This document shows, one piece after another, positions 1-32,581 of a stretch of DNA of 32,581 nt (position 1 is its first letter; every line of letters begins with the position of its first letter). This DNA comes from a virus, in IMG/VR virus record IMGVR_UViG_3300006059_000007, positions 1 through 32,581 of that record, one strand, 5' to 3'. The notes under the pieces were generated by a model that had not been told where the DNA came from, did not search any database, and worked only from the letters and a program-made list of their open reading frames with translations. Made by a program: the position numbers and the translations under genes.

Positions 1-2110
1 GGTTCGTGGCATATTGATAGGTACTTCCTTTCTTCGTCCCGAACGTCGGGTTCATGAAGACCCAGCCGGGCAAAGCAGCTTGGTACTCCAACATGATGCC
101 TGCAAACGGCCATACCGTGTAATTTACGCCAAGCTCGGTAAATATGCGGAATGCTGGATCGACACCTGCATCATTGTTGCTGAGTTGGAACTTGACGTTG
201 CCGACGTTCTCGACGACAAGGATTTGGCCATCAAGAGGAGCTGTGCCGCCAGGTCCAGAAAACCCAGGGACTATCGAACTCCCGTCACCATATCCCGTCA
301 ACGCCACTTTTGGCGTCGATACCGGAAGGGGACCGCCGCCGCCTCCGCCGAAGTTAAAGGTGTAGTAGAAGATGTTCCAAGTGAAGGAGTAGTAGAAGTT
401 AACAACCTGATAGAAATTGACGAAGTACAGGAAGTTCCAGATTATATTGGTGTAGAACTGGTTGTTAATTACCGAGCCGCCACAACACGCCTCGACCGAG
501 TCTGTGAATCCTCCTCCATGCTCCAGTTCGGACATGAGGTCATCCAACGGCGGTCGCTGTACGCGCGTGAAGCAATCGCCAGCACCCGAAGGCCCACCCT
601 CCGCCGTATAGGCCCACTCCACGCAATCGTGCAGTGCGTCCGGTTGCCAGGGAATGATCCCGGCGTACTTCCAATCCATTCCGGCAACCTGGAACCGATA
701 CCAGTCCGTGGCTACTTGCTTCGTCAAGTTCTGCAGTTCGGTCAAGTTCTGAATGCCGCCGCCAAACGTGTGCACGATCGTCAGCGATCCCTGATTGAAA
801 CTGTCCGAATGCGTCATCGTTGGCTGCATGTTGTTCGCCAACGCCCCCGTGAACGTACACACAACTGGAGATGTCCCCAGAGGGCCACCCGTGCAAATCA
901 TGTTGCCAGCACCAATGCTGGACAACGCCTGCAAAGCAACCTGGATGTCATGTGCAAAAGCGTTGTAGGCAATCGCGGAAGTCGTCTGCGCGTTGAACGT
1001 AAGGGTGAAGGTACCGCTCGAAGGCGATCCCGTTGTCGCTAACGTCTGCGTGTCGCTTTCGTAGACCGCTGGCGTCAGGTCATGGAATTGCTTCGTGTTG
1101 GGATTGGTCTGCGTAGCTGGAGGGAAATCGGACAACGCGAGCGCGGATAGCGTGACGCTGCTTTCGAGATATTGGCCGGAAGGCTGCGGTATCCCATTGA
1201 TGAGGTTGACTTGAGGGAAACTGACCGCCACCGTGTTCGGGAGGACTCCCGCAAGGTCGTTGATCGGCTTTGTCGTGTCAAAAAGGAAATCGCCGCCAGC
1301 CTGGCGGAAGGGCACTGCCGAGGATGGGATGCCTCCAATGAGCGAGAGTGCAACCGGGAACAACCTGTTCGTCGAAACGTCCGCCGCCGCATTGACGGGG
1401 TTCCTGGCTCGCACCGTGCCATCAAGCCCTCGCGTTATCCTTTGTCCGCAGTAGTAGGCAATCGCGTCCAGGGTGGGAGGCATGTAGACGAAGTTGTTCT
1501 CCGCCAACTGCGCCGACGGCTTGAGATAAGAGTTTGGGACCGTATCGACGTTGATCGTTACCCCAAGGATCGTCCCCACTTCCGCATAGAGTTGTGCCCA
1601 CGTCGTCGTTCCTTCGTTCACCGTCAACTGCCCCGACCGATTCCACCACCAGTAGCGATCGTCAACGAGAGTCAGCAACGACATACTGACGCCAGACTGT
1701 CCAGGAACTGTCTGGGCCAATGGCCTCGGAGGAAGCATCCATAGGCTGGGGGAGATTCGCGATACCTCCCGGCCGTTCTGAGGGTTCGTCCATTGCATTA
1801 CCAGAGGCTGCGCCGAGTACCCCGAGCCTCCATAGACAACGGCCCGTATCTGTGTCAACGTGTTGTCATCAACAAGCCAATGGCCCACCGCGAACCGTCC
1901 CGCATCACGAGGCCACCACAGACGACCTGGCCGCACGGGCCGATCCATCAACGTGTAAAGGTCGCGGAACGCCGTTGCCGATGGAGAAAGAGCTGGATAC
2001 TGAAGACGTGAAAACTCGCAGACATCTCCTAGCGACAGGTTGCGCTCGATCCAGGAGACGGCTTCATTGGTTGGGACCGGTAGTGGTATACCAGCGTAGG
2101 AAAGAGTCAA
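1..2110 (-). CDS. Large virion/tail protein, 3' end outside window
   Basis: An open frame runs from a TTG at 2110-2108 to the window edge without a stop, about 703 codons, so the C-terminus is missing. The TTG directly follows the TAA of the upstream gene (2113-2111), and an AGGGG lies about 8 bases before it; the nearest in-frame ATG is some 48 codons in. The N-terminal part is rich in Trp/Tyr (LVDDRYWWWN) and is not recognised. Around residues 380-450 is a segment of the type SGTFTLTFNAQTT..IAYNA..VALQALSSIGAGN..TGGP, which I recognise as a small beta domain recurring in phage tail and surface proteins. Around residues 545-590 lies an aromatic-rich stretch (many F, Y, W, N) ending in a run of glycines, perhaps a fibre stalk. 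Last visible gene of the tail cluster; a baseplate, distal tail or fibre role is inferred. Confidence 0.75.
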   Translation of the reverse strand, partial: MTLSYAGIPLPVPTNEAVSWIERNLSLGDVCEFSRLQYPALSPSATAFRDLYTLMDRPVRPGRLWWPRDAGRFAVGHWLVDDNTLTQIRAVVYGGSGYSAQPLVMQWTNPQNGREVSRISPSLWMLPPRPLAQTVPGQSGVSMSLLTLVDDRYWWWNRSGQLTVNEGTTTWAQLYAEVGTILGVTINVDTVPNSYLKPSAQLAENNFVYMPPTLDAIAYYCGQRITRGLDGTVRARNPVNAAADVSTNRLFPVALSLIGGIPSSAVPFRQAGGDFLFDTTKPINDLAGVLPNTVAVSFPQVNLINGIPQPSGQYLESSVTLSALALSDFPPATQTNPNTKQFHDLTPAVYESDTQTLATTGSPSSGTFTLTFNAQTTSAIAYNAFAHDIQVALQALSSIGAGNMICTGGPLGTSPVVCTFTGALANNMQPTMTHSDSFNQGSLTIVHTFGGGIQNLTELQNLTKQVATDWYRFQVAGMDWKYAGIIPWQPDALHDCVEWAYTAEGGPSGAGDCFTRVQRPPLDDLMSELEHGGGFTDSVEACCGGSVINNQFYTNIIWNFLYFVNFYQVVNFYYSFTWNIFYYTFNFGGGGGGPLPVSTPKVALTGYGDGSSIVPGFSGPGGTAPLDGQILVVENVGNVKFQLSNNDAGVDPAFRIFTELGVNYTVWPFAGIMLEYQAALPGWVFMNPTFGTKKGSTYQYATN

Positions 2111-2623
2111 TTATTGCATCCCCTGATCCACGGACGCTTCATAGATCGCCGTAAACGTCATCAATGACTCGCCCCACTCGATGTCGTTCTTCTTCCTTCG
2201 CCGAGGCGATGTAGCCCGCCCCGGCCACAGAGGCTGCACGCAGAGGCCGTTGCCGTTCGCATCGACAGGAAGAAAGATCAAGAGCGCATCCCAGATGGCG
2301 GCGCGGAAAGCCAAGTGACCTCGCTGCGGGTCCGTGAGCCAAGACTCGGCGTCGCCTGTCGCATCCAAGGCATTGCGCGTCCTCACCCAGACTTTCAACA
2401 TCGCCGCCAGTCGGCCATCCACGCGACCGCCGCCCATGACAATCGCATCGACCGGCCCCTCATCTCCTGGCCAGAGACACAGGTACTGCTCGGCAACCGT
2501 GTCCTCGAATTCTTCGTCTCCGTCCACAATGCGGACGTGCGAAGTGTCTTCTCGGAGGATCGTCGCCAACTGGTCCCGAACTGCAAGGACGATCAAATCA
2601 AGGCTAGATCGTACGACGGCCAT
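2111..2623 (-). CDS. Putative tail completion/terminator-like protein
   Basis: 170 aa from ATG 2623, preceded by AGGA 11 bases upstream; a TTG nine bases earlier (2632) is too close to that site. It begins with an amphipathic helix (RSSLDLIVLAVRDQLATIL) and ends with a pattern (IEWGESLMTFTAIYEASV) typical of small phage proteins that cap or complete the tail, where a final beta strand describes the gpU/minor-tail type fold. That reading is weak and based on shape and position only. The stop (TAA 2113-2111) abuts the TTG start of the next gene, which suggests translational coupling. Confidence 0.6.
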   Translation of the reverse strand: MAVVRSSLDLIVLAVRDQLATILREDTSHVRIVDGDEEFEDTVAEQYLCLWPGDEGPVDAIVMGGGRVDGRLAAMLKVWVRTRNALDATGDAESWLTDPQRGHLAFRAAIWDALLIFLPVDANGNGLCVQPLWPGRATSPRRRKKNDIEWGESLMTFTAIYEASVDQGMQ

Positions 2624-2677
2624 TCTCGACAATATCCTAGGTGATTTTTCCCGCCCACGATAACTTGCAAAGCAAAA

Positions 2678-2899
2678 TCAAGGCTGCTGCGAACCATTGC
2701 CCATCGCCAGGTCCACCCATGAACGCAAAGAATTGAGGAGGTTGCTGATTTCGCTTTGGCAGGTGCAAGATCGCCTAACTGGCATCATCATTTGAGGGTA
2801 GTTGTTGTACTGTCCCATCTGGCATTCCGTTTGTGCATAGATCGGCGAGCCGCATAAGACGCACTTGCTGACGATCTCCGCATCAAATTCATTCCTCAT
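2678..2899 (-). CDS. Small cysteine-rich hypothetical protein
   Basis: 73 aa from ATG 2899, which overlaps the TGA of the upstream gene (ATGA, 2899-2896). It carries CVLCGSP near residue 13 and CTCQ near residue 45, consistent with one zinc-binding site formed by four cysteines. A longer version of the frame exists upstream, but it would overlap the preceding gene heavily, so the coupled ATG is preferred. No function is recognised; it sits among structural genes and may be a minor virion or assembly component. Confidence 0.6.
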   Translation of the reverse strand: MRNEFDAEIVSKCVLCGSPIYAQTECQMGQYNNYPQMMMPVRRSCTCQSEISNLLNSLRSWVDLAMGNGSQQP

Positions 2900-3267
2900 G
2901 GCTGACTCCTGACCTTCAGCAACACTGTCCCGCCAATGATGGTTGTCCCGTCCGACGTACCACACGTTACCGTCAAGACATAGTCGTTCAAGTCCGTTCC
3001 TGCCGAGATGCGGCACACCACGTTATTCCCCGAGACGCTTGGCGTCCCGATCGTCGGACCCGATGGACTGGATGACACACTCGGCGTTCCCGTCAACGTC
3101 TGCCCCTGATCGCGCAGTTCGGGTTGATCCCCCATGTTGAAGAGATAGACTCTGTTCTCAGAAGGCAATTTGACGCAAACTGGCATGGCCAATGAAGGAA
3201 CCCTCTGATCTCCCGACAAGACAAACGTAGTGCTTCTCCCTGGAAGCCTAACAGTCGTAAGAGCCAT
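2896..3267 (-). CDS. Hypothetical small structural protein, beta-rich
   Basis: 123 aa starting MALTTVRLPGRS at ATG 3267, with TAGGAG about 11 bases upstream; the start lies 14 bases after the stop of the preceding gene. The C-terminal half reads YVLTVTCGTSDGTTIIGGTVLLKV, an alternating strand pattern like an Ig-like or small beta-sandwich domain of phage surface proteins. The middle (TPSVSSSPSGPTIGTPSV) is Ser/Pro/Thr-rich and probably flexible. Its place between larger virion proteins suggests an accessory structural role. Not otherwise recognised. Confidence 0.65.
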   Translation of the reverse strand: MALTTVRLPGRSTTFVLSGDQRVPSLAMPVCVKLPSENRVYLFNMGDQPELRDQGQTLTGTPSVSSSPSGPTIGTPSVSGNNVVCRISAGTDLNDYVLTVTCGTSDGTTIIGGTVLLKVRSQP

Positions 3268-3281
3268 GAAACGCCAAGCTC

Positions 3282-4730
3282 CTACAGGATAAGGTTGTCG
3301 TTTATCAGCGTGGACCCCGTATACGGGAACTGAAGTCCCAAGGAAGCCGGATCGAACAGTTGCCATAGGAGCTTCTGGAACTTGCCGCCATAGTTATTGG
3401 CCACCGTGACCGCAAACGTATCGTTGAGGATGAACTTGCTAGCCGGGTTCGTCCCTGCTCCACCCGAACCAGCAGAAAATAGCGCCGCAAGAGGGCCGCC
3501 GCGAGTAGACCCATAAAGCGGGGTCGGCACGACAAAGGCCATCCGGTCCAGCAAGACGCCATCAACCGCATTCGTGCCGCCGCCGAGAGCCGTCGTCACC
3601 TTCACGCGAAGACGGATCGTCGCCGGCAACAGTTTCGGCGTCACGAAAAAGCCATTCACCGCCGTCCATGCCGTGTTCGATAGGCTCGCCACGTTCTGCG
3701 TGAACGAATTGGCAATTGCCGCGTCGTTGTTGATCGTACTCGTTCCGTCGTAGAGGTCAAAGCGGACAATGCCCGTCTCGGCTGCATTCGTTTTCCTCAT
3801 CCACAGGTTGATGCAGTACACCGTGTCGGGAGACAATCCAGTAAGCGGGAAGTACATCTCGTCCAGGAGGACGCCAGCTGTCTGCACGATTTGGAGCGAA
3901 GCAGCCAAATCGAAAACGGTCGTTGTGTTCTTCAGATAGTCCGTTCCAGCCGCCCCGATAACATAGGTCCATCCATCAGGGATGTTGGCTATCGTGTATG
4001 TCTCGAAACTTCCATTCGTAATCAAGTTCGGCGAGCCAGAAGCAGAATCAATCGCTGTCAGCGATCCCGACGAGGACGAACCCAATGGCCAATCCCATGC
4101 CAACGAAGTTGTCTCCGAGGCCGCCGATGCGTAATTGAACGTCTCTCGGTTCAACGTCCCTGAAGACAGTTGAGAGTCCGACGTGCAGGTCAGATTGATG
4201 GTCTCGTTGTACAGGTACTGCTGGTTCGTCCCATCTCCCCGAAGCGGGCTTACAACCAACACTCCGTTGCCGTTGTTCGATCCACCAGCCGTTGCCGTCG
4301 TCGTTATCGTGGACGGGTTGATGTAAAAGCCCCCTGCCTTCATTTGGCTGATCGCCAACGCCAGCGACTGCTGAAGCGTCAACCCCGTGAGCGGATTGGG
4401 TACCTGGTCCGCCGATGCGAGGTTGATGACCACGTTCTGAGCGAAGGTCCGGATCAAGTTCAGGGTGCCCTGGTTCACCGAACGCAACCCGTTGCGGAGC
4501 TGCGAGTAGATCGTGTCCGTCTGCGCCGCGATGTTCGCGTTCGCCTGGAAGTCGGCCACGATGTTGTTGATGTTGTCGTTCAGGTCGTTGATCGTGGGAC
4601 CGGATGCCCCCCACGCCGACCCAGGGGACGGCGCGACGGTCCCAAGAAGGCCGTTGACGTTCCATAGGAGACCGCCAAGGTGGCCCCAGGTCTTGAAAAG
4701 ACTGCCGTTTCCAGTGAAGGGGATCGTCAT
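3282..4730 (-). CDS. Virion protein with carbohydrate-binding-like domain
   Basis: 482 aa. The N-terminus (MTIPFTGNGSLFKTWGHLGGLLWNVN) is followed by helical segments with predicted coiled-coil character (NDLNDNINNIVADFQANANIAAQ). The middle is Ser/Thr/Asn-rich, with a poly-Ser linker near residue 218. From about residue 233 the pattern NLITNGSFETYT..IPDGWTYV..AGTDY begins, which is how many carbohydrate-binding jelly-roll modules (CBM-like) start; the next 150 residues are strand-rich. The C-terminus returns to a virion-type sequence. I infer a tail-associated or fibre protein that could touch host surface glycans. The start lies 8 bases after the stop of the previous gene. Confidence 0.7.
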   Translation of the reverse strand: MTIPFTGNGSLFKTWGHLGGLLWNVNGLLGTVAPSPGSAWGASGPTINDLNDNINNIVADFQANANIAAQTDTIYSQLRNGLRSVNQGTLNLIRTFAQNVVINLASADQVPNPLTGLTLQQSLALAISQMKAGGFYINPSTITTTATAGGSNNGNGVLVVSPLRGDGTNQQYLYNETINLTCTSDSQLSSGTLNRETFNYASAASETTSLAWDWPLGSSSSGSLTAIDSASGSPNLITNGSFETYTIANIPDGWTYVIGAAGTDYLKNTTTVFDLAASLQIVQTAGVLLDEMYFPLTGLSPDTVYCINLWMRKTNAAETGIVRFDLYDGTSTINNDAAIANSFTQNVASLSNTAWTAVNGFFVTPKLLPATIRLRVKVTTALGGGTNAVDGVLLDRMAFVVPTPLYGSTRGGPLAALFSAGSGGAGTNPASKFILNDTFAVTVANNYGGKFQKLLWQLFDPASLGLQFPYTGSTLINDNLIL

Positions 4731-4738
4731 GGGTTATC

Positions 4739-5212
4739 TCACAAGAGCGTGGTGGTGAAGTCGGAAGTACGATATACATTCTCGTCAGCCGTAGTTATTG
4801 TCGTCGGCGAAGTCCCCATGCGGTATCCGTCTTCGCTTGTGATTGGACTAACAAGATAGAATGTGCAAGACAACGAATTGGCATAATGATAAGTTGTTCC
4901 ATCAGCGTCCAATTTAGGAGATGAAGGCGACACAGAAAACCCCCCGCGCACTTCATTGGATTGGTTCTGCGGCATTGGCACAGGCAACAAAGGCTTCTTG
5001 CCAGCCCTCGACCCCCATGCCATTACCTTTTTCCTCATCACTGGCGCATGGAGTTGTACGAGAACGGATGCGTTGCCCGCGGAACCGGATACAGGCAATT
5101 GCAAAACGCCATCGTTCATTTCATACGATGACTGCTCACCATATTCGTGGTAAGGAGCTTTCTTCTTATGCTCGTCGCTCCACAAGTCCATATTGTTGGT
5201 AAGTGTAGCCAC
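4739..5212 (-). CDS. Hypothetical structural protein
   Basis: 157 aa, starting with GTG at 5212-5210; AGAGG lies about 6 bases upstream and the previous stop is at 5224, so the start is well placed. The sequence is polar, with a basic segment in the middle (MRKKVMAWGSRAGKKPLLPVP) and strand-like Ser/Thr-rich stretches towards the C-terminus. No motif is recognised. Tight packing inside the virion gene cluster makes a structural role likely. Confidence 0.6.
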   Translation of the reverse strand: MATLTNNMDLWSDEHKKKAPYHEYGEQSSYEMNDGVLQLPVSGSAGNASVLVQLHAPVMRKKVMAWGSRAGKKPLLPVPMPQNQSNEVRGGFSVSPSSPKLDADGTTYHYANSLSCTFYLVSPITSEDGYRMGTSPTTITTADENVYRTSDFTTTLL

Positions 5213-5223
5213 TTGCTGCCTCT

Positions 5224-6753
5224 TTAAGGTAAAGTCCTATCCACCACTGCGTTTCCAGAATCCATCGCAAGAGGAGGATTGACTGGCGTTGCATCTTGAG
5301 CCAACAACGCCGCCGTCACTAGCCTCTCGATAAAAGTCCCTCTCGTTCCGGCGCCTCTCGAATTGATCCGGTTAGGCAATCCCAAAGGAGTAACCGCGCT
5401 ATGGTTTTCAGTAAGCACCCCCTTCGTGTTGTCGTCATCCGGGAAATACTGACCGACATTTGGAACATTAGACCAGGCAGCAAGACCTGCATAAGGCGCG
5501 CTAGCCAAAGAGGTTTTCTTGATGGCCCGAGCCTCTACAAACGAGCCTGCCAAATCATGCCGGACGACAATTTCGGTCGATGCCGCATAGTTGGCAACAA
5601 CATTTACCATGCTGTCAAACCGCGCAAGCACGCACGTTATTGCCACGTCTTCCAGTTCTTTCCTTGGACTATCTGAAAACCCCCATACTCGACACACGAC
5701 AACAATTTGCGTCTGAGGCACAATAGACGATACCAAACTGAACCCCGCCTTAGCCGCTGACTCTCCCGCTGTTATATCACTCTCTCTACTACCTCCTCCA
5801 AACGTAAAGAAATCCATAGCCGCCTTCAAAGCTCCACCAACAAGGCCTTCGATTGACAAATTATTTGCTGATGCTTCTTGCCACGCCTCGATGCGAGTCA
5901 CTTCGTCCGATATGATAGAGAGCGCCAACTGTTTGTCGGTAAGCGCGTATTCGAGCGACGTTCCATCTTCCCCAACATGGACAGTGACAGCTGTCCTTTT
6001 CCATCCGTTGCCAGGGAGAGGATGAAACAAAGCCATTCTGAAATCGTCAGGCATTGCCCCCAAAAAAATTAGCCGATCCGCCCTGAATTGCGCCCGCCCC
6101 TCTATCCTGCGCGTTGAAAAGTAATCCTGGTCAATGTCTTCTGTCACTTTCCAACGATGAGACAACAATACGCAAGGTGTTGATTTGTATAAATAGGCTT
6201 CGTTCATGTACGTCTCGATGGCGTAATCCACCAAGAACGTCTTCGTACCGCTGATTTTCACCACGTCGCACGCCAATGGGAACGGCCCGTTATGAGCATC
6301 GCTTACCGCGGATGACCCGTTCGCATTGACCGAGGGAGATACGAGGATCGGTGTCGCGCCCACCGAGTAGGACAGGACGTTGCCGGCTTGCATCAACTTG
6401 TGCTTGACAGCCATGTCCGTTATGGGACCGAATACTCCTCGGGTCATTGAAGGGCTCGCCGCTACGACGGGATTCCCTGGTATGCCCGCATTGGAGATGG
6501 ACCGGAAGCGATTGGCTCCAATGACCGGGATCGTCACCGGCACAAAACTATTCAGTTGCACTGCCGGCACTTGCTGCGGCGGAGGGTTTGCCCCTCCAAA
6601 AGAGTAGGCGTTGACCTCGGGATTGTAGATCCCGCGCACCCGCAAGCGATGGGTCGTCCAAAGGTAATCCGGACCTTGCCAGACAGGCTCACGCTCGTAG
6701 CTAAGCTCCTGGCATCGCAGCAACCCAATCCCGTTGTAGAACAGCGTTGACAT
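5224..6753 (-). CDS. Large hypothetical virion protein
   Basis: 509 aa starting MSTLFYNGIGLLRCQEL at ATG 6753, which shares one base with the TGA of the upstream gene (TGATG, 6755-6751). A longer frame upstream exists but would overlap that gene. Visible elements include a central region with KISGTKTFLVDYAIETYMNEA followed by SHRWKVTEDIDQDYFSTRRIEG, and later YALTDKQLALSI, all strand-rich and reminiscent of baseplate or tail-tip subunits. No catalytic motif is seen. The position just after the presumed tail chaperone and the following short gene fits a distal-tail protein, but this is inference from order alone. Confidence 0.65.
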   Translation of the reverse strand: MSTLFYNGIGLLRCQELSYEREPVWQGPDYLWTTHRLRVRGIYNPEVNAYSFGGANPPPQQVPAVQLNSFVPVTIPVIGANRFRSISNAGIPGNPVVAASPSMTRGVFGPITDMAVKHKLMQAGNVLSYSVGATPILVSPSVNANGSSAVSDAHNGPFPLACDVVKISGTKTFLVDYAIETYMNEAYLYKSTPCVLLSHRWKVTEDIDQDYFSTRRIEGRAQFRADRLIFLGAMPDDFRMALFHPLPGNGWKRTAVTVHVGEDGTSLEYALTDKQLALSIISDEVTRIEAWQEASANNLSIEGLVGGALKAAMDFFTFGGGSRESDITAGESAAKAGFSLVSSIVPQTQIVVVCRVWGFSDSPRKELEDVAITCVLARFDSMVNVVANYAASTEIVVRHDLAGSFVEARAIKKTSLASAPYAGLAAWSNVPNVGQYFPDDDNTKGVLTENHSAVTPLGLPNRINSRGAGTRGTFIERLVTAALLAQDATPVNPPLAMDSGNAVVDRTLP

Positions 6754-7427
6754 CAGCGCGGGACCTCCGTGTCTGTCTCGCTTGCCCAATACCGTCCTGG
6801 ATGTCCATACGAGCCATAGCCGCGGCGCGAGCTTGCTCCACCCGTTCCCGCAATGTTGCTCACGTCCATACTAGGACTGGCACCCCCCGCATAGTTCTCT
6901 TGCGGCGCTTCCCACACATGGGACCACTGAACCTTCCGCGGCGATGGCGGCACCCTTCCCTGGACGGCTTGTTGTCCTTGACCTTCTCTGCGATCCAGCA
7001 ATTCTCTCAACAAGCTCAACACTTCTCCCTGTTCTCCTCGCCCCGGATTCGCCGGAGACAACCCCGAATCAACCGAGGACGCCGCCGGAGTCATTCCTTG
7101 TCCCAATCCCGAATCGGGCGTTATCGAAGGAGCTTCGTACCCAGCCATCGCCGCCGAAGGACTGCTTGCTGTCTCGTAAGGCGACGGCTGTACGCTTCCC
7201 GGCTCGTAAGGGACCGGTTGCGGCATCTCAAACGACGCCGCCTGTTGTGGGACGTCTTGCGATATACCCTTGAGAGCATCTTGCGTGGCTTCTGCCGCCG
7301 CCACCGTAAAAGGCTCCCCTTGGGCTGGTGCGGGCAATTCGGCTTGCTGGAGAGCATCCGCGACGCGGGAAGGCAGGTCTCCCAGCTTGTCACGCAGTTC
7401 GTTCAGCGTTTCGAGAGGAGAAGACAT
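6753..7427 (-). CDS. Pro/Ser/Gly-rich protein in tape-measure position
   Basis: 224 aa. Short amphipathic helix at the N-terminus (LETLNELRDKLGDLPSRVADALQQAE), then about 90 residues rich in P, S, A, G and Q that look disordered, a second short helix (GEVLSLLRELLDRREG) near residue 140, and a basic, glycine-rich C-terminus. It follows directly the frameshifted chaperone pair, where long-tailed phages normally encode the tape measure. If it fills that role the tail would be unusually short, but it lacks the long helical body of tape measures. It may instead be a linker or internal virion protein. Confidence 0.6.
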   Translation of the reverse strand: MSSPLETLNELRDKLGDLPSRVADALQQAELPAPAQGEPFTVAAAEATQDALKGISQDVPQQAASFEMPQPVPYEPGSVQPSPYETASSPSAAMAGYEAPSITPDSGLGQGMTPAASSVDSGLSPANPGRGEQGEVLSLLRELLDRREGQGQQAVQGRVPPSPRKVQWSHVWEAPQENYAGGASPSMDVSNIAGTGGASSRRGYGSYGHPGRYWASETDTEVPR

Positions 7428-7433
7428 AGATCG

Positions 7434-8038
7434 CTATATCCTCCGGTTCTTTTTCACTCGCGATTCCATACGGTTCGCGTTCTCTTGGAATTCCATCTCG
7501 GATGCCTCTTCGGACGTACTTGCCAACGCCTCAAACCATTCCCGCGCAACGTCTGCTTCGCCATGTGCCAAACGCAACGCATTGATCGTGTCCCAGGCGC
7601 GCCGCCGATGCACTCTCCCGACGTTCAAAAGGAGACCGATGCGCTGCTCGTAGGTTGGTGGCCGTTCGTAAGGCCAGAACCCATAGGCGGCGCAGAAGTC
7701 GGAGTCGTCGGCATACTGCTCCGTTTTTTTTTGAGCCAGTCCTGGAACGCATTCCAGAGGTTTATCAGTTCGTCCTCGACCAACCCCGAGCCAGTCTCTT
7801 GATTGAACCTCGGCACTCCAAACGCCGTGGCTATGGCGTCGAAGTACCGCTCCGCCGCTGGCAAGGCAATCTCGGCAGAAGGAGACTTGTACATCTCCAG
7901 CAGGCCGTTCGGATCGCCTCCCATCATCGCCCGTAACTTGCGGTTGACCGCTGCCGGGTCCGCGTACAGGACGGGGCGACCCTCTCCACCAAAGAAAGGG
8001 CCAAAAACATGCTCGAAAATGTTTCGTTCTTCCGTCAT
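7434..8038 (-). CDS. Tail assembly chaperone, -1 frameshift product (GT-like)
   Basis: Inferred 201-aa fusion. The first 105 residues are shared with the unshifted product (MTEERNIFEHV...FQDWLKKK). At the run of nine A's (7732-7724) the ribosome would slip back one base, and the second frame then adds 96 residues beginning TEQYADDSDFCAAYGFWPYERPP and ending at TAG 7436-7434. The 96-residue tail is a credible protein with well-formed helices, while the sequence continuing in frame zero is low-complexity. The in-frame heptamer A_AAA_AAA is a classical slippery site. Position after two tail-tube-like genes matches the G/GT arrangement of many tailed phages. A sequencing error in the homopolymer is the main alternative. 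Confidence 0.75.
7625..8038 (-). CDS. Tail assembly chaperone, unshifted product (G-like)
   Basis: 137 aa from ATG 8038. Residues 1-105 are the helical domain shared with the fusion product; the last 32 residues (RSSMPTTPTSAPPMGSG...) are Ser/Pro/Thr-rich and read through the coding sequence of the other frame, as expected for the short form of a G/GT pair. The two forms are thought to bind the tape measure and recruit tail tube subunits during tail assembly in phages of this type. The start lies 6 bases after the previous stop. Confidence 0.7.
   Translation of the reverse strand: MTEERNIFEHVFGPFFGGEGRPVLYADPAAVNRKLRAMMGGDPNGLLEMYKSPSAEIALPAAERYFDAIATAFGVPRFNQETGSGLVEDELINLWNAFQDWLKKKRSSMPTTPTSAPPMGSGLTNGHQPTSSASVSF
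7724..7732 (-). other. Programmed -1 ribosomal frameshift site
   Basis: Nine consecutive A's on the coding strand after CTC, read as CTC AAA AAA AAA CGG in frame zero. The last two AAA codons plus the preceding A give A_AAA_AAA, the standard slippery heptamer for two-tRNA slippage. Shifting to -1 gives AAA ACG GAG and joins the two chaperone frames. Confidence 0.75.
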
Positions 8039-8044
8039 GATACC

Positions 8045-8611
8045 TCACGAAATAGGCGGCAGTCCCACCAAGTTGCTGTCGTACAGCAGGGAGGCAATCG
8101 AATTGTTCGCCGATGGAGACAGCGCCCTCAAGGAGTGCCAGACTAACCGGCGCTTGTGGAATGTCGTACCCAGCGGCTCCAACACTTCTGGCCCAAGCAG
8201 ATAGCTGATCGGATACCTTCTACCGACTTCCAGACCCGCATAGGTGGGTTTCGCCGAATACGGGAACTGAACGATCACCGGATAGGCATAACCCTCCGCG
8301 ATCATCGCCGCGCCCAAATCGCCCCCCGCATTCTGTCCCTGGACTCCCGCCGGTCTCGGCACGGTCGCCAACAAGTTGTACGTCCCCATGTCCCACCGCG
8401 AAAGGTCCGCCGAGATGAATCCCTGCATCCCCTGGTAACTGGTGTCGATCGGTATCCGCGTTCCGCCAATGTCGTTGAAGACCGGTTCGTATTCGATGTT
8501 GTGCTGAATCCGCACCGACTTCTCTGCGGTGCCCAAGTAGCGTAAGGCGAAGTTTGTACCCACTCCGACAAAAATATGAGCCGGCCCTGTAACCCAAACT
8601 GAGGATGCCAT
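8045..8611 (-). CDS. Putative tail tube protein, second paralogue
   Basis: 188 aa; strong GGAGG 7 bases before the ATG. It begins MASSVWVTGPAHIFVGVG and shares several blocks with the next upstream gene: YLGTAEKSVRI, ISADLSRWD, AEGYAYPVIVQFPYSAKPTYA, GRRYP and KRRLVWHSLRAL. The two are therefore tandem paralogues. Their place, between the connector and the frameshifted chaperones, is where the major tail (tube) protein is encoded in lambda-like phages. I infer tail tube or tail-tube-initiator roles. It is shorter than its paralogue, mainly by lack of an insertion near the N-terminal third. Confidence 0.6.
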   Translation of the reverse strand: MASSVWVTGPAHIFVGVGTNFALRYLGTAEKSVRIQHNIEYEPVFNDIGGTRIPIDTSYQGMQGFISADLSRWDMGTYNLLATVPRPAGVQGQNAGGDLGAAMIAEGYAYPVIVQFPYSAKPTYAGLEVGRRYPISYLLGPEVLEPLGTTFHKRRLVWHSLRALSPSANNSIASLLYDSNLVGLPPIS

Positions 8612-8656
8612 TTATCTGCCTCCACAAAGCATGTGAGGGAAAAACTCACTTGCACC

Positions 8657-9436
8657 TCAGTTGATGCCGCCGACCCCTACCATCGCATGGTCGTACAAAG
8701 CCATCGCCCCCGAATCCAAATCGAGGTACTCCCGGCATCTCCACACGAGCCTTGTCTTCCGTGCTTGCGACCCCATCGTTTCAAGCCGGTCCGGCCCCGC
8801 CAACGTCGCGTTGAAGTATCGGTATCCCGCCGGCAAGCCGCGCACGGCAAAGATCGGCTTTCCCACATACGGGAACTGAAGGATCAACGGGTAGGTGAAC
8901 CCCTCGTAAACCATGCTCGTACCAACGTCGCTCGGGAAGTTCATCCCTCTCGATCCTCCCCCCAACGCCGCCCGGCTGATTACCGCTGCAATCGCCGCAT
9001 ACACCGTTTCGTTGTACCTCGTCAGGTCCGCCGTAACCCACGACTCTTCCGCCTCGTACAACTCGTCAGCTGGAAGCGTCGTCCCCTGCTCATCGTCGTA
9101 CCACGGCAGCCAGCCTCGAACGATTTCCACCCGTGGACACTCCTCGGCTGTGCCCAAATAGACAGGAAGAAGCGCTAGCCTTAGCAATGCACTAACGAGG
9201 GCCTGTGGCGCGGGCCTCTGCGGGTTGTTGCTCAGCGTCGGTCCCGGAGGGACTCCCTGTACAATCCCGTTGTCCGTCCATTGCAGACCCAATGAGGCGC
9301 CCAGCGAGGGGTTCGTGTCCGATGGAGGATTGAAGGTCGTCTTCAGCGACGCCGTAGTCGTTCCAAGCAACAACGCCCGCACCGGTTCGATGCCGACGTA
9401 AATATGGACGGGACCAGTGACATAAACGATCGCCAT
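8657..9436 (-). CDS. Putative tail tube protein, first paralogue
   Basis: 259 aa starting MAIVYVTGPVHIYVGI at ATG 9436; a TTG two codons earlier is possible, but the ATG matches the start of the paralogue. Shared blocks with the downstream gene: VTGPVHIYVG, YLGTAEECPRVEI, VTADLTRYNETVY, YEGFTYPLILQFPYVGKPIFA and RKTRLVWRCREYL. An insertion of roughly 70 residues (NPSLGASLGLQWTDNGIVQGVPPGP...) sits after the first block. No clear ribosome binding site is visible, so coupling to the upstream gene (stop 9443) is likely. Position suggests a major tail protein. Confidence 0.6.
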   Translation of the reverse strand: MAIVYVTGPVHIYVGIEPVRALLLGTTTASLKTTFNPPSDTNPSLGASLGLQWTDNGIVQGVPPGPTLSNNPQRPAPQALVSALLRLALLPVYLGTAEECPRVEIVRGWLPWYDDEQGTTLPADELYEAEESWVTADLTRYNETVYAAIAAVISRAALGGGSRGMNFPSDVGTSMVYEGFTYPLILQFPYVGKPIFAVRGLPAGYRYFNATLAGPDRLETMGSQARKTRLVWRCREYLDLDSGAMALYDHAMVGVGGIN

Positions 9437-9442
9437 AAGCAA

Positions 9443-10009
9443 TCACGGATTGAACAATCCACTCCCAAGGTCCAACGGAGGAACATCGTTCATGTCCCCT
9501 CTCTGGCCGACCAACCTTCTCGACTGCACGATGATCCCATTCCGGTTCGCCACATCCTGGGCGTTTTCGACATAATGGCTTATCCGTCCAGCATCCGCGG
9601 TTTCCTGGAACGGCAAGATCAACTCTCCCGTCCCCAACTGCTCCATCTTCTGCAATGCCAATTCCGCGCCAAGAGGCAGTCGGTGATCGGCAAAACGGCC
9701 TGGCCGCCGCGACCAAATCAGGAACATCGTCCATCCAGCCACGATTCCAGCAACTAATTGAAGAGCATTGCCTTGCAATGACTGAATATCCCCCGGCGCG
9801 TAGCGTCCCCCTCTCATGAGACGAATCTCGAACTCGCCCGACGCTTCGGAAAGAAGATCGGCAAGGATGGTGTTGTTGATCTGGTCGGGACGGGTAATGC
9901 GCTGGTTCTGATCGGAAAGGTAGTCGCCGACAGTACGCCAGTCATAGCGCTGCAGGAATTGAGCGGCCGTGCAGTAGCTTGAGTTCCCAGAGATCGGCGT
10001 CAATGGCAT
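9443..10009 (-). CDS. Head-tail connector-like protein (gp36/DUF1320-like)
   Basis: 188 aa. The N-terminus YCTAAQFLQRYDWRTVGDYLSD followed by ILADLLSEASGEFEIRLMRGGRYAPGD is the pattern of the mostly helical head-tail adaptor family to which Mu gp36 (DUF1320) belongs: a start helix, a helix listing small residues that packs in a ring, then an RGGRY turn. The next helix (LQLVAGIVAGWTMFLIW) and LGAELALQKMEQLGTGELILPF also fit. It would close the portal and join head to tail. It starts 3 bases after the stop of the previous gene without a clear ribosome binding site, so coupling is likely. Confidence 0.6.
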   Translation of the reverse strand: MPLTPISGNSSYCTAAQFLQRYDWRTVGDYLSDQNQRITRPDQINNTILADLLSEASGEFEIRLMRGGRYAPGDIQSLQGNALQLVAGIVAGWTMFLIWSRRPGRFADHRLPLGAELALQKMEQLGTGELILPFQETADAGRISHYVENAQDVANRNGIIVQSRRLVGQRGDMNDVPPLDLGSGLFNP

Positions 10010-10012
10010 AGG

Positions 10013-10216
10013 TCATCGTCGTTTACGTCGCTTGTGATTCTTGATGTACCGCTTCAACTCAACTTCCGATTCCCTCCGGGAATTCTTCCGCGCTTCGGAC
10101 AATGCTATCGCAACGGCCTGCTTCCTTTTCGTCACTTCTGGCCCTTCCTTGGACCCCGAGTGGAGCGAGCCATGCTTGAACTCGCTCATCACTTTCTCGA
10201 TCTTGGCCTTGTTCAT
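10013..10216 (-). CDS. DUF6496-like small basic protein
   Basis: 67 aa, very basic. The pattern KVMSEFKHGSLHSGSKEGPEVTKRKQAVAIALSEARK matches the small family I know as DUF6496, often phage-encoded, with the core KVM.E.KHG.L.SGS...V..RKQA.AIAL.EA. Its function is not established. It is followed by an Arg/Lys tail (KNHKRRKRR) that could bind nucleic acid. The gene starts 3 bases after the major capsid gene ends and is presumably co-translated with it. Confidence 0.75.
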   Translation of the reverse strand: MNKAKIEKVMSEFKHGSLHSGSKEGPEVTKRKQAVAIALSEARKNSRRESEVELKRYIKNHKRRKRR

Positions 10217-10219
10217 GGC

Positions 10220-11314
10220 CTAAATTCCCGTGATGAGGAAACCAGCATATTGCGCCGCCAAGACTTCCTTGAAGTTCTCCTCGCAGTGTCCGTCCACCCG
10301 CTCGTTGCGAGCGTCCTGGAACACCTTCACTTCCAAGAGGCCGCCGTAGTGGTAAATCTGGCAGGTCGAGAACGACGGAGCGCCATATTCTCCGTCAATC
10401 GAGCCAGGACGTGCGACGAGGACAGCACTCGCTCCCGAGAACGCAAAGTTTCGGTTCGTTGATGCTTCCACCAACGTTCCAGCATTCGAGGCTCCTGCTC
10501 CCGTGTACGTGTTGAACTCCGTGACGATCGGCGTGTTCTCGACAACAAACTCGATCCCCTTGTAATGCGACGGCAGACCCCACAACGCATTGATGTTCGG
10601 ATCGAGTCCTTCCTTGAGGACTTTGAAACTGTCCGAGTTCTCTCGCATGTAGTTTGTCATCTCGGCCGACTTGCCGGCCTTGATCGCCGCATCCGGGTTC
10701 AACACGCATCGCAAGTCTTTCGGCAACACCTTCCCGTTAGTTTGCAGATAAATGTTGCGAGCTGCCTGGATCAAGCTGCCGTAGATGGCGTTGTAGTTTG
10801 GGCTGGCCGGATCGTCCGAAGCCGTTGCCCAGCCGCCAGCTCCCCCATTGAGCGTGTTGGACGTGGCAACCATGATCGATGGCCAGTTCGCCGAAGTCTG
10901 GAGCAAACTGGCGACGCGATTGGTCCGGTTCGTCATGGCCTTGGAAACAGCACTGGCCATATGCACGAGCTTCGGTTTCCACAGGTTAGCCTGCTCGATC
11001 GCCATGTTGCCCAACGTCCACGGGTAATCGCGGCGGAACGTGGCGTATTCGACCGTCTTGAACGGCACCTTGTGGGCGTCGCCGCGCGGGCGCTCGTCGC
11101 CATCGAAAAAGGCGAACAAGTTATCCGAAACGACCCGTGCCATTTCGTCGCGTCCCAACACGACGTAGAGCCCGATCGTCTTGGGACTAGGGACATACTG
11201 GACGTAACGGTTGAGGGGAAATTCGCTTTCGTTGCGAATGTACCCAATGACCTGCCCCGTGGATTCTGGGACAAAGCCATCTTGAGCGCTGGCGAACATG
11301 AATTGACTGGCCAT
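10220..11314 (-). CDS. Major capsid protein
   Basis: 364 aa, preceded by a strong GAGGGG 7 bases before ATG. Size and content fit an HK97-fold major capsid protein: an N-terminal arm, FKTVEYATFRRDYPWTLGNMAIEQANLW with the phrasing of the spine helix region, the mid-section NYNAIYGSLIQAARNIYLQTNGKVLPKDLRCVLNPDAA, and a C-terminal strand-rich part ending NFKEVLAAQYAGFLITGI. No cleavable scaffold domain is attached. It lies after the protease/scaffold and decoration genes, which is the normal order. Identification rests on position, length and general pattern, not on a catalytic motif. Confidence 0.75.
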   Translation of the reverse strand: MASQFMFASAQDGFVPESTGQVIGYIRNESEFPLNRYVQYVPSPKTIGLYVVLGRDEMARVVSDNLFAFFDGDERPRGDAHKVPFKTVEYATFRRDYPWTLGNMAIEQANLWKPKLVHMASAVSKAMTNRTNRVASLLQTSANWPSIMVATSNTLNGGAGGWATASDDPASPNYNAIYGSLIQAARNIYLQTNGKVLPKDLRCVLNPDAAIKAGKSAEMTNYMRENSDSFKVLKEGLDPNINALWGLPSHYKGIEFVVENTPIVTEFNTYTGAGASNAGTLVEASTNRNFAFSGASAVLVARPGSIDGEYGAPSFSTCQIYHYGGLLEVKVFQDARNERVDGHCEENFKEVLAAQYAGFLITGI

Positions 11315-11355
11315 CTTTACCCCTCAAAAAGCTTTCGCTGCTTCACGGTCAAAGA

Positions 11356-11706
11356 TTACTCGTCCGATCCACGCTTCCTTTTGCCTCGCGTCTCGACAAC
11401 GGGTCTGGCGATCGGAACGTAATCGAGATATTCGTGCGGCCCATTGATTGTCACGGGGTCGCCCTCGTTGGACTGCCCCCGGTTGCCCCGTTCAATCCGC
11501 GCCTCCTTCGCTTCGACATCCGTGACAATGACGGCGCACTTGCCCGTGTCCATCGGGACGCCGCCATAGCGGCTAAACACTCTTTTCTCGGTCCCCTTGA
11601 GCGAGCCGCCGCATTCCTCGGCAACCTGCCTGGCGTGATTCTCGTCCTTGAAAAAGCCGCCTGCGTCGTGCAACCGCTTGGCATAGCGTTCGTGATCAAA
11701 ACCCAT
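11356..11706 (-). CDS. Hypothetical protein between decoration and capsid genes
   Basis: 116 aa from ATG 11706 with AAGGGA 6 bases upstream. The N-terminal half (HERYAKRLHDAGGFFKDENHARQVAEECGGSLKGT) is helical; the second half contains CAVIVTDVEAKEARIERG and a basic C-terminus (RGKRKRGSDE). No family recognised. A 20-bp palindrome lies just upstream (11735-11754), so this gene and the capsid gene downstream may form a separately controlled unit. Confidence 0.6.
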   Translation of the reverse strand: MGFDHERYAKRLHDAGGFFKDENHARQVAEECGGSLKGTEKRVFSRYGGVPMDTGKCAVIVTDVEAKEARIERGNRGQSNEGDPVTINGPHEYLDYVPIARPVVETRGKRKRGSDE

Positions 11707-11734
11707 GACTGGTCCCTTGCTTGTCGTATTTGAT

Positions 11735-11754
11735 TTGATTACCTAGGTAATCAA
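11735..11754. promoter_or_regulatory. 20-bp palindrome TTGATTACCTAGGTAATCAA
   Basis: Perfect palindrome in the gap between the decoration gene and the gene at 11706. The same sequence occurs perfectly at 21450-21469 and as three slightly shorter or imperfect copies between 21168 and 21430. Dispersed identical palindromes in gaps between genes are typical of operators for a dimeric regulator. The function is inferred. Confidence 0.6.
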
Positions 11755-11784
11755 GCGGTCTCTCACTCTTTCAAGACACCAAGA

Positions 11785-12180
11785 TTACAACTGCATCGGT
11801 GCGATGACTTCCACGAGGATTGCCTGACCAGCAACTCCGGATACCATCGCCACAGCTCCAACGATGTCAGTCTGTGTCGTTGTGGTAATCCCCATGCCCG
11901 TCGCGTCGGGCTTCAAGAAATCGCCTCGAGTCACCGTGCCGTTGATCTGCAACAGCACGTCCTTCTCGGGCGGACCGTGAATGTTCAAGTCCTCGCCGGC
12001 AATGGCGGCTCGACCCGTCGAGTCGATATAATCGACTCGACGTGCCCCGACCTGGCTGATCCCATAGGGACGAGAGCCTGCCACAGCTTGAAGCACTCGG
12101 CCTTCCGCCGAAATGCCAACGATGGTCGTGAAACGCATCGGGTAAATGTCGCCGTCAGCGGTGCGCGTAAAACTTGACAT
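11785..12180 (-). CDS. Head decoration protein-like (DUF2190-like)
   Basis: 131 aa, strong AAGGAG 7 bases before ATG. The sequence has repeated short strands and glycine turns: GRVLQAVAGSRPYGISQVGARRVD, DVLLQINGTVTRGDFLKPDATGMGITTTT, and GAVAMVSGVAGQAILVEVIAP. This phrasing is typical of small capsid decoration/stabilisation proteins (DUF2190 and relatives), where a 'load or cement' protein binds the outside of the capsid. It is encoded just before the capsid gene. The assignment is by pattern and position. Confidence 0.6.
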   Translation of the reverse strand: MSSFTRTADGDIYPMRFTTIVGISAEGRVLQAVAGSRPYGISQVGARRVDYIDSTGRAAIAGEDLNIHGPPEKDVLLQINGTVTRGDFLKPDATGMGITTTTQTDIVGAVAMVSGVAGQAILVEVIAPMQL

Positions 12181-12190
12181 GTCTCACTCC

Positions 12191-12388
12191 TTAAAGCAGC
12201 ATCAACGCTTCCCGAGGTACCAATTTCTGAGTTGGCAACTCGTCTTTTTTTCGTTTCTTACCCGCCTCTTTGTCTAGGTCAACAACGCACATACCATCCC
12301 TGGTGAAACGATAAACGCCCTCGTAGCTCCTTGCCCCTTCCATCACCATCACCCGAGACCCAGGGGCAATGCCTTGCGCAGCATCCAT
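12191..12388 (-). CDS. Small hypothetical protein, SH3-like pattern
   Basis: 65 aa, with AGGGG about 6 bases before ATG 12388. APGSRVMVMEGARSYEGVYRFTRDGMCVVDLD reads like a small five-stranded barrel (SH3/KOW-like), followed by a lysine-rich linker (KEAGKKRKKDE) and a short terminal helix. No function known. It lies between two structural genes with 9-10 base gaps. Confidence 0.6.
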   Translation of the reverse strand: MDAAQGIAPGSRVMVMEGARSYEGVYRFTRDGMCVVDLDKEAGKKRKKDELPTQKLVPREALMLL

Positions 12389-12397
12389 AACGGACCC

Positions 12398-13204
12398 CTA
12401 GTATTTCGCGTAGAAGCCCCCGATGTAGTCGAGAGACCCTGCTGCCGTCAAGTTATCCGCAATGAACAAGACCGGATCGCCCGCCCGTCCCGCGGCAAAA
12501 CCGCCCAACACATTGCTCGCCATGACCTGCACACGGTTTGTCGATGCAACCGTTTTGGTTGTCCACTGGATTTGCCCCGATGCCGCATGAGTGCTAGTCG
12601 GCTGGCCAAACCAGAACACCGGCGTATTCGCCAGGACGATCGCGGTATAAGCGCTGGTGGGGTTCGGAAGCGTTGTCGCAAGAGTCAGCGTCGGCGCTGC
12701 GTAACTCGATACCTTTGACACAAACCACGTCCCATCGGCAAGCTGGAACGCCACGAAGTCCGTATTGGCAATTCCCGTGTCAACTCCCGTGGCGACACTC
12801 TGTCCCGAAGCAGTCGTGTAGGCATAGTTCGTCGAAAGGATTCCAGGATCGTAGGCAAGCGTGATCGTCGCGGTGTTCTTGGCGCTGACTGCCGTCGTGT
12901 AAGTCCAGTTGATCGGCGTCATCAGATAGAGGTTGTGAGCCGTCGTACTCGTCGTATATACGAGGTCTGTGACGTGCGTCGTCCCCACGGAAGGCGTTCC
13001 CCACGTGGCTTGACGCAACAATGCCGAAGCGCTGGGATAGGGAAGCGGGACCGGTCCGCCGATCGAGAACTGCTGCGGACCGACCGATGGGTTCTCTGGA
13101 AGAGTCCCCGGCGGAACCAAACGGACAATTTGCGTCCCCGCTGTTATTCCATAGACGCCAGGGAACGACCAGGCACCAAAGACCGACAATCCACTGAAAG
13201 GCAT
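12398..13204 (-). CDS. Hypothetical head/virion protein
   Basis: 268 aa, GGGGTGAG just before ATG 13204. Composition is rich in T, S, A, G, with alternating hydrophobics and few charges, typical of beta-rich virion proteins (for example TATITLAYDPGILSTNYAYTTASG and DFVAFQLADGTWFVSKVSS). No motif recognised. Its place between the protease/scaffold and decoration genes suggests a capsid-associated or capsid-spike protein. Confidence 0.6.
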   Translation of the reverse strand: MPFSGLSVFGAWSFPGVYGITAGTQIVRLVPPGTLPENPSVGPQQFSIGGPVPLPYPSASALLRQATWGTPSVGTTHVTDLVYTTSTTAHNLYLMTPINWTYTTAVSAKNTATITLAYDPGILSTNYAYTTASGQSVATGVDTGIANTDFVAFQLADGTWFVSKVSSYAAPTLTLATTLPNPTSAYTAIVLANTPVFWFGQPTSTHAASGQIQWTTKTVASTNRVQVMASNVLGGFAAGRAGDPVLFIADNLTAAGSLDYIGGFYAKY

Positions 13205-13237
13205 GGCTCACCCCACCACGTTTGAAACTCGTTGGCG

Positions 13238-14503
13238 TTATCGGCTCGTGCGCTGCTTGACAGCGTAAATCTTGCACTCTTCCCAAGAAGGGTCTTTCCC
13301 CGTCTCTTTGCGCCGGTCCCGCATGTACTTCTGAGCAACCTCGAAGTCATCCCGGCTGTCTTCCTTGAACTGGTTCTGGGCCGCAGACCCCATAGAGAGA
13401 CCTGAACTCCCGACAGCAGTGTCGATCATGACATCGCCACGGTGCCCCGCTGTCCTCCGGTAATTGACCTTGATGTCCGCGATGAGGTCGTTGAACTCGT
13501 TGTCATCGTAGTTGCGTTCATCGCAACGCTTGAGCAACTTACCAACGTCGAACTCGTAGCCGACCCCTTGAAGGCGAAGCAGGTTCTTTTCGTAGCGCTC
13601 CAGCCTAGCCCGCTTCTCCTGGACGGCCAATCGTCCTCGATGCTCTTCGAGTTGTCTTTCCAGCTCGGCAATCCTAATGGTCTCGGCAGGAGTTGGTTTG
13701 TCCGATGACTTGCTCATGCGTGCTGGTACCTCGCCCCCGGCAGGGACTTTCGTTACGCCAGCGCCACCAACCGTTCCGTTCGTGGCGCTTGGATACATGG
13801 CCATGTACTTGTGGTGCATACCGCACTTGTGGTAATGGTCCATGCACCGGATGAACTTTTCGTGGAACTCCGGCTCGACACCTTCTGGATGCTCGCTCAC
13901 CATCGGGCCGCCCTTTTCGGCTCCATGCGCCGGCGGGTCGCCTCTTTCCGCTGGATCGGTCGCCGCCGGGTGCGCGCCTCGGTCGTCAATCGGCTTGCGT
14001 TCTTCTGCCATGTCGGACTCCATCATGTATCGGACCACGCGGCCTTGTTTGCCGTACACCCACTGACCAAGATCCAGTTTCGGCTCCCTCCGAAGAAGCG
14101 AAATCGGCGCTAGGATCTTGTCTTTCGGCCAGTATTCTGGACTGACGTTGGGATACGTCTTCGCTTCTTCGTACCTGTCTCCCCGAATGTAGTAGGTCGC
14201 CTTGATGACCCACTTCTTTTTGCTTTCGTCCCAAACGACCTTGAAGTGCCTTCCGTACCCTTCGTGAGGAGGCTGTTTGGTTTCGTCCTCGCTGTCGTTC
14301 GTATGGCCGAAGGTTAGCGGACACAGTTGCCCTTTCTTGTCCCTGGCATTCATCTCCTTGGCGATCTCTTCGAGTTTCTCCTTGTCCACCTTCTCGATCA
14401 CTTCGCCCTTCGTACCTTTCCGTTCGTGTTCCATGAAGCAAACGCGGCCTTCTCGCTTCACCCATTTGGAAGAGTCTTCAAAGTCAGGAAGGTCGCCGCT
14501 CAT
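13238..14503 (-). CDS. Capsid maturation protease with scaffold-like C-terminus
   Basis: 421 aa from ATG 14503; a TTG at 14584 would add 27 residues, and neither start has a good ribosome binding site. The N-terminal part has the features of phage I-like (Mu gp32-type) proteases: PLTFGHTNDSEDETKQPPHEGYGRHFKVVWDES, then KATYYIRGDRYEEAKTYPNVSPEY, in which a conserved His after the strand and the SPEY turn are diagnostic. A flexible acidic/Pro region and a Gly/His-rich segment follow. Around residues 275-320 lies a clear coiled coil (AELERQLEEHRGRLAVQEKRARLERYEKNLLRL), as in scaffolding domains. I infer a fused protease-scaffold that is removed during head maturation. Confidence 0.65.
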   Translation of the reverse strand: MSGDLPDFEDSSKWVKREGRVCFMEHERKGTKGEVIEKVDKEKLEEIAKEMNARDKKGQLCPLTFGHTNDSEDETKQPPHEGYGRHFKVVWDESKKKWVIKATYYIRGDRYEEAKTYPNVSPEYWPKDKILAPISLLRREPKLDLGQWVYGKQGRVVRYMMESDMAEERKPIDDRGAHPAATDPAERGDPPAHGAEKGGPMVSEHPEGVEPEFHEKFIRCMDHYHKCGMHHKYMAMYPSATNGTVGGAGVTKVPAGGEVPARMSKSSDKPTPAETIRIAELERQLEEHRGRLAVQEKRARLERYEKNLLRLQGVGYEFDVGKLLKRCDERNYDDNEFNDLIADIKVNYRRTAGHRGDVMIDTAVGSSGLSMGSAAQNQFKEDSRDDFEVAQKYMRDRRKETGKDPSWEECKIYAVKQRTSR

Positions 14504-14518
14504 TCCAGCATTGTGGGC

Positions 14519-14615
14519 AACAACGTCTAACAACGCAAGAGGATTTTTCTCAAGATTGAGAAAATGCGCAGAAAGCTTTCCCAAAATTGAGAATACTAGA
14601 CATTGTTAGACATTG
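14519..14615. promoter_or_regulatory. Dyad-rich upstream region of the protease gene
   Basis: Contains a nested dyad. The outer arms are CAACGTCTAACAACG (14521-14535) and its near inverse ending at 14615 (TTGTTAGACATTG). The inner perfect inverted repeat TTTTCTCAA-GA-TTGAGAAAA is at 14545-14564, and another TTGAGAA occurs at 14587-14593. TAGACATTG is repeated directly at 14597-14615. It follows a terminator and precedes the head genes, so a promoter with operator sites is likely. I cannot fix the -10/-35 boxes. Confidence 0.4.
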
Positions 14616-14623
14616 CAAACGAA

Positions 14624-14655
14624 AAGAGCCAGCACTTCCAGAAGTGCTGGCTCTT
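14624..14655 (-). terminator. Rho-independent terminator
   Basis: Perfect 15-bp stem (AAGAGCCAGCACTTC and its complement) with a 2-base loop. On the minus strand the stem is followed by TTCGTTTG, giving a T-rich tail. It lies 25 bases after the stop of the KTSC gene. On the plus strand there is no T run. Confidence 0.75.
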
Positions 14656-14679
14656 GCAAGTGTCGATTTCATCAGACGG

Positions 14680-15168
14680 TCAAGGAAAGAAGCGGAACCC
14701 TTCCCTCGCTCGCTTCTCCGGATCGCGGTAAGCCGGACTCGCTGCGGTCATCCTTACGAACGTGCCCTCCCTCCAGCCATTCCGCCAAACCCATTCCCCC
14801 TTCGAAGACGCTCGATAGAACTCCTGCGCCTTGCTCTCCGTCACGAGCGGAGTCTGATAGAACGCTCCTCCCTGTATCTGAATCTCCAACACCTTCGTCT
14901 CGCTGTCGTAATGCGCTTTCTCGATCCAAGCCGATTGCGGCGTATTCACCCACTCTCCCATGTACAGGAAAAGGAATTCCTCGTCCGCGTCCAGCACGTC
15001 CGAGACATCCGGGGCCTCGGGGATCGCATGAGGCAAACGGCTCTTTGGTCTCAACCCGCGGAAATCCTCAGCCGTCGCTGGCTTGGGGTTCGGCGACGAC
15101 ACTTCGCGAAACAATCCCCCAAGCACTCTCTTGCCTAACCCAAGCACTTTCCGAAAGTCAAACCCCAT
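14680..15168 (-). CDS. KTSC-domain protein
   Basis: 162 aa; AAGGTGG just before ATG 15168. Residues about 80-130 (SAWIEKAHYDSETKVLEIQI..GGAFYQTPLVTESKAQEFYRASSKGEWVWRN) match the KTSC domain, a short conserved domain of phage and bacterial proteins named for its KTSC motif; here the SKGEW element is the recognisable core. Its biochemical role is unknown. The N-terminal 60 residues are basic and Pro-rich and not recognised. The gene directly follows the portal and ends at a strong terminator, so it closes a transcription unit. Confidence 0.7.
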   Translation of the reverse strand: MGFDFRKVLGLGKRVLGGLFREVSSPNPKPATAEDFRGLRPKSRLPHAIPEAPDVSDVLDADEEFLFLYMGEWVNTPQSAWIEKAHYDSETKVLEIQIQGGAFYQTPLVTESKAQEFYRASSKGEWVWRNGWREGTFVRMTAASPAYRDPEKRAREGFRFFP

Positions 15169-15214
15169 AAACCACCTTCCAAATTAGCGGGAAACTAGCC
15201 AGCCGTGGTGCCTT

Positions 15215-17587
15215 TCACTTGCCTTTCAACGGCCTCCAATCATCGACAGTTTCCTTACTGGTGTCTCCATTCTCTATCCAGTCCTTGAACTGATCCATCA
15301 GCATCGGCACCATCGACCCGAACCCTTCCCACCCCGACGAATAGCAAGCCAAGTAGCCATCCTTTGCTTCCTTTGCGCTCAAGAATCCAACCATGCACTT
15401 GTGTTCGTCAAACTTTCCTCCCGACTTTAACTGGTTGATGACGAAGACAATCTCGCTCTCGGGATGAGGTCCAATGAATACGTCAATGTGGTCTCCGTCT
15501 GCTTCGCTTTCCGTCCTCTTGATGTATCCGTAATGGTGCGCCATCTTCACCGACCATTCTTTCCCGTCCTGCGTCTTGCCGGAACGAGTCACCCCCTTTG
15601 GAGTCTCAATCGTGATCGGCAACCCCTGTATCTGCACATGACCCTTCTTGTAGTTGCCAGCCTCTTTCTGGGCTTCGGTCGGTCTTCGTTCCACTTCTTC
15701 AGCTGCTCTTTCGACACCTGGCTCAGGCCCCATCGGACCGTAGGCCAAAACATCGCCTTCCTTGACGAATTGCATTCTTCCTGTAAGTCCCGCCGGATCC
15801 TGTGCCTGAACCCGATAACGCTCTTTCTCGCCTTCCTTGTAAAACGGCATAGACAACGTCGCATCCGGCAGGTTTCCTCCGTTCGGTCCCAAACTTCCAG
15901 GCAAGGGAGACTGCAACGCCGCCTGCGGCAGCAACGCCGCTTGATCCGCCTGATTCAGGACTTCGTCACCCTCTTGCGGGTCGCTCAATCCCGTTAACCC
16001 TCTCACTTCTTCCTCCTTGAACGACACCCCCATGCTGTAGGCCGCCTCCGCCGCCGCCATCTTCTTAGCTGCCTCCGGATCAGCCACGTTGAACGCCCAT
16101 CGCGCCGGGATGTCCGCCCACTCCGGGAACGTCGCCTCCTGCACCGTCTTTACCCAGTCCTGCGTGTAAGTGTCCGCCAGGTTCTCCGCATCGAACTTCG
16201 TAATCTGAAACTTCGTGTCGCGCTGGAAAGACGTGTCGTGCGTCCCTAGCCCCTTTGCGTCACTCCGGCTCGACCCAGCCTGCCCCACAACATACCGCTC
16301 GGCCTGCTCCTCGATCTCCCTCTTCAACGCCATTAGCGCTTCCGCTCCAGCGATCGGCGTCTCCAACCGATCCACCCCGCCTACGCCCTGTCCCGACTTC
16401 CCTTGATGCCACGGCACTAAGATATTCGTCTTCCGGATGTTCTGCTTCGCCAACAAGTTCACTTCGTCAAAGCTCTTCTTGTTGCCCGCCTCGAAATACC
16501 AGAGCGTCAGACCCATGCCCACCCGCTCGTAATACGTCACCACCCAATCGAGATACTCCGTCTTCAAATGCCAGAACCAATACAGGACGTCCCGCACTCC
16601 CACGCCGTGGATTGCCTCCGCCCTCTGCGGATCAAAGAACTCGCCAGCAATGCTGACGTGAGAATGGATGATGAACCGATCCCGCCAGTATGGATCGCGC
16701 AAGACAAGACCGTAACTGCCTCCGGTCGTCAGCGTAACCTCGCCAGGCTCTACCGGGTCTTGCGACCGCGGATCGAAGACTTCCGCTCCTTGATCCGCCA
16801 GTCTCCGCGCCATTGGCGAATAGACAAGGATGTACGGCGTCCCATCCCACTTGTGTCCGATCGAATCGCCGTGGACCGGCTGATGCTTCTTCACGACTTG
16901 ACAACGACGACGTTGGGTCCGGGAAGTGACAACGGCTGGCGCGCCGTTAGCAGCAACTGCTCCCACTCCACCAGCTCCTTGCCACGCTCCTTCGCCTTCT
17001 CCACCACCGAAACCCCCTTCATTTCCGCTTCCAGACAACTCAGATATTCCTTGAGCGTTCGGAACACCCGGCACGCTTTGCTTGAAGTTGACGTTAGGCA
17101 AGTCAAGTTCCTTCCACTCGTATTGCCGCTGCACTCCGTGGCGTCCGTACCAGATGGCATCTTCGGCTGCGTAGTGGTGACGCATGAGATAGGGAGTCGC
17201 CCGGAAGATCCGCATGAGTCCATCTTTCAACGCCTTCTGATAAGGGTCTTTCTCGTCATCGACCTCGATATGCCACTTCTGACTGGCAACCGCCAACTTC
17301 CGCTCCTGCATCAATGCCGCCAAGAACACGTCCCGCTCCATCGCCATCGCGTTCTCTCGGCTGTTCCTCCGCGCCTCGTCCCACTGGTAATGGAAGTACG
17401 TCTTCTGCGCCCCGGACAAGACGGACCCGAACTGGTAGACGTGCGGGATCGCTAGGCCGTCTCCCGCGGTCTCGTAACCTTGATCTGTATCACGATAGGG
17501 AAGGCCATCCGCCCCGAGGATACGCGGCTGCGCAAACCCCGGCGGAGGCCCGAAACCGTTCATCGGCTGTGGCTTGAAGATTGGCAT
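15215..17587 (-). CDS. Portal protein with C-terminal InPase-like domain
   Basis: 790 aa. Residues to about 540 look like a Mu gp29/DUF935-type portal. This shows in the helical segment with YYERVGMGLTLWYFEAG, the region with VVGQAGSSRSDAKGLGTHDTSFQRDTKFQITKFDAENLADTYTQDW, and the turn ARWAFNVADPEAAKKMAAAEAAYSMGVSFKEEEVRGLTGLSDPQEGDEV. A Pro/Gly-rich linker follows. From about residue 640 the sequence GNYKKGHVQIQGLPITIETPKGVTR...MAHHYGYIK...DGDHIDVFIGP...FDEHKCMVGF...GWEGFG matches the 'inorganic pyrophosphatase'-like domain of phage polyvalent proteins. Such fusions place an accessory enzyme on a structural protein. No convincing ribosome binding site is seen before ATG 17587. Confidence 0.8.
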   Translation of the reverse strand: MPIFKPQPMNGFGPPPGFAQPRILGADGLPYRDTDQGYETAGDGLAIPHVYQFGSVLSGAQKTYFHYQWDEARRNSRENAMAMERDVFLAALMQERKLAVASQKWHIEVDDEKDPYQKALKDGLMRIFRATPYLMRHHYAAEDAIWYGRHGVQRQYEWKELDLPNVNFKQSVPGVPNAQGISELSGSGNEGGFGGGEGEGAWQGAGGVGAVAANGAPAVVTSRTQRRRCQVVKKHQPVHGDSIGHKWDGTPYILVYSPMARRLADQGAEVFDPRSQDPVEPGEVTLTTGGSYGLVLRDPYWRDRFIIHSHVSIAGEFFDPQRAEAIHGVGVRDVLYWFWHLKTEYLDWVVTYYERVGMGLTLWYFEAGNKKSFDEVNLLAKQNIRKTNILVPWHQGKSGQGVGGVDRLETPIAGAEALMALKREIEEQAERYVVGQAGSSRSDAKGLGTHDTSFQRDTKFQITKFDAENLADTYTQDWVKTVQEATFPEWADIPARWAFNVADPEAAKKMAAAEAAYSMGVSFKEEEVRGLTGLSDPQEGDEVLNQADQAALLPQAALQSPLPGSLGPNGGNLPDATLSMPFYKEGEKERYRVQAQDPAGLTGRMQFVKEGDVLAYGPMGPEPGVERAAEEVERRPTEAQKEAGNYKKGHVQIQGLPITIETPKGVTRSGKTQDGKEWSVKMAHHYGYIKRTESEADGDHIDVFIGPHPESEIVFVINQLKSGGKFDEHKCMVGFLSAKEAKDGYLACYSSGWEGFGSMVPMLMDQFKDWIENGDTSKETVDDWRPLKGK

Positions 17588-17644
17588 TTCGCCATATTAG
17601 CACAACTTCGATTGGGTGGAACAAGAAAAGGACCGAACGGACAC

Positions 17645-17887
17645 TCACCCCTTTACGATCATCTCGCTCAGTCTTTCGCACCCAACCCTCGACTCGAACT
17701 GGCCGCAAGCTAAGAACGTCCTGGGGATCATCGGATACCTTGTCACCAACGCCAACCCATGCGGAGTCGGCTCAACCATCATGCTTGGCGGCGAATGCCG
17801 ACACTCTCCGTTATCCATGTCCTCCGCCCCGTCCTGCATCTTGTTCCGATGGAAATAGACGCATGGACCGCACGTCGCTTGAATCAT
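17645..17887 (-). CDS. Small cysteine-rich protein
   Basis: 80 aa from ATG 17887, overlapping the TGA of the upstream gene (ATGA). Cysteines at CGPCVYF, near residue 28 (GECRHSPP), CGQF and GCERL suggest a metal-binding site; the pattern C..C.F...GECRH.PP with a later C.QFE resembles a widespread family of short phage and bacterial Cys-rich proteins. Function not known. It lies between tiny genes and the portal. Confidence 0.6.
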   Translation of the reverse strand: MIQATCGPCVYFHRNKMQDGAEDMDNGECRHSPPSMMVEPTPHGLALVTRYPMIPRTFLACGQFESRVGCERLSEMIVKG

Positions 17888-18087
17888 CGTAGCCCCCCTA
17901 TGACCACTGTACCAGTCATCCCGCACGTCTTCTCCCATTCCCTGGCAAGGCAATCCAGTTCGTACAAGGCTTCCATTGCCTTCCTCTCAGCATTCTCGTC
18001 ATGACCAGTCTTGAAGATGGCATGTATCCTGTTCCTTCGGTTTGGCAGGACTTTGCGTACCACGATGCGGCTATCTCTTGTCATCAT
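17884..18087 (-). CDS. Small hypothetical protein
   Basis: 67 aa; AAAGGGG a few bases before tandem ATGs at 18087 and 18084. Basic N-terminus (RDSRIVVRKVLPNRRNRIHAIF), then a helix (ENAERKAMEALYELDCLAREWEKTC). Coupled to the next gene by ATGA overlap. No family recognised. Confidence 0.55.
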   Translation of the reverse strand: MMTRDSRIVVRKVLPNRRNRIHAIFKTGHDENAERKAMEALYELDCLAREWEKTCGMTGTVVIGGLR

Positions 18088-18135
18088 TAACCCCTTTCAG
18101 AATCCTGATCGGTACCAAAGTGATTTTCCCATCCG

Positions 18136-18423
18136 TCATATGCACACTTTCCTTTCGTTATATTCTCTCACTTTTCTTGAAATCCTCCCGCGCTGCGACC
18201 CGCTCATTTGCTCCATCAGACCCGCCAACTGTTCTCCTTCTCTATCACCTATTTTTTGGGACCACTCCCGACAGAATGTGGCGCTAGATTTCTCCGTGTT
18301 GCCGTCCGCCAAAACTATGTGAAGAGATCCCCATTCCCCATAATGCACGCATCCTTGAACGGTGCTATCCTCCTGATAGGACGCGAACCTACCTATCAAC
18401 TCAGGAGTCAGTATAACTTTCAT
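18136..18423 (-). CDS. Small hypothetical protein
   Basis: 95 aa starting MKVILTPELIGRFASYQED at ATG 18423, with a GAGGA-type site upstream. The middle (GCVHYGEWGSLHIVLADGNTEKSSATFCREW) is strand-rich, followed by helices. No motif recognised. Lies in the group of small genes between terL and the portal gene. Confidence 0.55.
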   Translation of the reverse strand: MKVILTPELIGRFASYQEDSTVQGCVHYGEWGSLHIVLADGNTEKSSATFCREWSQKIGDREGEQLAGLMEQMSGSQRGRISRKVREYNERKVCI

Positions 18424-18441
18424 ACCGCTCTTATCCTCATG

Positions 18442-18558
18442 TTATTTTATTAAGAATTGACACTTCTGAATGGTGGACATCACAATTAAAGCAAGGATCG
18501 CTCCGGACGCCACAATGATAATCGCCCAAGCCCTGTATCTCCAGTAGTGTCTTGTCAT
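18442..18558 (-). CDS. 38-aa single-span membrane protein
   Basis: A very short gene, starting at ATG 18558, which overlaps the TGA of the upstream gene (ATGA, 18558-18555), and ending at TAA 18444-18442. It has a basic N-terminus (MTRHYWRYRAW), a hydrophobic stretch of about 18 residues (AIIIVASGAILALIVMS), then a short polar tail with one Cys. The arrangement suggests N-in topology. Too short to say whether it is a holin-like, spanin-like or regulatory protein. Confidence 0.55.
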   Translation of the reverse strand: MTRHYWRYRAWAIIIVASGAILALIVMSTIQKCQFLIK

Positions 18559-18845
18559 GCAACATTATCTCTTGTTCCTCCCTTTGTCACAACGGGTTTT
18601 ATAACCGCATCAACCATAGTAGGGACCTCGCCTACTTGGACGACAGGAAAGGACGGATGATATAAACGAATAAACCAACAAGCGTACACAGAGTTGTAAT
18701 TAACGTCAGCTACTTCCACGTCATCCGGCAGCCCCGGCCACAGGATGACGTTCTCCACGTCTCTGAAGCGCAACCTAAACATATCAAATACGCATTGCTC
18801 GTCTAACGCCACAACTTTATAACGACGCTCTCTTGGTCCATTCAT
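18555..18845 (-). CDS. Small hypothetical protein
   Basis: 96 aa from ATG 18845 (MNGPRERRYKVVALDEQCVF). A longer frame to 18905 would overlap the upstream gene by 56 bases. The chosen start lies just after that gene's stop and has an upstream sequence (ACAGGAAGCGAGTGATGC) nearly identical to that before the gene at 19035, which supports both starts. The core (DVENVILWPGLPDDVEVADVNYNSVYACWFIRLYHPSFPVVQVGE) is strand-rich. Function unknown. Confidence 0.55.
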   Translation of the reverse strand: MNGPRERRYKVVALDEQCVFDMFRLRFRDVENVILWPGLPDDVEVADVNYNSVYACWFIRLYHPSFPVVQVGEVPTMVDAVIKPVVTKGGTRDNVA

Positions 18846-18849
18846 AGCA

Positions 18850-19035
18850 TCACTCGCTTCCTGTTCTAGCAACCTCCACCTTCGACGCTCTCGGGTCAAC
18901 GACAACTATAATTGTGGCATCTTCAGAAGGAACGATTTCAAACTTGGCGCGCACATCTTCGTCCGTAGAAAAAGACCGCGCCTGGCCAGTCAGTTCAGGA
19001 ACAAATGGCCCATCCCCGAAATTCCATTTGGTCAT
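18850..19035 (-). CDS. Small hypothetical protein
   Basis: 61 aa from ATG 19035 (MTKWNFGDGPFVPELTGQ). The frame can be extended to a GTG at 19119 that touches the terminase stop, which would add 28 residues; both are possible. The ATG is favoured because its upstream sequence is repeated before the next gene. C-terminus strand-rich (AKFEIVPSEDATIIVVVDP). Not recognised. Confidence 0.5.
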   Translation of the reverse strand: MTKWNFGDGPFVPELTGQARSFSTDEDVRAKFEIVPSEDATIIVVVDPRASKVEVARTGSE

Positions 19036-19119
19036 CGCACCACTCGCTTTCTGTTTTTCCACAATTTGCTTTGCAGAGGACTTTGTTTCAGGTGGTGAAA
19101 ATGCACTACCCGGAAACAC

Positions 19120-20751
19120 TCACTTAGACAGTTTCGGCCTACCTGTCCCCTCGAATGCCCCTAACAACTCGCTGCGCGGCGCATTGGGCAGCGGTGCCCC
19201 CATGATGACCCGCTCGCCTTCAAGATAAGCCAAGTTCAGCGCGTCCATGTCGTCCGGCGAACGCCCTAACCGCCGCTTCATCTCTTCCTTCTTCTCAACC
19301 TGACAGCGACCAGCTCCATCCACCTTCCATGTAACCGACAACGCTTGCTGCTTCAAGTCCTGCCTTGCTTTCGCTGGTAGTCTTGCAAGCCCCATCTGGC
19401 CAGTCCGGGCTTTCTCCGCGGCCGCAAACCACAACTCTGATCGCTTGTTCGGATAGTCCGCCGGCCAACGACTCATGTTGCTGCTCGAAATCCCCTTGAA
19501 GTAGTAATCCCCCGCTTGGTCAACAACCCCTCCCCCGAGGCCGTCCACGTCGATCTTGACCAGGATGTCCTCCGGTTTGATGTTCCATTCCGGTTCACTC
19601 TTCTTGAGATAGGAACACCACTCACGGCACAGCTGCTTGCACCTTCCAGCGGTCTGGTCCAATCCCCATCCGTTCACGGACTGATGATAGAGAGAAACCG
19701 CCCCCTGGCGGACATGGAACGTCGTGTAGTCGTCTCCGAACCGCGCCGGGTCGCAACCTATCTCAACGAGCGTCCCCCGCTCAATCTTCGGTTCAAGCGC
19801 CTCCGCCGTCATCCAGTCCGCATCGCTCCATACACCGTAGGTCCCCTGCGAAGGCCAGCGGCCTAAGACCTTCCCCTCGAAGAGAGGACCAGGCCGATAC
19901 CACTTCGGTTCAACGCCCCTCTCAGCGCAGAAATCCAACGGAGGCCATTGCAGATCGGTTAGCTTCGCTTCCCCCTCTTCGCACGGCGTACACCACTGTT
20001 CAATCCTCTCCTGAACCCACGATAGGTCGATCGCTTTCGGGAACGGTTTCGGTAGTCCGCGGAGTTGTGCCGCGACGTTGGGATGATCGAGGGCACTGAT
20101 GGTGATTACGTGCCAGTTCCCTAGAAGTTCATACTGTCTTGCGGGCGAGGCCGGGTCGGTCGGATTCATGATTGCTAGCCAACGGTTCTGCTGTCCAGAG
20201 GACAGCATACCCTCGGCCGCAACCCAGAACTCCGGCCCGATCCCCGTAGCTTCCTCAAATAGCACGAAGAGATTCTCTTCGTGACGCCCCTGGAAAGCAT
20301 CAGCATCAACCGCCGTATAACCGGCCGCATGATGACCTGGGTTGAGACGCCCGTCCGCGAAATGCGCCTCGATACGCGGCGCTTTCGGCAGCATGTCGCG
20401 GCCACGCCTCTGAAGACGCACTTCTTTCCAAGTCAAATCATGCACTTGCGCCGCTGTTGGTGCAGTCGTGAGAGTGAGACTCGGGTCGAAACTGTCGAAG
20501 TGCCAGGAAATGAGGCCGCCAGCTAGATGAGTCTTTCCGACCCCGTGCGAAGCTTTTACGAACACCCTCGGATGATTCAGGACGTCCAGGGCGACTTCCT
20601 GTTGTTTCGACCACCATTTCACGCCGAGAACGTTCTCGGCGTATCCCAACGGATCATTCGGATAATGGTGCGGATTGAAGCCTGGTCGCAATAGAGCATC
20701 CAATCGAGCATCCAGTTCCTTCGCTGTGTTAAGCAGGGATGACCGCGACAT
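19120..20751 (-). CDS. terL: Terminase large subunit
   Basis: 543 aa from ATG 20751 with AGGGG about 8 bases upstream. A longer frame runs through the palindrome to 20994 but has no good start. ATPase: Walker A KASHGVGKT (residues 66-74), Walker B with catalytic Glu in LFVLFEEATG (161-170), coupling motif AIMNPT (193-198). Nuclease: IGCDPARFGDD with Asp 334, ILVKIDVDGLGGGVVD with Asp 401 and 403, and SPDDMDALN with Asp 500-503, which is the usual three-acid RNase H-type site. It cuts and pumps DNA into the prohead through the portal. All key residues are present. It lies downstream of terS with a long regulatory-looking gap between. Confidence 0.9.
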   Translation of the reverse strand: MSRSSLLNTAKELDARLDALLRPGFNPHHYPNDPLGYAENVLGVKWWSKQQEVALDVLNHPRVFVKASHGVGKTHLAGGLISWHFDSFDPSLTLTTAPTAAQVHDLTWKEVRLQRRGRDMLPKAPRIEAHFADGRLNPGHHAAGYTAVDADAFQGRHEENLFVLFEEATGIGPEFWVAAEGMLSSGQQNRWLAIMNPTDPASPARQYELLGNWHVITISALDHPNVAAQLRGLPKPFPKAIDLSWVQERIEQWCTPCEEGEAKLTDLQWPPLDFCAERGVEPKWYRPGPLFEGKVLGRWPSQGTYGVWSDADWMTAEALEPKIERGTLVEIGCDPARFGDDYTTFHVRQGAVSLYHQSVNGWGLDQTAGRCKQLCREWCSYLKKSEPEWNIKPEDILVKIDVDGLGGGVVDQAGDYYFKGISSSNMSRWPADYPNKRSELWFAAAEKARTGQMGLARLPAKARQDLKQQALSVTWKVDGAGRCQVEKKEEMKRRLGRSPDDMDALNLAYLEGERVIMGAPLPNAPRSELLGAFEGTGRPKLSK

Positions 20752-20795
20752 CTCCATTCCCCTAGTAATGCAATCCGAAATCTGTTGCATAGTAT

Positions 20796-20836
20796 CATTA
20801 CTACTGCTATCATTACTAATGATAGCAGTAGTAATG
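20796..20836. promoter_or_regulatory. 41-base near-perfect inverted repeat upstream of terL
   Basis: Two perfect 20-base arms around a single central C (CATTACTACTGCTATCATTA and complement). It lies between the start of terL (minus) and the zinc-ribbon gene (plus), so it sits where divergent promoters are expected. It would form a very stable hairpin or bind a dimeric regulator. No T run follows on either side, so a terminator is less likely. Confidence 0.6.
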
Positions 20837-20865
20837 GTAGCATTATTCCTGATATAGGTCAAGAT

Positions 20866-21042
20866 ATGCAAGTAATCTCGTTGAATTGTTGCCGTTGCGG
20901 ACACGACTGGCCGCAACGAGGGGAGAAGCGCCCTTTGCGATGCCCTAAGTGCGGATCGCCCTACTGGTCGGTCCCGCGCAAAAAAAAACATCATGTCGTT
21001 TCGACGAGTGACAAAAACTCAAGTTGCGTTCCTAATGCCTAG
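20866..21042 (+). CDS. Zinc-ribbon protein on the opposite strand
   Basis: 58 aa, the only plus-strand gene supported here. It starts MQVISLNCCRCGHDWPQRGE at ATG 20866 with TATAGG about 9 bases upstream. The spacing CRCGHDWPQR...RCPKCGSPYWSVPRKKK gives a four-cysteine zinc ribbon followed by a Tyr-Trp and a basic stretch, a common phage and bacterial mini-protein pattern (C..CGH.W.PR...CP.CGSPYW..PR). It lies between terS and terL on the other strand and beside a large inverted repeat. Possibly a small DNA-binding regulator, but the family has no known function. Confidence 0.7.
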   Translation: MQVISLNCCRCGHDWPQRGEKRPLRCPKCGSPYWSVPRKKKHHVVSTSDKNSSCVPNA

Positions 21043-21167
21043 GATAGCTCCTGCGGGACTCTGTAGTCAAACGCTTCGCGTGCCGTTTTTGGCATAGATC
21101 GTTCGCCTAACGCAATCCTAGTCGTTACAGTTCGTGATTCAGTTGCGCGGAACGAAACGCAAGCTGC

Positions 21168-21210
21168 TTGATTACCTACGTAATCAAACAGCGCGATTAC
21201 CTAGGTAATC
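21168..21210. promoter_or_regulatory. Two copies of the GATTACC..GGTAATC palindrome
   Basis: Copy at 21168-21187 (TTGATTACCTACGTAATCAA) has one central mismatch. Copy at 21195-21210 (GATTACCTAGGTAATC) is a perfect 16-bp core. They precede the iterons on the plus strand. Confidence 0.55.
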
Positions 21211-21247
21211 AAAAATGAGAAGACACGGCCACCATATCATTCGGAAT

Positions 21248-21339
21248 TTCGACAAGCGTTCGACAAGCGTTCGACAAGCGTTCGACAAGCGTTCGACAAG
21301 CGTTCGACAAGCGTTCGACAAGCGTTCGACAAGCGTTCG
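21248..21339. repeat. Eight 11-bp iterons TTCGACAAGCG
   Basis: Eight exact tandem copies of TTCGACAAGCG at 21248-21335 plus a partial ninth (TTCG). The unit equals one helical turn, so all copies face the same side of the DNA. An inverted element CAAGCGTTC-GCT-GAACGCTTG (21330-21350) closes the array. Candidate binding region for a multimeric protein such as the small terminase, or replication iterons. Confidence 0.8.
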
Positions 21340-21394
21340 CTGAACGCTTGCTGAACGGCACGACCTGATGTTTAGAAGATGACGGAAAGTGCAG

Positions 21395-21469
21395 CTAGGT
21401 AATCGCGTCTCTTGATTACCTAGGTAATCACGAATCGTAATCACGAGGTTTGATTACCTAGGTAATCAA
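21395..21469. promoter_or_regulatory. Palindrome cluster next to terS
   Basis: A half site CTAGGTAATC at 21395-21404, a perfect 18-bp copy at 21413-21430 (TGATTACCTAGGTAATCA), a partial GTAATCA at 21437-21443, and a perfect 20-bp copy at 21450-21469, just before the terS stop codon on the other strand. Confidence 0.6.
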
Positions 21470-21472
21470 GAA

Positions 21473-22006
21473 TCACCCATGACCGTTCCCGTTGCCGTTC
21501 CCGTTGCCGTTCCCGTTGCCGTTCCTCTCGGTGCCGAACAGTACGGGCAGTGGTTTCTCCGCGTTCTTCGCTTCCAACTCAGCCGTCTTCTCTTCAACTT
21601 TCTTCAGTATCGCTCTTAACTCCTGATCAGCCGAAGGGAACAAACCAACTAGCTTTGCTTCCGAGTCGAGGGTAGCCAGCGCGATCTTCCAGTCACCTTC
21701 CGCCATACACTTCGCATAGAGATTCCTTCGTTTTTCCAAGTGATCCCGGATCATTATTCGCCGCTTCTGGCGACAGCTTTCCGCGATCATCCGATCCACG
21801 CGCAACATGTAACGCCATATCTGCCCATTGCTCAGCGGATTGTCCCCCGGACCCAATTCCCATGCCGAGCCGACTTTTTTTTCCTCAGAATGCACGAAAT
21901 CGCGTACGTCCCAGATTCTCGCTCCGTCTAGGCGCATACGGAGCAGCTGGACGATTCTTGCTTCGATTTTCGCTTTACTGGCGCGTGGTCTTTTGGCTCG
22001 TGCCAT
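21473..22006 (-). CDS. terS: Terminase small subunit-like protein
   Basis: 177 aa. Basic N-terminus (MARAKRPRASKAKIEARIVQLLRMRLDGARIWDVRDFV) that reads as a helix-turn-helix-like DNA-binding region. A long helical middle follows (RVDRMIAESCRQKRRIMIRDHLEKRRNLYAKCMAEGDWKIALATLDSEAKLVGLF); the GDWKIALATLDSEAKLVGLF phrase is typical of small terminase subunits. Then a coiled coil (LRAILKKVEEKTAELEAKN) and a Gly-Asn repeat tail (GNGNGNGNGNGNGHG). It lies upstream of terL, which supports the role: recognising packaging sites and loading DNA onto TerL. Confidence 0.65.
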   Translation of the reverse strand: MARAKRPRASKAKIEARIVQLLRMRLDGARIWDVRDFVHSEEKKVGSAWELGPGDNPLSNGQIWRYMLRVDRMIAESCRQKRRIMIRDHLEKRRNLYAKCMAEGDWKIALATLDSEAKLVGLFPSADQELRAILKKVEEKTAELEAKNAEKPLPVLFGTERNGNGNGNGNGNGNGHG

Positions 22007-22067
22007 GTCTCATACTCCGTGCGGGTTGTGTCCGAAAGAAGTATACCACGGCTAGAGCGGAAATGGA

Positions 22068-22095
22068 ATCAGCCGAGTATCTCTACTCGGCTGAT
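22068..22095 (-). terminator. Hairpin between accessory operon and terS
   Basis: 12-bp perfect stem (ATCAGCCGAGTA / TACTCGGCTGAT) with TCTC loop. On the minus strand it is followed by TCCATTTCCG, a weak T-rich tail. It lies 24 bases after the stop at 22119 and 60 before terS, the expected place for a terminator. Confidence 0.55.
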
Positions 22096-22118
22096 GGGTG
22101 GAGTGGTATGGGGCGTGG

Positions 22119-22616
22119 TCAGGCTAAGGCTGGTTCGGCCCATAGTTCTGGTCGCGCGGGATTGCGGCCGGCGTAACTGTGTGCGTCGTCATCGGACATG
22201 CCGAGTTTGCGAGCATCCTGGTATCGGTACTGAAATTCTGCCCACGACGCAAATTCTTTTTCGAGGCCTGTGTGTTGGACGATTTGTGGCGGTTCAGTCC
22301 CATCCTCTGCTTTCCATGTGAGCTGGGCTAGTTGTAGCCTAGCTTGTCGAGCGCATTCGTGTTCGGTTTGTCCGTTGTAGCCGCTGCCGTAGAGGACTCC
22401 GTTGCAGCGAATCCCAAGCTCGTCGCGGATGATTCGGCTATTCCACCCGTGCGGGGTTCTCCAGCATAGTATGGTGTGGTCTCGCCAGGACATTAGGATC
22501 GGGTCGTAGCTGCCTTGGAGAGCGGCTTTGATTTCTCTGGCCGCGGTTTGCTTTGCTTCGGCGACCGTCTTTCCAGAGGATTCCCATCCGCAGTATTCGA
22601 GAGTGATTTTCTTCAT
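22119..22616 (-). CDS. Hypothetical protein
   Basis: 165 aa starting MKKITLEYCGWESSGKTVAEAKQTAAREIKAALQGSYDP. The start (ATG 22616) follows the leader sequence ACAAGGTTGAAAC shared with neighbouring genes. The N-terminal half has strand-helix character (AEAKQTAAREIKAAL), then WRDHTILCWRTPHGWNSRII and YGSGYNGQTEHECARQARLQLAQLTW. No known family. Last gene of the accessory operon. Confidence 0.6.
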   Translation of the reverse strand: MKKITLEYCGWESSGKTVAEAKQTAAREIKAALQGSYDPILMSWRDHTILCWRTPHGWNSRIIRDELGIRCNGVLYGSGYNGQTEHECARQARLQLAQLTWKAEDGTEPPQIVQHTGLEKEFASWAEFQYRYQDARKLGMSDDDAHSYAGRNPARPELWAEPALA

Positions 22617-22637
22617 GTTTCAACCTTGTGAAAGAGA

Positions 22638-22663
22638 GGGGGAACCCCGCGCGGGGTTCCCCC
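22638..22663. repeat. GC-rich intercistronic palindrome
   Basis: Perfect 26-bp palindrome (GGGGGAACCCCGC and complement) between the stop at 22677 and the next start at 22616. On the minus strand it is followed by TCTCTTTCACAAGG. Similar palindromes sit at 25043-25064 and 25524-25547. It may end transcription, protect mRNA ends or tune translation. Confidence 0.6.
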
Positions 22664-22676
22664 GGTTGTAGTTGGT

Positions 22677-23327
22677 CTAGGAAACAGTCTGGGCGAACCT
22701 GATATTGCATCCGCTCGTGCGGACTGCGTGGCGCATGTTGCGATAGCGGGCGATGTCAGCCAAGTGGTCTATCTCCCTGTCTGTAAACGGCATAATAACG
22801 CCGATGCCGTGTTCTGCGATGACGGGGATTGCCGCGAAAGCTTTGCTTGGTTGGATCACCAACGTAACCTTTCCGTCGCTTCCGAGTCCGGCGGCCAATT
22901 TAGCTGAGCGGTGTGCGTCCAGGGTAATGCACACGGAATCTTTTTCGATCATTGGGATCACTTCCCCTATTTCGGGGTATCGCGTGATTCCCTCGGGGAG
23001 CGCTTCGGTGACGGTACTCTTTCCCTTCGTGTATCTCACTTCGCCGTTTACCGTTACGACCTGATCTTTCCTATTCGCGTTGCACGCGCCCGAGGGAAGC
23101 GGGACAGGGAGGAACGGGACATCGCCCTCGCATTGCACAGGTTTGCACGCGAGGATAACCGAGTCGGTTGCGACGGCCCAATGGGGCGAGTCCGCCTCGT
23201 GATCAGAGGGAGGGAGTAGGCAGACGACCGACGTCGCGCCCGCAAAACGTGATGAGTCGGAGCGAGATGCTATCTCGCCCAGCTTTACGCCAGCTGGGAT
23301 TCGGACTGTGTAAGTTGTCGCGCTCAT
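22677..23327 (-). CDS. Sliding-clamp-like protein (DnaN C-terminal pattern)
   Basis: 216 aa. The middle (HWAVATDSVILACKPVQC) resembles the ATD...LA pattern of beta-clamp domains, and the end (VCITLDAHRSAKLAAGLGSDGKVTLVIQPSKAFAAIPVIAEHGIGVIMPFTD) resembles the third domain of DnaN, which ends in a strand with the phrase P.LI......VIMPM. The protein is too short for three full clamp domains. I infer a reduced clamp-like protein that could act in phage DNA replication; the similarity is by eye only and moderate. Confidence 0.45.
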   Translation of the reverse strand: MSATTYTVRIPAGVKLGEIASRSDSSRFAGATSVVCLLPPSDHEADSPHWAVATDSVILACKPVQCEGDVPFLPVPLPSGACNANRKDQVVTVNGEVRYTKGKSTVTEALPEGITRYPEIGEVIPMIEKDSVCITLDAHRSAKLAAGLGSDGKVTLVIQPSKAFAAIPVIAEHGIGVIMPFTDREIDHLADIARYRNMRHAVRTSGCNIRFAQTVS

Positions 23328-23391
23328 GATTCTGACCTTTCTGCATTGTGGTGTGAAGTAGTTGGAAAAGCCTCTTCCCGTTCCCGTTGGC

Positions 23392-24708
23392 TTACAGTGC
23401 CATTGCCGTCTGCAGAGCCACTTGCTTTAGCTCGTCGCGGTCGCCAGCCAGGGCGCTCTCGAGTCGGCGTGATAACCTATTCATCTCGTCTGAAGCCTGA
23501 CGCCCAAACGTGTTGTGGTCGGCGTGTTCGGTGATTGCGTTGAGGCATCCCCACGCGGTCCCGCGCGGATGACACCTTTCGCTCTCATATCGAGAGAGTA
23601 TGTCGTCCATGATTTCGCCGCGCCGTTCGATCTTCTTTTGGAATGACTTTGCCATCAAATCGCGCTGCGCTTGGGTCTCGGCCAGTGTAGATGCTAGTAG
23701 GTCAGCTCCCATCGATGCTTGTGCCTCGGTCACATCTAGCACGGCATCCAGGACATCGCTCGCATAGTGGTGGATGTCGCATGGTTTTGTGGCGAGGTGT
23801 TCCCCGGCGACGCGGAATTCCTCGAAGCCCTTGACCGCGACACCAAGAGCATTCTGAGCTGAACGGATCTTGTCGGCGATGTCACCGGTGTGGCGGATCG
23901 AAAGTCCCTTTGAGCGGTCTTTCGCCGAAGTTCGGAGGGTATTGTTACACTCCACGCGGACTGCGGTAGGATAGCACCATGCCGCGCCGCTCCCATCGTG
24001 ACGGTTAGTGAAAAGTGCGTAGGGTTCGATGGTGTCGCCATTGACATGAAAAGAGCGATCCGGCATCTTCGCGAGCATCCACACCGTTTTCCCTCCGTGG
24101 AGCGATCCGGCGCTCTCATACTTCGCGCCATATTGGGCGAGGACCCCATCCAAAAATTTGAATCCTTCGCTGTTCTGGATTGGCTGGTATCGACTTCCGA
24201 CCGCGCCCAAAAAAGCGCCCGTATCCTGCCGGACGATCCCCCAGGCCTCCGCGCCCTTGTACCCCTCGCCCCACGGGTAGGACAGCTGAATCTTGCCAAC
24301 TTGCCAGTCCATGTGGGCCAGACGGATCGCTTCTTCTGATGTCATCGCGCCGCTTACGGTCGTCCCGAGTCCATGCCAGGGGAGGACACCGACGAATGCA
24401 GCGGCGACCTTCCCGGTCGTCGTGTCCAGTCCGGCGCGAGCTATGGCCGCCCCCATGATGACATCGCGCTCATTCTGAGGGAGTGCCATAACCAGAGGAC
24501 GAATCCGCTCAGCGTACATGGCGTCAGTCTCATCGCGCATCCGTCGCAGCTCGGGTCGATAGCCGCAGCGTATCATCTCTCCGGGATCGGACAGGCCGGC
24601 CACGAAGTTGATAGCGCTCGTGTCGTGCTGCTCGGACAGGACGAGGAGGCCAGTCCCGTTGCCGTTGCTCTGTTCGGTCTCATTCAGGATGTCTTCTAAC
24701 GTGTACAT
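23392..24708 (-). CDS. DUF932 / TIGR03299 family phage-plasmid protein
   Basis: 438 aa. Typical DUF932 pattern: LPWHGLGTTVSGAMTSEEAIRLAHMDWQVGKIQLSY, then AWGIVRQDTGAFLGAVGSRYQPIQNSEGFKFLDGVL (the VGxxYxxxQN..F motif), then SLHGGKTVWMLAKMPD and AVRVECNNTLRTSAKD. This family is common in phages and plasmids and has no proven biochemical function. The first 90 residues and the last 80 (helical, IERRGEIMDDILSRYESER) are additional. Its start follows the conserved leader AACACTTCACAATGTAGAAAGGG. Confidence 0.85.
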   Translation of the reverse strand: MYTLEDILNETEQSNGNGTGLLVLSEQHDTSAINFVAGLSDPGEMIRCGYRPELRRMRDETDAMYAERIRPLVMALPQNERDVIMGAAIARAGLDTTTGKVAAAFVGVLPWHGLGTTVSGAMTSEEAIRLAHMDWQVGKIQLSYPWGEGYKGAEAWGIVRQDTGAFLGAVGSRYQPIQNSEGFKFLDGVLAQYGAKYESAGSLHGGKTVWMLAKMPDRSFHVNGDTIEPYALFTNRHDGSGAAWCYPTAVRVECNNTLRTSAKDRSKGLSIRHTGDIADKIRSAQNALGVAVKGFEEFRVAGEHLATKPCDIHHYASDVLDAVLDVTEAQASMGADLLASTLAETQAQRDLMAKSFQKKIERRGEIMDDILSRYESERCHPRGTAWGCLNAITEHADHNTFGRQASDEMNRLSRRLESALAGDRDELKQVALQTAMAL

Positions 24709-24776
24709 TTTTCAACCCTTTCTACATTGTGAAGTGTTCTTACGAGTCCATCAACGTGAGGGACTCTATCTCCGTC

Positions 24777-25019
24777 TCATATCATTACTCCCACTCCCCC
24801 CGGCGAACGAATCCAATGATCGCCATCCTCTGCTGAAACATGCCCTAGGTCGCGGTACAGGTATCCGTCGTCGCCGACCAGCACTACTTCGCGGTCTGAG
24901 TACCCTCCCTGGTCGTGACATGATTCCTGATCGTTGGCAGCGCATAGCACTGCCGCCCGGATGGTCCGATGCCTGTGGCCGCAGCAGCCTCGCACACTGC
25001 CATATGTCGTGTATTTCAT
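24777..25019 (-). CDS. Small hypothetical protein
   Basis: 80 aa from ATG 25019 with AGGAG 8 bases upstream; a longer frame to 25088 would run through a hairpin. Sequence MKYTTYGSVRGCCGHRHRTIRAAVLCAANDQESCHDQGGYSDREVVLVGDDGYLYRD has the look of a recurrent phage small protein, with CCGHRHRT then DQ..C..QGGYSDR. Possibly binds metal through Cys/His. Function unknown. Confidence 0.6.
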   Translation of the reverse strand: MKYTTYGSVRGCCGHRHRTIRAAVLCAANDQESCHDQGGYSDREVVLVGDDGYLYRDLGHVSAEDGDHWIRSPGGVGVMI

Positions 25020-25042
25020 TGTCGTTTCTCCTGTGTAAGTTC

Positions 25043-25064
25043 CCGCCCCTCGTGTGAGGGGCGG
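25043..25064. repeat. GC-rich intercistronic hairpin
   Basis: 9-bp stem CCGCCCCTC / GAGGGGCGG with GTGT loop, between the stop at 25095 and the start at 25019. Belongs to the same family as the palindromes at 22638 and 25524, with AAAGGGCGAT beside it. Confidence 0.6.
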
Positions 25065-25094
25065 AGGTAAAGGGCGATTACTCCCCAACCAATA

Positions 25095-25502
25095 TCAGGT
25101 ATGTAGCGCGCCGGGGCGATAGCCGCAGCCATATTCGGAGGCTGGCACTAGGTGCACCATACCTCCGTCCAGCTGCTCCCACGCCCATCCTGGCACGTCG
25201 GGGGCTAGTGCGTGCTTGGTGGTTATCGACGCGGGACCACGTCCGATAGTCTTCCAACTAGTCCAATCTGGCCGAGGGGCCGGCGTTAAAGAGAGCGCCG
25301 GAAACCGACCTATCGCAGGAACGTCGATAGTAAGCCCCGACTGCTGGGCCTGTCGCTTGAGTTGCACGACGATGGCCGACCACTCGAAATCGGCATACTC
25401 GGGGTCGAGATTGACGCTGCCGACGGAAGATGGATGCCCTTCCATGGGTAGATGGGCATATGCGCGGCCCTGGAAAACCTCAAACGTGACTTGTCGGTTC
25501 AT
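25095..25502 (-). CDS. Hypothetical protein
   Basis: 135 aa from ATG 25502 with a strong AAGGAGA 6 bases upstream. The N-terminus (MNRQVTFEVFQGRAYAHLPMEGHPSSVG) is strand-rich, and the middle has a helix (WSAIVVQLKRQAQQSGLTIDVP) and the phrase APDVPGWAWEQLDGGMVHL. No family recognised. Flanked by intercistronic hairpins on both sides. Confidence 0.6.
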   Translation of the reverse strand: MNRQVTFEVFQGRAYAHLPMEGHPSSVGSVNLDPEYADFEWSAIVVQLKRQAQQSGLTIDVPAIGRFPALSLTPAPRPDWTSWKTIGRGPASITTKHALAPDVPGWAWEQLDGGMVHLVPASEYGCGYRPGALHT

Positions 25503-25523
25503 GTCTTCTCCTTGTTAATGGTT

Positions 25524-25547
25524 CCCTCCCCTCGCGCGAGGGGAGGG
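25524..25547. repeat. GC-rich intercistronic palindrome
   Basis: Perfect 24-bp palindrome (CCCTCCCCTCGC and complement), between the stop at 25611 and the start at 25502, again next to AAAGGGCGAT and followed on the minus strand by AACCATTAACAAGGAG. Confidence 0.6.
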
Positions 25548-25610
25548 TGGAAAAGGGCGATCAATCCTCCGATGTATCCGTCGCTGGCTAACCTCGCACG
25601 GTACGGAATC

Positions 25611-26105
25611 CTAGTCATCGTCATCGTCCGGCTTTTCTAGAGAGGCCACCAGCTCTCGCAGGCGCTCATTTTCCGCTTCGAGGACGCGAATCCTTTTCTC
25701 GCGGTTTTCTTCTTTATCCTTTCTCGCCCGCTCCGCATCCGCGATCCGCTCGCTTTCTAGTCTTTTCGACTCGATTCGCGCGAACTCACAGGCGCGATCG
25801 GCTGTGATGGACGGGGAAAGTCTGACGATGGGATCGGGGCACGAAGAAGACCACGTTCCAAGAGAAACTTCTCCAGTGACACAATCCTCTAAAAGCACTG
25901 CTATCTCCCTGGAGTTTTTGTCCGGGGGAAGCAATTCGCGCGCCTGTGCCTCAGTAATCGTTACCGTTGTGAGATTATCACATGGGTAATTTGGGCTGGC
26001 TGGGAACTCGTTCCCCTCCGGTAGACGCCACGCGCGCAATAGGTCTAGCGCTTTCGTACCTTTGTACGATTTGACGCCTTTCAAGCGAAGTTGCAGTGTA
26101 AACAT
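25611..26105 (-). CDS. Hypothetical protein with C-terminal coiled coil
   Basis: 164 aa from ATG 26105 (MFTLQLRLKGVKSYKGTKALDLLRAW) with GGGAG 8 bases upstream. The first 95 residues form a strand/helix region with YPCDNLTTVTITEAQARELLP. From about residue 105 the sequence is one long charged helix, likely coiled coil (ESKRLESERIADAERARKDKEENREKRIRVLEAENERLRELVASLE), ending in five aspartates. No recognised family. Its leader matches those of the DUF932 and clamp-like genes. Confidence 0.6.
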   Translation of the reverse strand: MFTLQLRLKGVKSYKGTKALDLLRAWRLPEGNEFPASPNYPCDNLTTVTITEAQARELLPPDKNSREIAVLLEDCVTGEVSLGTWSSSCPDPIVRLSPSITADRACEFARIESKRLESERIADAERARKDKEENREKRIRVLEAENERLRELVASLEKPDDDDD

Positions 26106-26160
26106 GTTCAGTTCTCCCTTTCTAATGTGAAGTGTTCTCGAGTCCCGCACGTTGCGTGGC

Positions 26161-26355
26161 TCATCTCCTCATCTCTTTGAATTCCGCGTAAATCGGATCG
26201 TCGGTGTCGGCATCCCGGCCGATGTACTGTTCTTCGCGCCACTCGCACCACAGGCAAGCGACCTGCATAGCCTCTATGTGCTTTCCGCGCCGGCCAAGGG
26301 ACTCGAGCGCTGCGGCTAGCCTATCGTGGAGCATCTCTAGATGATCTCGTGTCAT
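26161..26355 (-). CDS. Small hypothetical protein
   Basis: 64 aa from ATG 26355, coupled by ATGA overlap (26355-26352) to the gene upstream. Helical (HLEMLHDRLAAALESLGRRGKHIEAMQVACLWCEWREEQY), acidic C-terminus. No motif recognised. Confidence 0.55.
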   Translation of the reverse strand: MTRDHLEMLHDRLAAALESLGRRGKHIEAMQVACLWCEWREEQYIGRDADTDDPIYAEFKEMRR

Positions 26356-26522
26356 CGCGACACCTCGCTTGTTCGGACCGTCTTGCCGCGTCCGTTAAGC
26401 AGGCGGGCGCGGGCACGACGGCCATATCGGGACAGGAGAGTCAGCGCATACGACCGTCGTATGCTCGCCGTGTACCATGTCTGCCATCGACCGTCGATGT
26501 AAACCTGGATGGTGTACGTCAT
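26352..26522 (-). CDS. Small basic hypothetical protein
   Basis: 56 aa from ATG 26522, overlapping the stop of the upstream gene (ATGA). MTYTIQVYIDGRWQTWYTASIRRSYALTLLSRYGRRARARLLNGRGKTV: two strands with the phrase DGRWQTW, then a helix rich in Arg. Probably binds nucleic acid or a protein surface; unknown. The much longer frame running to 26774 is a shadow of the upstream gene. Confidence 0.6.
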   Translation of the reverse strand: MTYTIQVYIDGRWQTWYTASIRRSYALTLLSRYGRRARARLLNGRGKTVRTSEVSR

Positions 26523-26914
26523 GATCCTGCCCTCCGGATGTAGGTCTCGCGCTCGACTTCGGCCAGTAGGAGATGTCGCGCCTTGTCGCGCGGAGACTCG
26601 TCCCACCAATTGAGGAACCATCGACAACCGGCCGGATCGCCCAAACGAAAGCAAATCTCGTGGCAAATTCGAGCGAAGAATTCTTCGACTTCGGCGACGG
26701 TCTCCAGTCCATCTCCTTTCCACCCGCAGTACCCGAGGACACAGGCCGCTTCGACGGGCCAATCCTGGACGCATTGGAGAGGGGGCGGGGTCGTGGTCGC
26801 ACCCTGAAGCAGCCGGGCGTCGTCGTGGAGCAAACCACGACCCAACGCATCGAGCGCCTCGTTGGACAGAAGAGGTGCTATCCCCTTACGCCATACTTTC
26901 CGCCAGCTTGCCAT
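26519..26914 (-). CDS. Hypothetical protein, first gene of accessory operon
   Basis: 131 aa from ATG 26914 (MASWRKVWRKGIAPLLSNEALDALGRGLLHDDARLLQGATTTPPPL); AAGGA lies 10 bases upstream. A GTG three codons earlier is possible but too close to the site. The middle CVLGYCGWKGDGLETVAEVEEFFARICHEICFRLGD contains a helical EEFF repeat and Cys residues. Unknown function. The promoter-like region upstream at 26961-26991 should drive this whole operon. Confidence 0.6.
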   Translation of the reverse strand: MASWRKVWRKGIAPLLSNEALDALGRGLLHDDARLLQGATTTPPPLQCVQDWPVEAACVLGYCGWKGDGLETVAEVEEFFARICHEICFRLGDPAGCRWFLNWWDESPRDKARHLLLAEVERETYIRRAGS

Positions 26915-26960
26915 AGTCCTCACTTCCTTTCTTTTTTTTCGGTTCTCAGCGACACGAGAA

Positions 26961-26991
26961 ATAGTATTGCATCAACCATGCCAATTTGCAA
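26961..26991 (-). promoter_or_regulatory. Candidate promoter of the accessory operon
   Basis: On the minus strand TTGCAA (26991-26986) is followed at 17-19 bases by AATACT/TACTAT (26968-26961), a sigma-70-like arrangement. The first start codon is about 47 bases downstream. Approximate only. Confidence 0.4.
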
Positions 26992-27390
26992 GGTTATTTT
27001 CGTGATTGCACGCAAAACCTTGTTTTTACTGTGTTTGCGTGCAATCCGGATATTGGCTATTTGCTACACGAGATGGAGGAAATGTTTCCAAATGCTTACA
27101 AGTGTAAACTTACATGCTAAGCAAAGTTTACAATTTCGCCGGCTGGTTGCGTATACTGTAGTGGTGGTAGTGACAACGGCCTGTCAGTTGCCGACGGCCT
27201 CGACAGATGATCTAACCTCTCGGTCCGGCCGAAGCTTGACTTAACTGGACTCACTTACAGTCATGGCGATTTGTTTACTCATGTACGCTTCCTTATTACT
27301 GGACATGGATCCATGTGAACGATATATCACATGTACGCATGGCTTGGTGTACATATAGTCATTTATACATATGGCCATATGTACGCCTGA
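26992..27390. other. AT-rich regulatory gap
   Basis: No gene is supported here; plus-strand frames across it are shadows. It contains a 13-bp perfect inverted repeat, GATTGCACGCAAA (27004-27016) and TTTGCGTGCAATC (27034-27046), with a 17-base spacer. A second, 9-bp inverted repeat is TGTAAACTT (27103-27111) with AAGTTTACA (27124-27132). Three copies of ATGTACGC lie at 27281, 27331 and 27379, about 50 bases apart. These look like regulator-binding sites upstream of the accessory operon. Confidence 0.5.
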
Positions 27391-27540
27391 TCACTCCTTC
27401 GCCCGCTTCTTCGCCTTCCCACCCATGCTCGCTATCTCGCTCCTACGTGCCGGCGTCAACTTACGCGACCGCGCCGGACCACCCTTCTTGCCACCCTTCT
27501 TGCCTAACTTCGCAGCCGCCGCAGATAATGACTTCCTCAT
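27391..27540 (-). CDS. Small lysine/glycine-rich DNA-binding-like protein
   Basis: 49 aa from ATG 27540 (MRKSLSAAAAKLGKKGGKKGGPARSRKLTPARRSEIASMGGKAKKRAKE). The pattern of KGG..GGPAR..KLTP.RRSEIA is known from small basic proteins that resemble the C-terminal tails of histone-like and antitoxin proteins. Very basic, so nucleic-acid binding is likely. A longer frame to 27591 crosses the first of two upstream operator-like palindromes, so the ATG at 27540 is chosen. Confidence 0.6.
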   Translation of the reverse strand: MRKSLSAAAAKLGKKGGKKGGPARSRKLTPARRSEIASMGGKAKKRAKE

Positions 27541-27568
27541 GGAAACCCAGCCTTTCATATGGTATTCT

Positions 27569-27624
27569 GCTTGAACGCTCAAGCTAGCCAAGATATAGTG
27601 AAGGTGCTGCTTGAACGCTCAAGC
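27569..27624 (-). promoter_or_regulatory. Pair of GCTTGAACGCTCAAGC operator-like sites
   Basis: The 16-bp sequence GCTTGAACGCTCAAGC (inverted arms GCTTGA/TCAAGC) occurs at 27569-27584 and 27609-27624, 40 bases apart, upstream of the small basic protein. Between them, on the minus strand, is a TTGAGC box followed by CTATATC, consistent with a promoter overlapped by the first site. Autoregulation is plausible. Confidence 0.6.
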
Positions 27625-27709
27625 CAATATACCAGAACGGATGCTCTATGTCTCCAAAGACTTTTTGCTGTGTCTACTTAGTTCTCGACAGCTACTCCAT
27701 AAGCATCCT

Positions 27710-27743
27710 AACCGCCAAGTGAGTAAAAACTCACCTGGCGGTT
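27710..27743. repeat. Hairpin bordering the downstream array
   Basis: 15-base arms AACCGCCAAGTGAGT and ACTCACCTGGCGGTT with one mismatch and AAAA loop, at the outer edge of the 27749-27938 array. No T run on either strand. A similar AGGTGAGT...ACTCACCT hairpin lies at 30856-30877. Confidence 0.55.
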
Positions 27744-27748
27744 AAAGA

Positions 27749-27938
27749 TCGCTCTCTCACGTTGAAGTTATCGATTGGCTTGGCTTCGCTCTAGTTGCTT
27801 GAAGTTCTCCATCACCCTGGCTTCGCTCGATGACATTGAAGTTTTCAAGAGCCTTGGCTTCGCTCTCGCGATTTGAAGTTTTCAAGAGCCTTGGCTTCGC
27901 TCGGCGTCAATGAAGTTTTCGGCGTAGTTGGCTAGCTC
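27749..27938 (-). repeat. TIGR-like array 1, downstream of tas-like gene
   Basis: Alternating short repeats. On the plus strand TGGCTTCGCTC, 8 variable bases, TGAAGTTNTC, 8 variable bases; unit exactly 37 bp. TGGCTTCGCTC occurs at 27781, 27818, 27855 and 27892; TGAAGTT at 27763, 27800, 27837, 27874 and 27911. Five spacers follow the first repeat (tctcacgt, tagttgct, gatgacat, tcgcgatt, ggcgtcaa). Five follow the second (gattggct, catcaccc, aagagcct twice, ggcgtagt). The ends carry partial repeats (tcgctc at 27749; TGGCTAGCTC at 27929-27938, which overlaps the stop codon of the tas-like gene). Strand of transcription not determined; minus is assumed from the gene. Confidence 0.85.
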
Positions 27939-29014
27939 AACAGGTCCCGCAGCCCCTTCAAGTCTTCCCTGCCCTTGAAGTCCTCCCAACCCGGCGGCTT
28001 CAAGTAGTCCTGGTGCCTCTCTCCAATGTGATCGCTGAAGCAGTACGGGACAGGAGCTGCCTTTCCATAGTAGTCCTCGTACATCGCCGTGTGCAGATGA
28101 GAGAGAAACAGCTTCACAGCCCAACGCCTCGCCCTGGCCAGCAAGTGAGCGTCAGGCAGCTCCCCCTTCTCATATGCCTTGCGGGCCTCCGTCTCCTTCC
28201 CCAACTTCTTGCGCTCAAGGACAGCCGCGGCCTGGTCTTTGAATTGCCCGCTTTCGCTCTTGGCGTCTTCCTGAGCCCGCCTCATGACATAATACTTGCC
28301 GTAGTAGTCGTTCTTGTGGTTCTGGTTCTTGATGAAGCAGTCCCCTAGCTTGTAGCAGAGGACGTGCATGAACTCGTTGTGCGGCCTCATACATATAGCC
28401 TTGGACAGCCGATCCGTTGTCCATGCAAGAGGCACACCGTCGTCTCTTTTCCCGAACAAGAATTCCTTCCGCCTGCCTAGCACACCAGGTTGTATTTCGG
28501 CTACCTTCTCCACATGCGCGACAAATTCCTCGTTAAACGGAGCCTTGACACCCATCCGGTTGCTTTCCTGACTGTAGATCCTCTTCGCGTCTTCCGCCGA
28601 ATACCACTTCTGCTTCGGATTGATGCCGCAGTACGAGTATAAGTTGCTCGCCGTTGGGGCACGCCGGATGTCGAGATGAGACAGGAATCCAGCCGACAGG
28701 ATCTCGCCGATCCCTGTGATCGACTGCATCCATGCTCCGACACGGTAAGACCCTGCAAAGATCCCCATCGAGGTCTTGATGTTCCGCTCAATGGTCCAGG
28801 TGTTGTTGGCTATCCATCGCAGCACGCCGGATGGCTCCAGGTTCTCGACCTGATCTACTTGGTTCGAGGTGATTGTCCTCAACTTCTGGACCTGGTAGTA
28901 CAAGCCCACGAGGTAGCGAGCTTCCTTCGTCTTGATCAGACGGGCAGCTAGCTTGAGGTCTTTGGACAGTTTCTGCAACGGCTCGATGGCGGCCTGTTCT
29001 TCCAGTTCAACCAT
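27932..29014 (-). CDS. tas: Tas-like Nop/IS110-domain protein of a TIGR-Tas system
   Basis: 360 aa; strong AAGGAGA 7 bases before ATG 29014. Residues 97-132 (QSITGIGEILSAGFLSHL..IRRAPTASNLYSYCGIN) are the helix-hairpin-helix part of the IS110 transposase C-terminal domain (Transposase_20), which is related to the Nop domain of box C/D RNP proteins. N-terminal helices (residues 1-95) and the later segment RRWAVKLFLSHLHTAMYEDYYGK (296-318) match phage 'transposase' proteins that lack a catalytic half. There is no DEDD RuvC N-terminus, no HNH pattern, and no terminal inverted repeats, so it is unlikely to be a transposase. The gene is flanked on both sides by arrays of alternating short repeats. 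Together this fits a nuclease-less Tas protein that binds guide RNAs from the arrays. Confidence 0.8.
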   Translation of the reverse strand: MVELEEQAAIEPLQKLSKDLKLAARLIKTKEARYLVGLYYQVQKLRTITSNQVDQVENLEPSGVLRWIANNTWTIERNIKTSMGIFAGSYRVGAWMQSITGIGEILSAGFLSHLDIRRAPTASNLYSYCGINPKQKWYSAEDAKRIYSQESNRMGVKAPFNEEFVAHVEKVAEIQPGVLGRRKEFLFGKRDDGVPLAWTTDRLSKAICMRPHNEFMHVLCYKLGDCFIKNQNHKNDYYGKYYVMRRAQEDAKSESGQFKDQAAAVLERKKLGKETEARKAYEKGELPDAHLLARARRWAVKLFLSHLHTAMYEDYYGKAAPVPYCFSDHIGERHQDYLKPPGWEDFKGREDLKGLRDLLS

Positions 29015-29040
29015 TGTTCTCTCCTTGGGTTAATGAAAAA

Positions 29041-29446
29041 CGCTCTGACACTTTGAAGTTGTCTGACATCGTGGCTTCGCTCGCTGGGTATGAAGTTTTC
29101 CCGTGCGGTGGCTTCGATCATTGACTGTGAAGTTTTCGGCTCCTATGGCTTCGCTCTACGGCCGTGAAGTTGTTGAGATCGGTGGCTTCGCTCGCAGGTT
29201 CTTGAAGTTGTCCGAGCCTATGGCTCCGCTCTTCTACTATGAAGTTTTTTAACTCGGTGGCTTCGCTCCGTTCCTGTGAAGTTTTCGCAGGAAATGGCTC
29301 CTCTCCAAAATCGTGAAGTTTTCTCGCTCTATGGCTTCGCTCTCGGCTCGTGAAATTTTCACAGCGTGTGGCTCTGCTCGTACCCTTTGAGGTAATCTTA
29401 TCGCATGGCTTCGCTCATAGGCTTTGAAGTTGTCAACGCCTTTGGC
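29041..29446 (-). repeat. TIGR-like array 2, upstream of tas-like gene
   Basis: Same repeats and phase as array 1. TGGCTTCGCTC-type repeats start at 29072, 29109, 29146, 29183, 29221, 29258, 29295, 29332, 29369 and 29406, with partial ones at the ends. TGAAGTT-type repeats start at 29054, 29091, 29128, 29165, 29203, 29240, 29277, 29314, 29351, 29388 and 29425. Period 37 except one 38-bp unit with a 9-base spacer (gcaggttct). Eleven spacers of each kind, all different. Several repeats are degenerate (TGGCTCCTCTC, TGGCTCTGCTC, TGGCTTCGATC, TGAAATT, TGAGGTA). The left end begins with aaaaaCGCTC and the right end stops at TGGC beside the stop codon of the next gene. Confidence 0.85.
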
Positions 29447-29448
29447 TA

Positions 29449-29727
29449 CTACTCCTCATAACTGAGGAACACTTTGATGGGACGCATGGCCCTCGGCACA
29501 TACCCTGCTTCTCTCGTCTCGTGGGCTTCGTGAATCCATCGCTCAGTCACCTTGCACATCGCACAATGCTCATTACACTTCCTCCTCACCTCGCTGACCT
29601 CTCGACACATGATGCACAGATGGTAGGGAAGGCACTTGGGGCAAAAGCCCTTACTGTTGTTTTGGCCAACCACCTTGCCGCAGTCTTTGCAGGACTTTAC
29701 CTGAGCCCTTTTACTAACCTGGCTCAT
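29449..29727 (-). CDS. Zinc-finger-like small protein
   Basis: 92 aa from ATG 29727, ATGA-coupled to the gene upstream. Cysteine pairs CKDCGK, FCPKCL, LCIMCRE and CNEHCAMCK give at least two zinc-binding sites (C..C-X13-C..C, then C..C-X10-C...C..C). The C-terminus has HEAHETREAGYVPRAMRP. Probably a small nucleic-acid or protein adaptor. It is the last gene before array 2 and its stop codon touches the final partial repeat. Confidence 0.65.
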   Translation of the reverse strand: MSQVSKRAQVKSCKDCGKVVGQNNSKGFCPKCLPYHLCIMCREVSEVRRKCNEHCAMCKVTERWIHEAHETREAGYVPRAMRPIKVFLSYEE

Positions 29728-30002
29728 CCTTCACCCCCATGCTCGTGTGGCACTTCATAATCCCCACTTTCATAGTAGTGCAAATTTGCAAGGTAGTCAA
29801 GTGCCTGTCCTGCATTTTTCGGCAAGTTGTACTCTTCGCGGATTGCTTCTTCGCAATACTCGCACCAGTCGATCTCCCCATCCCGAAGAGGCTGACCGCA
29901 TATCTTGCACCGCTCTTTTTTCTGGCTCATTCTTTCCTTGCTCCTTAATTGCCCCTGGTTCTTCCATTCATCCATGCGCCGAAAGTTCATCCACTCGCTC
30001 AT
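29724..30002 (-). CDS. Small zinc-ribbon-like protein
   Basis: 92 aa from ATG 30002, which has AAGGAG 6 bases upstream and overlaps the previous stop (ATGA). A second, equally good start is ATG 29930 (AAGGAG 10 bases upstream) giving 68 aa beginning MSQKKERCKICGQPL. CKICGQPLRDGEIDWCEYCEEAIREEYN forms a four-cysteine ribbon. The C-terminus is acidic with YESGDYEVPHEHGGEG. Two functional starts are possible. Confidence 0.6.
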   Translation of the reverse strand: MSEWMNFRRMDEWKNQGQLRSKERMSQKKERCKICGQPLRDGEIDWCEYCEEAIREEYNLPKNAGQALDYLANLHYYESGDYEVPHEHGGEG

Positions 30003-30250
30003 GCTATCTCCTTGGGGAACCTCGGTGCCTCGGCCCACTCCCTGGAATAATCATCGTCTCCATCCAGTCTATCTTTCATCCCCATGAGCACTACGAGGTT
30101 CCTACCATCGTCCAGGACGAACATCTTGTGTTCATCCTTATCCTTGACGTACACATTCACCTCGCCTTCAATGACCGGCAGGACACACGCCATCCTGTTT
30201 CTGTCCAATGGAGTCCCGCAGAGGTATCCATACCTCTCATCTGGAGTCAT
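29999..30250 (-). CDS. Small hypothetical protein, possibly truncated upstream
   Basis: 83 aa from ATG 30250. Reading back from that ATG, the frame stays open and encodes ECPECKGTSRGSDYVSCSFCEGVG, a perfect Cys4 zinc ribbon of the DnaJ-like type, but meets no start codon before the TGA that ends the previous gene (30349-30347). Either the real product begins by readthrough, or a start was lost. The remainder (EGEVNVYVKDKDEHKMFVLDDGRNLVVLMG) is strand-rich. Weak site upstream (GGAGCG). Confidence 0.5.
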   Translation of the reverse strand: MTPDERYGYLCGTPLDRNRMACVLPVIEGEVNVYVKDKDEHKMFVLDDGRNLVVLMGMKDRLDGDDDYSREWAEAPRFPKEIA

Positions 30251-30346
30251 CGCTCCGACGCCCTCGCAAAATGAGCAAGAAACGTAATCACTTCCCCTCG
30301 ATGTCCCTTTGCACTCTGGGCATTCCTGGGACCATTCCGCCTTACC

Positions 30347-30610
30347 TCAGAACTCTTTGAGACAAGTAACATTGCCACTCCACGATGGCTTCGCGTTTGG
30401 CACTTCCAACAACGGGAGGATCTTCTTCGCTACCTCTTCTGGGGAAAACCTGATCTCATCTCGAACAAGGTTTTTCACGGCCACCATAGACCTAGAATCC
30501 GTGGCAACGACCCATTCGCCGAGATACCACGACCCTGCACGATCCTTGGCCCTCGCCCCCATGTTTTTCGCGTTATCCGCCAAACTTGCCAACACTTCGT
30601 AGTTTGTCAT
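30347..30610 (-). CDS. Small hypothetical protein
   Basis: 87 aa from ATG 30610, ATGA-coupled to the gene upstream (30610-30607). MTNYEVLASLADNAKNMGARAKDRAGSWYLGEWVVATDSRSMVAVKNLVRDEIRF: helix then a strand-rich part with the phrase VVATDSRSMVAV. The stop is TGA, and the frame continues open beyond it into a zinc-ribbon coding sequence. No family recognised. Confidence 0.55.
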   Translation of the reverse strand: MTNYEVLASLADNAKNMGARAKDRAGSWYLGEWVVATDSRSMVAVKNLVRDEIRFSPEEVAKKILPLLEVPNAKPSWSGNVTCLKEF

Positions 30611-30840
30611 CGTGCTTCTCCAATGATTGGTAAAGGCTTCCGCTTCCTCATGCACGCATCCTTGCGACACCAGTACAGGTCCACGTCGTCCCAGCCCCTC
30701 CGCCAGTAGGACGCACAAGAAGACCCGTAGCGGTTGTTCCCGTAGGGGTTCCTGCTCCAGTGGATGCCCGCGATCCTCGCGTCACACCCCTCGTTGAACG
30801 CCCTCTGAAGCCCCTCTTGAACCATTTCGTCATAACTCAT
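30607..30840 (-). CDS. Rmf/CrpP-like small protein
   Basis: 77 aa from ATG 30840, ATGA-coupled. The pattern MVQEGLQRAFNEGCDARIAGIHWSRNPYGNN...YWRRGWDDVDLYW has the features of the ribosome modulation factor-like fold (E.G..A...G....NPY......W..GW..A). Phages carry such genes often; a role in binding ribosomes or host proteins is not proven. A Cys and basic C-terminus (CRKDACMRKRK) follow. Confidence 0.6.
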   Translation of the reverse strand: MSYDEMVQEGLQRAFNEGCDARIAGIHWSRNPYGNNRYGSSCASYWRRGWDDVDLYWCRKDACMRKRKPLPIIGEAR

Positions 30841-31067
30841 TCGTCTTCCTCCTCCAGGTGAGTTTTTTTACTCACCTCAACTTCTTCGCCCGCGCAATCG
30901 TCGGGGCATTTGAATAAAGCCGCAGCCAACTCCACCCGAAGAATTTCAAGGAAGTCGCTATGAGTCCCTTTGACAATGGCCCGATGCCTGTCGATCTCCT
31001 TCACCGCCCACCGCAAGCAGTGTTCCAGGTCGTCTATCCGTTTCAGAAGTGGCTCTGGTCCACGCAT
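30837..31067 (-). CDS. Small hypothetical protein
   Basis: 76 aa from ATG 31067, 3 bases after the previous stop. A helical N-terminus (MRGPEPLLKRIDDLEHCLRWAVKEIDRHRAIVKG), then a helix (FLEILRVELAAALFKCPDDCAGEEVEV) and an acidic end. An AGGTGAGT..ACTCACCT hairpin lies within the last codons (30856-30877). No family recognised. Confidence 0.55.
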   Translation of the reverse strand: MRGPEPLLKRIDDLEHCLRWAVKEIDRHRAIVKGTHSDFLEILRVELAAALFKCPDDCAGEEVEVSKKTHLEEEDE

Positions 31068-31070
31068 GGC

Positions 31071-31139
31071 CTACTCCCATTCAAACACCCCTTGCAATTC
31101 CGGCACGATCTTCCCGCCATCGTCGTAGTAAGGCTTCAT
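31071..31139 (-). CDS. 22-aa micro-ORF, coupled
   Basis: MKPYYDDGGKIVPELQGVFEWE, starting at ATG 31139, which overlaps the upstream stop (ATGA), and ending at TAG 31073-31071, 3 bases before the next gene. Coupling on both sides makes it a credible coding micro-ORF. No function recognised. Confidence 0.45.
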   Translation of the reverse strand: MKPYYDDGGKIVPELQGVFEWE

Positions 31140-31282
31140 TCCGCCGTCCTTCTGGCCCGCAGCGCCTCGCACGCTTGTTGCAGCCAACGCACTTCCTTCA
31201 CGAGCCGCACGATGTCTAGGTGCGCCGCCTCGTCGTAGAAAGCAGCACGAAAGAGAATGGCCTTGAGGTCTTCTTCGGTCAT
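31136..31282 (-). CDS. 48-aa helical protein
   Basis: MTEEDLKAILFRAAFYDEAAHLDIVRLVKEVRWLQQ..., from ATG 31282 (overlapping the upstream stop, ATGA) to TGA 31138-31136. Almost entirely helical and amphipathic, likely an oligomerising or partner-binding peptide. No family recognised. Confidence 0.55.
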   Translation of the reverse strand: MTEEDLKAILFRAAFYDEAAHLDIVRLVKEVRWLQQACEALRARRTAE

Positions 31283-31566
31283 GACTCTTTACCCAATTGT
31301 TCTAGGAGTATGCCAATTTCATCCAGCAAATTCCCCGATGGCTGCTTGCCGGTGCGGTAGCAAACGAGAAGTTTGCCTAACGCCGTCGCCAGCGATTTCC
31401 AATCCTCGCATCTTGCCAACAACACTTCGTTTGAATGAGATTTATCCCTAGGAGGAGCTGTGCTGCTACCGCCTTTCGGTGGCTTTCTGTTCGGTGTCGT
31501 TGTCTTAGCCGAGTAGCCATCGCTGGGATTTATGGCTTTGCTGGCATCGATCTCTTCCTCAGTCAT
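31279..31566 (-). CDS. Small hypothetical protein with duplicated linker
   Basis: 95 aa from ATG 31566, 2 bases after the DHH gene ends. The N-terminal part SDGYSAKTTTPNRKPPKGG lies in an 83-bp sequence that is repeated at 32425-32507. The C-terminus (CEDWKSLATALGKLLVCYRTGKQPSGNLLDEIGILLEQLG) is helical. Function unknown. Confidence 0.55.
   Translation of the reverse strand: MTEEEIDASKAINPSDGYSAKTTTPNRKPPKGGSSTAPPRDKSHSNEVLLARCEDWKSLATALGKLLVCYRTGKQPSGNLLDEIGILLEQLGKES
31439..31521. repeat. 83-bp direct repeat, copy 1
   Basis: Matches 32425-32507 with about 8 differences and no gaps by eye. In this copy the minus strand encodes the linker DGYSAKTTTPNRKPPKGGSS. Confidence 0.75.
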
Positions 31567-31568
31567 TG

Positions 31569-32399
31569 TTACTCCTGGAATCCTGCCGCGTTGCGATGTC
31601 CACCGCCGCCATGCCTCTTCGCTATCTCCGAAACGTCCGCTCCCTCATCACTCGAACGCAAAGACCAGATTTTCTTGCCGTCACCTCGGATAAAATAGCA
31701 CGTTCCGAACGGCCTTCCCTTGGCCAGTTCACCGGCGATCTCCGAGATAAGAACAGTTGCGTTGACAGCCAGAATCTTGTAACCGTCCATCTCCACCTCG
31801 ACAGCATTCTTGACATGCCTATCGACGATCTGCTGTTCGCTGCGAAGGATTGCCTCCCCTGGCTCCGCCATCAGTTCGCAGATACCCAAACCGGACAACT
31901 TGCCCCATTTATCCCACTGCTTGAAGTCCAGAGGATAGGACCGCAGGCAAGCATTGACTGACCGAGATCCTGGAAGTGCCCATCTCCACAAGTCTCGGTC
32001 TTCCGTGTAATCAACAAGTCCAGGAGAAGGCATACCTGAACTGCCGTAGAAGTGTTCCCAGGCCAGCCTCCCGCCGCTCTTTTTCATGTCGAAGACGATC
32101 TTCGGATCAGGAAGGCCATGCAGCCGACATTCATCGACGAATCCTTCCAGTTCCTTCTGGGCAGTCTCGTGATGGTCGAGGACAACAAAATTTTGCGCCT
32201 CGCTGTTCATGCGCCGTATATCTTCCCTCGGGTAGCAGAAATCCAGAATGTACACCCTTGAGCCAGCCTCAATCGCTGGCGGCGGCTGGCCGTAATGGAC
32301 GGGGATGTACTCGACTTCTCCCTTTAGAACGCTTCTGGCCACCCAGGCGGCGCAAAACCCATCAAAACAGCCGCCGTGATACAAAACGTAAGTCTTCAT
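31569..32399 (-). CDS. DHH-family phosphoesterase
   Basis: 276 aa, AAAGGA 8 bases before ATG 32399. The N-terminal DHH domain shows HGGCFDGFCAA (residues 8-18), the metal-binding Asp in YILDFCYP (53), the signature VLDHHET (73-79) and DYTEDRDLWRW (130-140). The C-terminus has the DHHA1 signature GGGGHRNAAGF (264-274). Known relatives cleave phosphodiesters in nanoRNAs or nucleotides; phage homologues are known. Which substrate it uses cannot be read from the sequence. It is near the head of an operon of small coupled genes. Confidence 0.85.
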   Translation of the reverse strand: MKTYVLYHGGCFDGFCAAWVARSVLKGEVEYIPVHYGQPPPAIEAGSRVYILDFCYPREDIRRMNSEAQNFVVLDHHETAQKELEGFVDECRLHGLPDPKIVFDMKKSGGRLAWEHFYGSSGMPSPGLVDYTEDRDLWRWALPGSRSVNACLRSYPLDFKQWDKWGKLSGLGICELMAEPGEAILRSEQQIVDRHVKNAVEVEMDGYKILAVNATVLISEIAGELAKGRPFGTCYFIRGDGKKIWSLRSSDEGADVSEIAKRHGGGGHRNAAGFQE

Positions 32400-32581
32400 C
32401 TTTGGTTCCTTTCTCCAGTCACACGATTTATTCCTAGGAGGAGCCGTGCCGATACCGCCTCGGGGTGGCTTTCTGTTCGGTGTCGTTGTCGTAGCCGAGT
32501 AGCCATCCCTTCCCCTTTCATTCGCCTCACGAAGTTATCAGTCGCTCCAGCAAGGTGCACGGGTCCAGTATCGTCCACGCC
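32396..32581 (-). CDS. Partial small gene at window edge
   Basis: At least 60 aa, open to the window edge; a GTG at 32578 may be the start or the gene may extend beyond. Its stop overlaps the ATG of the DHH gene (ATGA, 32399-32396), which supports its being real. The sequence MATRLRQRHRTESHPEAVSARLLLG is read from the repeated 83-bp element but in a different frame from the copy at 31439. Function unknown. Confidence 0.4.
   Translation of the reverse strand, partial: GVDDTGPVHLAGATDNFVRRMKGEGMATRLRQRHRTESHPEAVSARLLLGINRVTGERNQR
32425..32507. repeat. 83-bp direct repeat, copy 2
   Basis: Second copy of the element at 31439-31521. The minus strand in the corresponding frame would read DGYSATTTTPNRKPPRGG and runs into the DHH start without a start codon of its own. 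Confidence 0.75.

What the first reader, a model, noticed from the sequence alone, without database searches (positions are those of the whole stretch)
27749..29446. Phage-encoded TIGR-Tas-like system with arrays on both sides of a nuclease-less Tas protein
Seen: two arrays made of two alternating short motifs (TGGCTTCGCTC and TGAAGTTNTC), each followed by 8 variable bases, unit 37 bp, flanking one gene that carries an IS110/Nop-type helix-hairpin-helix domain but no RuvC or HNH. Known: the TIGR-Tas systems described in 2025 pair Nop-domain Tas proteins with arrays holding two short spacers per unit, processed to guides of about 36 nt. Inferred: this is such a system, with the arrays split around the gene, so the protein may act by binding alone, for example to block or regulate DNA rather than cut it. 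Repeats this short are missed by CRISPR finders.
Basis: partly seen in the sequence, partly recalled or inferred. Interest (0 to 1): 0.95.

Follow-up and report, generated by a model that had tools for sequence, protein, structure and literature searches.

The report
Phage TIGR-TasA RNA-guided DNA-binding locus
This phage carries a cutter-less version of the RNA-guided TIGR-Tas system described in 2025, with guide arrays on both sides of its one protein gene; it is a divergent new member of a known kind, and its relatives show that the guides are renewed very fast, which suggests a weapon against changing targets rather than a fixed gene switch.

Summary
Observation and reading are both right; this is a TIGR-TasA locus. 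On the minus strand: 11 units (29447-29041), tasA (29014-27932, 360 aa), 5 units (27932-27750). Edge repeat GAGCGAAGCCA, loop repeat GANAACTTCA, 8-nt spacers, unit 37. The array score is 45-50 against a shuffled maximum of 27. The protein passes the cut-off of NCBIfam NF052498 (TIGR-Tas, 138 bits, cut-off 100); its AlphaFold model (pLDDT 93) matches the solved TasH and TasR complexes first. It has no DEDD, RuvC or HNH domain. At least 85 of 101 loci (100 fetched relatives plus the window) carry such arrays in gene sense, 11 on both sides, an arrangement already described. So: new member of a known kind, divergent (at most 40% identical over near-full length). Particular here: an 11-nt edge repeat and a ~65-aa insert at a site where 15 of 76 TasA proteins carry one. 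No target was found, in its own genome or elsewhere. In relatives, near-identical phages have largely different spacers; two 8,868-bp contigs differ only in 6 of 8 bases of one spacer. Most likely role: RNA-guided DNA binding without cutting, aimed at rival elements or host DNA. The role is inferred.

The parts
29041..29447 (-). Upstream TIGR array: 11 units of 37 nt (one of 38), edge GAGCGAAGCCA, loop GANAACTTCA, 8-nt spacers A and B; begins with a truncated edge (T)AGCCA, ends with GAGCG
   Evidence: score 45 vs shuffled maximum 27
27932..29014 (-). tasA: 360-aa Nop-domain protein without a nuclease domain
   Evidence: NCBIfam NF052498 138 bits, cut-off 100; PHROG_4285 1.2e-26; PDB 9MTY (TasR) and 21KL (TasH) by sequence; AlphaFold pLDDT 93.1; Foldseek ranks 1-9 TasH/TasR
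28607..28726 (-). Helix-hairpin-helix core of the Nop / IS110 Transposase_20 domain (residues 97-136)
   Evidence: Pfam PF02371 9.2e-6
28391..28603 (-). Insert of about 65 aa (residues ~138-208) replacing the 9-aa loop W.KGxKRPW of most TasA proteins
   Evidence: Alignment of 76 TasA; helical, pLDDT 94-97; homologous module in 12 of 15 carriers, not significant for the window's own copy
29019..29026 (-). Shine-Dalgarno-like AAGGAGAG just upstream of the tasA start codon, between the upstream array and the gene
   Evidence: read from sequence
27750..27934 (-). Downstream TIGR array: 5 units of 37 nt; its first, truncated edge TAGCCA contains the tasA stop codon TAG; units 2 and 3 share spacer A AGGCTCTT with different spacers B
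   Evidence: score 50
27709..27744 (-). Strong hairpin (16-nt arms, 94% complementary) directly after the downstream array; no T run after it
   Evidence: RNA fold of 27700-27756 -35.9 kcal/mol, z -9.4
29449..29727 (-). Preceding ORF (92 aa, Cys-rich), whose stop codon abuts the first truncated edge of the upstream array; not a conserved partner
   Evidence: no Pfam or PHROG hit; no conserved neighbour among relatives

Best explanation
A TIGR-TasA system of a tailed phage. The two arrays and tasA lie on one strand, very likely in one transcript. By analogy with purified Tas systems the array RNA is cut within the edge repeats into guide RNAs of about 37 nt, each with spacers A and B; a TasA dimer binds one guide and opens double-stranded DNA where one strand reads A followed by the reverse complement of B, each spacer pairing with a different strand. 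With no nuclease domain it should bind and bend DNA without cutting it, most likely to block genes or replication of rival mobile elements or of host loci. Shown here: anatomy, family membership, absence of known nuclease domains, array association across relatives, fast spacer renewal in relatives. Taken from Faure et al. 2025: processing, guide binding, targeting rule. Inferred: no cutting, and the antagonistic role. Identity about 0.97; binding without cutting about 0.85; aimed at antagonists rather than at the phage's own genes about 0.55.
For: NCBIfam TIGR_Tas_endo 3.8e-40, 138 bits over a cut-off of 100. Sequence hits to 9MTY (TasR) and 21KL (TasH). AlphaFold model, 76 sequences, pLDDT 93.1, pTM 0.89; Foldseek ranks 1-9 all TasH/TasR, then IS110-family recombinases. 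Arrays beyond chance with truncated edges at both ends, as the family requires. At least 85 of 101 homologous loci have arrays in gene sense, and the two repeats keep matching ends in nearly all of 51 distinct repeat pairs (CA/CA 43, CG/CG 3, never CA/CG). Antagonist reading: no self-target signal and fast spacer turnover in relatives.
Against: No target was found for any spacer, so the role is untested. Sister contigs of the window phage were not found, so turnover is shown in relatives only. A nuclease acting in trans cannot be excluded. The hairpin after the downstream array lacks a T run, so termination there is unclear. The window's ~65-aa insert is of unknown function and could add an activity.
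Confidence: 0.8

Rival explanations
1. A regulator of the phage's own genes: guides direct TasA to the phage's own promoters or operators to time its expression.
For: TasA has no nuclease, so binding its own DNA would be harmless; repression by DNA binding is plausible for a nuclease-less protein.
Against: No window unit has a self-target better than controls (best 2 mismatches once, the same as a control). 850 spacer pairs show no excess in 1.2 Mb of relatives' DNA, own contigs included. Spacers change among phages with nearly identical tas genes.
Confidence: 0.12
2. An aid to integration or recombination: RNA-guided DNA bending helps a phage integrase or recombinase find host sites.
For: Faure et al. 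2025 suggest it from the near-180-degree DNA bend; a few relatives lie next to ssb genes (5 groups).
Against: No integrase was found among the window proteins searched in Pfam and PHROGs; guides are many and change fast, unlike a fixed attachment site.
Confidence: 0.08
3. Remnant or variant of an IS110 bridge-RNA transposase.
For: Pfam and PHROG call it transposase; the HhH domain is shared with IS110.
Against: No DEDD domain; IS110 NCBIfam score 22 against a cut-off of 140, while TIGR-Tas scores 138 against 100; IS110-family structures rank after all Tas structures; arrays instead of one bridge RNA.
Confidence: 0.01
4. The repeats are not guide arrays but, for example, coding repeats or binding-site clusters that happen to flank the gene.
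For: The repeats are short, and no RNA data exist for this phage.
Against: Strict repeat-spacer-repeat periodicity, truncated edges, matched repeat ends, and the same arrangement at 85 or more homologous loci with unrelated neighbours.
Confidence: 0.02

Closest known systems
TIGR-TasA (solo Nop-domain Tas with dual-repeat array; Faure et al. 2025, PMC12045711)
   Same: Nop-domain protein without nuclease, array of two alternating short repeats with two spacers per unit, truncated edges at array ends, arrays upstream and downstream, phage setting
   Different: Unit 37 instead of 36 nt (11-nt edge repeat), 8-nt spacers, at most 40% identity over near-full length to any relative found, and a ~65-aa insert that 61 of 76 TasA proteins lack
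TIGR-TasH (PDB 21KL, 9W04)
   Same: Fold of the Nop part (Foldseek prob 1.00); 8-nt spacers, as the paper reports for SpTIGR of Salicola phage (16 nt in all)
   Different: No HNH domain
TIGR-TasR (PDB 9MTY)
   Same: Nop fold and C-terminal sequence motif
   Different: No RuvC domain; different repeat ends (TasR repeats start UG and end CCA, here GA and CA)
IS110-family bridge-RNA recombinases (IS621, ISCro4)
   Same: Shared HhH/Nop RNA-binding domain
   Different: No DEDD catalytic domain; an array rather than one bridge RNA

Membership tests
TIGR-Tas | Nop-domain Tas protein | tested here: met
   NCBIfam NF052498 138.2 bits, cut-off 100; PDB sequence and fold hits to TasR and TasH
TIGR-Tas | Array of two alternating 8-12 nt repeats with short spacers | tested here: met
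   Edge 11 nt, loop 10 nt, spacers 8 nt, 11 + 5 units; score 45-50 vs shuffled maximum 27
TIGR-Tas | Array next to the tas gene, upstream and/or downstream | tested here: met
   Both sides here; at least 85 of 101 loci including the window, 11 on both sides
[quoted passage not shown]
   TAGCCA ... GAGCG in both arrays
TIGR-Tas | Rho-independent terminator after the array | tested here: inconclusive
   Very stable hairpin at 27744-27709 (z -9.4) but no T run; TTTTT without a stem after the upstream array
TIGR-Tas | Box C/D-like ends of edge and loop repeats match each other and covary between loci | tested here: met
   GA...CA in both repeats here; across 51 repeat pairs CA/CA 43, CG/CG 3, GT/GT once, no CA/CG mixture; a few pairs are out of phase
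TIGR-Tas | Array processed to ~36-nt tigRNAs bound by the Tas protein | not testable with these tools
   Needs RNA sequencing
TIGR-Tas | Tandem-spacer recognition of both DNA strands | not testable with these tools
   No natural target found
TasA subtype | No RuvC or HNH domain | tested here: met
   Pfam shows only a Transposase_20 fragment above cut-off; the model begins directly with the coiled-coil helices
IS110 transposase | N-terminal DEDD catalytic domain and full-length IS110 profile match | tested here: not met
   Only residues 97-136 match in Pfam; IS110 NCBIfam 22 bits, cut-off 140
CRISPR-Cas | cas genes with one repeat of 25-36 nt | tested here: not met
   Two short repeats; PADLOC finds nothing for the effector

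The most novel reading that the evidence does not exclude
TIGR arrays of TasA phages renew spacers in place, one half-spacer or one unit at a time, without any adaptation gene nearby, by exchange between the short repeats. Evidence in relatives: two 8,868-bp contigs identical except for one spacer; phages with 98-99% identical tas genes sharing only a few units; half-spacers re-used with new partners 21 times against 0.25 expected, once in the window itself. If so, a nuclease-less, RNA-guided DNA-binding system evolves like a weapon, and the 'enigma' of how TIGR arrays expand becomes testable.
Probability: 0.4. Interest if true: 0.8.

Novelty: new member of a known kind. Interest (0 to 1): 0.48.

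Why it matters
The function of nuclease-less TasA, said to be the commonest Tas effector, is unknown, and so is how TIGR arrays gain spacers (Faure et al. 2025). This locus adds a divergent phage example with an inserted helical domain. The comparison done around it shows that spacers turn over much faster than the tas gene, in the array interior as well as at its start, with no adaptation gene beside them. That favours changing, antagonistic targets over self-regulation and names concrete phage pairs in which renewal can be studied.

Tried and rejected
Close relatives by single-sequence patterns: none in IMG/VR, phages or plasmids; a profile seeded with PDB alignment segments was needed. The window's own repeat sequence as a DNA pattern: only single chance-like matches. 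Self-targets and targets in relatives, with pairing-shuffled and orientation controls: no enrichment. Four guides of the Halomonas NO4 relative against about 150 genomes of its family: no hit for three; for the GC-rich fourth, 8 genomes, 6 of them with the same matched sequence, about what base composition predicts; the follow-up script stopped on an error and was not pursued. Conserved partner genes: none; ssb upstream in 5 groups only. Sister phages through the portal protein: none. Rfam: nothing. First AlphaFold job with 12 sequences gave pLDDT 76; repeated with 76 sequences. The insert matches no Pfam family above its cut-off.

Full report
1. What is in the window. The window is a 32,581-bp virus record; its predicted structural genes lie on the minus strand. 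Read on that strand, the locus runs: small Cys-rich ORF (29727-29449), upstream array (29447-29041), Shine-Dalgarno-like AAGGAGAG, tasA (29014-27932), downstream array (27932-27750), strong hairpin (27744-27709). The unit is edge GAGCGAAGCCA (11), spacer A (8), loop GANAACTTCA (10), spacer B (8), 37 nt in all; unit 7 of the upstream array has a 9-nt spacer B. Both arrays open with a truncated edge 'TAGCCA' that abuts or contains the stop codon of the preceding gene, and both close with 'GAGCG'. The column-periodicity score is 45 and 50, against a maximum of 27 in shuffled sequences.

2. The protein. Pfam sees only an IS110-type HhH fragment at residues 97-136; PHROG_4285 'transposase' covers residues 12-333 (1.2e-26). 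phmmer against the PDB finds TasR (9MTY) at 1.8e-5 and, weakly, TasH (21KL, 0.15). NCBIfam NF052498, the TIGR-Tas model, gives 138.2 bits over a curated cut-off of 100, while the IS110 model gives 22 against 140. That model's name says endonuclease, but this protein has no nuclease domain. With 76 sequences in the alignment AlphaFold reaches pLDDT 93.1 and pTM 0.89; Foldseek ranks 1-9 are all TasH or TasR complexes, followed by IS110-family recombinases. TM-scores are moderate (0.41-0.48 by query), so this is kinship of fold, not a close match.

3. Relatives. Profile searches gave 245 encoded relatives in IMG/VR (80 fetched) and 14 in genomes, from Acidobacteriota, Halomonas, Bacillota and a Methanosarcinales chromosome among others. 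Of 101 loci inspected (100 fetched plus the window), at least 85 have a periodic array within 1.5 kb of tas: 54 downstream, 20 upstream, 11 both. At least two of the 16 counted as 'none' (L057, L101) also have arrays but were lost to my overlap rule, so 85 is a lower bound. Arrays run in the sense of the gene, often starting inside its stop codon. Both repeats of a locus keep matching ends: CA/CA in 43 of 51 distinct pairs, CG/CG in 3, never CA/CG; a few pairs were extracted out of phase. That is the box C/D covariation Faure et al. describe.

4. What sets this locus apart. (a) The edge repeat is 11 nt and the unit 37 instead of 36. (b) The closest relative is 40% identical over near-full length. 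(c) TasA carries about 65 extra residues where 61 of 76 relatives have a 9-10 residue loop. Fifteen proteins have such an insert. Leave-one-out HMMs find the module homologous in 12 of the 15; the window's own copy scores 3.8 bits (best of 20 shuffles 0.4), which is not significant. Carriers are scattered over the tree: 13 changes against 13.9 for shuffled labels, at least 5 forced by well-supported branches, so the module looks exchanged between lineages. The bootstrap had not settled and the window sits on a long branch, so this is suggestive only. Its place in the RNA/DNA-binding half may make it a counterpart of the 'wedge loop' of TasR; I could not test that.

5. Targets. Under the rule of Faure et al. 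(each spacer pairs with a different strand, gap 0-2), which I worked out from their cut positions as A followed by the reverse complement of B, 850 unique pairs were searched in 1.2 Mb of relatives' DNA including own contigs: 3 exact and 80 one-mismatch hits, against 0-2 and 73-84 for pairings shuffled within loci. The window's own units do no better than controls in the window. Four guides of a Halomonas prophage relative gave nothing above chance in about 150 genomes of its family. So self-regulation gets no support, but no positive target is known.

6. Array dynamics in relatives. L091 and L096, from different metagenome records, are identical over 8,868 bp except for 6 of the 8 bases of one spacer B. 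L084 and L087 have 99.4% identical tas genes but share 2 of 13 and 16 units; L071 and L072 98.1% and 2 of 24 and 12; L015 and L016 93.8% and none of 14. L088 and L089 differ only by a duplicated unit. Over 19 pairs of close relatives about half of interior spacers are shared (359 of 708), half of the first two (19 of 38) and most of the last two (31 of 38), so change is not confined to one end. The same half-spacer occurs with a different partner within an array 21 times, against 0.25 expected under uniform composition (two of these are the same array in L077 and L081); the window's units D2 and D3 are such a case. These are metagenome assemblies, and repeats can be mis-assembled; the L091 spacer recurs in two further records (L093, L095), and the new spacer of L096 occurs nowhere else in it. 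Faure et al. call array emergence and expansion an enigma and do not discuss turnover in the main text.

7. Mechanism and verdict. Membership of TIGR-Tas, TasA subtype, is met on every testable feature except the terminator, which is inconclusive. Processing and two-strand binding are taken from the purified systems in PMC12045711. The nuclease-less protein, the lack of self-targets and the fast renewal of guides favour DNA binding aimed at changing targets such as rival elements or host loci; this last step is inference. The locus is a new, divergent member of a known kind. The spacer-renewal data from its relatives are the more interesting by-product.

Noticed in passing
L091:3931-12798 and L096:1-8868: Two phage contigs from different metagenomes are identical over 8,868 bp except for 6 of 8 bases of a single TIGR spacer B (AAGTAGAG to TGGACACG).
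   Followed up: yes
window 28391-28603; L026, L029, L040-L043, L045, L046, L060, L076, L078, L082, L102, L108: A ~60-95 aa insert at one site of TasA in 15 of 76 proteins, scattered on the tree as if exchanged between lineages; no Pfam family above cut-off.
   Followed up: partly
window 21248-21339: Perfect 11-bp tandem repeat TTCGACAAGCG, 8.4 copies, 100% identity; iteron-like or a short coding repeat.
   Followed up: no
window 15215-17587: Mu-type portal protein fused at its C terminus to a full inorganic pyrophosphatase (InPase, PF18823) domain, 1.7e-54.
   Followed up: no
window 27567-27624: Two exact copies, 40 bp apart, of CTGCTTGAACGCTCAAGC, which contains the palindrome GCTTGA-ACGC-TCAAGC, just beyond the downstream array.
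   Followed up: no
L028:6998-7702: In the Halomonas NO4 relative the TIGR array lies between an ssb gene and tasA; ssb-like genes lie upstream of tas in 5 groups.
   Followed up: partly
L018:5995-6957: TasA with a different, Cys/His-containing insert right after the HhH motif (not at the window's insert site), and several separate arrays downstream.
   Followed up: no
L039:8780-9340: TasA with a long TIGR array on a Methanosarcinales chromosome (MAG titled complete genome).
   Followed up: no
L014, L046, L055, L076, L090, L108: TasA homologues with no dual-repeat array of period 34-40 found nearby; they may use another array type or none.
   Followed up: no
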